DNA of 64,000 nucleotides from Argopecten irradians (lineage: Eukaryota; Mollusca; Bivalvia; Pectinida; Pectinidae), in the NCBI RefSeq assembly GCF_041381155.1, contig NC_091147.1:10314837-10378836 (forward strand). Reading direction: 5' to 3'. Of this stretch, positions 1 through 64,000 are shown piece by piece. The notes under the pieces were generated by a model that had not been told where the DNA came from, did not search any database, and saw nothing but the letters and a program-made list of their open reading frames with translations. Each line of letters begins with the position of its first letter. The first letter of the stretch is position 1. Position numbers and translations under genes: made by a program.

Positions 1-882
1 GACCCCTAATTGGATGTTGTCAGATCCTCTTATCAAACGAAGTGATAATAAGGATTTGTATTTTAATCAAATTGCACGTGTTTTATTGCCATACAACTTC
101 ACTTCTTATTTGCTAATACCTTCCTATGGCATGATACATCGTCTGCAAAATGTCAAATCATGTGCTATTTGCGTAACACCACTGATGTGTCAATCATAAA
201 ATATTTCTTAATATGTGTTTGTTTTCAGTAGTTGTTGAGCCACAAATAGGTAAATATAACTTCTGAACGCCAAAAATGATTTTTATTTTATTAGCGCTGA
301 GACCGTACCGTATATTGATATCATATATTATACGACGCCTTCATAATTATTTGGATAGAAAGGATATGGCTATTATACCCGAGGAAGATGTAGTAAAAAC
401 CGACGTTTGCCACGGATTTTACAATAATATGTGACACTGAAGGTTGAAAAATCCTATCCTTTCTATTGACAAATGAAACAGTTTAGTAATTTTGTCTCGT
501 GCCACGACGTTATTATTCATTCATATTGTAGTCTTGCGGTTTTGTAAGAAAACTACGGCTGCAAAAATATTCTCCAAACATATGAAATGCAGGACGCTTT
601 TAACGTAAATCCTACTTTTAAAATTAGCGTTAGAATTCTACCGTGAAATCAGTTGTTTTGAAAACATCGTACTGGCACGATGTTGCATTGTATGGTTAGC
701 TATGTAATACAGTCTCAGACGACATTATTTTATTGCATGATATAAACCAGTATTACACTCGTAGGTTTGAAAGCATCTCATACTGTATAGCGCTTTCATA
801 CGAGGTGATTATTTCATTAAAACCCCGCGAAATATAACCGCTATACACTATTGACCATGACCGTATAAATTTAAAACCTTAC
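1..882. other. Last intron in window, no exon seen
   Basis: This AT-rich sequence should be intron downstream of Ig domain 3. No phase-1 exon with Ig or tail features is visible on the minus strand. It contains the decayed foldback repeat at 350-478. Confidence 0.5.
350..478. repeat. Decayed foldback repeat
   Basis: Two imperfect inverted arms (ATAGAAAGGATATGG at the left, its complement CCTATCCTTTCTAT at the right) surround the centre CCGACGTTTGCCACGG. The centre is a close variant of the 16-mer CCGAGGCTTGCCGAGG in the foldbacks at 16755 and 57871, and the adjoining GATGTAGTAAAAACCG resembles ATGTAGTAAAATCCG of the latter. Confidence 0.6.
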
Positions 883-1221
883 TGTATATATCAAACGTCA
901 TGTTCGTTGTGAGAGGGCTCGAGGTTCCAGTAGCTGTACATATGTACTCCCCACGGTCCTCACAGTTCAGGGTGGACAAGGTCAAGGTGACAGAGAGCGA
1001 TGAATCGTCTGCCGTGTGTACGTAGGTCGCCCTTGGTGATAAAGGTTGGTCGGCAGTCTCGCCTTTGTCCAGACTAAATATGGTAGTAGCAGACGTTGAT
1101 CCTGTCGTTTGTCTGGTCACCAGAACGTTTGACCAGCCTGGGGCGTTTCGTACATTACAGCCAATGACAATATCTGTACTCCCGACCTCCTCCCTCCTAT
1201 CATATGCATTGAACGCTATGT
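883..1221 (-). CDS. Exon 9: Ig-like domain 3
   Basis: This phase 1-1 exon runs from CACCTTCAG to ATATACA/gtaagg. It holds the Ig hallmarks: Cys in DIVIGCNVRNAPGWSNV with a following Trp, and the C-terminal LSTLNCEDRGEYICTATG, close to the usual D-x-G-x-Y-x-C. The donor at its end implies a further exon beyond position 883; I found none in 1-882. Confidence 0.78.
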
Positions 1222-4200
1222 CTGAAGGTGAAATTAAATTAATTTTTTTTTATTTTGTTCTGGAAATGTCATTGTAAAATCATAAAATTATCTATAAAAG
1301 AAATCCAATAGACTAAGCGAAACGTATAAATCATGCATGTCTTTATCGCAAACTCCAAAGCATTTATTTTTTTGGTTGTTATGATGTTATTTCTTATATT
1401 AATAATTTATGCTACAAATTGTCTAGATTGTTCAACCAGTCATAATGATGTATTCTGCACACTGACATAAGACGATTTATTGCCAAATAGAAAAACAGAG
1501 TCTTTGTAATGGTATTATAAAAACAAATACTCACCAGCTTTTTTCACGACAATCACTTGTGCTGTAGAACTAGCTGACGAACCGGTAAGTGCTGAATTGT
1601 TGGCAACACACTTAGCCTCGGTTCCATTAAACTGTAATGTCGGAGTAAATGTGTACGTCACTGTTCGGTTTACCGTACAATTGGAGGTCACACTTCCGTC
1701 CGTAATAGTCGGGGTCACTGTATTGAACTGCGTGAACTCTGACCCGCCGGGTGACTTTACATACAGGGAAAGCGTTCCAGTTCCCGCGGGAAGAACCCCA
1801 ACACAGGATATTGCGCTAACTGCACCTTCACTGTATGACGATGCTGCTACCAATGTACTCGTAGGATGAGCTGTCAAAAACAGAAAGAAAAATCTTGAAT
1901 ATTTTAATCGTTACAGAAATATTTCAAAATCTTCAGATTCTTAATATGTATTGGAATTTGGAGACACTGTATCGTTGATAGTAGAGGCAACAAGATGAAA
2001 TCATAGTTGGACAGACAATATCATTACCTCCCCCCGTCAGTTAGGGAACTACACCGAAGCAGGCGTAACGGTACATGATCACAAAGGTAATTACATTTCA
2101 GATAATAGTATTAGAATACACTTTTCGTAACCTTTATGTTTATCATAAGTATTAATTCCTTACCTGTCAGAGCGAGAACAGCCGTGTCTGTAAAGTTTTC
2201 GCGTGTTTGTGACACCAATGTACACGTAAATATGCCCTTATCATTACAATGGGATGATTGGCCATCTAAGGTAACGTTCAGAGAAGCAGCCGTTGAGGAC
2301 CTGTCTCCAGAAGCAGCAAACGTGCTAGGCGCGTGTTCTAGTACCGTGCCAGTGTAAGGAAGGGTAGCGATTGGCCCTCTGACGTCAGAAGAGAGAACCA
2401 ATGATGTCCAGTTGTCTGGTAGGTTATTGACGATGCACGTCATCGCCAGAGGCTGATAGACCAAAGCTGTCACGTCGTTCATCGTAATTACTGTAATCAA
2501 GAATGAGGAGATGCTGCATAATTAAATAACACTTCATGTAATTTTAGGGAAAACAAGCTGTTAGATACTCCACAGAATGATGCTATCGACATACATTTTA
2601 TAATGTAAGACATCTTATCACAGCAGTGTGTGTTTTTTATGTAAGGTGGGGTCATCTGCCTGATCACGTGTGTTCACCTGACAGATTCATGATTCATAAT
2701 TCTTTTCATTCGATGTCAATATTACAGGTTTTTTATAACTTTTCTAACCATTGAATAAGTATTAGTCGATATCAATATATATCGATATCAATATATATCT
2801 TAAAATCCTTTGTTTAAGTTTCAGTATCAAGTGCACGTCTCACCTGGTGGAACGAACATCGTTGTTGTAATAGCTGGTGTAGTGGATGTTGATTCTGTCG
2901 TTGTAATAGTCGGAGTGGTGGTAGTGGTTTGAGTGGTAGTTGTGTTTGGAGTGGTAGTTGTGTCTAAAGGTGTAGTTGTGTTTGTTGGAGTAGTGGTTGT
3001 GATTGAAGTGGTTGTTGCCGTTGAAGAGGTAGTTATTGTTGTTGGTATGGTTGTTGTTGGTGTGGTAATTGTTGGTGTGGTAGTTGTGGTTGCTGTTGGT
3101 GTGGTAATTGTTGGTGTGGTAATTGTTGGTGTGGTAGTTATTGGTGTGGTAGTTGTTGGTGTGGTAACTGTTGGTGTGGTAGTTGTTGGTGTGGTAACTG
3201 TTGGTGTGGTTGTTGTTGGAGTGGTTGTTGTTGGAGTGGTAGTTATTTCTGTGGTAGTTGTTGGTGTGGTAGTTGTTGGTGCGGTAGTTGTTGGTGTGGT
3301 AGTTGTTGGTGTGGTAACTGTTGGTGTGGTAGTTGTTGGAGTGGTAGTTGTTGGTGTGGTAGTTGTTGGTGTGGTAGTTGTTGTTGGTGTGGTAGTTGTT
3401 GGTGTGGTAGTTGTTGGTGTGGTAGTTGTTGGTGTGGTAATGTTGGTGTGGTAGTTGTTGGGTGGTAGTTGTTGGTGTGGTAGTTGTTGGTGTGGTAACT
3501 GTTGGTGTGGTAGTTTTTGGAGTGGTAGTTGTTGGAGTGGTAGTTGTTGGTGTGTTAGTTGTTGGTGCGGTAGTTGTTGGTGTGGTAGTTATTTCTGTGG
3601 TAGTTGTTGGTATGGTTGGTGTTGGTATGGTTGTAGTTGGAGTGGTTGTTGTTGGTATGGTTGTAGTTAGAGTGGTTTTTGTTGGTGTGGTAGTTGTTGG
3701 TGTGGTTGTTGTTGGTGTGGTTGTTGTTTGTATGGTTGTTGTTGGTGTGGTAATTGTTGGTGTGGTAGTTGTGATTGTTGTGGGAGTAGTTGTTGTTGGT
3801 GTGGTAGTTATTGGTGTGGTAGTTGTTGGAGTGGTAGTTGTTGGTGTGGTAACTGTTGGGTGTGTAGTTGGTTGGAGTGGTAGTTGTTGGAGTGGTATTG
3901 TTGGTGTGTTAGTTGTTGGTGCGGTAGTTGTTGGTGTGGTAGTTTTTCTGTGGTAGTTGTTGGTATGGTTGGTGTTGGTATGGTTGTAGTTGAGTGGTTG
4001 TTGTTGGTATGGTTGTAGTTAGAGTGTTTTTGTTGGTGTGGTAGTTGTTGGTGTGGTTGTTGTTGGTGTGGTTGTTGTTTGTATGGTTGTTGTTGGTGTG
4101 GTAATTGTTGGTGTGGTAGTTGTGATTGTTGTGGGAGTAGTTGTTGTTGGTGTGGTAGTTATTGGTGTGGTGTTGTTGGTGTGGTTGTTGTTGGTGTTGG

Positions 4201-7200
4201 TGTTGTTGGTATGGTTGTTATTGGTGTGGAAATTGTTGGTGTGGTAATTGTTGGTGCGGTAGTTGTTGGAGTGGGTGTTGTTGGTGTGGTTGTTGTTGGT
4301 GTGGTAGTTGTGATTGTTGTTGGAGCAGTTGTTGTTGGAGTGGATGTTGACGGTGTGGTTGTAGTTTGGAGTGGTTGTTGTTGGTGTGGTTGTTGTTGGA
4401 GTGGTTGTTGTTGGAGTGGTAGTTATTGGTGTGGTATTTGTGGTAATTGTTGATGTGGTTGTTGTTGGTGTGGTTGTTGGTGGTGTGGTTGTTATTGGTG
4501 TGGTAATTATCGGTGCAGTAGTTGTGGTAATTGTTGGTGTGGTTGTTGTTGGTGTGGTTGTTGTTGGTGTGGTAGTTGTAGGTGTGGTTGTTGTTGGTGT
4601 GGTTGTTGTTGGTGTGGTAGTTGTTGGTGTGGTAGTTGTTGGAGTTGTAGTTGTTGTTGTTGTTGGAGTGGTGGTTATTGTTGGAGTGGTAGTTCTAGTT
4701 GTTGAAATGGTTGTTGTAGTTTGATTTATGTTTGTAGTTGGAGTGCTGGTTGTGGCTGTTGGAGTGGTAGTTGTGGTTGGTGGAGTTGTAGTTGTGGTTG
4801 AAGTGATAATTGTAGTTTTTGGAGTGGTTGTTGTAGTTGGTGTAGCAGTTGTGGTCGGAGTGGTAGTTGTGCTAACTGGAGTGGTTGTTGTAGTTTGAGT
4901 GGTTGGTGTTGTTGGAGTAGTTGTGGTTTGAGTTGCAGCTGTTGTTGGAATGGTGGTTGTTGATGAAGTGATTGTTGTTGTTGGAGTTGTGGTTGTAGTT
5001 GGAATGGTAGTTGTGGTTGAAGTTGTAGTTTGTGTTGGAGTGGAAGTTGTGGTTGCTGTCGTTGGAGAAGTAGTTGTTGAAGATGTTGCTGCTGTCGATG
5101 TCATCCTGGTACTAGCCGTTGTTGTGATATCTGTACCATTCGTTGTTGTCGAATCCATAGTATTTGTTGTTGTTGTATCCATGCTATTTGTAATTTTTGT
5201 ATCCATGATAGTTGTAGTTGTATCCATGTTATTTGTTGTTGTTGTATCCATGACAGTTGCAGTTGTATCCATGGTATTTGTTGTTGTTGTATCCATGGTA
5301 TTTGTTGTTGTTGTATCCATGACAGTTGTAGTTGTATCCATGGTATTTGTTGTTGTTGTATCCATGACAGTTGTAGTTGTATCCATGCTATTTGTTGTTG
5401 TTGCATCCATGGCAGTTGTAGTTGTATCCATGGTGTTTGTTGTGGTATCCTTGGTAGTAGTTGGTGGGGCTGTCGTTGCTGTGTTAGCCATTGTAGTGTT
5501 TTGTTGGGTTGTCGTTGTTGTGGTACCCATGGTTCTTGTCGCCTGGGTAGTTGTCGTCGTAGTTGTAGTTATAATTGGTGTAAATGTTACCACAACAATG
5601 GCTTCCACAGTTATCGTTAGGTTGCCTATGGTAATAGAAGGTTCGGTTGAGGTCCCGGCAACCAGAACTGTATCTAGGATTTCCTTAAACGTGACGTCTG
5701 TTATCCCAGATGTGTCACCAGTGACCGTTATCACAAAGATCACAATTATACTCCCAGACCTTGGAACAAAGTAGCAGGTATACATATAAATGTAGCGCCG
5801 CGTTATCTCATCATTATTTCATGTTCTAATGAAAAACACAACGATGTAAATAAATGTCTGATGTTGATATACGGTGTACAAGACGAGAAATTTATATACA
5901 TGTATTTTTATCATAATAAAGTTTTCTAAGCAATTTATTTACCAAAATGCCACATATATTTTTTACTAATTGTGTAGCATTATCATTGCATACAAACTCG
6001 GCGTGTATTTCTGTAGTAAAATAACAAAAACGATTGACAGTAAAGTGTCGTTATTAAGATACACGATAAACATTTCTTTAGGGTACCTACCTCAAACTAT
6101 CCACTTTACACTTTGGATCCATATTCTTCACTGCACTTTGATCGTTATTGTAGACGGCAAGCATCTTAAAAGGTAAATAACTTAACATCATATGGACATA
6201 TTCCCCTAAGAACCATTCCATTAGGTTGAGGTATTTGGTTTAGAAAAATTCTGGGTGCATTGATTTCGAATTTGGTCCAGTTCCAATTTACCTCAAGTTT
6301 AAGGATATGCTCTGGTGAAAAGCCCATATTTTCTGATGACTAACCTTTTTTTCTAATATAGATTTTTTAAATAGGTATTCATACCGGAGTTAAAATATAA
6401 TAATTAAACAATAATATGTTGGTGTACTTGATTTCGAGCTATAATGAATCAAAGCAAGCAATTTGACATAAATCGTGATTTTACCGTTTTCTTTAGGAAA
6501 ATATAAACACTTCAAATCAATTCATTATTCTTGCTCAGAACAGCTGTATATATTACCCATACCCCCTAAATTTTGAAGATGAAAATACTTTTAAAACCAT
6601 TATAAAAATAGGTGTCAGTGTGCTTGATTTGTGTCCTGTTACAAAATTTGTTAGTTTTTGCTTGAAATTGAAATCACTTTATCTTCAATAAAATGTCAAA
6701 AAATAAAACCAATAGGTTATGATTCCAACGTTAAATGCTTATCATTTTCATCATCTTGAATCTAAAAAAAAAGATTTAAAGCTAAAATTAACATGATATA
6801 TCTAGAAATGTTGTAGCACCGCCGAACCAAGTAAAAATATTGTAGTGAAAAAGTGTGAAATTTCACCTCTTTACTAACTGTAAGATATGCACCTTTTCAA
6901 AATGGCCACCAAATGGGTTATTTCTTAGAATTTGTGTATAAAGAATTCTACAAGCAATAGAAGATTATTTTGACATATATTCTATATGTTGACTTGACAA
7001 TAAGTTATTGAAAATCACATAAACTCTTTGATTAATGCTGAAACGAGACTTCAACGAGACTTCAACGAGACTTACACCTCACCAGAGCAGATCCTTAAGG
7101 AAATTTGTAGCTTACAATTTCCCATAGGAAAATATTACAGACGTTGAGAAAAGTTAACTGAAGATTTAAATTTGCAGTTTTGCCTTGTTATTATAGAGAT

Positions 7201-10200
7201 AAAAACTAATAAAGGATGAGGGCAAACATATTCTGAGCCTTTAAACGCCCTATCTATAATGGATACATTCATGCTATTGGTATTCATTAGCCTTCTAGCA
7301 TTTATTACCCTAGTATTATCAACAATACCTAATATAGGGCAAAGAAGTAATTCAAACGGTGTGGACAATACCTAACAGCAATACCTAATGCATATATCGT
7401 TTATAATACCATGTGGTAGAGTATGTTTTCATGTTGAGAAATCCAGATTTATAAAAGAAACTTGTATTTCAATCTTTATTTTTAAAAGTCAGAACAATCG
7501 GCAAACATCCACTACTTAATTTGTTAAGATATTGGCAAAAAATGCAATTGCATTATAAAGTGACCAAGGTACCAATAATGACACAACTTTGTTTTATAAT
7601 TTCTACAGATTCTATAAACATTATCCATTTGTTCTGAATTGTTACATAATCATATCACGAACGAGACTTTTAACCTAAAATTATGAAAATAATTTATTGT
7701 GTTGTGTAACAGACACTCTATGACAAAGTAAATACATGTCAGCTGAAGCCTTACCTGGGTGCAGAAATCTTCCTCAAATGCCTGTCGTTCTGTAGAGTTA
7801 GCTTGACTAAGTGCATCAGTAAGTGTTGTGTTTAATGTCACCTCTAGTTTGGCCTCACCTATACATAGTTAAATATCTGTATCACAGGTAAGTGGAACAA
7901 TGGAATCACACATCAGTAATAGCATGCTGTATATTTTAGTAATTACTAATACAAACAGAAGTTTATAACTCGGTGACTGTTCAATTTCATCATACATGGT
8001 CATATTCTTTAATAATAAAAATAATTACAGACTAGAATAACAAAATACATGTAACACTGTATACCAAATTTCTGTGTTATTTTTTTGCGTTATTCACTTT
8101 CTCTGTTAACTAAAGTCGTGAAAAATTAATCAAGGCTTTTAGGTTTTACCTCGGTTTTATTGAAATATATTTAAACCACATGTAATCAGTTAACATTAAC
8201 CCTAAAGAACCTAATTTGAAACACAATCGCGATATTCAGTAGCAACGAAAAATTCATATTATTATGCAACAATTATTATAATAATCATAACTATATTAAA
8301 CAGAAATCCCAATACAACTGTTTGCAAAGACAATAGTGTACTTGCCTCCAACTGGTTTAGAATCAGTCGCTGAAAGAAAACCATGAACAGATAAATAAAT
8401 GACACAACAGAAATAAAACCCATACAATATTTAACTGAAACTTCTCATTGAAACAGACTTATGTTATTTGAATGCAATATCATGTACTAATGCTACAAAA
8501 TGGCATCAAACATCAATAGATAACTGAATTGTGATTAAATAATATTATACTATAGTTACTTTGGTTATAATTTCGAGGCTAATAAAAGAAGACATTTATT
8601 CCTAGATTAAACCTTTTTTTTATCATAATGATAATTAAATATTTTCCGCGTTCCGGAGTATAGCGGAAAATAATTGTCCTGTAGGTTCGTTATTCGGATA
8701 TTTTCGTAAGGCTATCGTTATCCAATGTAAGTCCGGCACGTTACGCGCGTGCAAGGATGGGCAAGTGTTCGTGGACCCGTGAGGTGTTTTTTTGTTTTTG
8801 TTTTTTTTTTCCATTTTAGCCGTGGACGTCTTAGCGTTCATAATAACAAAATGGACCCGACAATCGTAGAATAGAAAATTCAAGACAGGATATCGGCTTC
8901 CCAGCACGATATCTTAGGTCAACATAAATCCTTATTAACAAACAAACTGGACAGTTTTAGGTACGAGATAGGTGAATACTAAAGAATATTATCAGAAAGT
9001 TTGTATTCTGAGATACTAATTTGGAGCGTAGTATATTTAGGACGTTCAAGTTTACACCACTGCAAAACTGTATTCACTAATAAAAATATTGAGTACGATT
9101 AAAATCGCATCAACTACGTTTAAAAACTGTATTCACAAACAACATTTAGTACGTTTGAAAACTGCATTCACTATCTGTTAAAAACTGCATCCACTAACAA
9201 CATTTACTACGATTGAAAACTTCAGTCACCATAGATCAAAACTCTATTTACTTCTGTTAAAAACTGTATTTGCCAATGTTAAAAAATGCATGCACGTCTT
9301 AAAAAAATAAACTATATTCACTACATACATTTTAAAAACCCAATTCATCAATTTTAAAACTGCATGCGCCATAATTATATTCACTACATATATGTACACA
9401 CCAACACAAAATTATTTACTCACAAGCATGGACTAAAATATTGAATGGAACACATTCTTTAGTATGATAATAATTTCAAAAATGATAAAGGTGTTTTTGA
9501 ATAATATATAATAATGAAAAATAATGTATTCACTATTTAAAGACTGAAATCACTTACTGTTTTAAAACTGCATTTGCTACTGTTAAAAAATCTGGGATTT
9601 AAATTTAATAAACATGCATAGTAATCCAAATCGCATTGTTATCCAAACAGATTACTTTTTTTGTATTTATTTTAAGGAATTTAACCTTAAAGCTTAAAGA
9701 TGCTCCACCGCCGACAGGGTATAAATGATACTCATCATTTGAACAATATTTGGTGTTTAATCGTGTATGTATATGTCTAATTAACACAAAAAATAATATA
9801 AAATAATTTATTTTGCCTTTGGTGCATGCGCAATCAGTACATCATTCCACATAGGATATAGTGCCACGGAATTTTTTTGATATTTTTAACTTGAAGTAAA
9901 ATTAGAAGCTCAACCTTTTCAACGGTGGTAATGGTATAAAGTAAATAACTTTTGTAACTGAAGAAAATTACTAAATCGTCTGCTGCTGTTTTTGATTGTG
10001 AAAAAATACCATTTGTCATCAGTGGAGCATCTTTAACAATTTGAATGTACTTTGTACCATTTGATACAGTTTTTTTCACGTAATTACCTCTGATTAATCA
10101 ATATGAAATGTATTAATTCGTTGGTCATACCTGAGGGAGCCGTTACAAACACGAAGACCACGGCTATGGCCACGCCCACACAGGCCAGTAGGCTGACGAC

Positions 10201-13200
10201 CAGGAGAATGAGGGGGAGTCGGTGGACATTGAACCGTCTAGGACGGGAATCCTTCCTGTGGGGTAAAGGTCCATAGTCGTTAGAACGATTGTGGCTAAAC
10301 GCATCGGAACCCTGTCCGAGTTTGCAGCGTAGCGGAAGAACCTGAACAATAAAAAAAGTTGCATCGGGTTAGAGTTTTAGCGTTTTATCCTTTTACAGTC
10401 CTTGTGATAGCCAGGGTCCTGTAATAAAATATTTTTGGTGGAGGAATGCCGGAGTACCTGGAGAGAAATCCCCAACCAGTGGTCACTACTTGGAAAATAT
10501 CCCTCATCGAACTACCGACCGAGAGGTGGAGGGCTTGTGGTAATATGTCGAGACATCTTAACCACTTGACCAATGGCCTCAAATGTTGAATCAGATAAAC
10601 TTCTAAAGATTGGAAGAATCTGTAAAAAAATGTTAGTAAGGGTCAACTTAACTTCCGGAATCATGAGATCAAATATTGTTAAAATGATTTTTTGTACAAG
10701 TTATCGCCACGAGGTGTTCTATTATTCAGTGTTTGTTCAACGTACTTATTTTACATTCACTGCAACTGAATAATGTGACATTAATTTGGTATTAAGGTTG
10801 TGTTGATATTACCAGTAAATGATCTATTATTATTCTGTGTCTTATCTAATATTGTGACAAAGGTTTTCAGTACAGAAGATAATAAAAATTAAACTTAATT
10901 CAATATAACAATAAAGGTAAACAGGAAAAGCAACACCCGTAAGTTAAATAGATTCATTACCAAAATTTTACAACTGCTTGATTTTGTTTACTTAATACAA
11001 TTAAACTACACTTAAATACAAGCTTTCGTACATCCAATGAATGCATAATTGTTTAGAATGACAACCGCATTGCACTGCTATGTATACAATGTCAGCAAGT
11101 CTATTACCGACGTTAAAACACTTTTTAGCAGATTTTGCTCACGATAGATAAACATCTCGACTTTTTTGTTCCTTTTACTATTAAATATCAGAAAAATCTA
11201 AAACTGTCACAACAATTTATTTTACCTCAGTGTTTACTCTCCTGTAGTAATATGACCGAAACGATCGGTAACAATGTATGTGCGTGTCTTAGACATTCCA
11301 GAACGTATTCGGTAGACTGCTCGGTATTTTTTGTGATTTTTGTTTTCCAACAAAATGCATTGAGTTGGAATAATCTACATTTTTCGTAAACGACAACTAT
11401 TATTTAAATTCTTCAGATGCCGTAACAAATGTACCGATTTCGCCTTCCGGTTGAAGGTGTCTCGTAAGCCTTTATGTTAAAGGCTGGGTGTCAATTTTAA
11501 TTTTGAATATTTTGTACAGTACTTTGTTGTTTTATGTAAATTTGCATGTGACACTTTAACAAAATAAATTGTTTTGTGTTGTATTGGTATTATATTGCGG
11601 ATATCACAATTCACAGAACATCAGTTATCTTAGGTATCTTTATGCAATTCATTGGTAGTGAGGAAGTTGATAACATCTAATCATGTGGACGACCACACTA
11701 CCTTCCCCACTGTCATTTAAATTTTTTTTTATCATTTATCCAGCATTAAACGGTTCATTGCAATTATCATTAAACTTATGCAACAAATGGTAGAATTTAT
11801 AATTCACTAGATGTGGTTGTGATATTCTAAATCGTTAATAGTTACTACTGGCCATGTAGATATAAAAGATTTATTATTTAACTATGCTAGTCTGTTAAAA
11901 CGATCTGTGATATAATGCACGTACAATACGCACATAATTATCAAATATAGTAATTCGTTAATTCATCTATAACAGAATGTTAAAACGATATGCGAGTCTG
12001 TCCATTGATTACGTTTTTGTCACTTCCTAGATGAAGTTACCCGATTCTTCAGATTATATATGATATCAGACACTTATAATAATTATAATACAACATACAA
12101 TTCAATTAATACGATATACATGTAAGAGATTGATAATACAATACAAAATTTTGTGAATACCAAATATTTAAAGTTTTTCATCAAATCTAGTTATTATATT
12201 ACAATCTCTCTGTCTGGTATATGCTCGAAACCCATTGTCCTATAAACCAATTGCTTTGTACAGAAAGTTAAAAAAAAATGACTTAAAATCCTAAGTCTAA
12301 ATATACATGTAACTACATTGTAAGTGAGGAACGTAACTAGCGAATGTTAAGAAGAGTAAGACAGGAGTGGTGGAATGTTATGTAAATTTACGATAACACC
12401 CCTGCCGACCATTGTTTGTGAGGACCAATACAAGACGACCAGGAAGTACAGATGTGTGTGTTATTGCAATGTGATAGTATTATTCATTAACTTCATTATG
12501 TACTTTGTCATTAAGCCTAGTCATCCGTTTACTTGTTTTTTAAAACGCCTAAAACTGAAATTGCTTCACTAGTTTTCTCCTTGGTTTGGAAACTCTCAGT
12601 TAGCCGTGCGAGAATAATGCCCAAATCCACAAATACCAGTATAAAACATTTTGAAATTGTTCTTTCTGTGGTTTATCAAAGCGTTTATTCTGATATGAAA
12701 CTAACAAGTCTTAAAGAAATCACGGTGTGTATTTAACACGACTCCACTTGAATACAAATAGAGGTTTGCCCTTCGCATTATGTACGAATAATAATAGGGC
12801 ACGAAGAAAGCTACCCGTTAAACTACAATGAGATATATATAATTAGTGTTTATGGATGTTTCACACGTATGCAGGTTGGATGCATAAGTAATGAAATATA
12901 AAGTTTAATTTAAGTATGACAATGACACATGATCGTATTTGTTCTGATAAATGGATATGATTCATTCAACTGCATATCAAATTTATCAAAAATCGTTTTA
13001 GACATAAAATTCATTTTAAACACTAAAGCCTAAAATATGTGCATAAAATATAAAAATCAATCATACGATTTTCAGAAAGCTTTGCTCTATCAGGTTTTAA
13101 TTTGTTATGAACTTTATGCCTCTCACTTAGAAGTAAAATGTAACCGGGAAATAATGCTGTGTCATCGGTGTCATCATCTTATTTTAAAACTTGACATACC

Positions 13201-15549
13201 AGTACAATTTGTAAATAACTCTACAATGGAATTATCATATTAATTTAAAGCTCCAAAGTGAAAAAAATATGTATGAAAATGTTTATTTTTTTCTGAATCT
13301 GTATTCGAAATTTTCCCCAAAGTGAACCAGTATAAGCCAACCCTTCTATTTATAACTATTTTGTATTTCTAAAAAAATAAATAAATAAAGAAATTAGTAA
13401 AAAAAACATAAAAAACTATAACATTTTATAAGGTAAATGACTATTGGACTATATATATTAAACAGTAGTGTAGGCTCAATGCCAGTTACCTTAACAATCA
13501 GGTATCTATTGATTTATGTAAAGTAACCGTGTATAATAAACAAGCATGTATTGAGTCATCTTGAGTTTATCGGACACCACCTGAAAAGGCATCATAATAA
13601 ACCATCTAATATTTATGTTGTTGCTCAAATGAAAATTCATTACTTTTTAGGATTTAGATTTCGAAAGTTATCTCTTTTATTAATATTTTAAAAATTACAC
13701 AACTACTGCGCAACCGTTCCTAGTTTTATAGCGAACGATTTTTAATACAAACAAAAATATTTACCATATTTAAAACAAATATTATGTATGATATAAATAT
13801 CACATGATATTTTGAAGAGGAAAATACTTAACACATAAACAAAAATATGGATAACACTCATGGTTCACGTAAATTATGTATTAATACCTAAATATAGAAA
13901 GCAGGTGTGTTGTAATTGCTTGATTGTTTCCCCATGTAAATACCGAACCCTATAGCCCATATATAAGAGATCGATTGCAGAGTGTTCGATACATTTACCA
14001 TTAATTCAAAATGTCCTTATTTGTAAAAAAATGTGAGAAATTACAAAGAATGTTCTTTCTATAAAACGCTTTTGTATATTGGTATTAACCACCCCGACTG
14101 TCACACTGTTACCTACTGAAGCAGAAGAATTCCGTCAATATTACGTTTTGTGTTATCAATAATTCATTACTCAATTCAAACAACACATATATCGCTACTG
14201 GTTCTGGCATTATACATCACAGCCTTTCCTGGAATACCACGCTCTATACCGGGTACCTGACAGGGATGGGATCAATTATCGAATCGTATAAAACATACAA
14301 AGCCAGTTCTGTTAGTATATATTAAACAATGAGTGGGCAACAACAAGAAACATGTAATTTTATGTAAAGAGGATGTGAATGCTATAAATAGTTTAAATTA
14401 AACAATTTCAAAATATCACTGTCAACATTTATTCTTATACTTAGATTTATTTAGATTTTTCAGTACTTATTCTTAGTACATCTATGAACGACAAAATGGG
14501 ATGGCGGTAATCAGCGACCATATCTATATTCTACGTATTTATTATCATTACGTCTGAGCAGATGATAGTGAAGTGTAGTAAGCGTTAGTCAAAGGATATA
14601 TGTTAATATATGTATACTATACAGTATTTTTCTTTTTATTTATAATTCGGGCTTTAATTCATCGTTATTCTATGGTTTTACATTGAAATTAACATTCAGT
14701 GTTGTTTATTATAATGAAGTTAATGGACAACATATTTGAATGAGATAGCTAAACAATAACATTCCATGTCACTGCATAAGTTATGTGCATGTGTGCATTA
14801 AAACCCCATTACTATGTAATATGGCTGGTTATGGCAAGCTAACGACACAGAGGTATTACAACTCTTACCCATTGGTTCTCGAAAAACTGTTTTGTGTCTG
14901 GTGAGAGAACCCTCCCTCTCCATGTGTTTGGATCCAAGCTTATGCTATCATCACTTCGAAATGAGCTCATCGATCCATACTTGTTGTCGTCATAACGTGT
15001 ACTCCGACCGTAGTCCATGCTGACACCTAATGCTGGTTTCCCAACCCCACGACTTGCTCCGATATCATCAAGTCTGAATTGTCCTTCAGCTCCGTCATAT
15101 ATTCCGGATTCTGCGATTGTTGATAATTCTCTCTTCAACTTTTTGTCATCATGCGTGCGACCATATTCCCTCTTACTACTTTCACGCGTTGCTGTTATGG
15201 TTCGACTGTATGGCGAAGACACACCGTAGGGGTTTTCCCTTTCTGAACCGGTGTATACTTGACGGGTGTCCCGAAGATTACTTGTAGACTTTGACTTTGA
15301 GAGATCGTCTACAATATTGGCATCGTTCATCCAATCAAATCCGAAATCATCTTCATTTTCGTTATACATACGAGACTTGCGTATGTCGTTGTGAGCACGC
15401 GATCGTCCTAGATCGTCGTATGATTCCTCTACATCTGACCAATCATCGTTGTTGTATCTTCCGGATTTCGCAAAATTTTGTTTGTCCTTTGATCCATCCC
15501 GGTAGTAAAATGTATCTCTTAGAATCTTTCCTCCAAACCCACCAGACAT
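883..15549 (-). CDS. Type II membrane mucin with SEA and Ig domains (3' end outside window)
   Basis: Nine exons join in consistent phase: 15549-14869, 10341-10131, 8369-8346, 7858-7755, 6164-6091, 5759-2844, 2490-2164, 1870-1535 and 1221-883. The last ends in a phase-1 donor, so more exons lie beyond the left edge. The product has a charged, Ser/Arg/Asp-rich cytoplasmic tail, a hydrophobic segment (LPLILLVVSLLACVG, continuing to FVFVTAPS) with basic residues on its N side and hence a type II topology, a SEA domain, a Thr/Pro mucin stalk and three Ig-like domains. No signal peptide is seen. The ATG at 15549 (MSGGFGG) was chosen; one six codons upstream (15567) is also in frame. I recognise the domains but no named orthologue. 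A cell-surface role, perhaps as a sheddable mucin receptor, is inference. Frame continuity is lost inside the repeat exon. Confidence 0.75.
1535..1870 (-). CDS. Exon 8: Ig-like domain 2
   Basis: This phase 1-1 exon lies between TTGACAG and AAAGCTG/gtgagt. It encodes about 111 residues with Cys in AVSAISCVGVLPAG, SVTSNCTVNRTV and TEAKCVANNS. The spacing fits an Ig-like sandwich, although the usual Trp is not obvious. The strands are rich in Thr and Ser. Confidence 0.7.
2164..2490 (-). CDS. Exon 7: Ig-like domain 1
   Basis: This is a phase 1-1 exon from GATTACAG to CTGACAG/gtaagg. It encodes an Ig-like fold of about 108 residues with the paired cysteines in LAMTCIVNNLPDNW and DKGIFTCTLVS, preceded by a third Cys (SSHCND). 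Symmetrical phase-1 exons holding one Ig domain each are the usual arrangement in this superfamily. A potential N-glycosylation site is seen in NFTDT. Confidence 0.75.
2844..5759 (-). CDS. Exon 6: end of SEA domain plus Thr-rich mucin repeats
   Basis: The exon opens with SGSIIVIFVITVTGD, which matches the G-S-V-V-V strand and self-cleavage site of SEA domains, and completes the domain by about 5590. Repeats follow: 24-nt units reading MDTTTTxx at about 5140-5450, then 15-nt units reading TTTTP or TTTPT down to about 2900. The last residues are close to TTTESTSTTPAITTTMFVPP before CCAG/gtgaga (phase 1). One frame is open from 5759 to 4019 but contains an Asn/His-rich stretch (about 4150-4380) that looks like a temporary frame change. 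The remaining 1.2 kb needs another frame. The coding length does not match the phases of the two ends, so there is a net indel in the repeats, either real or from assembly. Confidence 0.7.
2900..4725. repeat. 15-bp coding minisatellite (TTTTP mucin repeat)
   Basis: On the plus strand the unit is GTGGTAGTTGTTGGT with variants (GTAACTG, GTAATTG, GGAGTG). It is repeated over about 1.8 kb with very little complexity. A block of several hundred bases appears twice: the sequence around 3590-3800 recurs at about 3950-4160, which indicates a higher-order duplication. On the plus strand the same DNA reads as long Val/Gly frames, which are only shadows of the Thr/Pro repeats. Confidence 0.9.
6091..6164 (-). 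CDS. Exon 5: middle of the SEA domain
   Basis: This 74-nt exon lies between CCTTTTAAG and TTTGAG/gtaggt, phase 0 in and phase 2 out. It encodes MLAVYNNDQSAVKNMDPKCK followed by VDSL. It was found because exons 4 and 6 do not fit each other in phase and a piece of SEA domain was missing. It supplies both, and its split codon AG/G restores the Arg before the SGSIIV motif. Confidence 0.75.
7042..7073. repeat. Short tandem repeat, about 11 bp x 3
   Basis: The motif CAACGAGACTT occurs in about three adjacent copies inside the intron between SEA exons 4 and 5. Confidence 0.7.
7755..7858 (-). CDS. Exon 4: N-terminal part of the SEA domain
   Basis: The exon runs from TATAG/GTGAGGCC to CACCCAG/gtaagg and goes from phase 1 to phase 0. 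It encodes EAKLEVTLNTTLTDALSQAN and then STERQAFEEDFCTQ. The pattern of a beta strand with NTT, a short helix and an acidic helix reaching a Cys is typical of the first half of SEA domains in membrane mucins. Confidence 0.75.
8346..8369 (-). CDS. Exon 3: 24-nt microexon with GC donor
   Basis: This short exon lies between TTTTCTTTCAG and GGAG/gcaagt, which is a near-consensus GC-AG donor. It is phase 1 at both ends, as required by exons 2 and 4, and adds a linker read as ATDSKPVG between the membrane segment and the SEA domain. Phase agreement and the strong flanking signals support it. Skipping it would keep the frame, so it could be an alternative exon. Confidence 0.6.
8636..8910. other. GC-richer unclassified insert in intron 3
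   Basis: Within AT-rich intron 3, next to exon 3, lies a block with more CpG (TTACGCGCGTGC) and a poly-T tract. It has an open minus-strand frame of 90 codons with no recognisable similarity. Composition suggests a transposon fragment, but I see no terminal repeats or family motif. Confidence 0.3.
9060..9590. repeat. Degenerate tandem repeat (AAAACTGTATTCACTA)
   Basis: Variants of AAAACTGNATTCACTA, spaced about 35-60 bases apart and separated by AACATTTAGTACG-like linkers, recur across about 500 bases of the intron between exons 2 and 3. They look like an old, diverged satellite-like array. Confidence 0.6.
9694..10036. mobile_element. 343-bp MITE with TTAA ends
   Basis: Both ends read inward as TTAAAGATGCTCCAC followed by a related GACA (TTAAAGATGCTCCACCGCCG on the left, TTAAAGATGCTCCACTGATG on the right in reverse). 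The outer TTAA on each side may be the target duplication. There is no coding capacity. The size, the inverted ends and the position in an intron fit a non-autonomous DNA transposon, perhaps mobilised by a piggyBac-like enzyme if the TTAA is the target site. Confidence 0.7.
10131..10341 (-). CDS. Exon 2: membrane anchor of the SEA/mucin/Ig protein
   Basis: The exon starts after the acceptor ATTGTTCAG and ends at CAG/gtatga in phase 1, giving 70 codons plus one base. It encodes a basic juxtamembrane stretch (HRKDSRPRRFNVHR) and then about 23 hydrophobic residues (LPLILLVVSLLACVGVAIAV and on to FVFV). Positive charges on the N-terminal side and the lack of a signal peptide indicate an N-in, C-out anchor. 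The longest open frame here is on the same strand in a different frame and does not fit the neighbouring exons. Confidence 0.8.
10385..10581 (-). mobile_element. tRNA-derived SINE
   Basis: Read on the minus strand, it starts with a tRNA-like head holding an A-box-like GGTCAAGTGGTTAAG (10563-10577) and a B-box-like GTAGTTCGATGAGG (10502-10515). A body follows with GATTTCTCTCCAGGTACTCC and GGCATTCCTCCACC (about 10440-10480). This central motif is familiar from SINEs with a conserved core in bivalves and other invertebrates (MetaSINE-like; subfamily from memory and uncertain). It lies in intron 1, just 5' of the membrane-anchor exon. Confidence 0.65.
10582..14868. other. Intron 1 remainder, no gene seen
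   Basis: About 4.3 kb of AT-rich sequence separates exon 1 from the SINE and exon 2. Open frames are short and unrelated to known families. I see no RNA gene. Confidence 0.5.
14869..15549 (-). CDS. Exon 1: cytoplasmic tail of the SEA/mucin/Ig protein
   Basis: There are 227 in-frame codons from MSGGFGGKILRD to the conserved end LSPDTKQFFENQW, followed by the donor GTAAGAG at phase 0. The composition is hydrophilic, rich in Ser, Arg, Asp and Tyr, with no recognised domain, so it is probably disordered. Joining to the next exon gives ENQW followed by VLPLRCKLG. A related exon at 18983-19510 shares blocks such as ENPY, the run to NKYGS, SDD and the W-R-LS-DTK end, which supports this exon as real coding sequence. 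Confidence 0.8.
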
Positions 15550-16410
15550 GATGGCGGATTTAAACACAAACCGTGGTATATAAACTTAATCAACAATAAC
15601 TGCCTGTAGGTAATCCACTATTACTATGTTATTAAAGAATCCATTTCAGACATGTAACTGTGAATCATATATCTTTATCAATATCCATTTGTAACATTAA
15701 ATCCTGCAAGTATGCCTGAATGAATCAAGTCTCAGGGTAACATTCCGGAAGTTCTGCCACAGCGTTAATATTAGTTATGATAACCCTTTAAAGAGTCACC
15801 CAATACTACCCGTAAACAGACAATGCATACTAATGTCTATGGATCTGTACTTTGCATGTTACAATTTACTACCGGGTCTGCCAGTCAAAGTCTGCAATGG
15901 GCAGGCATAACAAAGACTCTTTTCTATAGTTAACCAACACGCAAGTCGCATTTTCTGTATGCAATTGTCCTTGTAATTGCGCTTCATTCTATACTCCCGT
16001 TCGTTTAACTTTGAACCAAACTTGTTTCAAAACACTATTGAATATCTTACACAAATCCTTATCAGCTTACTAGAACATCATTACAATAAAGCTTAACACG
16101 TTGTGTGCCTATACATGGACGTAGGTTAGTAGGGTATTTCCTGCGAATATTACCCTTTTGGTTCATAAACTGCTGTGAAGAATTTATCTATTTTTTATTT
16201 TTTTTTATTTTTCATATTTATTTTAATGGCAATTCAACAACTTGATTTGCTCGTCGGACACGGTTACACATGCCAGAAAACAGGACCTCTACTGTAAACT
16301 TGATTTGACAGATAATTACAGATAGTTTAGCGTTACAGATAAGGCAATTGCACAACACAGCTGCACACACAGTCATTTTACTGAAATGGAAAGAGGTTTT
16401 ATTTTCCCAT

Positions 16411-16990
16411 CTTCAGTTCAAATAGTAAAACTGAAAGTTAATTTTAGAAGATAATTATACCATTGACCACCGAGGTAGTTACAAACTAGGATTTTACTTT
16501 CTCCCATACTTCACAGGGATATCCCGTGTTTGCTAGGGAAAATATATCTCTATCTTACACAGGGGGGTGAAAGACAGCTCACACGCGCTAGACAATAACG
16601 TGACGTCATCAATACATGCAGCATAACTGCGGCGCGCATTGTAGATGACGTCATCAATATTGACGCATAACGACGTTCCTGCGATCATGGCGCGATGAAA
16701 AAGGTGGAAACCAACTAGAATTTCATCATTTTTTCTACTAAGTATGGGAGAAAAAGAATCTTACATCGGTCTGTGAAGTGAACAGGGATACCTCAACCCT
16801 CGTGAAAGATTTTGGGCGTCAACCCTCGGCAAGCCTCGGGTTGACCGGCCAAAATCTTTCACTCGGGTTGAGATATCCCTGTCCACTTCACAGACCCATG
16901 TAAGATTCTATTATATTCAGTTTAAACAGTACAACTGAAAGTTTGTTTTGGAAGATAATTATACCAATGACCACCGGGGTAGTTACAAAT
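16411..16990. repeat. Composite repeat: flanking direct repeats around inverted arms
   Basis: Copies of about 75 bp (16411-16485 and 16916-16990), both holding AGATAATTATACCA and GACCACCG, lie in direct orientation on either side of a 430-bp insert. The insert begins with TTTCTCCCATACTTCACAGG, and the middle carries its complement (AGTATGGGAGAAAAAG, 16741-16756). It carries two GACGTCATCAAT boxes (16601-16612 and 16647-16658) and ends in the palindrome at 16755-16910. This looks like nested or duplicated mobile sequence. Confidence 0.6.
16755..16910. repeat. Long palindrome with CCCTCGGCAAGCCTCGG centre
   Basis: Arms of about 75 bp are near-perfect inverses: GAATCTTACAT, GGTCTGTGAAGTG, ACAGGGATA, CTCAACC, GTGAAAGATTTTGG on the left, with their complements on the right. 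The centre AACCCTCGGCAAGCCTCGGG (16821-16840) is shared with the palindrome at 57871-58018. A single strand would fold into a stem of roughly 70 base pairs. Confidence 0.85.
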
Positions 16991-18042
16991 GGGTATTCAA
17001 ATACAGTCAGTGGCAATGACAACGACAATAGCAGTCAATGTGGTTGTGGTTACATGTATATTACAATGTCTTCATCCTTATCACCGTATTTGTGTGTTTG
17101 TCACCCTTATATAATATTGCCTATTTTCAATTCGCACTATTGTCTAAAAATGTAAATAGTTGTTTTTATAATGTGTACTGTTTTGTTTTAGTTCACGTTG
17201 AAGTAAAACGTTTTTAGTCTACTCCAAGTCATAAAATAGCCTCAATCACATTTGTTGGTCTGAATGGAGCGTGATTGGAATAACGATAACCTGTGTCTAT
17301 AGTGGTGCCGAATAGGGAATCAAACCATAAAACAAACCTGAAGTATAAAAAAAAACCCACTTCAAGTGATGTTTATAAACGTAGTCGGCATCATGGAGTT
17401 AGAGATGTTATTACTGTTGTTTATATATGAAATGTTTATATATATGAAACGTAACGAATAGAAAATGTTGGTATACAAATACATTACTGAAAAGTACATA
17501 TATGTAAATGGAGACTTAGCAAGAAAAATGCCATGTTTGATGAAAAACATTCGCTACACATTTTCAGTCAAATGATCTCCAATTGACGACCTTATCGTGT
17601 CCTCAATAGAAATTAACTTTAAAGTAAAGACTCGTATGCAATTGTCGGTCTATAGATTGATGTGAGCTTTCTTTTAAATATTTTCGCAAAATGATCGTAT
17701 GTTTTGTATCTTGGTGGTACTGCATTATTTGAAAAGCTTACATGTTGCGTTCATGAAATTCATGAAAAATAATGCACAGGAGAACAAATGAAGTAAAAAC
17801 ACTAAACGACAAAGATTCAGATTGTCAAAGGTGAGTCCATTCACGTGGCCGCAAACCCGGGTGGAGACGTCATAAACATACCCATAGATAGCCCCTCTAC
17901 ACACACTACCTACGTTAACAGTCACGTTCTAGTTTGGTTATGGTAATTTGGTCAGAATATTTATAAGTAATTAAGTAAACATAAACGACTGATAGTCCCG
18001 ACAAGTTCTAACAGAATTGGCAAAAGTATAAGGAACAACGAA

Positions 18043-18370
18043 CAAGAGCTGTTTGAGAACAGCACAGCTCGCCTTTTCAGAAGAAGTTGATGTTCAAGTA
18101 TTTACTATTTAAACATGGAAATATGACAAATTAACAGACTCAAAAACTCCCTAAAGGGCCCCAAATTGGTTGTATTATCACGTTTAGCATCCATACACTT
18201 TAGGAAAATTAAATCATAAACATTTATTATGACTTAAGCTTAAACAATTGACGAAACAGAAACTTGCTCAAAAACTTTAACGTGAAATGGGACGCCAACG
18301 CTGACGCCGACGCCGACGCCGACGCCGGGGTGACAACATTAGCTCCCCCTATTCTTCGAATAGGCCAGCG
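18043..18370. repeat. Unclassified repeat with GACGCC microsatellite
   Basis: The block begins with AGAGCTGTTTGAGAACAGCA, holds about five GACGCC units at 18292-18328 and ends with TAGCTCCCCCTATTCTTCGA. Repeats that join a (GACGCC)n tract to a TTAGCTCCCC-type end are, from memory, common in bivalve genomes. No coding capacity is seen. Confidence 0.45.
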
Positions 18371-18982
18371 AAAAATGGATGGATTTTGTAAACAATCTTT
18401 CAATAAATGATTCAAATTTTTGTTATTATCGATATTGATGATGTTGTGTAATTGCACTAGCTTAGAAAGCGAAATTTTGCATTAATTTTGTAGTATATGT
18501 CGTGATCATAACACAAGGTGATAATGTTACTAAACCAGAACTTAATCGTTTTTTATGATATATGAAATAGATAGGCTGACATTATAAATGTCATTTTATA
18601 TTATCGATACAAGTAGAAAATGGGTAGATTTTTTGTATAAATTGACGTAGATATCTCATTCAGTATACGATATTGGAATTACATTTTTATAGGTCAATAT
18701 GAACGGTAATCTATAAACAAATTAAAATACAAATATACGTATTTTTTCGGATTGATTAAACAATATGTTTCTATCAAAGAGCACAATTTTGACAAGGAAT
18801 TCAAACCTAACCTTCGGATTAACAATACATAGTACATTGTGTATGATGTATTGCATTAGTAATTCACGTTATTCAATATGGTATTATGTACGGATGGATT
18901 TATAACTTCCCACTATAACTGTCAGTCTTTCATTAAATGATGTACCAAATATATAGATATGTAGTACGAAACTGACACCTAC

Positions 18983-19510
18983 CTTATTCCATTTATCAGA
19001 GAATAACTCTTTTGTGTCCAGAGATAGAATTTCACTTCTCCAATCATTTGGTGGTAGGTGATAGGTTATAGTGTCATCACTGTTACCCGAACCCCATGAT
19101 CCGTATTTATTCGTGTTGCCATGACGATTTTGTCTTCTGTTTTCCATTCTGACACTATGTGTCTTCCCTTCTGCTTATAGCGAAATTCCCAGCGAGGTGG
19201 CTTAACCCTGACTATACTTTTGCTGAAATCGTGTACGTTGATGATCTATGAACTCAATTTCGTCCATATTTACTTTCTTCAGTGTCACGCTCCGTTAGAA
19301 TCTTGCGGGAATAAGGAAAGGTGTTATCATACGGATTTTCTATCATTCTCGAGCTGCTTCATATTTTCTTAGCTAGTCATCCGATGATTGTTCCCTTAAT
19401 TTGGCGTAGCCGTATCTCCAGAGTCTTACACCATGTCTTTCCTACTCATCGCTAAAACCATCGTCATTGTCTAGTTTAGACGTTATTTTTGGCTCATTTT
19501 GACGTATTTT
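18983..19510 (-). pseudogene. Decayed or partial copy of the mucin gene's first exon
   Basis: Minus-strand translation aligns in blocks with exon 1 of the SEA/mucin/Ig gene: DNDDGFSDE (about 19460-19490), IENPYDNTFPYSRKILTERD (about 19280-19345), then NTNKYGS, SDDTIT and NDWRSEILSLDTKELFSDKW ending at a phase-0 donor AAG/gtaggt (18983). Stops interrupt the upper half, for example after GRN near 19255 and just before AEGK near 19180. The lower part, from an ATG at 19147 (MENRRQNRHG), is open for 55 codons and could still splice to exon 2 at 10341. No duplicate of the later exons was seen. It is either a dead duplicate or a shortened alternative first exon. Confidence 0.65.
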
Positions 19511-22500
19511 GTTCTTTCATTCAACTTGTCATATGGTTGTGTTTAGGTCCCTTTTCTGAACATGGCGAATATTTACAAAAATTTGCAACATAAAACTGCT
19601 TGATAAAAAGATGATTCACAAATAGATGAAAATGATATGATTATACATAGGTTTGTATTTAAATAGCATGTATACAATGTATATGTATAGCTGTATGTCT
19701 TCACAATTTCTTCTGAAATAGAATTGTTATTTTCAAAGGTGATTTATGCAGATCACTTACACATTTATAGTTTGTAGTTCGTAGATTCATAATAGCGAAC
19801 AAAGGTCCAAAAGCTATTACTGTTGACAAATGATCTGCATATTACGGCTAATTTTAAACAACATATTATGACGCGAATCAATTAATTTCTTATCTACATT
19901 CCAATTATGAAATGATATCTTAATTATCCTATATCACACACTTACCATTCTATGTGTTTTCTTACTAAGAAATCATTCACAAGTGACAATGCATTAGAAA
20001 CAATGCATTTGAAGCGAGGATGCAGGATTCTGTTATCAATTTATTTTGGTTTAATATTATATTTCAATACCAAATTACGGTAGAACACCAAAGCAATAGT
20101 ATGGGTTCTTAGTAAAATAAGAAGAACCAATACAAACAAACTAAACTGTTTGGAAACCACTTTACGATAAAACAAATCTGTATTGCTGAGTAGAATTCAG
20201 GAAACGAGTAAATCAACATCAGTTTTATTAATTAGATGACAAAGTCGGAATCAAAGCTTACATTAAAGTACTGGAAAACAAAAATCATTAGATACGTCCA
20301 CTTTGCATGCGTTCCCACCTCATTATTGTCTTGATTTGCGATATTAAGTAGAATAACATTTCTCGAGACTGTTTTTCTCTTTTTTTCTGTTTTTTTTTTT
20401 TTTGCTTTCTTTTTTTATAATAAAAAAACAACAAAAGATTAGTTCAATTGCTAGGAAAAAATTAAAAAATGAAAACATCTTTGATTCAACAACTATAAAC
20501 AACCATATTGCCATTTGAAATAATAGAAGGTCTACGATTCATACCAATGTCCGAAGGATCCCAAATTGTTGTCCGTAATAAGTAGTTATCAACCGCAGCA
20601 TGTGTGAGTTATATCATCTAATCATTACTTATCAAATGTTCTGATTCAACTTACGTGTTTGTAATTTAATTTTCATTATTTTTTTACGTTTAATAATTTG
20701 AAATGAAAACTTCTGTTCTGTAGGTTCAGCTTCCATTAAAATATTTATGTCCTTTATATTTTACTAGACCAAGGATAGTCCTGTTTTGTCACCGTTAACC
20801 GATCATTAATTGTTTATTTTAATGACAGCAGAAAATACGACACCAACGTGATTAGAACTCTTCTGTTTGCACTGTCACATCGGGTAGTATTTACATTGTC
20901 GTTGTATTGGTGTGGACCCGCGGTCTAGTTACATAATGACAGCACCATAACAGTAAGGATTGATGTACTACTAAAAGTATTTTCCGTATTGAAAAAAAAA
21001 ACTCATCCGGATCACATGAAGAACACAGTAGCATGTCACACTGTTACGCAATGGGTTTTTTCATGTCTTTGCCGTTTAGCTCAAGTTTTACGACATTTTC
21101 TAAAATTTTTGTTTATGTGTCTCTTTCCGTATATGTTAGATAGGTTTTAATGCTTTTTATACTGTTATATGTTATATGTGACAAATTTGTAATTCTGCTA
21201 TATAGAATGACATCATATTTTGTTTCTCTGTATACTTTTGATAATTGATAATTAATCATTTACTCAGTTGATGTTAGTTGGCATTATGACAAAAAGTAAA
21301 ATTATTATGTAATCATTCTCCATCACTCTCCCTTAACGAAAGGGTGTGTGAGGTCTTGTTATGTCAAAATAATGTGCGATTTATGTGCTCGAAAAGTCTG
21401 TTTTAAAGTCCTTATCAGAAATCTGAGGTCATAAATAGTGTAAGCAATTGTTCAATCGTCCAGTCATTCTCCAAACAAAAAGTAAACATGTCATACTTGT
21501 GATTAATGTTTAAGTGCTCTAGATAATTAAACTTCTTAAAAATGAAGGACAATGCCTATTGAAAAATAACATATCCGTGGTCCCGAATTGTTGCGACGTA
21601 GTGAAATACAATATATTTTCATTAAAAGAAAAACTTGTCAGAGAAAATCCTTAAATATTTTGTAACGCCCTATTTACCTAAAATATACTTTTACCGACTT
21701 TATTGTTTCAGTAATTGGTATAGAGCTCTATTAAACCACTATTATAAGTACATGTATGGATTAACATATATTTAACACTTTATTATAGCCATGTAAGGCA
21801 TATATTACGTACTACGGTTACTACCGATCTGTACACAAGTTTTCTCTCTCTTTCAAATATAACATTGTTGTAAATCTAATGATTCACCTTCTTGTTGGAA
21901 CATCAAAGAACCATATTCACTTTTGTATATGGTTTTATAGCACCAATGACGTGGTTTTTCTCTCATTCTTTTATTTTCAAATTATAAATCCCCCAATGAG
22001 TTGACAAGCTAGGAGTTTAATAGAGAAGATCAAATATGACTATAAGATATAGTGCTATTATGTATAGACCATTGCCGCAAGCCAAATATGTTGTAGAGGT
22101 GTATCGTATTACATCACTATAAATTATATATTGTTATCTGACATTGAACAAACTTATCTAAATATAGTTGGACTGTGTGTCGGTTACACAATGAACTTAT
22201 ATATATATTGGCATTGTGTCCTCTATCAAAGTAACGCTTCATTACGTTGTGCAAAATTTATATTGAGGAATCAATGATCGATTTTCTTTATTCGAAATTA
22301 AATAGTTTTACTTGTATTTGTGCAGAATACAAACATATCTTTAACGATAATGGTAACACGACCCGGAATAGCTTTGAAGTTTTTTTGGTTGTACAAGTAT
22401 AGCGGACTAAGGGCTATATACATATGTCTATGAGGTAAATTTCATTGGAATTAATGTCACAGTATAACCTACACACAACATACTTTTACTATTTCAACTT

Positions 22501-24897
22501 TCCTACGTGTGACATAAAAAATAGTCTACACACTACGTCATCACAAGGGAATAAGATAATACAAATTAAAAAGAAAGACGTATGAATATTTATATTTTAT
22601 GCTAATTAAAAGAACGGTCTAGTTAAAGACGGAATAAGATAAAGAAACAAAGATGCACACACACACAAACCTGTTTACAAAGATGTACTACCGCTACTCA
22701 GTCACCACGGCCGCGAATTTATAATGGCAAAACGACCTAGCTGATATAGTTTTCGGAGTATTATCAAGCACAAGCACATTGTAGTATATTATCATTGATA
22801 CGGTATTGCACGTAGGACACCTAAATTTTCAGGTATGAAATTTAACCAAAAATGATACTTGGAATAAACTATTTGTAAAAATCTTCGATATTTTTATTAC
22901 AATTCGTCTCCGATCAAACCGCATAATTACTAAATGGAAACATTAAAAAACAGTATATAGTGACACTACTATCAATGCAAAAACATTCGTTATAATATTA
23001 TTCAAACCCTATGTATTTTCATTATTTTGTATATTTCTGTACGTTTTCTTTCAAACATTTAAGATCATGTTCAGATCAGCACACATTTTCACGTTTTTCA
23101 AATGTTTTGTTTTTGCCTACTTTCTTGAATTGAATATTTATGTAATTTGATTTGGATTTTTAACGAGACGCAGATTGTCTATAGACGATCCCCTAGTCAA
23201 AGGGTTACGGCTGTTACCGTGTGGTCGGTCACGGCCAACCAGGAAGTGGTCTTCATGACTTTGTGATAATAATTGGCAAAACTCTACAGGGGTGAATTTA
23301 CTTATATACTAGTCTATAAATACTTCTGTACCTATTCCAAAATCCAATTTACGCAATGGTTGGTTGTCAGCCAAGAGAGAATATCTGGGACAAAGAATAC
23401 CTAGTATGACATATTGTCTCACACGAATGTCTGATCCTTTCGAACACTACGCTGTGATAATAGTGTTGAATTACACAGTGTCTGTCTACAACTATCTAAC
23501 TCACCCTCTATTTCACTTTTGTAAATTGTCTGGTTTACACAAGCCGTTCTTTGTATATTCCTGGTTCCATAAAACCAAGAAAACAATAAGTTATTATTAT
23601 ACAAAGTATAATAGAAGCGTTGCCTTAGAACACAATACACGCAAAAATATCTTTGTCATTATTATTGACTAATTTACTTTTTATTATGCAGTGATGGTAT
23701 TTCACGCCCAGTTTCTATTTTTAGATGACTTCCTGGTTCAGCAATACCATCAGTACTAGTATTACAGGTAATTTGCTACATTGTAAGTCATCTTTTATTC
23801 ATAATTCATAAATATCATTTTTTACGTGAGCTAATAATAATGTACATATTTTTATTTAAACATCCGTATACACGTAAACCACGTTGAGATGCTTCAATAG
23901 ATTATAACTATGCAACCAACAAACGCGGATTAAACCGAAGAAAGGACATGGGTACGAAATTGCATACGCATTTTCTTTCATCACAATGGACGATGTAAAC
24001 AGTTGCTATAGTGTGGAGTTAGATTTGCATAATGTAACCAAAGCATTAGTACAGTTATAAACATATCCCTAGGCATATTGTCTAAAGGAAATAGACGTCT
24101 TCATAGTGCGGGGAGGAATAATGCTTGCGTTGTTTTCTAATAAATATTGTTAACTTATTTCTGAAACTAACTTAACATACGTTGTGGTATATATGGCATT
24201 TGGTACGTCAGTAACGTTGACTGGCAATCCATGTAAATCGCGTTTACCTTAACTTGTTACTATATTAACCTGATCTTAAAAATTAGGATTAAATAACGTC
24301 TTTGTCGTTGCTACAAGAATATCATACAAAATCAATATTTTTTTCTCCAAAATTATATGAATGGGTAATAATGTAAACGTTTTGGAGCTTTTTGGTTCAT
24401 AAATAAAACTTATGTTCACTGTGAATATGTGTTACGTGCTGCATTTTTCGATAAATCGTCATCTATTTGAATAGTTAACTACTTAACTAATAGCACCAGT
24501 GAGCTCTGTAGCTACCATTTAACCATTCAATTTAAACGTAAACTTGACAATTATAAATAGATACAAATCCAAAGGTAAATGTTTAGTTTACATGTACGTA
24601 AACATTCATATAACGAGCATAATATCTTAACACAGGAAAATATAAAACACCAATAATACCTTCCCTTAGATTATACGTAGCTGTACACACAGCTCAAACA
24701 ACTTTGGTTATGTAGACATGACACAGTGGTTCCCCCTTGCTTAGCTACTTGATAAAAGTGAGGAAATCGTAGCATTTATTCAAAGAAATGTAACATACGT
24801 GATTCTATCATAAAAATTCTAACACGATGATATTAAGAAATAACAAGAAAAATAATAACAAAATCAAAGTATTCGTAACTTCTTTAATTTAATTAAA
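19511..24897. other. Intergenic, no gene seen
   Basis: These 5.4 kb of AT-rich DNA contain a T-rich tract near 20378-20416, a short CA run near 22655-22670 and only short, unsupported frames on both strands. I found no RNA gene and no domain. Confidence 0.5.
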
Positions 24898-25050
24898 GAT
24901 TAACTTGAATAGATTTTTTATGTTATTGAGATATTTATACACAAAAATCTGAGTGTACTCTAAATAAACCGCGAGGCGGTTTATGATGAAAGTACACTCA
25001 GATTTTTCTGTTATATCTCCATAACATAAAAAAATCTATTCAAGTTAATC
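24898..25050. repeat. Foldback palindrome with AAACCGCGAGGCGGTTT centre
   Basis: Arms of about 75 bp are inverted: GATTAACTTGAATAGATTTT, ATGTTAT, GAGATAT, AAAAATCTGAGTGTACT on the left and their complements on the right. The centre ATAAACCGCGAGGCGGTTTA (24963-24982) is itself a hairpin. It lies just 3' of the sulfotransferase gene. No clear target duplication is visible. Confidence 0.8.
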
Positions 25051-25268
25051 CTTATAATTCAATTAACTAAAGATAATCTCTTCAGTATTCAAAATACATT
25101 TCGGGACTCTTTTGCCTATGAAATCATTACGCCGTCATCTCAGCCAATTAGAAGCAACGTAAACTTTTAAGCCAATGGAAATGCTCGTAACAAGCAAAAT
25201 CGAATTATTAACAAATAACAGCAATGATATACATTCAATGGGTTAAGTCTTATATATTGCGAAAGATA

Positions 25269-27045
25269 TCATATTGGGCCTTTATATATATTTGGACGGA
25301 CTGGCGGTAGAACTTTCCGTTTACGGTGACGTTTTGGTGTCTGTCTTGTAGGTCTTAGGTATGGATATTGTGTGTGTTTAAGAAGTAATGAAAAATCGTT
25401 TTCGGTCATCATTATAAGATAACAGTCTTGTTTTGTGATTTGGAATGACTTATGCCATTTGTTGTCGCTTGCCTGGAATATCCCAATATCTTTTGAAAAC
25501 ACGTGCCTACAGAAAGTTTCAACTGACCGTCTTAGATGTTTAAAATACATCACTTCTCTGTGGAACTCAGGACCCTGCTGTTGGACATGCTCCCAAAACC
25601 GGAACAGGAAATGGTCATATAAAGCGTAATCTAGACGCGCTCTTTGCCGGTGAAGTTCTCTATCTCCAGGCTGGACGTCAAGATCTATTCGGTAATGTCT
25701 CAGCGTGTTCTGTCGTACGTATAAAATGTCCTTCATTGTCCAGTTCAGAAAATGTTTTAGCAACACTACAGATTCATCGAAATACTCTTTGATCATTACA
25801 AAATGAAAGGACGAATCTAAATGTGAAATATATCTTGATATCCTTCCAGGTGATGGGCTGTCAAAAACGGACAGAGGGAATCCTAGATCGAACGACATCC
25901 TATTATTGGTAAAAGAATCTGAGATTATTTTCGGTTCGTAACGGTTCGGATGACGTAGCAGTTCCGACATTGGGAATTCCCCGCTGATGTTGTGAAGATA
26001 GGGAGTTCCCCAAACTTTCCGGAAATAATTAAAGGAAGACACAAACTGATCGAAAGGATCGCGTAAAATGCTGACGTAGAACGCATCATTGTGTAAATAG
26101 CGTTGCAATGCGCTTTTCTTGTATATGACGTGATGACATAAGATATCAAATTTTGTTTTATTCACTAAAGGTTCATGGATATTCTTTTGCTGAAGGTGTT
26201 CAGTTTGACTGATAATATTTAGACTGTTCTTTGGTAAAATAAATGATAAGTTTCTTGCATATCCAAAACGCATTAAGATATTCATCACCGTAGAACTTGC
26301 CGCTTTATGAACTTTAAGGAATGCTATGTGCTTCATTTCCTCTGTAGAGTCTGTGTTTTTACCGAAATTGTCCCATGCTCTCCCGAAGGTACATAACAGT
26401 TTACCGCCGTCATCAGAACAATTATCAGTGATCTGACCTCGGGAATTATTTAAACTTACACTGTTCCAAATCTGAATAGTCGATACTAGTAAGAATAGCC
26501 CACTAAATACCAGACATATCGACCTAAAAAACAAATGAAAAGGAAAACTGCGTATTAGCAAGGTATCGAAAATACACCTGATGGTTATAAAGTCATTGAA
26601 TGAAAGATTTACTGTGAACACGTATTGGTGATTGTATTGTTTGACTATCGATGCTGTTTTAGATTTCCTGCTTAATTGCATTTTGATTAATAGTGCTGCT
26701 GAAAATAATACACACTCAAAAAGCAACCATATAAAACACGCAAAAAAATTAAAAAACAAACAAATAGTTAAAAATGTAAACGTATCGTTCATCATGTTAT
26801 TTTATCTGATACTCTTACATAAGAAAACAGTTCATAACACATATCACACATACGGTTTAGTCAAAATTAGAAACATATCTCTATTAGAAAAAAGACTCCA
26901 AGCTCGGGAATGAGGAGAATAAGACGGGACGTTATAGAACGGACGTCTGTACTACTAAACCGTCATAGCATGGTGTTGGCATACAAAAATCTACATACCT
27001 CCGACGATGTCTTCCTTGTGTACAAATTATCTTTAAGAATTCCAT
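25269..27045 (-). CDS. Galactose-3-O-sulfotransferase-like enzyme
   Basis: There are two exons: 27045-26999 (MEFLKIICTQGRHRR, phase 2 donor AG/gtatgt) and 26523-25269, giving 433 residues, close to the usual GAL3ST length. Residues 17-35 (SICLVFSGLFLLVSTIQIW) form a type II Golgi anchor after a basic N-terminus. IAFLKVHKAASST (82-94) is the 5'-phosphosulfate-binding loop of PAPS-dependent galactose-3-O-sulfotransferases, and SILRDPFDQFVSSFNYF (about 167-183) is the 3'-phosphate-binding element. The predicted reaction is transfer of sulfate from PAPS to the 3-OH of galactose on glycolipids or O-glycans in the Golgi. Which acceptor it uses cannot be read from sequence. The C-terminus is basic (TPKRHRKRK). 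A longer single open frame reaches 26795, but it runs through the acceptor TTTTTTAG; the spliced start fits phase and topology better. Confidence 0.85.
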
Positions 27046-27841
27046 AACGACTCGCTGATCTCCTAATTATTATTGCATATTATGGTCACATCCATATGGA
27101 ATGTGTACATAATTACATATAAGCAGATATTTACACATGTGTACACATGTGTATACTGTACATGTACCCCGCGTGATCACAGGTATGATGTATAAAGTTC
27201 TTGGATAGAACCAGATAACGTAATCAACTTAGTGATGTCTATCTGATGTCAGACATGTTCCTGATAACACACCGGTGAATAGATAATCGGCCTGACTGAA
27301 GTCAAGCCAGTCACAGCTGACTACAAATCCTTGTTAACAGCTGATACTTTTGGGTCCGGACAAAAATAGTAAAAAGGTCATTTGAGAATAACAAATTTGA
27401 TTGTAAATAGGATGATTCTATTTCAATTATAAAGAAACAGATAAATCAGAAAATGCATACCTTTCGATTTTTCATTCCTTTATTAGAAATTGCAAAAAAA
27501 CAAATGGTTGCCAACACAATTAATTGACGTTTAACGCCCATAATTACAGGTTTTATTCTAACATTGCTAACATTTCTATATATTTGCATGCAGTATGCAT
27601 GGGTGTCATTACAGAAGAAAACGAGAAGAAATATTACAAAAGGTTTACTATATATACATAATGAAGTGGGGAAACAAATATGAAAGTGTTTGACAGAATA
27701 CATGATACATGTCAATATGCAAATAAAATTAGTCGATATTTTTTCTCACACTGGATCCTTTATTTAAATACATGAACCGACCCACATTGGATGTAGTCAA
27801 CTAATCATACGCTTAATACCTACCGCTATGTTTAATTTAAG
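27046..27841. other. 5' flank of the sulfotransferase gene
   Basis: No gene is seen. It includes the alternating ACATGTGTACACATGTGTA at about 27134-27152, which is self-complementary. Promoter elements were not identified. Confidence 0.4.
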
Positions 27842-28409
27842 CATTAAACGTCTTTTAGTTGGAATTCAAAGCCAATATGAATGTCAACTGGACAGAAACA
27901 AATTCCATGAAGCGCGCTAGCACTTCTTATCCCGCCTCAGACAAGAATCTTGTATTCCTATTGGTTAAAATGACGTCACGTGATATCCAATATATAGTCG
28001 TATTAGGTTAGTAGAAATCGTATCAGGTTTGGACGATAAAGTTATCGTTCCTTGACCCTAATGTCATTAGCAACAAGATGGCAGTCAAATTACGCTTCGC
28101 GACGACGGCACTCAAAAGATGGAGACAAAATATTTGAATGATAGCGCCGATGACCACTTTCAAAGCGAACCGAAATCGGCAACACTTATTTAGGATGATT
28201 TAACAGAAATGGACGATGACAACGCATTCGAGTCTTCAATGAGGTGAAAATTGTTTTACGTTTCGAGTCGTTATGGTTTCCATACATAACATTTTCAATA
28301 TATTTCCGTATTAAGTCACTAACAAACTGTGTAACTAATAATGTTGAATTCGCCTCTGTTCAGTTGACATTCATATTGGCTATGAATTCCCATTGAAAGA
28401 CGTCCAATG
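27842..28409. mobile_element. Non-autonomous DNA transposon with 64-bp inverted ends and a captured first exon
   Basis: Ends of about 64 bp (27842-27905 and 28346-28409) are inverted copies sharing AGCCAATATGAATGTCAACT. The interior has a promoter-like stretch (TGACGTCACGTG, a joined CRE and E-box, 27971-27982) followed by a plus-strand frame from ATG 28119 (METKYLNDSADDHFQ) that stops at 28191-28193. It continues in the same frame as DDLTEMDDDNAFESSM up to AATGAG/gtgaaa. This resembles a gene's 5' end, probably of the parent transposase or a host gene, kept in a deletion derivative. No clear target duplication was found. Confidence 0.6.
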
Positions 28410-29586
28410 TTATTATTTACATTTTGATTAAAATTTTATGATTAACACCCAAGGGAGTTTGCATTTATAATGAATTAATCATTCGTTATCCTCATGGATG
28501 GAACAGATTGCCATTTGAACAGTCGTTTTCCGTGATCGCTGGCACGACAATTATGACGTCACAGTGATAATGCCGTCATATTAAGCGCTTGAAGTTCATA
28601 GACTATATAAATGCAAATAACACTTAGTAAGGTTACATAATGGGACTGCAGTGAAAATGTAGATATACATAAATATTCTAGTATGTTTCGCGAAACAATG
28701 ATCCAATCGAATGGATGAAACAATGATTTACGTAGTCTTAACAATAAAAATAGAGAGATGGTATCATATGTGATGGATTAAATACAATACATCGACCAAT
28801 AGGTTAAAATATGTACACTATATGATCACATACTATGTCTTTCTCTACATATACAATAATTGACTATGCCTGATGTCCAACCTATTGCTACGTGGGCATC
28901 TTTTTGTTAATGTAATATTTGGAAATTGAAATAGTGTTTGATGTATCATGACTTGATATAATTTATATAATTATTGTAATTGGTTTATTCTTATGAACAA
29001 AGGTATAAGTAATGTTAAATCTTACCATATGAACTTCACAGAACACTGTCTTCATAGAGGTCGTAAAAGATAATCTGGAACGCTTTTCGTTGGTTGTGCC
29101 GGGCGGAAGATACATTGCAACAGTATATTAAGAACATTTATGTCATGCTATGAAAAAAAATACGGTATGCCGATTTGCCACATATTCTTACTTGAAAATA
29201 GTTCAGTACAAAGTTGAAGAGTATTGAAGCTATGCGTTATGTAGTGCATGTACATTTGTATATGATTAGTGCTATTTTTATATGAAACTCGTTTTAAAAT
29301 TTAAACTTTGTTGCTCTGAAGGTGATTAGGCTTATCACAGTTTAACGATAATTTTCAAAACGATATAAACAAGTTACTGGTAATAGAAAAAGTACAAAGT
29401 TTTGCAAGCTTCCCAATATCTCCATTTACTGATTTTACTGAAATAATTACTTATTTTGCTGTAAATGAGAAATAAGAATTTCACCAATCATCGTTTGAGC
29501 CACTGACCCTGTTCGTCATTATACGAACACAATACTGCTAAATATTTTATCAAATAAACACGTATCTATAAGATCCAATATAACTT
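28410..29586. other. 3' flank of the chitin-binding gene, no firm gene
   Basis: This is AT-rich. One orphan exon-like frame is present on the minus strand at 29115-29026 (MYLPPGTTNEKRSRLSFTTS and ten more residues, then a good donor ATG/gtaaga). It has no partner exon or family, so it is not called as a gene. Confidence 0.4.
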
Positions 29587-31244
29587 CTATGGGCCCAGAC
29601 AGATTTGGCCAAAGAGACACGAATCTTCCACAATGAACGCCGTCTGGACTATACTGCTGAAGAGTTCACATGACTGCTGAGTAGACAGGAAGTTAAACCC
29701 CTCACAATAGTTAACGGATTGCTTACAGGCCTTCGCGCAACCAACAAATGAGTCAGCAAATATGACTTCGATAACTTCCGGTCCTGCGTAACAGCTCGTT
29801 ATGTTCTTACAGTAGGTAGCACAATTACTGGTGACAGTTGCACCTGTAAAGAAATTCAAAAGTTATCGTTATATTCCAGACATACACTTTTGATTAAAAA
29901 TATTATGAAAGGGAATTGGATTCTTTCTCTCTTTAAAGTCTACTTTATCGAAGTGCAACATTGATAGTTGCATGTTTTGGACAAAAATTAAGGGTAGTAA
30001 CTCCTGGCCATTGTTATTTTTCTCTCTATCTTTCTGTCTGAATTCAATGTTGTCCTAATCTAAACAGTTGAGTACAGACCATAACGTCATTTACAGTAAT
30101 AGAAAAATATTAAAGTTACCAACGAATAAATACGTATTTAGAGTATACAAAGAGTATACATTTGTGGTTTGACCATCCACGCAAATACATACATTGTATA
30201 CTGCACATTGTATTCGAGCTCTCTCGTAGAATTAAGTGAAAATCGGTACAAATATCTTGCTAAATATTGTAATTTAAAGTAGATTTTATAAAAATATTAT
30301 ACATTTATATTTTGCCGTGTATTCTATGGCGTTTTTACGACAAACAAGTAATTACATAACATTTATTGCAACTTACCGGGTGGCACGCAATTTCCATTGT
30401 ATGTATCTATGTTACACAGTTGAAGATCGTTATCCCAAATAAGGCCAACATTGCACTCAAAGTTAAAGGTCGTCCCAAATGTATCACATTGTATGTATTT
30501 ATAACACGAGGTCGGGTCGGAGTAGAATCCTGTTGCTAGAGTGTCGCAGAAACCGGCACTGGAACGGCAAATAATACGTGATTGAGCACAGTGGAAATGT
30601 CAGAGTGAAAATAAATTTAGAATTGTACAATTTTAAGATATGGTACAGTTTACAGTAAATGCAATACTTAAACAGGAACTTATTTTGTCGTTCTGATTTC
30701 TGGACCTTTTTTTGTTTGTGCAGAGAATCACTGAAACAGTCAAGAAAAATACGATACAAGATATGAACTTAACACATGTTTAATAAAGGTTCTAACTAAT
30801 AAACAATGGACAATTTTTTCTCAAAACTGACACCATAAATGTACAAGTAATTTCAATAACAATGTAGAAGTATATGTATGAGAACAAAAGTAATATTTAA
30901 TAATGAAACACATCCATCGCATAGGATGAACAATAATTAGAAAAGGCCCTAATTCGTCTTTGTAGAATTATCTCATTTGTAGGTAGGTATCGATATGAGC
31001 AGCACAAATGACGTCGTTTTATTAAAAAAAAGGAAGCTACATCCATTAAAACGTGACGTAACAATCAACGCCTGCCTGACCAGATAGCAATATGCAAATA
31101 CATAATGGTACAAGCATGTCTAATACAGAACACTTAATAAAACATTGACAACACTGAGTGGTTTTCTTACCTAGTAATGCAGCGGTTACAAACAATGAAT
31201 ATAGTGATGATGTTCAAATACATTCTGATAAGATCAGTATTCAT
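29587..31244 (-). CDS. Secreted protein with chitin-binding type-2 and Cys-rich domain
   Basis: Three exons, 31244-31171, 30558-30377 and 29843-29587, join in phases 2 and 1 to give 170 residues. Exon 1 is a signal peptide whose core is MYLNIITIFIVCNRCITS; an earlier in-frame ATG is used at 31244 (MNTDLIR). Exon 2 is a peritrophin-A/CBM14 domain: CDTLATGFYSDPTSCYKYIQ, then CDTFGTTFNFEC, LIWDNDLQLCN, with aromatic residues typical of chitin contact. Exon 3 is Cys-rich (CATYCKNITSC, CAKACKQSVNYCEGFNF, SCELFS), reminiscent of a PAN/apple module, and ends at a stop. It is probably an extracellular chitin binder of mucus, gut lining or shell matrix; the site is inference. Confidence 0.75.
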
Positions 31245-33800
31245 TTGTGCAGGTTTTACAAAAAAAAGATCCAATCGAGAACAAAAAACACAATTGGTAG
31301 TGCCAGTCCAAAAGTTAGAATGCGTCAACAACAGAGCCAACTCCGCGGTCCATATAAATAACAGAATTTCCTGGTCTAGTATGGTAAACGGACAAATGAC
31401 AATGGCATTTACAATTGGACTGTATTCACAACACATTTGTAAACATGTCTGTGTTTCCTCCAGGATCGATCAGGTATGAGACAGATTATCAAGTACATTT
31501 TGTAGCAATAAAGACTTCAAAAAAAGTTTTCCTGCAGTCAATAAGATCGTTATAGTAATTTTTTGCTTCCTTTTATTGCTTAGAGCTAGTTGTTCGATCA
31601 ATAGTTGTGAAACGTTTTTCTGAAGCATTGGCTCACATTGTGTTTGTATTCTTTCAATTTTAGGCCTATTTATTCTACTAGAAATAGTTAATATCAACAT
31701 TTGTTGCATGTGTTTGATAAAAATTATTTGTGCTGTTTGCAAAGGTATACCTAACTACAATATATATTGATCTCGCATATATATGATAACTTTGTATATC
31801 ATCATGCAATATGCCGTGGTATTAAATAAACATGAAATCGGAAAAGTGCGGATTATAAATGGAAGTTACGTGTGACTTCCATGATTCGATTTTTTAAATA
31901 TTTATGCATAACGTTTATTTATTATATTTCAGGAGCAACCCTGACCACTAGGCTACCTTGTGGAACAGTTGAATACAATTTATACATCAAATAATAATAC
32001 ACGTAGCACATTCCAGATATATGAGTGAGAGTAAATAGACAACTCGAAGTGACTGCTTTTATTTTCATTTTTAATTTGAACTGCATGTTAACTTCTCTTA
32101 TTCAAATATTTACACAATCTTGTTATTCGAACAACATATAAGTCAATGAATTTAGTAATGATTTATGACACAATCTCATTAAACTTGGACTTGTAGTTCT
32201 GCTGAACTACGATGCTTTACGTTACGCTCAAATACAATGCCCCGTTCGGGGTCACCATTTTTTTGTAAGCCTATACAATGTATATTAAAATAGTAGTTCA
32301 GTTCTTAATGAATTTGAATCTTCTCGAAAGCAATATGATCAATATTGATATTGTTTTCACGCACAGTACATACATGTAATAGGCAATAAGTTATATACAA
32401 GTTAACCCAATGTACAATACGAAAAGATTACTAGGAATTCGTAAAACTCGGGTTGGAATTAGTATAAAATAATTTTATATACATGTAATAAAATATATTT
32501 TCAAATAAAACAGCTCATACTAGAATGCAACAAGCTTTGTCCGCTGTATTGATGATAGACTTTGTTAAATATGACAATTCCCAATATATCATTTATGCAC
32601 CGATCTTTAGATATGTTTTTGTAAATTTCAACATTGAACACTATAAGAAAACGTTTTACCAGTCTGACAGTAGGGATAAAATACGAAACACATATTTCTG
32701 TTGTTATTCCACGAGAATCACAGGAGACTGTCGCACAGATACCATTAGTGAGTGAGCTGTCGTATATACCCGACATCCCACCATCCCAACCTGCCAAGTA
32801 ATTCTTCTTATATAAAACATGTACTGTATGATATTGGTACAACTCATTTACATATAATGAAATATACCATCAAACGTATACCAAACGTTTCCGAAAGAGA
32901 GGTAACTCTTACAGAAAATATCGCACTCAAGTTAAATACGGTGTTGTGACCTAAAATCAACGGTATTCGAGATTTATTTCTTTAAATGTTGAACATATAA
33001 TTTAATAAATGTAATGATGAATAATGACAACGTCTGGGGGTAAAATAAGGATATATGAAGATATTTCTGAACAAACGGTCAGAGAGGTCAGATATATGAA
33101 TGTCTTCTTACAACAGCTCAGTATAGAAATCAGGTCCTGTAAGTCTTTTTAATGGACTGACCTCTAATATAGTTCAAGGTCACAGTTCTAGTGGTCTAAT
33201 ATAAACATGGGTCATTTATATGGGCCCACGTTTTGCTGGATATGTTGCTTGGTTTCGTCGGTGACATGTTTCAGTGATATGGCTCTTTAAAAAGAGCATG
33301 AGTTCCACTATATTCATCGTATTTACCACATTAAAAATTGTTAAAGAAGAATTCATTGATTACACATAGAACATAAAATCATCATACAATATGAAGTACT
33401 GTTTTATTCCACAATGTCCCACTACATCATGTATATATATTGATATCATATACAACAAACGATACTTATAATGTGTATACAAAAAACTAATAAAATAAGT
33501 AAGTAAAAAAATGTGTTGTTGCCATACCGGACGTAGTGTCCTTCCTCTTTTGAATTTTACTTCCGTCGCAAGTAAGGTTTTTCAATTGTTCTTTGACAAT
33601 GACTTTGGACATCTCTATGTAGTTTTACGAGTTTTTTAATTGCGTTAAATGTAATTTGGATATATCTGTCTCCGAATTAAAACAGCGCAACAATCGCACG
33701 ATTTGAACAACATGACGGACTGTTATTAGTTTTAAAAACTGTAGGGCAATCCTTAAAGGAAGCCTACTATGGTGACTTTGGAAACTTTACATTTTGGATT
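31245..33800. other. Intergenic between divergent genes
   Basis: The chitin-binding gene reads left and the HtrL-like gene reads right, so both promoters should lie in this 2.6 kb. No TATA box was convincing. A minus-strand frame at 32842-32501 contains a Cys-bearing piece (GICATVSCDSRGITTEIC) after an acceptor-like TTGGCAG, but it has no recognisable partner. A short hairpin GGAAGTTACGTGTGACTTCC lies at 31861-31880. Confidence 0.4.
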
Positions 33801-36689
33801 ATGAAGACACGTTTACTGCTGACGACAATACCATTACTAGGTAATACTTTTACTTTCATTTCAACACTAGTAGCGTTAATTCACACCTAAAGATTGAATG
33901 TTTTTTTTATGTGAGCAATAAAGCATTTCAATTTTACTTGGAAATAAATATATAGTACTTTTTCTAGAATATATATAATTGATTATGCTCTAGGTATTGA
34001 TACTATTTAGTGTAAAATTAATGCAAATTAGAATACAAACTTCAGGAAAATGGAATTTATTTTACATCTGACTTTACAAAATATTAATTCAATTACAATG
34101 TATAACATCTAGACTCTTGTGATGTTTAGGATAAAACGCGATTTTAAAATATTTTCTGACATGTTCCCTTGTACAATCTAAAATGGACATGACCATATTA
34201 ACCAAATGCGGTGTTTTATAATATCATTCAATGCTTATATCTAATATATTTCTACATACAACTTTAAAGCATAGCATGTACCTCTAGCCTTATGCCAAGA
34301 CATGAACAGACGAGTGAGGATATTCCTAAATCGCTATTCCCCCGAGCTTGTCCAACTGCTGCCGATCAAGGCTTACGTCATATTGATCATGCTAATTTAT
34401 TGTAAGTATGGTGATGAATATCACATTATAATTATCAAACGTATTGAAGCCGATTGCTATTTCTTTGTAACCTGACTCGATTTTCAGTGTGTATTTATTT
34501 AGTCATTAGGTTGTGTTCTACATGTTTAAGTATTCAACTTTTATCTTATAATCTTCAAATGAGAAAGCCAGTTCGTTCTTGGAATTTCAGATTTGGTGAT
34601 TGGCCGAAATCCATGGAATGATGATATCCATTCGGTATGTATAAATTGGTTGTCAAAAAAACAATTGCACAGACTGTGTAATGTCAACGTGTAAAGTTTA
34701 ATATGTAAGTTTATCACTGCTGGTGGTGTGACAATTCATAACAGTAATATCTGTAGATGTAAACCTGATTTTTGTTTAATTAATGCAAGTACAATATACT
34801 GCTTGCTTTAGTTGGAAGCCAACGTAAAACATGTATTGAATACTTTTCAGTCTTTAGATTTTTCACTGGAGTTGGACGCAAAGAAACTGCTTAAAAATCT
34901 TGTTTCAACATCGGTCTTCGCTTAAGAAAATATTTTATCTAGACCTATTTTTGTCTAAGTAGGCGTGGCTTCCTGCAAGGCCTATTTTATTTCATTTCAT
35001 TTTATTTTATTTTTTGAGGGGGAAGGGGGTGTAGACCAAAATCATTAGGCCTAATATACTCATGATAAGATTGGTTTAGTTATGCTTTGATTGGGTCTAT
35101 CGGGTCAATTTATGTCCTTTTATTGTTTTACTGACTCATGTTTATTGTTCAGAATAAAATGCACCATGCCCCTATGTCAGAGTGTGTGACATTTGTCTAA
35201 GCTACGTTAGAACGTCTCCATTGCAAACATATGATGAAGCCAAAACGACGATAAGAAATATAAAATATATGAAATATATTTGATGTCAGTGAATGTTGAT
35301 TTACATTAACTAATAATCAGTTGTTTAACTTGTATCGAGGCCAAAGCCTACATAACAAACTAGAACAATGCCGGTCCCATCACGTTACGGTGACTCTCCA
35401 TTTAGAGTCGAAACAGGATACAACTGTATCACACAGTCTAAACATTATCCTTCCACAGATTCGGCAGACGAAAATCATGTCAAATGACGACGTCATAATC
35501 ACCGGAAGGTGGGACTAATCGACGGTAAATAGCACTCTTCCCAAGTCGTTTTGGGATTTCGAAACCCCCGTATCGTAATGTGTGCGCTATTTATTTTAAT
35601 GAGTTGTATTCTAATGATGGACCATTTCCTCACTCGTTGTAGACTTGAACAAGCCCAGATCTAGAGAGACTCGCAAAACAGTTCATTCAATTTGTTTCAA
35701 TATCAACTCAATTTATCACCAAAGCAACATTAAATCCTTAAATGTCTTCCTTTACGTTACTTCAGATGTACTCCCCGAGGACTCCGATACCTAAGTTCTC
35801 CGGTATCAACAGCGACCACATGGAAAACAACATCACCTTCGTAACGGCCTACTTCTTTATAGAAACGTTCCGGAAGGGTGACACCATCCTACAGGGAATA
35901 GATGATTACCTTGGATGGCTGGAGGGGTTTTCTAACTTTGACAATGACCTTATAGTCTTTACAGATTTACCTTTAGTAGCGAATATGTTGTGGGAGTGTA
36001 GAAATCACCTCCCAATGCATAAAACACAAATTTATATCATACACAAAAATGAGCTATGGGCGTTCAGTCTTTCCGACAAAATAAAGGAAATATATGACAA
36101 GCCAGGCTATCCGAGGCACTACCCTAACACTGTTGTAGCAGAGTATCCGTGTATTATGCATGCAAAATACGAGCTGATGGAAAGAGTCATACGGCAACGC
36201 ATGTTCCGAACAAAATATTTGGCATGGATCGACATTGGCTACTTCCGGTCGAAATACCGGAAACCATTCCAGTTGTTGATACCTCCGGACTTTAAAGAAG
36301 ATCACATCGCTTTTGTACAAATGTACACATTTGAGCAACATACAGCGTTTTCTGTGATAAGTGAGAATGCAGTTTGGGTAGCCGGCGGTATGTTTATAGG
36401 AAGACCAGAGTATCTTATGGTGTTTATTGAGGACTACCGGCGACTGGTGTTGTCAATGCTCAACAGGGGAATCATGGGAACGGACCAACACCTACTTTAC
36501 ATAATGTATACAGAGTCAGAGCATGTGTTCCCTCGGGTACCCGTCCAAACATACAGCGCCCCCTGTAAATGTGACTGGTTTTATCTAGGGCATTATTGCC
36601 GCCATATATACGAAAATTCTCGACAACAGCGTCAGCGGAGACAAGCTGGCCGAGGACAACTACTTAGCATATACCATCAGTATATGTAG
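33801..36689 (+). CDS. HtrL/YibB-like putative glycosyltransferase, membrane-anchored
   Basis: Four exons, 33801-33840, 34288-34401, 34591-34634 and 35766-36689, join in phases 1, 1 and 0 and predict 373 residues. The N-terminus has two hydrophobic parts: MKTRLLLTTIPLL and, after MNRRVRIFLNRYSPELVQ, LLPIKAYVILIMLIYLVI, which looks like a type II anchor. Translation could instead start at the ATG at 34302. The body carries the HtrL_YibB family pattern: NNITFVTAYF, a Trp/Phe-rich region with NDLIVFTD, YLAWIDIGYFRSKY and a C-terminal GTDQHLL. The family is uncharacterised, with a nucleotide-sugar-transferase-like fold suspected; no donor or acceptor is known to me. An AATAAA at 36841 lies 152 bases after the stop. 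The body exon is secure; the first two exons rest on phase agreement and splice signals. Confidence 0.75.
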
Positions 36690-36840
36690 GATTTATAGCA
36701 GAGTAAAGCTGGCAAAGTTTTCTATTTTCGATGAAACGTCATCAGTTATGATTATGTTTGCCAAATTTCAACATATCTTGTGATTATCTTAAATGTGAAA
36801 GGAGTTTGCCAAATATAACTTACGATGCCATGTTGTAAGT

Positions 36841-36846
36841 AAATAA
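36841..36846 (+). promoter_or_regulatory. Polyadenylation signal of the HtrL-like gene
   Basis: A canonical AATAAA lies about 150 bases after the stop codon and is followed by a T-rich stretch (CATTTTTTCTCC, later TTTTTTTTAC), which suits a short 3' UTR. Confidence 0.55.
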
Positions 36847-39800
36847 ACATTTTTTCTCCATTTGATCCAGTGGTTTTTTTTTACATTTTATTATTTTTTT
36901 CCTTTTTAATTAGGATTTCCATCAGAAAACAAACGAAATCATTGTCTTTTAAAATAAAACGCTCCATAGTTTATTTTGGTAGTTGATACTGTACATATGT
37001 TTCCATCGATTGGTTGCAAAGATGTCATTCTTAAATTTTGAAACATTTCATTTTGGTAAGAATAAAGAAGATGACATAAAATTAGTATCTTTATTCTGAT
37101 GCAGATTGAAAATTCGAACATGGACAAAATTAATTGTTTTAATTAATTAGTTTTTTTTATTAATTATCAAAAATAAATTAATTCAGAATGTTCTCTTAAA
37201 CCTTCTTAAACCAGGTAAAATATCTGTGTTATTAAATGACAAACATTAATAAAATCAAAATTTAAAAAAAAATGTCAAAAACCATCGACTCCAATGGGTA
37301 ATTATTTTAAAATTCTGTTGTTTTAGGACACGGTATTGTTGGTATAATTATACACTGTACATATCTATTTAGTATGGTCCTTTGTTGTGTCACATATATG
37401 GTGTTAAACCACCCAGCTAGAATTAAGTAATGAATAACGATAGAGTCCGATGTCATTACTTGAGGCTCTGTCATTTTATATTCGAGAGAATTGTTATGTT
37501 TTTATTGGTCGGTTTCTTTTTTACAATGCTAAATATGAAAGACATCAATCTACATGAAACTCAACTTCATATTATATTGTGACGTTAAAATCGCAATATC
37601 GACCTAGTCGTGACGTCACGATAATGAACTTTAACCCTAATGAGTTATTTGAATAGAAACATAGAGTTGATATCATAAATATCGATTTGCTAATACGAAA
37701 GGTGATAGTCAGAGTATATATAATATGGTGTGAGACCCTCAATCTAAACGTTGCGTACTGGTTCAATGTCTTCTTACATTCTACATGTGTTAGTTACTTC
37801 CCTTCAAGTGTACCCTGTCATATCGAGGACAGAATAAATTCAACTGAGAAGTGGTATTAAAATTCACTAGAGATCAGTTTATAAGGCTAATTGATTGTAG
37901 ATATATGTATGATACACATTGTACAGTTCTCGCACACTTCTATCGCCTCTAGAATGAAAGGGGATAAGCCGTGATATTTGAAATTAAAATACATTGTATA
38001 TATAACTATTTTGATGAAAAAAAAATTGATATCTTTATTTCAAAACGGACACACGTATCTATTTTGGATACTAATGTAAGATATAAATAGGCCATATGTA
38101 ACTACGACAATTATAATTATCAACACATTTGTTTGCGTGACACGATGTCCATGGGGACGCAAACCTATTTCTAAATTTGAGATAAAAGTAATGTTATGTT
38201 GATATTTTCTGGTCACTTTCGGGACCATTTCCGTGATTTTTGATGTGATCATATAAGATATTAATGTAGTTGTGCTGGAGCATTGCGTGTCTAATTAAAC
38301 TATGATACTGACTGAATAGAAACCAAAGGTAGCAGTCAATGCCTACTGATCGTTTTAGGAAGGTATACTACATGGGAATATATTCCGGAGGAAAATAAAG
38401 ATAACTAATAACAACAGGCAATAGTTAATGATCCATTTCTTCTCTAGTTTGTATATGCAGCCTTATGCTGTGAACATAATTATCATTATTAATAGGTGAT
38501 CCTTATTTTGGAGGAAAATAGAGATAATACAAATGACAAAAACCTAGTAATTTGAGGCTGTCGTCAATGGTTACTGATACATATAGGAAGGTAGGATTAA
38601 TGTTTTAGGACAGGTTTTCTCTTCTGAAGAGACGGATCGTAAAAGGATTTAAATTATTGTGAGTACACAGAGTGAGTACACAATGTTTCCCTACTGCTAG
38701 GTAGATTTCAAAATACTTACTTCAGTTATAAAAAAGAGATTTTCATATTTGTATTGCGTTAATGTAACCACAGCAATAATGTCAACATTGTACAAATAAA
38801 GGCGTTATTTCAAAATACATGTACTAATTTCAATTTGAAAGGAAAGGATTTGCATATGTTGTAATTATAATATGATGATAATCGTGTAAATTGTATTCCG
38901 TATGCAACCACGGCAATATTGTCAACATTGTGCTGCTTCAAATTTTATTTAATTTAATTCTAAAGGTAATATTATTGCGGCAGATGTATATTGTGTAAAT
39001 ACAGCAATGCTTGGTTGTCAATAATGAATTACTGTAGATTATATTTCAAAGAAGAAGTAGAAATTTGAATTTGTATGGAACATCTAATTGAAACATCACT
39101 ATCGCTGCTTGATTAAGTGTTCATGTGTTCATTGATCATATGTAATGTGTTTAACATAGGCATAGTGACATGGTTACGGGACATGACATTATGTGTAAAC
39201 ACAAGGGCTGACGTGAATGGTATCTATAAACGTGTATATACCAGTCGATAGTTTAACTATACTTAATGTTCCATAAATAATTATTTCAAAAGTGTAACTC
39301 GACCCACTATTTATTCACACACACATTTAAAACTTTTCAAAGAAAACCAACGCGCTTTAAAAAGATTAATATATATAAATCCTTTAAAAAAAACTTCTTG
39401 ATAATTCTACACGTCACCCGTTGATGTCATTTATAATATGATTGTCTATATATGTATACTTTTGGATAAATAAGTAGTGGTAGGTAGTTAGTCAGGAGAT
39501 TTAAATCCCATTTATTATTCGGGTTTTAGATTTTAGTTATCTCTTGTCGAAGGTTTTTTCTTAGATACGTTACAGAAATTGCAATATTTAAGACATCATG
39601 AAAGGAAATGGTTCATTTTTGTCATTTTTTTTTTGTAATTAATATTTCGTCTCCTCGATGCAGGGGAGTTCGTCATTAACTAACAGTAAGTATCTAGTGA
39701 TCATTTAAGTATCACATTTGACCGATCAATTGCCTTTTAAACATTGAAAAAATCGATAAAAATGTGGTCATAAACTATCGATATCATATAACATATCGTT

Positions 39801-40104
39801 TATACACGTATCATTATTCACTTCAACCAAATGGGTCAAACAAACCAATATCATTAGGTTCTAGCTTAATTTTTATTGTTCAAATGACAGTACCAGTTTT
39901 CTGTATTTTAAAGAAGTGTGTAATTTGATTTCAGCTCACTGCTGATTGTTCTCAGTTTTCTTTTCAAATAAATAAGCTCAAACAAACGAGAGTGACAATT
40001 TTCGGTCCTCATATTTAGAAAGTAGTGTTTTATTATGCTCCAGCTTATTTTTTTTAACTCTATGGCAAATACGTTTTTGTAATTTGTGGTTTCTGCCCTA
40101 TTAA
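36847..40104. other. Intergenic with diffuse duplications
   Basis: No gene is seen. Two loosely repeated blocks stand out. GGAGGAAAATAAAGATAA with AGGAAGGTA (about 38330-38410) recurs near 38510-38600. CACAGCAATAATGTCAACAT (38770-38789) recurs as CACGGCAATATTGTCAACAT near 38909-38928. They look like an old tandem duplication. Confidence 0.45.
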
Positions 40105-40197
40105 GCTGAGTTACATCCTCGATATTCCAGGGGTTCCGATCACTTAGAGATCGTAAGTAATCGGAACCCCGGGAGTATCGAGGATGGCTGAGTTATG
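40105..40197. repeat. Short foldback palindrome
   Basis: Arms of about 40 bp are inverted: CATCCTCGATATTCCAGGGG and TTCCGATCACTTA against TAAGTAATCGGAACCCCGGG and AGTATCGAGGATG, with a loop around AGAGATCG. It stands alone in intergenic AT-rich DNA. Confidence 0.8.
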
Positions 40198-42270
40198 GAT
40201 AAAGCTGAAAGTTTTAACACGCAAATTAATAAACCATGTTTATGTATCAAAGATGTGAGCAGGGATAAGAATTGGATTTAATATTTCAGTAACGCAAAAA
40301 ATATACCATATTACACTGTAATAATAAATAAAAACATATGTTTTGTAGATTCTAACGGCGTATCCACTACTCTATTCCTTGCAGAAGTGGTATAAAGCAA
40401 CATAAGATGATAATTATAATACAATACCGTATGTATTGTGTTACTGTAGCTAGGTCAGCATAAATATTTATTGCTAAACATATAATTTTACACGTTTCCG
40501 ATATTTTATTCAGTGTAGCTTCGATTATTGACATACGCATTTTTTGAATATTAATTAAGGACAGAAAAAAACCTTAAGTGATTGATATTGTAAGACCACA
40601 CAAACGAAGAGAGTGATTCAATGGATAAATTCTTTCAATCATTCAAATGGATGGATTTATATAATAAATATATATTGTTACTAATTTCACATGCTCAATC
40701 ATAATGCTAATTCAAAAGATACCATGATAACGATAGGACATTTAATTTAGTTGATGGTTCGAAAAAATACAAAATGTACATAAACAGTTGTAATTATTGC
40801 ATGGTAAAATGCAATGTATAAACTTACAGTCCCATTACCTCTACGAAAATTGAAATGAGAATGTAAAACGAGACTGACGATTTTGATACAGTGGATTATT
40901 TATAACGGAGATGTTTATATGATATGCATAATAATTTTTGGACAATTAATGTCGACGGATACATTATCATAATTAATCCAAAGCATTCAAGGTGTCCAAT
41001 AATACATCTCTTCAACCAGGTGTAAATATGATCGGCAGCTAAGGAGTCATGTTTTATCGTACCTATACTGCATGTACCAAATGACTTGTATACATCTGCA
41101 GCCGTATGTGTGAGCCACGCGCACACCGTTTGCGTGTGCTGTGTACACGTGTGAAAGTACGTATTCGTGTTTGCATAACTCGGCGTACCATCGGAACCTA
41201 CCAGCTTGTGTTGTATTCCTCTGGTATAACAGTGTGGGAAAGAATTCGACCATGCAGGATTAGACAGTTTTGTGGTAAGACTTTGTGTAACAATATAGTC
41301 ATAATAAGTCTATTCTATTGTTGCGCACGTGTATCCTATAAATAGATAACATGTACCGTAAGTATACCGTAAACAGCTTATTGTAGTGGAAACATCAATC
41401 TGCGTAGTTCATAACTTTTGCTGCTGATGGCAGACTTGTTTACCTCAGGAGGGGAAATCTCGAAACCACTTTTGTTGACACTTTTCTTAAAACTTGTTAT
41501 AGACTTATCGTAACTGATTTCCGTCTGATTTTAAAAGTCACCTCAGAGAACATTTAGTAACTGGTAACATAAACATGAGATGAAATCATCATTAAGCTAT
41601 ATTGTATTGATAGCTCTATAATACCTACCTTAACTTCTATTTTTGTCCGGGTAAGTGGCTAGATCATATTTTTTAACATACACTTTTACAACTAATACTA
41701 TCGAATCTGTATTATGTTTCTTTGGTTTTGTTCTATAAATAACTTAAATACATTTTGAATATCTATATTTATGTTAATATAAATATCCATATTAGAATTT
41801 GAATATTGTTAATAAACAATTCATGACAGACTAAATCATATCATAATTTTATTTTCAAACATATCAGTAGACTGACACCCGAATACAAATTGAATTTTGT
41901 TAGGATTTTCACAGCTGCATTCAACAATCAGACATTTATGTCATAGGGAAAATAATAAAGTCACAATTGATATCGTGACACATTTAGTATTCTAGAGACT
42001 AGTGGCATGTCTAATGAAGTTGTTACACGTGCCAGTAGTAACTATAAGTCTATGTCTTAGTTAGGATTGTAATTGAATTTCCTATACAGCTATGTCAAAG
42101 AGAGCAAGTCAAGACTTAGTGTTAACCAAAGCAGATTGTTTAAATTAAATGCATGTAGATGTTTGTAAATAGTTCTAACAAGTTTTTTGTTTTTTCTTTG
42201 AACAAGACCGGCATTACAAACGATTTTTCACATCCCCAACTTTTGCAGAAGTCTCCGATCCAGTGACAGT
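40198..42270. other. Intergenic, 5' flank of the ankyrin gene
   Basis: No gene or RNA was recognised. The ankyrin-gene ATG is preceded by a TTTTTTGTTTTTTCTTTG tract and a TTTTGCAG, which could be an acceptor of a leader intron with 5' UTR in 42249-42270. Confidence 0.4.
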
Positions 42271-44464
42271 ATGTATCGTTACTACGGCGGGAGCGAAGAC
42301 AACCCTGAAGACCAGGAGGAAAGCGAAGAAGAGGAGAGTGACGAGGAAGAGGAAGAGGAGGAGGAATATGATTATGCGATAGAGCTTTATCGCGCAATTG
42401 AGAGGGATGACAGAAACGAATTACGCCGTCTCCTTGACAATGGTGCCGATCCGGGGCTGAAACCTTTCGAGGACAAATCTAGAGCGCTCCTTCATGTCTG
42501 TTGTGATAAAGGCCATATTGTATGTGCCACCATTTTACTGGACCGTGGCGCTGCCATCAACGTCACGGATGAGTGGGGTATGACGTCACTGATGTACTGC
42601 ATGGTTAGGCAAGACATGGGAATGGCGAAAATGCTATTGTCACGTGACTCAGAAATGGTGGACTGCCGTGATATTGAAGGAAAGTCCGCTCTCCATATGG
42701 CCGTGGAGACAGGGCAGCCAGAGTTTGTGGAACTTTTACTGAAGAACTCTGCCAATGTAAATGCCTTTACTGACATTGGTATCACACCGCTCATGGTACT
42801 CTGTATGGATTCAAACATCGAGAACAAAACAGTGCTAGCGCGCATGCTCATTGAAGCTGGGGCTGACGTTTCTATGAAGGACTACAAATGTAAACGAACA
42901 GCTTTGCACGTATGTATTGAATTAAGAGTTAAAATAAATACATCTTGGTTTACAATTTAGATTAGTTTATACAATGTAACATGTTATGAGACTTCAGAAA
43001 ATATTCTCAATATTTGTTTATTATTTTATTATATAATATCCTTAGCATGTAGAAACTTTGTGTATTATGTTAGGCTGATAATACAGTTTTTATTTACTGT
43101 AACACGTATCCATAATCACGTTGAAGATATCTACATATTTAGTAAAGAGTCACATAAAAAGTCATTGAAAACTCAACGTATTTGCTAAAAGTTGAAATTC
43201 AAGTGGTTTTTTTATTATTCGACAGAATGCAGTTATCAACGGGAACTTCGAGTTATTCGAAATTCTTTTAGGCGCAGGCTCCAATCCAAATTTATTAGAT
43301 GTGACAGGAAGAAGCCCGTTGACAAATCTTATTTGTAGACATGCGCGGATCACAGAGCGACACCCGGAAGTCAGTGATGACGTCATGGCTGCTGCTATTC
43401 AGTTGATACAAGCAGGGACGAACCTGGACAACAGTATGTGTGAATACAGCAATCCTTTAGTCAACGCTGCCTTCGTCAAGGCCTCGAGGTTAATGCGGGT
43501 CATCCTGGATTACGGAGCAGACCCCGATGTCACGTGTTCGTATTCAAATTCACAATTTACTTGCCTAAATCATAAAAATACATTCGTATTTGTTGTTGAC
43601 GATAAATCAATCAATTTCATTCGAAAGTAAGACACAATTTTGCAATAACTTCATAAAAAATGCAAACAAATAAACAGTTAACATCTGGGAAACGTTGGTT
43701 AACATGCTGATGCTGGGCTAAATTAATCGGATTGTATAACAAAAATACAATAGCTCTCGTATTGGTTAACATCTATCCCTTACCTCATAGATACCTCGTT
43801 AAAGCATGGCATAGATATGTTTTAGCTGACTCTGATAAACTCTACTGTGCTTGAATTATAGTACTTGGTCCTGTGATATCTTGAGTAGTTAACATTGGAT
43901 TTTATTAAGTAAGATTTGTTTAATGTAATTGTCTTTTCGTTTTTAGTTCGGAGTGGCACTACCGCTCTACTGGTGTCGGTGATGAAGCGTGATATTCCGT
44001 GTACACGTGTTCTACTGGAGTGGAACTGCCGACTCGACATGAAAGGGAAGGTCGCCTTCAACAAATATGACGAACTCGTACTTGACCCGATGGAACTTGC
44101 AATCGAAAAGGGATATTGGGACATCGTAATAAACTTAGTGTCAGCCGGATATTGCGTCAGTCGACTGCCGTACCTCAGAAAAAGTTTCGACGGGGATACC
44201 CCTAAAGCGCTTGCTCAAAACCCAGAAATGTTTTCGTTCCTTCAATACCAAGCCAGCAACCCGCTGTTATTATTTCACTCGGCTATCCTCGCCGTGTTTA
44301 AAGCCTTACGGAGAAACACGAGTGGGAAGTTAGACGAACTTCCTATTCCGGAAGCTATCAAAAGACTGATGCGCAAAGGAGAGTTTTGTGATCCGGAAAA
44401 CGGCGAGGATCATAAGAATGTAGACACGCTCAGATTTTATTTCAAATCTATGGCATTTGTATAA
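42271..44464 (+). CDS. Ankyrin-repeat protein with SOCS-box-like C-terminus (ASB-like)
   Basis: Three exons, 42271-42909, 43226-43535 and 43947-44464, join in phases 0 and 1 to give 488 residues. An acidic N-terminus (EESEEEESDEEEEEEEEYD) precedes about eight ankyrin repeats, for example ALLHVCCDKGHIVCATILLD, SALHMAVETGQPEFVELLLK, TALHNAVINGNFELFEILL across the first splice, and TTALLVSVMKRDIPCTRVLL. The C-terminus NPLLLFHSAILAVFKALRR followed by LDELPIPEAIKRLMRKGEF fits a SOCS box (SLxxLCRxxIR...LPLPxxLKxYL), so the protein probably presents a substrate to a Cullin5-type E3 ligase. The donor of exon 2, ACGT/gttcgt, is weak; the stronger-looking AC/gtgttc two bases earlier breaks the frame. 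The target is unknown. Confidence 0.8.
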
Positions 44465-44484
44465 GTCTTCTAACATTTATATAC

Positions 44485-44564
44485 CCATACTCTTTATTGA
44501 AATCAGTTTTAATAAGTTTAAGATCCATACTCTTTATTGAAATCAGTTTTAATAAGTTTAAGAT
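44485..44564. repeat. Perfect 40-bp tandem duplication
   Basis: A 40-bp unit beginning CCATACTCTTTATTGAAATC occurs twice with no visible mismatch, just 20 bases after the ankyrin-gene stop, in the presumed 3' UTR. The identity implies a recent event. Confidence 0.9.
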
Positions 44565-47500
44565 ATATGATTATAACATATTAAGCTGTACATATCGGTA
44601 TGGTACATGAATTTATCCTTGCTCGTCTGTGAATACTTTTTTTCTGTTTTCATTCGAATCCCTATTAACATCAATGTGGTTCGTTCTTGTTCCAAATGAC
44701 ATATATTTAACTCCAGCTGAAAATGTTTTATTCTGCAAAAGCATATTGAGGTTACGCAATGTCAGTAAACGTTTTAATTAACATGTATTCTTACAGAAAG
44801 GGACAAAGACGCCTTTCGTATTGAATTCGTTTAGTGCTTAGAATTAGATTTTAAATATCATTTTGATAGAGTAGACGATGAAGATTAGAATTAATCACTA
44901 ATCATTTCCTAGAAACAAATGCCAATACTTCTCCGTTGTGATCACTAAAATGTAACATGTACATGATAGAGTCTTGTTGTACATGTTTGCATTTCCAATA
45001 CCATTTTTGTTTCATATGCTATAAGTTAAAATAAACATATTCAAGTAACTCGTGGACACTTACTTTGCAATCGAAAATGTATGTGCATATATTTATATAA
45101 TCACAACCATTCATGTAACACCGACGAAATAACGACGTGATAAAAAACAATGGATTCGTATTGTATTGTTTCTCGTTATAATAGTAACCTTCTTATAATG
45201 ATATCTCGCTAAATCATGCTGTTACAACTATCGATCAAGCTCATCACAGCTCGTCATATTAAAGTGACACATTGTGCTGAACGCTACGCAGGAGCAGAAA
45301 CTACCATTCTTATAGACTATGATATCTTTTGTAGATGACAAACACATCAATCAGTCTACTGTTGTTAGCTTACACTGAATGTTATAATCTGTCAGGGATA
45401 CTTAACAATAACCCAGGGAAACATAACTAATGATTTAAGAAACTGCTCTAATCGACTCTAGTAATTTAAAACTAGGAATCCCATTCTATCAATATTTCTT
45501 AAATACTCCCAACTTCAGAATGCACGTTATCATCTGTACATGTCATACTATATAGAAAATTGCCCCATGTAATGTTGGATTGTTTTAAAAATACGTTTAA
45601 CATAATAATAGCTACAAAATGCTGGATTTACACCAGTTTTTTATTTCGTGTTTGGATTATTCTATCATTGCGTATGCTCTTTTGTGTAGATATCGAATTT
45701 GACGCCAGTATCGTATGCGCATTTTCGTTGAAACCATTAGTGTCGCATACAACACATAACATTGCAATCAATATATACCCGCAAAGGAAGATAACTATGT
45801 AATATGTAAACACAGAATAGAAAAAGGGAGACTTTGGTTTCAAACATGTATCGAGAATCCCAAAATACCAAGACCCAATTGTTCAAAAGGTAAATAGGCT
45901 AGTCTCAGTTTAAGGACAATTTTCAAATCCAGATAAAATACTATCTGGTTATACAAATTTTACAAATTTCTATAAGATTATCAAGAACACAATTCTTAAC
46001 TTACTTGTTGGTTTTAATGCAGATATAACCACAAATTTTGCGGCAAATGAGAAGTGAAAATGTCACTAATCAAGTGATTAAGTTAACCATTCTTTGAACA
46101 ACCGGGTCCAGACATTTAAGCTTAACTATGGGATCGATATCTAAAACAGTGTTAGGTTAATCAATCTTACCTTTGTTAAATGGTGCTAATTTTCATTTAC
46201 AATTAAATCAGGAGGCATTGAAACTACATGTACATGCAGTAATGCAGCACTGATGGCTGATTGCGTTGATGTACAAAATGTATTGACTCATTAAAAATCA
46301 AACACTGGATATGCTCAACGGGTTTGTTACAGTAATGAATGTAATTATATTGTCTAACTCCTTTGATAGCAGTCATGTGTCACAATCTCGATAATTCGAA
46401 ACTCTACTATTAAAAAACATTCCACGTTTTAATTTTTTAACACGACAGGCATGTACTTGTTAATTGGTATGCTTTGACAGTAAGGGATAATGGGTTTGTT
46501 CGCTAAGAGGTGCTCGTGACAATACGAGGTGGGGGATGTCAACCTGACATACAAGTAGTGGGCTTTTATATCCAATTATCCCCTTCACATGCTTAATCGG
46601 GTCTGCTGAAGAGCAGGTTATGAGTATATTTAGCTTACACTTTGTGTCATATGCATTAGTGACATCTATATTTAAGTGTCGCTAATGTTTGTGCCGTTAT
46701 ACATTAGTTTTGCCGAGAGGTATTGAAATTTTATCAATTTAACGGAAGTTAATCTAATTTATAATTTAGTCGCCGCCATTATAGTTGGATTACAGTATGG
46801 ATTATATCTTTATATACCCAGAGTGAAGACAACATCAGAAATACATCATATAAAAATGTAGATTGTTTTATTAGAAAAAAATCACAGAAATACTCATATT
46901 AGTTAAGTACTCACTTCAAATATCATTAAAGCTATCAGTTCTCAGTCATATGCATAGAAATCAACATCACCAAACATGACGGAAATGATATAAATATTAA
47001 ATAAAAATATCAAAATAGATCCGATTCTGATACAGATAAATATCGTATAAATATATCACTTTATAAGTTATATTAAATATACACTGTATTGATTGTGCAC
47101 ATATATCATACATTAAGAACACACACTTGTTGGTATCAATAACTTATTTTAGATCCAGTCATACAATTGGAAAATCCTACAGACACAATAATACGCTTAA
47201 GGAATATCTGGTAGACACACAAACACGCATGAATTAGTGTCACGTTGCAGACACATTCATGAACAAATGAAACACCATATATCCACATATTCATATATAC
47301 ATATAAATACATCTTGTAGAAATACAGTTGCATACAAATTAATTTGAAAACATTTTAAGGCACATGTGGGGTATCTTATAGACACTTACCCATATCAGTG
47401 GTACATTGACATACTCTCTTATCAGTGTCATGTAGAGACTTGCTGTATATCATTATACATGTATTCTGTGAAGGTTTTATTTTTGTGGTTTTTTATTTTT

Positions 47501-48379
47501 TTCTGATGCAACGGATTCAAAAATACGTTCGAACAAAATTTGATCTGTTTAAAGGGACATGCATCAATGTTTATTGCGAAACTGTGGTTACAATATTAGG
47601 TCATTTAGAAAAAACAACGAACATATTTTCAAAACATTTACAATCATCTTTTTAATCGAAGACCAGCTTTATAGAATTGCTGTATTTTATCCCAGACCAC
47701 ACATAAAGTTTAAATTGCAGTGACAGCTTGCAAAAACATATATAAATATATACTGTGCGCATGTCTCCCCGTGAATTTAAATCACGAAAATTGGTCCCCG
47801 ACGAAAATAACATGATTTCACATAACATATATCAAAGACACATCATTACAACGCTCTGAGATACATGGGAGACACCAGCTACAAATAAAACCCTCAGAGG
47901 ATATATGGCACATGTGAACGTCACCCGCCTTCTAGACACATTTTAACACTGGTAAATATCTATAGCACATTTTAGATGATCTGGTGATGAAGAAAAAGTT
48001 TCAATGCACATACAAGTGACGTCTTGTAGACATCCATATTTACTCATCTGAGTTACATCGTAACATTGTTTCATTACACTATAAGTCAGGCGTCGCATAA
48101 ATATAATAAAGCATAAACATGTAGCACAGATAAACTGCTGCCCATCCATATACACGTAAATGCTGAATAAGACACTTAATATATGTGAAATGAATGCGTA
48201 GTAAATATCTTAACGTTTGCCATACTAATGAGGTAAAGTTTCTGGTTTTGAAATGCAGGGTTCATAGAGGTCTCTCATGTAAATCCGAGTACTGCAATTA
48301 ACTATTGGATAGATTGCATGCAATGCCTATCAACTCTGCCATCTAGTTTAATTGACTCTAGTTACTTACCAATTGAGTA
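44565..48379. other. Intergenic between convergent genes
   Basis: The ankyrin gene and the fucosyltransferase gene end toward each other here. A possible AATAAA at 45030 could serve the former. No coding exon or RNA gene was recognised in these 3.8 kb. Confidence 0.45.
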
Positions 48380-51300
48380 TCATAAGTTAGTATCACTCTC
48401 TAAACCGACCCACTGTGGAAACAGGTGCGTATCGGTGTTACCTTTAAACTGTTTACTGAGGGGCGATCCTGGAACAAATGGATATTTATAATGAACTGTA
48501 TGTCCGTTGGTGAGGAAACTAATCCACCAGCCGAAGGTCCCCACTGTCATAATCGTGTGGTTAGTTAAGGATAGAAGGGCCATATCAGTCACTGCTGTAT
48601 TTCCTTCTACAATATAAGTATTTGGCATTGTTCCTAAATTATCTTTCACCCATTTTAAATCGTTACTACTTACAATGAATATAATGTTTGCATATTTCTG
48701 CCGGAAGTACGCCATGGCGGTTTTTATGTAGGCTACATCTGCAACTTTATAACCAAAATCGATGAAAGTTTTGTCATCCATCATGTCACCCCTCCGTACA
48801 TGTACCCCTACCAGCACGGGTCGCTCGTCCGTGTTGTTCAGGTCACGTAATCCTTTAGAAACCGCTTTATGTAAAATTGAAGCTGCTTCGTTAATAATTT
48901 GTGGGCGGAATCTAAACATCTTTCGAAGTTCTTCCTCAAAGGACACAAAATATTTCCAGGACTGAAAATATCCTTTATAATGAATATTTTTCATAGGATT
49001 TTCTACTAGCTTGGAATCGTAGGCACAGTCCCAATCGTCCTCGATGACTTTGAAGCATTTCTCCGTTAGTTTATGATCCCAGTGTGGTTTCTGCCGAAAA
49101 TTAAAGAAAACGGTAAGTACATTTATACTTGGCTGTACCAAATCGTATATTATTATAATTAAATGCGTAGAACCATCCAGCCATATATCAGGTATTCTTA
49201 AGGGTATGTCATTTCAAAATAAGCATCACTATAATTGTTGTATGTACTTTAATGTTTGGATTGTGTAAGATTGGAGAATTATGACATTAAAACGGCATTT
49301 GGTTGTTTAAACTCTTACAGATTTGTGTCAATTACAATTACGTTTTTGCATATACCGATTTAGCTCCCTTGCGAGTATCTATATATTGTGGCGTCATTAT
49401 TTTGTGTGCTTAATTCACGTCTTTTTCTCTGAAAATAACGACTTGGCGCTCACAAACACATGACGTCACAATAAATACCTAACCACAAGAGCAGATAACT
49501 ATGTAGTTTGCAAATATAGAATATTGCATGGATAATGGTAACGGTCATTACCATAAAACATGTATTTTGTTTTGTTTTAATATTTACCTCATATTGGCTG
49601 AAATCAATTTCGAACGCTTCCTTTAATTTCCTGAGTTCCTTGGAACTTGGTAGGACTATTTGATACCCATGTGTCTTGGCAGTGACGTAGAGAAATGCAA
49701 ACTGCAACGCAAAACAGAAAATGATAGAACATCTTGCTTGATGAGTAGCTTTGCTTCTAAATCCGTGGTGTTTCAGAGATAAAGCATGTGATAACGATAT
49801 GGATAATGTACATTTAATAAAAATATTTGTATTATATTTTAAAATAAAAGCACTAAGAAAAGCAAAATATAACATGTAAACATTTGTTATGAACAACAAC
49901 CTGAGACAGTATTATATATTGAATTGAAATAAATTCTTTAGTAATATGATCTTCAGATGGGATAAACAAAACAGCATATTATAAAACAATAGGAAATGTC
50001 CATGGTGATTTTCAATGTTGGTGTGTATGCTTACTGCATTATATCCATGATAGGACAGATGTTTTTTTTTGAAGTTGACCTGTTCGATTTCGTTATTTAT
50101 GTGACCACAAAAACAACGGAGGTTTTTATACAATGATCACTTCATTTTCTATTCAATACAACTAATTAGTAAAAGTGACTGTATACCTAAATTGAATACG
50201 TTACCAGTGGAAAGGTATTTGTTGCTGTAATGCCAAAGCATAATCTTGCTATTGACATTATAGTCGACAGGAACGCATTGTCAATATTACCATCTCATTA
50301 ATAAGCAATTATATTAATCGATTTCATCAACAAGACGGACATTTCCATACTTCATATGAAATATTGCAAATAATGGAGTCAATGAAAGCATCAGTGTAGC
50401 AATCAAATATCCCGTATACAACCTCCTTCGTGAGGCAATCAAATATCCCGTATACAACCTCCTTCGTGTAGCAATCAAATATCCCGTATACAACCTCCTT
50501 CGTGTAGCAATTAAATATCCCGTATACAACCTCCTTCGTGTAGCAACCTCCTTCATGTAGCAATCAAATATCCCGTATACAACCTCCTTCGTGTAGCAAT
50601 CAAATATCCCGTATACAACCTCCTTCGTGAGGCAATCAAATATCCCGTATACAACCTCCTTCATGTAGCAATCAAATATCCCGTATACAACCTCCTTCGT
50701 GTAGCAATCAATATCCCGTATACAACCTCCTTCGTGTAGCAATTAAATATCCCGTATACAACCTCCTTCGTGTAGCAATCAAATATCCCGTATACAACCT
50801 CCTTCGTCCCAGCAATTAACACTAATGTCAATCTCTGGAGATTATTATACTAACAGTGTAATTTACTTTACTTTGACAAAGTTCATGGTCCATTGCCTAT
50901 CATTATAGACTTCAAACATTCCTAGTTAATGATGTTTTTGTTGCCCATTTACTTTACCATAGTCTACCCACAGAGCAATGTCAGGTTTATTTACACATTT
51001 CAACCATTAAGACTTTCGTGTTGGGGTGCATTTATTAGTATTCGATGAGTTATCACGAACTCTTTATCATTTCCAGGCAATAAAATAAACCGGTCTTTTG
51101 AAATAAATCGATTTATGACGGCATTAGAGTACACTTTAAATATTACTCATGACAGGTATGCGATTCGGAAGGCTAATCGAATCCTTGGAGATCAACACGT
51201 ACGTGTTTGTTCATTTCTGTGGAGTCGGTAAGGGTAATAAGTCATTACAGGCTTTGGAAGAATATAATACAAATTATTTACTGGCCAATAAACTTAAATA

Positions 51301-52382
51301 AGTCATAAAGGTCTGGTCTCTGTGTGTGTACACTGTATTCGTCCCGGTCAATGATAACACACAGGTATATACACACACATTTACCCCACACGTGTCTGGT
51401 CTCGTACTCTGTACTTCTATACTCACGGACGCTATTGTAAGACATATAATATGATAACTCTAGATCTTTCCAAATACGAATTCTTAAAAGTGTTAATCAA
51501 TAAACAACAATACCATGTATTTCAGTGTCTTCAGCACCTGACATATAGTCAATGTGGTGCGACATTGACCGTAACAGGACAAAAAGTAATCGTTATCACA
51601 CACACACATACACTTTTATCTGCCATACTATACATGTTCTCTCTAAACACGTGGTACCTGGTTGCGACTCACACTTCCACCCGGTTGTTATACATACATA
51701 ACCTGTGTTTATCTATCTGGAAAATGAGATTACCCGCTTACCCTTATCTCTATCCGTTTATAGCAAACGTCGATGATTAGTTTAAATGTTTAACATAATT
51801 GTCACATATATGTATCTCCCTACTCACAGACCTTTCATCCCTAGAATGTACAAGTACAGATGTCTTATGCCTGCAACATGGATAATTTCCAATCCCGAAC
51901 ACCACTCAGGCCCAATACGTCACGGTATCCTTCTTTACCAAACCCATACTCGTCAAACCCCAACAAAACCCTACTTGTCCTAAACAGGTATATTTATCTG
52001 GAAGATGAAGGATACGTTCCCCCTAAACACCACCTAACACATACTCGCCACAAAAAGACAACCTCACACATACTCGCCACAAAAAAGACATATGGAATAT
52101 CCCTACCCCAACCTTACATAACCCATACTCGTCACTATTTACCTGGAACATGAGATTCCCCAATCCTCCCGATAACTCCACGCTAGCCATCAGTTTACCC
52201 GGCTCCTGTTGGATATCACTACATGATGTCAGAAGACGATTCAGATTGTCAATGTACATCCACCAAAGTAGCTTCCAGGAGAACACAGTGAAGCTGGCGA
52301 CACATAATAGTGTTCCTAGGCTAATCCACCTCTGACTGGGTTTATTTAGTCTGAGGAACGGGAACCAGTTGATCCTTCTCAT
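48380..52382 (-). CDS. Alpha-1,2-fucosyltransferase-like enzyme (GT11)
   Basis: Three phase-0 exons, 52382-52143, 49701-49588 and 49090-48380, encode 354 residues, the usual GT11 length. A short N-terminal tail and a hydrophobic anchor (ISLGTLLCVASFTVFSWKLL, about 20-39) give a type II Golgi topology. The first conserved block crosses the first intron: ELSGGLGNLMFQ then FAFLYVTAKTHG. The hallmark GDP-fucose-binding motif HVRRGD is at 215-220 (VLVGVHVRRGDMMDD), followed by IIFIVSSNDLKWVKDNLG and TVGTFGWWISFLTNG, the remaining GT11 motifs. The predicted reaction is transfer of fucose from GDP-fucose to the 2-OH of terminal galactose. The acceptor is not predictable. Intron 1 (2.4 kb) holds a 36-bp minisatellite. 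Confidence 0.88.
50395..50807. repeat. 36-bp minisatellite in the fucosyltransferase intron
   Basis: About 11 copies of a 36-bp unit that holds CAATCAAATATCCCGTATAC and AACCTCCTTCGTGTAG, including one short partial copy near 50540. The unit is a multiple of three, so the array produces long but meaningless open frames (CYTKEVVYGIFD). Copies are nearly identical, so the array is young or homogenised. Confidence 0.92.
52028..52090. repeat. Short tandem duplication in the fucosyltransferase intron
   Basis: CACATACTCGCCACAAAAA occurs twice in succession with small differences, close to the exon 1 donor. ACCCATACTCGTCA copies lie nearby (about 51943 and 52120). Confidence 0.6.
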
Positions 52383-55166
52383 GGTTAAATCACCGAATCC
52401 TTGATATCAATATATGCTGATTATATGACCGGTAGAGTCCCATTCAGACAATTACACATGGTTTATATGACCGTTGCTATGGCAGGTACTTTGTTTTCTT
52501 CCTCTTTTATCATCCCACCTCCTCATTTATCATAGAGATAACTCTCCACTTAAACAAAAAATCTCAGCTCTGAGTTGTAATTGAACGGCCTATTTTTACA
52601 CGATCGATAAAAAGACTAGTTCCGTTATAGATCCATAGTAATGTGTATATACTCCAGTAAGTAACAAAGATAAGTACCGTCAATGTTCGAGTTGAATCGT
52701 TTGAGCAGTTCATGAGTTTAAATAACCTTAGTCCTACCTCACACATGTACTAACAAGAAAGTTTCGAATGTGTATATATAAGATTTTTTTCATTCCTCCC
52801 GGGAATCTGTGGTGGTAATATCCGTTGTTTGTTCACTTAGTAAACTTCATGTCCTTGTGATTACTGACCACTATTGTTTGCACTGATAAGCGATGTCTGC
52901 ACTTTTGTCACTGAGCCAGAAATAAATCAGTAGTAACTGTAGAAATAGATATATATCTTCTAAGTATTATCTCTGGTCCAACAAGTCTATTCATCGTTTA
53001 GTCTTTCATCGACTCAATGGTTGGGTTGAAGTCACATAGCCTTAGGTTAGTCGGGTTGTGCAGATAAATGGATTAACAAGTCTGGTATTTAGCGGTAAAG
53101 ATGTTCGATACTGTTTCTTGCTGTCCAGATCACTTGGACACATGGCAGATATTAACGACAATGCTCATACCACAGATGTTACATGCCTATACATTTTGTA
53201 CATATATAAAGGGATACAAAATCAATTATTTACCACCAGAAGATTTTTTTTAATATACCTGTTCAATATACGATTTGAAGCGGACTTCAAAACACTAGAA
53301 TATACACATTTTTATCTAAAATAGATATAATCGATATGCCCCAATTATCAACACTGCTTGTTGAATAAAACATGAGGAAGTAGGGCTTACTAAAAGGTGG
53401 GTGTCATTGTTATTAACGACATAAAGTCAACTATTCTCTTTACACATCAAAATATCCTACACAAAAAATATCCTATTACCGTGATAAAATATAGCAAACT
53501 GTTTTTTCAAACGTAGGGTAAATATGTTGTTCATATATCCATCAACCATGTTTCCGACCGCCATGTAAAAGTGAAAAATGGACGACTCAATGTGTATGCT
53601 TTTGTAAATTCTAATCCAGTCAAACAAGCACTGGTAGTTGTTGTTATAGACACTTAGAGCCACGACATTAAATATTAAGTTCCCCATTATGTACTAATTA
53701 AAAGCATACATTTTCATAGTCAAATAAACAAAAACATTGTTTTAGCATCGGCTCGTCTATAAAATAATTTCTATGCAAACCAATTCGTAGTCAAATGAAT
53801 ATAAATATCAACTTGGATGAGAATCGTCTTTAAAAAGAATCGAATAAAAGATTGATATATAGTATGAATATTCTATCAATTCCTCATATTCTTTCTATAT
53901 TGAAACAAGAAATGCACATACAAGCATTCATATTGTTATCACATACAGACTATAGATTTAGGAGGTCAACAAACATTTCATATATCTATCTTAATATAGG
54001 CCGAAAACGGGTATATATCTAAAACACATACTTATTATTATAAATATCACATGTCACACAAATAATTATGACATAGCATACTAAGCATTATTTTGTTTAA
54101 AAAAATCAAAAACAAAAACAAAAAATACATTCAATAAAGTAATGGTTACATAGTTTAAGGACAATCCAGGTGTGAATCCATATCACGATTTGTTCGAGAA
54201 AAATGTAATGAAACGACAATGTGGCTGTAATACAAAAGGCTTAGGCGTTGATTTGCTTAGCATCCGATCAACAGTTATGTTCGCTAAGGACGATCTATGA
54301 ATGAGTAAGAGGTGGAGAGTGCATTGACAAGTATTTCAAAATACCTGCATCACCTATATCAAGATATAACTCGTTTGTTTGATTTTCTAGCATGCCGTAA
54401 TAGGCAATTTATGTCTATGCCGTTTAATGTTTGTACAGAAAAGTTAGTTCTATAACTAAAGTATATGTCATACTATACGCTAATTATGTTTGTTTTGAGG
54501 ATTGATTACACATTCACAGTTCTTTGACCGATTAACAGCTACTACTATTCATACTCCATTAAGGAAAAAACCATATTGACCTTAGAACATAGATTTTTTA
54601 TTGTCACAATAACGCGAATTTGTAAAAGATACAATAAATGAAATCGAGTTGAAACGGGTACTAGTATACGTTCCATATATTGACTTGTTTTGAAAGTCTT
54701 TACAGGGCTACGAGTCATATATAATACGAATTGAAAACAGGTTTGCTATAGATAATATTCCAATATGACACAGTACATTGATTTCACAATCTCAAACAGC
54801 ATATCGCTTCGTGCAATTTAAACTTATCAGTAGTGAATCTATGTATCAATTTAAAATCGGTAGCTAGTTTCCGCATTCTTATAGATATAACGATACATAC
54901 TCTTGTTGGATATTTAAAGATTTTGCTTGAATGTCATAAATAAAGCCTACGTCTTAAGTTTGAAAAGAGTCCATGTTTGGATAGCATATGCAAGGTAGCA
55001 TTATGCGAGAACGACGAAATAATATAATCATGACCTATATATAGATCGTCAAAATTTTGGAGTTGCCTCCCTTTAAATACGTCTTCACAGCTGTATGATT
55101 GCCTAATACAAGGTATATTCACACACACCTTGTTAGCAATAATTGCAACAGTTTCTGACAAGCCTT
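52383..55166. other. Intergenic, upstream of fucosyltransferase gene
   Basis: No supported gene. Minus-strand frames at 53687-53457 and 55161-54934 have no family match and no partner exons. The promoter of the fucosyltransferase should lie in the first part. Confidence 0.4.
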
Positions 55167-56508
55167 ATATAACAAATATATACTAGATCATTACAAGTAA
55201 AAAGGGGACTACTCAGCGATATGTCAAATATAACAAATATATACTCTAGATCATTACAAATAAAAAGGGGGCTGCTCAGCGATATGTCTAATATAACAAA
55301 TATATACTAGATCATTACAAATAAAAAGGGGGCTGCTCAGCGATATGTCTAATATAACAAATATATACTAGATCATTACAAATAAAAAGGGGGCTGCTCA
55401 GCGATATGTCTAATATAACAAATATTTACTAGATCATTACAAATAAAACGGGGGCTGCTCAGCGATATGTCTAATATAACAAATATTTACTAGATCATTA
55501 CAAATAAAAAAAGGGGCTGCTCAGCGATATGTCAAATATAACAAATATATACTAGGTCATTACAAATAAAAAAGGGGCTGCTCAGCGATATGTCTAATAT
55601 AACAAATATATACTAGATCATTACAAATAAAAAGGGGACTGCTCAGCGATATGTCTAATATAACAAATATATACTAGATCATTACAAATAAAACGGGGGC
55701 TGCTCAGCGATATGTCTAATATAACAAATATATACTAGATCATTACAAATAAAAAAGGGGCTGCTCAGCGATATGCTATACAAATATATACTAGATCATT
55801 ACAAATAAAAAGGGGACTGCTCAGCGATATGTCTAATATAACAAATATATACTAGATCATTACAAATAAAAAGGGGACTGCTCAGCGATATGTCTAATAT
55901 AACAAATATATACTAGATCATTACAAATAAAAAGGGGGCTGCTCAGCGATATGTCTAATATAACAAATATATACTAGATCATTACAAATAAAATAAAAAG
56001 GGGGCTGCTCAGCGATATGTCTAATATAACAAATATTTACTAGATCATTACAAATAAAACGGGGGCTGCTCAGCGATATGTCTAATATAACAAATATTTA
56101 CTAGATCATTACAAATAAAACGGGGGCTGCTCAGCGATATGTCTAATATAACAAATATTTACTAGATCATTACAAATAAAACGGTGGCTGCTCAGCGATA
56201 TGTCAAATATAACAAATATTTACTAGATCATTACAAATAAAACGGGGGCTGCTCAGCGATATGTCTAATATAACAAATATTTACTAGATCATTACAAATA
56301 AAACGGTGGCTGCTCAGCGATATGTCAAATATAACAAATATTTACTAGATCATTACAAATAAAACGGGGGCTGCTCAGCGATATGTCTAATATAACAAAT
56401 ATATACTAGATCATTACAAATAAAAAGGGGCTGTCAGCGATATGTCTAATATAATAAATATATGCTAGATCATTACATATAAAAAGGGGGATGCTCAGCG
56501 ATATGTCT
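55167..56508. repeat. 22-copy, 61-bp minisatellite
   Basis: The unit holds TATAACAAATATATACTAGA, TCATTACAAATAAAAAGGGG and GCTGCTCAGCGATATGTC. Twenty-two copies of CAGCGATATG can be counted. Two variants alternate in blocks, ATATATAC with AAAAAGGGG and ATATTTAC with AAAACGGGGG, so neighbouring copies spread together. It ends 330 bases before the predicted start of the ACSF2-like gene. Confidence 0.95.
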
Positions 56509-56839
56509 AACCTACAAGTGTTATATATCATATTAAGTGGTTAATGTATGGATGTGCTGCAGTTCTGTTGTTACTTTCCTAGCAGAGCTGCATATGCAGT
56601 ACAACTGTCACACTTATAGAAGGATGCTGGCTATATTGATTATATACTACCGGATAGATGGATACATGCAGAGTGAACTTCTGTCGCCTTTCAGCTGATA
56701 ATATCAATGATACGGATAGATAATGATACTGGTACATGACTATCATATCGTGTTAAATTCATCCACTTACACTATAACTAAAGTACACCGAGAGAATGTA
56801 AAGTCACGTCAGTCTAACTTCACACAAAATAGTTGTATA
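56509..56839. other. Presumed promoter region of the ACSF2-like gene
   Basis: This unique sequence lies between the minisatellite and the first coding exon. No clear core promoter motif was recognised. Confidence 0.35.
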
Positions 56840-59800
56840 ATGGATCATCAGGCGCACCTCTCTGAGGATACATCCTGGTAAGTGGTAGACTCATATTAAA
56901 TCCAATAGTCGTGTGAGATAAAACATTGTCTTCATTATAAATATTTCATATCTATCAACCGTCAACACTTGCTGAAAGGTTTAAATTAGTGCATAGAACA
57001 TCACATCTCCAGAGGTTACTATCACTATCGGTGAAAGTCACCCAGAGCATTTTCTTATACTCTATCATATCGTATAGTTTTAAACTATTAATGAATTTTC
57101 GGTTGTGACCTTAGGTAAAATCAACAAAAGTAAAATATAGCCTGACTAAAAATATAATTTAAAGCCACGTAATATTATGACCTATTTAGAATTGCATTAT
57201 ATATCACTTCGTTTTAATCTGAAATCAGCAATATCTTAAAGGATTATGGCTTATATTTATTTATATTTTTATAGTAAAATGAATGCAATTAATATACGTT
57301 GTGTATGACATTATTGCAATGTTATTTTGCTTGATATTGTTTCGTATTCCGGTTTAAATATTGGATATGCGGGTAAAATAACATATATACTTCATATACA
57401 TGTATCACTACATTGTTATCAGACGATGTACTTTTATTACTGACAATAGTTTGATAACATCTGTGTATGGTATCATGACATTGAACATAAACATACTATA
57501 AATATGAGAGTGGTCATTCACAGGGATACTGGTATTTTTTCATACCTTCGGGTGTAATACTGGATGGTCTAGGACAATACTCTCATGTCGCCTGAGGCTG
57601 TAGTGCATGGCTACCCATGGCCATGCAATAAAGCCTCGTGACGTCACGGCATCAACAAAATTTTCATTTCCTCGGTAAAAGTTTTTTTTCACAAACTTGA
57701 CTGGTTTTACTATAAAAGATGCAAACAACAGAATTTTTGTTGAAAATATCACGTAGTTTTTCATATATGGAAAATTGACTCATAATTGTGGATTTCTTCG
57801 AATTTTTCAAAATGGCGGGATATTATAGCTGTAAAATGTCAATAAAACGTTGAAGTATGAAAGAAAAATACTCTTTCATTAGTGGATATGAAAGATAGGG
57901 ATATTCTACCCCTGGGACCACAAAATGTTGCAAAACCCTCGGCAAGCCTCGGATTTTACTACATTTTGTGACCCTCGTGTAGAATATCCCAATCCTTCAT
58001 ATCCACATATGAAAGAGTCTTATAATCAATGCTGTATCAGGGCAATTATTGTGATAAATACAGTACCACTGATAATGGACGTTATGCAAGCATCCTGAAA
58101 ACATGGACGACCAATAAATTATCACTCTTTTTTGGGACAGTTTTGATCTGACATTTGTTGACAAAGGACTGGTATATCTCTTAAAGCACAAGATAGCTAG
58201 GTATTTTGTAATGCCGATATGTTTGATACATCCTTCCCTGCTCCATCCAAGGTCACAATCAGGCACAACACAAATATCCGTGTGTACCGCACTTCTCTAT
58301 CCAATACATAGGATATAAATGAACATATAAATGTAGTAGACAAGTCAGCAAACAATATAAAATCAAGCCTAACGACAATCAGTCAATGGTGAAATTTTGT
58401 TTATTTGCATTAATGTAGGTATAAGTGTTTTAGAATGTGCATCAATAGCATTTTGATTTATTTTTTTGTTTCATAACTTTGTTTATATTGTTATTATAAT
58501 TAATTTCAAAATAATTTACTCTACTTCATACTTTATTATTTCATCAATCAAATATTATTATCTTTTTGTTAACAGCAGAGAATGTTTACCTGCGGAACAC
58601 CCTCTTACACTAAGTTACTATCACGGAACATGCGGAACACCTCTCACCTACAAATCTCTATTTTCTGGACTGGAATCCGCAGTCCGCGAAGCACCCCCAG
58701 ATCATGTAGCTTTGAAAGTACCGGAATTTCATCAGGAATTAACTCTCAAATATGTCCATGAAAGGGTGTGTACACTAATGTTTGTTTAAACATTTATATA
58801 ATGTATAGTAACACTTTCTGGTCAATATGAATTGTCTTTATAAATAAGCTAAGTCTATATTTGAATTTCAAAACTCGCAACAAATGTAAAATTCTAAATA
58901 TGATAAATATGGAGTACATGTACTTATTTGTATATTTGAGATAATATTTTAATTTGCTCTATGTGTATGCCATTGGAAGCAGAAGTCTCTGCTGGTATGC
59001 TAGAAATTCAAAATACTGTATTACCTCAATAGCATTCTACGAATTGGTTCATTGAATTATGCAATAGAAATAACATTTTCCATATCACACCTTTCAGGCA
59101 AACTCGATTTCCAGGGCGATGGTAGAAATGGGGCTAAAGAAGGGTGACGTGGTTATGTTAAATGGCGTAGGAGATGGGGAGTATATGACCCTGTACTACG
59201 CCACAGTGTCACTCGGCCTACAGTTTTACGTCGTAAGTACAACGCAATAGATGACGTCATAGTTAACAACGGTACTTATACAAGTCAAATCTATGAAATG
59301 AATTGACGGATAGATTAGATAATATAACGTATATTTCTGGACACATTTGCGTATTTTAAAATTATAACAGCATAAATCATTACTTTAATATTGAACTGAT
59401 TTGCAATGTTTTATATGCCCTTTAATCATATATGCAACATCCAAGTGCATGCATTATAGCTTTCCTCAAATCAATATTCAGTGTCTGTGACTAGAATAAA
59501 TGTATTTTTTTATATTCTAAATATTGTTTATCATAATCCTTATATTATAACTATTATTTTTCAGCCGACGATGCGATATCCATTTGAAAAATTCTTTCCT
59601 ATCAGTTTGAAGGTATTGTTTTGCATTCTAATAAGTGCACATATTTCATAAGATGCAATTTGTCTTCATCCCTGTTCATGCCAAATACCAAATAGTTAAT
59701 GTGAGATTGCAGGATTTACATAAGCTATCAGAAAATGTTAACCACAAATTATTCTTACATTTGAAGAAAACGTGTTTTGCTAGAAAACAAATCTAGGAAC

Positions 59801-62800
59801 CATGTGTTTAAGCCTTCGCTTATTTATCTTTGCTTGCTTATAACCAATTGTTTATTTTCAATAAATGCTAGCTAAGAAATTAGCTTAGTTTATGCTTGTA
59901 ACTCATATCAAGCTTATCGTTATGTTTTGTAATAATTTTAAGATTTTTTTCTAGGAATGTTCTATTTGGATTTCAAAAAATTATTGAAAATTGAGTCTTT
60001 AAAACTATGATATATACTGTCTTATAATTTGGACAAGGAATCTTTAATGGAATCAATATCTTTTCTAATTGGCTGCAGATGACGGAATGATATCGCAGGC
60101 TTTTGATTGGTTAGTGTGGCCTGAGGGTACGCATCCCTATTCTTGATCAGCAGCTATCTTTGATTTTCCTTTCAAGCACTATAATATCTGAAAAGTTCTC
60201 AAACCCACCCTTTTAAGTGGCAGTTATTGTTTTTGTTCACAGTGGCGGTTTTTGTGTCATCCCCACTTTGATTAATATAATTTTGATAAGTTTCATTTTA
60301 TATCTAATAATGATTGTGGTTCCTACATTATGTAATGCATGTATATTCTTGATTTTATTGATGATGTAAGTCTTTGAGGCGGTTTTTGGGTCAACCCCAC
60401 TTAGGCTAACATAATTTTGATAAAATTGTATTCTTTAGTTGTAGTGATTTTGATTTCCATTGATAATCGTCATTTCTTGTTTTAATCCACATGGTGGATA
60501 ATTAACAATAAATATAGATGTCACTCTTTTTGGGGTGGTCATTTCAATTTCATTTAGTTGTTGAGTTGTTCTTGATATGTGTGAAGAGGCATAAACTATA
60601 TTTAAGACGCACGACCAGCTGTTTTACGGTGTATATATAACCAATCAACATTCTGGGGAATTTTATTCCTAGTTTGCATCTAACTATGTACATGTAAATA
60701 TAACTTAATTATCATTTTGTTAACAAATCATTAATAATTCACTAACAAAACAATATACACATAATACAAAACGTCACCAATATTTAAAAGCTTGTCATTG
60801 TGCACGTTACGTAATAATACCGTGTCTTTTATTTTTCAGACCAACCCGTCGGTGATTTTCGTGGGAAGTCTAGTTTTACCGGAAGTTAAAGAATTATTAA
60901 ACGACATTGTGAAGAACAAAAGTGACTTCAAGTAGGTGATTCCATTGTATGACATTACAAATTAATCAATCAAATAAACTGATGGATACAAATTGTAATG
61001 ACATTTCTTTAAGATAGGTTTGATTATTGTTCAGGTCTTGGGATTTTGAATTGATATTGTTTTCGTATATTTTCTTGATTATCTTTTTTATTCATTTATA
61101 AATCAAATTAATATAAATGAAACACATTTAACCAAGTTTAACAAAAAAATACGTGTTGTACGTTCATATTAATATAATGTTCCTTTCAGACCGTCAAACC
61201 TGTTAGGTGTTGTCTCTTTAGAAGAAAAGTGTGACTCCGGGTAAGGAACATAGCATATTTACGATATCGAATACACCAATAACGATTTTCAGTGTTCAGC
61301 ATGAACATTTTACTTTGGTAAATTAACATGGATACAAGGATCGCCTGTTTGAAGAAAAAGATCTGTTAATGGTTTATTCACACATAATTCACACATATGA
61401 CTACGGAATGTGTTACAAATTCACTATATGGTAATACAAACATGGCACACATTTTTATATGTATCATAATGCATTTAATTTTGATATAATAACTGGTGGT
61501 CAGACAATGTTCCCGGTATCCAATACAGGTATACATCCTTTGCTGATTTTCTGGATTCCGGTTCAACAGTTTCTGACGACATATTATCTAAACGAAGATC
61601 TCTAGTCAGCTGTGAAGAGTCTGCCGTCATATTAACTACATCGGTACGTAGATATATCTATATAGCTTTATCATACCGTACCTCACACCATCCGCTCCGC
61701 CGTCATACTGATTGATTACAAATGTTCGGAAATAGGAATGTACATATATAGCTTTATCATACCGTACCGAACACCCTCCACTACGTCGTCAAACCGATTG
61801 CAAATGATTGCAAATAGGAATGTAAATGTATTGCTTAATTATACTTGATGGAATAACCTAATCTATGACATTTTAATAACATCATAAAAGCTATATTTTA
61901 ACTACACACCATGAATATTTTATAGAATTGAATGTATGAACCACTTGTATAAACAGTAAATCTTCAATATTAAATTAACATTTCGAACTGTCTTTTGAAC
62001 TACAAGGCACCCCTCATGTATACGATATATTTTTTGTTTCAGGGAACCACAGGTGATGTGAAGTTTGTTTGTCGGAGTCAGTTCTATATGGTAAACTTTG
62101 TTCGATTCTACAACAGACGCAAACCACGACATTTGGTAAGTACTGGTAAAAATTCAAAGTTCAGATATTAGTAGAAAACATATGATATGATTTTTGTTAT
62201 TTTAACCCAGTTTGCTCTTTTCGAGAAATGCGCATGCATGGCTAAAAGTAAGATATAACTTCCCCTCTCTCTCGTCAATAACTAACATACCCTAATGATG
62301 ATACATGTAAGTTATTTCCCTAATTTAATAATGTGTTTTATTTTGACAGCCTGAAGTAGCCGGTGTCCGGAACCCTGTCACGGACGACGGTTTGTGTATT
62401 ATCAAATGTACAGAAGCGGTATTTAAATGGCGGACGATGTACACCGTGTTTGTACCCTCTGATGTAGACTTCTACATGAGTGATATCAGCCCGCTAATGA
62501 AATGTATAGAGCAAGAAAGGTTTGTAAATGAAATGTATTTGTTACATTGTATGTGCGTTTCGTTTTAATAAAAAATGACACACTTTACATGCTGGGTAAC
62601 TCGGGATTTTAAAGTGAATTATTTTATGAAACCATACACCATGTCAAAACATGCCAAAACTCAAAAAACCCACCGTTGTTGTATTCCAGATAAAAATAGT
62701 TTTAATGAAATTAAGAATAAGATACGAATTTAGATTTCTATGTTTCTACAGAAATATATGTTTGATTATATAAAATATACTACTTTATGTTATACGTCTA

Positions 62801-63935
62801 CATATCTCTGATCAACGACACGACTCAGGCTAAGGTTTTGGATATAGATGTAGTACCAATGTCAGCCAAGCTGTATAAATATGTAAACAACAAAGTGATA
62901 TCGTGATATGATATACGTGTATAACCTACTGAGAGTTTTTGTCAACATGTGAACAGGTCGTTGAATCATCAGTGTTCTTTATTCTTGCAGACTTACCTGG
63001 TATAGTGGCTACCCATATGAAATAATCAAGATGTTGGACTCTCAGGATCTGAACAATTACGATGTTACCTCTCTCAGTGCTGGTAATACCAACATTTAGC
63101 AAAACATAACTCCAACATACATTTAACATTTAACATATCAAGACAATGATAGAGTTAGTGATTAACCTCAATCTAAGTAACCGGAGAAGTGTTCTGTTTG
63201 AAACTCTACAACCTCCCATATACAGGTAATTGCCGTTTGTTGAAAAGTTAATATGATGAACATATAGGTGTAGTAACTGAGTGGAATTATGCCAGAATGT
63301 CAATACTATTCTTTCAATCGTACTTTATATATATTTTCAACAGTTGTAGTAACAGGACAAAGTGTTAGCAGTCGAAATCTTAACAGAATCTTCGAACAGT
63401 TTCCGGAGACACTGGTAAGCGAACACATTGGCAATGCCTACCCCATTTAGTATTATATACCAAAGTGTGTTGTTCATATTTAGATAGGAAGAGCAAAACT
63501 CATACATATGGCGTATATACAGGGTCTTTCTGTAGATTTACATGCGATGACATTTACATTTATTCGTACCTTAACTTATTTTGTCTATATCAGCACCTCT
63601 TCCTTGTTTTGACCAAGCTGATCTTGATTTTCTCGGTACTAATATTCTATTTCTGCTTCATATGGTCCAATAATTATTAACTGTCTGATGTTTACACACA
63701 TTATATGACTCCCTCTCATAGAACATACATGTTCTAATCTTTTTCCAATCATCTGTCTCTTTTTTATATCAAGTCAATGCTTATACAGTTTCATGCTAAA
63801 TTACAATTTAATTATGCACTCTTTGTTCAGATTGTATATGCGTCCACGGAAGTTCAGGCTACAATGACATCTATATTACACTCCACAGTTGAACAACAAC
63901 GACATACGGCCGGGTACCCTCTACCACATATGCAG
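56840..63935 (+). CDS. Divergent ACSF2-like acyl-CoA synthetase (3' end outside window)
   Basis: Twelve phase-consistent exons encode the first 400 residues: 56840-56877, 58576-58765, 59098-59232, 59565-59612, 60840-60931, 61190-61240, 61529-61643, 62043-62135, 62350-62519, 62991-63082, 63344-63414, 63831-63935. The first (MDHQAHLSEDTS) was found because exon 2 needs a phase-2 donor. Its start resembles ACSF2 (LSYYHGTCGTPLTY then LKKGDVVMLNG). The adenylate-forming P-loop spans an intron as TTSGTTGDVK (about 221-230). The later YGTTE-type motif reads YASTE (368-372). Family members make acyl-AMP then acyl-CoA. The PLFH-type block after the P-loop is not recognisable, so activity is uncertain. 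About a third of the protein lies beyond the window. Confidence 0.8.
57871..58018. repeat. Long palindrome with CCCTCGGCAAGCCTCGG centre, in intron 1
   Basis: Arms of about 72 bp are near-perfect inverses (CTCTTTCAT, GTGGATATGAA, GGGATATTCTAC, CACAAAATG with complements). The centre AACCCTCGGCAAGCCTCGG (57935-57953) is shared with the foldback at 16755-16910, while the arms otherwise differ. It lies in the 1.7-kb first intron of the ACSF2-like gene and would fold in the transcript. Confidence 0.85.
60244..60427. repeat. Two diverged copies of a 50-bp motif
   Basis: GGCGGTTTTTGTGTCATCCC (60244) and GGCGGTTTTTGGGTCAACCC (60379), each followed by CACTT and a TATAATTTTGATAA-like run, lie 135 bases apart in the intron before the fifth ACSF2-like exon. 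Confidence 0.65.
61655..61822. repeat. Tandem duplication of about 85 bp
   Basis: TATAGCTTTATCATACCGTA followed by CACC, CGTC and AAATAGGAATGTA occurs twice in direct succession in the intron after the exon that ends ILTTS. Copies differ by scattered changes and small indels. Confidence 0.75.
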
Positions 63936-64000
63936 GTAATATAAGGTGCCTTTCTCCAAAAGTGATAATACAAAATTGACAGTAATATTCGAAATCACGC

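Follow-up and report, generated by a model that had tools for sequence, protein, structure and literature searches.

The stretch analysed here, a window of 64,000 nucleotides from Argopecten irradians (assembly GCF_041381155.1, contig NC_091147.1, positions 10,314,837 to 10,378,836 of the forward strand), contains open reading frames of which one matches a galactose-3-O-sulfotransferase and another a glycosyl transferase family 11, together with two long palindromes. The arms of the first (16752-16818 and 16846-16912) are 67 nt long and 90% complementary; those of the second (57867-57916 and 57972-58021) are 50 nt long and 84% complementary. Folded as single-stranded DNA, they reach -67.7 kcal/mol (z -16.1) and -43.4 kcal/mol (z -11.8), respectively, and in neither case did any of 200 shuffles fold as well. 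The initial annotation had described two palindromes sharing one centre, and both are real: the 17-mer CCCTCGGCAAGCCTCGG is found exactly at 16823-16839 and 57936-57952, each time at the centre of the foldback, and these are its only matches in the window even when up to three mismatches are allowed (chance mean 0.01). A further inverted repeat, with 64-nt arms that are 84% complementary and 440 nt apart, is located at 27842-27905 and 28346-28409.

Each of the two palindromes forms the 3' end of a larger non-coding element on the forward strand. The first closes a 415-bp element of a family termed B (16499-16913), with limits set from aligned B copies and, by analogy, from the empty site of a related subfamily, A', described below. 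Its 5' terminus carries an asymmetric terminal inverted repeat, TTCTCCCATACTTC (16499-16512), which agrees at 13 of 14 bases with its inverted copy TAAGTATGGGAGAA at 16739-16752, directly 5' of the terminal hairpin. This hairpin (16755-16909 by DNA folding, z -16.1) bears the tip CCCTCGGCAAGCCTCGG (16823-16839), in which a CAAG loop (16830-16833) is adjoined by a TC/TC internal loop (16826-16827 with 16836-16837); a second TC/TC internal loop is predicted by the fold, with its left half at 16800-16801 and its right half at 16863-16864. The second palindrome closes a 490-bp element of family A (57535-58024, from the alignment of A copies), with the 3' asymmetric terminal inverted repeat AAGTATGAAAGAA at 57853-57865 (same alignment), the terminal hairpin at 57870-58018 (DNA fold, z -11.8) and an exact tip at 57936-57952; at its 5' end this copy has TTT where the family has TTC, and reads TTTTTT. 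A third, badly decayed A-type palindrome lies on the reverse strand at 325-492 (nhmmer match, 74.6 bits); its tip is no longer exact and reads AAATCCGTGGCAAACGTCGGTTTT. Regarding the surroundings of the B element, a direct repeat of host sequence is present on both sides (16405-16498 and 16914-17010, ACTGAAAGTT..GGTAGTTACAAA). For this B copy, a query made of the joined flanks retrieved no empty site and no uninterrupted copy elsewhere.

In the whole genome (846 Mb), the 17-mer occurs in 1310 exact copies, 671 forward and 639 reverse, and its reversed pattern in none. The expectation that such copies would sit at palindrome centres was largely borne out in the 50 loci examined (the first 30 and the next 20 listed, all on contig C1, with L009 and L010 belonging to one array and L023-L025 and L027-L028 looking like duplicated stretches). 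At least 40 base pairs span the centre in 39 of these, as against 2 of 200 random windows taken from the same loci, and the remaining 11 are truncated, internally duplicated or old. Assigned to families, by eye in seven cases, the 50 loci comprise 37 of A type (one of them A'), 11 B, one C and one D. A second search pattern (the first 16 bases of the tip followed by G, T and any base but T) gave 42 places, of which 24 are covered by 18 stretches sorted by eye into five A, one A', nine B and three C. Family D, met once in the 50 loci, has 39 further places among the 40 scored of 162 candidates; these matches extend over at most about 155 nt, at 76-86% identity. Likewise, a 595-nt A' query has 35 other near-complete matches with 82-99% identity among the 40 scored of 1706 candidates. 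Judged by these alignments, the copies form a few families (A with its subfamily A', B, C and D) with common arms and common ends.

Outside this genome, the 17-mer is present in 3 viral and 86 prokaryotic stretches, which were rejected as relatives and ascribed to chance or coding sequence since at most 35 of the 75 positions around it are paired there (range 22-35, compared with 22-63 and a median of 50 in the scallop genome). Nine of the 80 titled prokaryotic rows come from a single metagenome-assembled genome, iMGMC-890 (L084, L099, L102, L116, L118, L143, L145, L150 and L152); in seven of these nine stretches the 17-mer is preceded by GAAGGGT, and it is not at the centre of a palindrome. 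They look like a bacterial repeat unrelated to the animal element. Within the scallop genome, a pattern made of the tip followed by CA, which was poorly chosen, had no match.

The hairpins were compared through eight representatives, namely the consensus sequences of A and of two B subfamilies (B1 and B2), three single copies of C and one each of A' and D. They measure 52-72 base pairs. In all eight, the CAAG loop sits on two G-C pairs and is adjoined by the TC/TC 2x2 internal loop, a conservation that is partly by construction, as both loops belong to the search key. A second internal loop, which lies outside the key and 23-25 nt further out, is TC/TC in seven of the eight and TC/TT in one C copy. 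In A', the only unpaired places of the whole hairpin are the two internal loops, one bulge and the loop of the tip. The difference in folding energy between the two strands (TC/TC versus GA/GA loops) is small.

In contrast to the tip, the arms are little conserved. Right-arm identity is 88% between A and A' and 94% between B1 and B2, but only 60-72% between the main families, whereas shuffled A and B1 arms reach a mean of 58% and a maximum of 67% (300 shuffles). The initial view that the arms are unrelated is therefore nearly right, short of a weak kinship in which a weak common descent of the arms shows through. Pairing is retained nevertheless. In alignments of hairpins chosen as near complete (25 of 44 for A and A', 15 of 21 for B), 96.0% and 92.6% of the cells, respectively, are paired. 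In the alignment of A with A', seven pairs have changed on both sides (a number reached in 2 of 500 shuffles), in 13 cells (0 of 500). In B, ten cells have changed on both sides (1 of 500); the corresponding five pairs are no excess, being reached in 143 of 500 shuffles, and in neither A nor B do further pair types rise above the shuffled level (141 and 269 of 500, respectively). These paired changes stem mostly from one subfamily split per alignment and so represent few events.

Such a combination of a constant tip and variable arms could also come about through the search itself. All families were reached via the 17-mer or via copies found by it, so that families with another tip would be missed, and the shared tip might simply reflect common ancestry seen through a biased key, the arms having diverged freely. 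The weak kinship of the arms between families fits this explanation, as do the copies met by accident in the DNA examined, whose tips are changed; changed tips would also be expected of dead copies. Against it stands the disparity between arms little above shuffled identity and a tip agreeing at 17 of 17 bases, although the latter holds by selection, and the retention of the second TC/TC loop, outside the key, in seven of eight representatives at a spacing of 23-25 nt. Ancestry filtered by the key is accordingly considered unlikely as the source of the pattern, though worth keeping in mind.

Tandem growth is also found around the tip. Within A copies, 36-bp units (CCCTCGGCAAG...GTGA, consisting of the tip and half an arm) are tandemly expanded in L009/L010 (C1:5461679) and in L190 (C3:2100562), and this unit could result from slippage between two copies of CCCTCGG, one in the tip and one further down the arm. 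In L001, a tandem array of 59-bp units lies near a B element (about 551-1078), and within its unit the loop appears to be joined to a D-type right arm, 55 nt down that arm.

The layout of the complete elements, 0.25-1.4 kb long, is that of an asymmetric body closed by a palindrome, with 240-1270 bp ahead of the tip and a 5' terminus that recurs in inverted orientation just before the palindrome. When A copies are aligned with their flanks, conservation sets in at TTCTTTCATACC, about 380-415 bp before the tip, and ends at GAGTCTTATA, just past the right arm; the host DNA outside is unrelated. The initial annotation had held that the ends are not conserved; within a family this is wrong, since A copies align from end to end. 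B copies begin at TTCTCCCATACTT, which precedes the tip by about 320-325 bp in B1 and about 243-256 bp in B2. A' begins at TTCTCTCATATCA and is 1.3-1.4 kb long. Forty A' 5' ends were considered, a 41st being set aside as a fragment. For 26 of them an A' 3' end follows 1263-1368 bp away, for one the distance is 2821 bp, and for the other 13 none appears among the 37 listed A' 3' ends. These 37 were drawn from 85 matches of the A' query, the rest being the palindrome matched against its own other strand, or fragments.

In A, A' and B, the 5' end has its inverted copy immediately before the palindrome. At least 11 of 14 bases agree between the two in 22 of 41 usable copies, compared with 2 of 41 for shuffled targets. 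The usable copies are 41 of 68, as 27 are without the strict 3' motif; several of the 19 that do not match have no 5' end in the stretch examined, and the A copy of the window was missed because TTC was required at the 5' end. In A' all 14 bases match. Furthermore, the two repeat copies change together, both between families and inside A, in the combinations TTCTTTC/GAAAGAA, TTCTCTC/GAGAGAA and TTCTCCC/GGGAGAA. The distance from the 3' inverted copy to the 3' end is about 160 bp (16752 to 16913 in the B element and 57865 to 58024 in the A element). With regard to the 5' end, a subterminal stem beginning 30-35 bp in can be found in A' (z -2.8, as good in 3 of 200 shuffles); two A and one B 5' ends fold no better than their shuffles, and the fifth stretch folded (L187) is not a 5' end.

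One insertion could be solved exactly. An A' copy (L012) interrupts the open frame of a retroelement-like sequence that gives a weak match to DUF1759 (23.3 bits, below the cut-off of 25.4). The DUF1759 domain occurs in BEL/Pao elements. The joined flanks of this copy recover two uninterrupted paralogs with 95-96% identity. The filled site reads GAAAAATAT, then the element TTCTCTC...CTTATA (ending in GAGTCTTATA), then ATATCC; the empty site is GAAAAATATATATCC in L194, and L195 has this sequence with a single base substituted next to the site. For this one insertion and its two paralogs, the alignment allows a single solution, in which nothing is duplicated and nothing lost and the element lies at T^A in an AT run. 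More generally, the base before TTC, read by eye at the 22 5' junctions with at least 11 matches, is T in 19 and A in three.

High copy number, absence of coding sequence, palindromic structure and a small number of families could suggest plain MITEs derived by deletion from a cut-and-paste (DDE) transposon, with their terminal inverted repeats back to back. The initial annotation had itself foreseen this outcome should the copies fall into few families with common arms and ends. They do, but the conclusion does not follow, as the palindrome is the right end only, preceded by 240-1270 bp with a separate end, the 5' terminus recurs inverted at an internal instead of a terminal position, and the one empty site, with its two paralogs, is free of target duplication. 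An origin as plain MITEs is thus held to be improbable.

Two further explanations hardly survive. The initial proposal, that a conserved signal folds a replication fork back so that arms are copied from local sequence, was prompted by two palindromes in one window having the same centre and little-related arms, yet it is barely credible, and for the families examined refuted, given that the same arms turn up at dozens of unlinked loci, where they keep register with common 5' and 3' ends (27 of the 40 A' 5' ends being paired with a 3' end) and with host flanks differing just outside, and that the empty site reveals the whole A' element, both arms included, to have arrived as one piece. A remnant of a virus with hairpin telomeres, akin to parvovirus inverted terminal repeats, would explain why a linear element ends in a long hairpin whose tip is conserved, but is just as implausible for short, non-coding families which have a hairpin at one end only and whose examined full-length copies share an asymmetric 5' end.

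The asymmetric organization of the elements resembles that of rolling-circle transposons of the Helitron2/Helentron type. The canonical class, Helitron1 (5'-TC, CTRR-3', A/T target, no inverted repeats), was considered and rejected for A', which has the ends TTCTC...CTTATA, is inserted at T^A and carries 14-base inverted repeats. Helitron2 elements are described as having short asymmetric terminal inverted repeats, with the 5' copy at the very 5' end, 0-2 bp from it, and the 3' copy directly upstream of a 3' hairpin, about 20-30 bp from the 3' end; they start with T, usually insert without target duplication, and undergo matched changes that keep the repeats paired (available passages of PMC3627910). 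The scallop elements share with this account the asymmetric inverted repeats, the T start, the matched changes and, at one site, the absence of target duplication. They differ in that the 3' copy is about 160 bp from the end, instead of about 20-30 bp, because the hairpin is so long. In Helitron2 the 5' repeat also takes part in a 5' hairpin; of the scallop elements, A' alone shows a clear 5' stem, beginning 30-35 bp in. For a fungal Helitron2-like group, insertion between TNAT and T has been reported (PMC5148889, in part).

HINE or DINE-1 elements, the non-autonomous Helentrons, are presented in the portions seen of two accounts as non-coding, present in many copies and provided with subterminal inverted repeats and a 3' palindrome, without target duplication and often linked to tandem repeats (PMC4067079, PMC7492417). 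Their palindromes measure 5-10 bp in mites and are called short in oyster, where tandem repeats and satellite-like arrays are carried, and insertion is into T-rich or TT sites (PMC4067079, PMC7492417). Non-coding nature, copy number, subterminal inverted repeats, 3' palindrome and lack of target duplication (at one site here) are all features in common with the elements described above, and the satellite-like arrays of the oyster resemble the tandem tip expansions. By contrast, the palindrome is 52-72 bp here versus 5-10 bp in mites, the one solved site is T^A, and those accounts, as far as available, mention no tip common to several families (PMC4067079, PMC7492417). Since the published hairpin sizes are not those observed, the families are named Helitron2/HINE-like and are not filed as HINEs. 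In the titles, opening abstract lines and passages of the Helentron and Helitron2 literature, no long 3' hairpin with a shared tip is described, and the tip sequence was not found in print in the literature searched.

As for the role of the tip, the closest parallel is Helraiser, a canonical bat Helitron whose 3' hairpin has been proposed to act as a transposition terminator: in the available passages, a foreign stem with the native loop keeps about 90% of the activity, while a changed loop is as harmful as deletion of the hairpin (PMC4778049). The loop thus matters there and the stem is exchangeable at the bench, and families A to D look as if the same had held in evolution. As described, Helraiser differs from the scallop elements in that its palindrome measures 19 bp, it starts with 5'-TC and ends with CTAG-3', it inserts between A and T, and it has no terminal inverted repeats (PMC4778049, in part). 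The initial suggestion that the centre is the functional part, as a hairpin tip, gains from this analogy: the tip, common to all families found, behaves as such a part would.

Potential sources of an enzyme are present in the genome, with 104 matches to Helitron_like_N, the Rep domain of Helitrons. The two Rep genes that were followed continue downstream into a PIF1 helicase and a C-terminal Exo_endo_phos domain, a layout like that of Helentrons. They represent two lineages of Rep-helicase-endonuclease genes (L031-L060, with ORF ends at C15:14925863 and C16:21207924), and clusters of both hold copies more than 99% identical, which suggests from sequence that these lineages were recently active. 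In 30 of the 104 Rep loci, taken with 1.5 kb flanks and with mismatches allowed, the tip and the 5' ends were absent, and the tip was likewise missing downstream of the two genes that were followed. The Rep loci examined yielded no autonomous element bearing this hairpin. Measured from the listed A' and D places (37 A' 3' ends, 40 A' 5' ends and 39 D places), the nearest Rep match lies on contig C540 at a distance of 44 kb, and the others are at least 0.17 Mb away. A' itself, young and with a nearly perfect palindrome, was considered as an autonomous candidate and rejected, being 1.3-1.4 kb long with no long open frame in the parts read.

Taken together, the palindromes are best explained, with a probability of roughly 0.7, as the 3'-terminal hairpins of A and B, small non-coding rolling-circle transposons on the Helitron2/Helentron (HINE) plan whose tip would be read as a stop. 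In this plan, the 5' terminus begins with TTCT(T/C)(T/C)CATA and recurs inverted immediately ahead of the terminal hairpin, which is followed by a short AT-rich tail. A Rep-helicase enzyme provided in trans would nick the 5' end and peel off a single strand, which at the 3' end would snap into the long hairpin. The tip, comprising CAAG with its TC/TC loop and the second TC/TC about 24 bp below, would be recognised as the signal to stop and cut, and the strand would be pasted in without target duplication. As only pairing and the tip would matter, the stems could drift with both arms changing together, which would give families with the same tip and different arms.

A more specific version, put forward tentatively and less probable than not by some way, is that a 3' stop signal has grown into a hairpin of 50-70 bp that is read at its tip, the stem being free and renewed by copying of one arm from the other at replication. 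The CAAG loop and the two TC/TC loops at fixed spacing would then be strand-specific marks inside a near-perfect palindrome, and new families would arise via turnover of the stem with recognition by the enzyme retained.

With regard to the Helitron enzymes, 3' recognition has been tested by swaps of stem and loop in one element, Helraiser, according to the portions seen of that work, and the scallop genome seems to have run the stem-swap experiment itself, A, B, C and D keeping the tip and changing the stem. A concrete and testable recognition element is thereby on offer, namely the tip with the two TC/TC loops. Compared with the sizes given in the available descriptions, the ends of Helitron2-type elements can be far larger, and families of this kind may pass as unexplained palindromes or MITEs.
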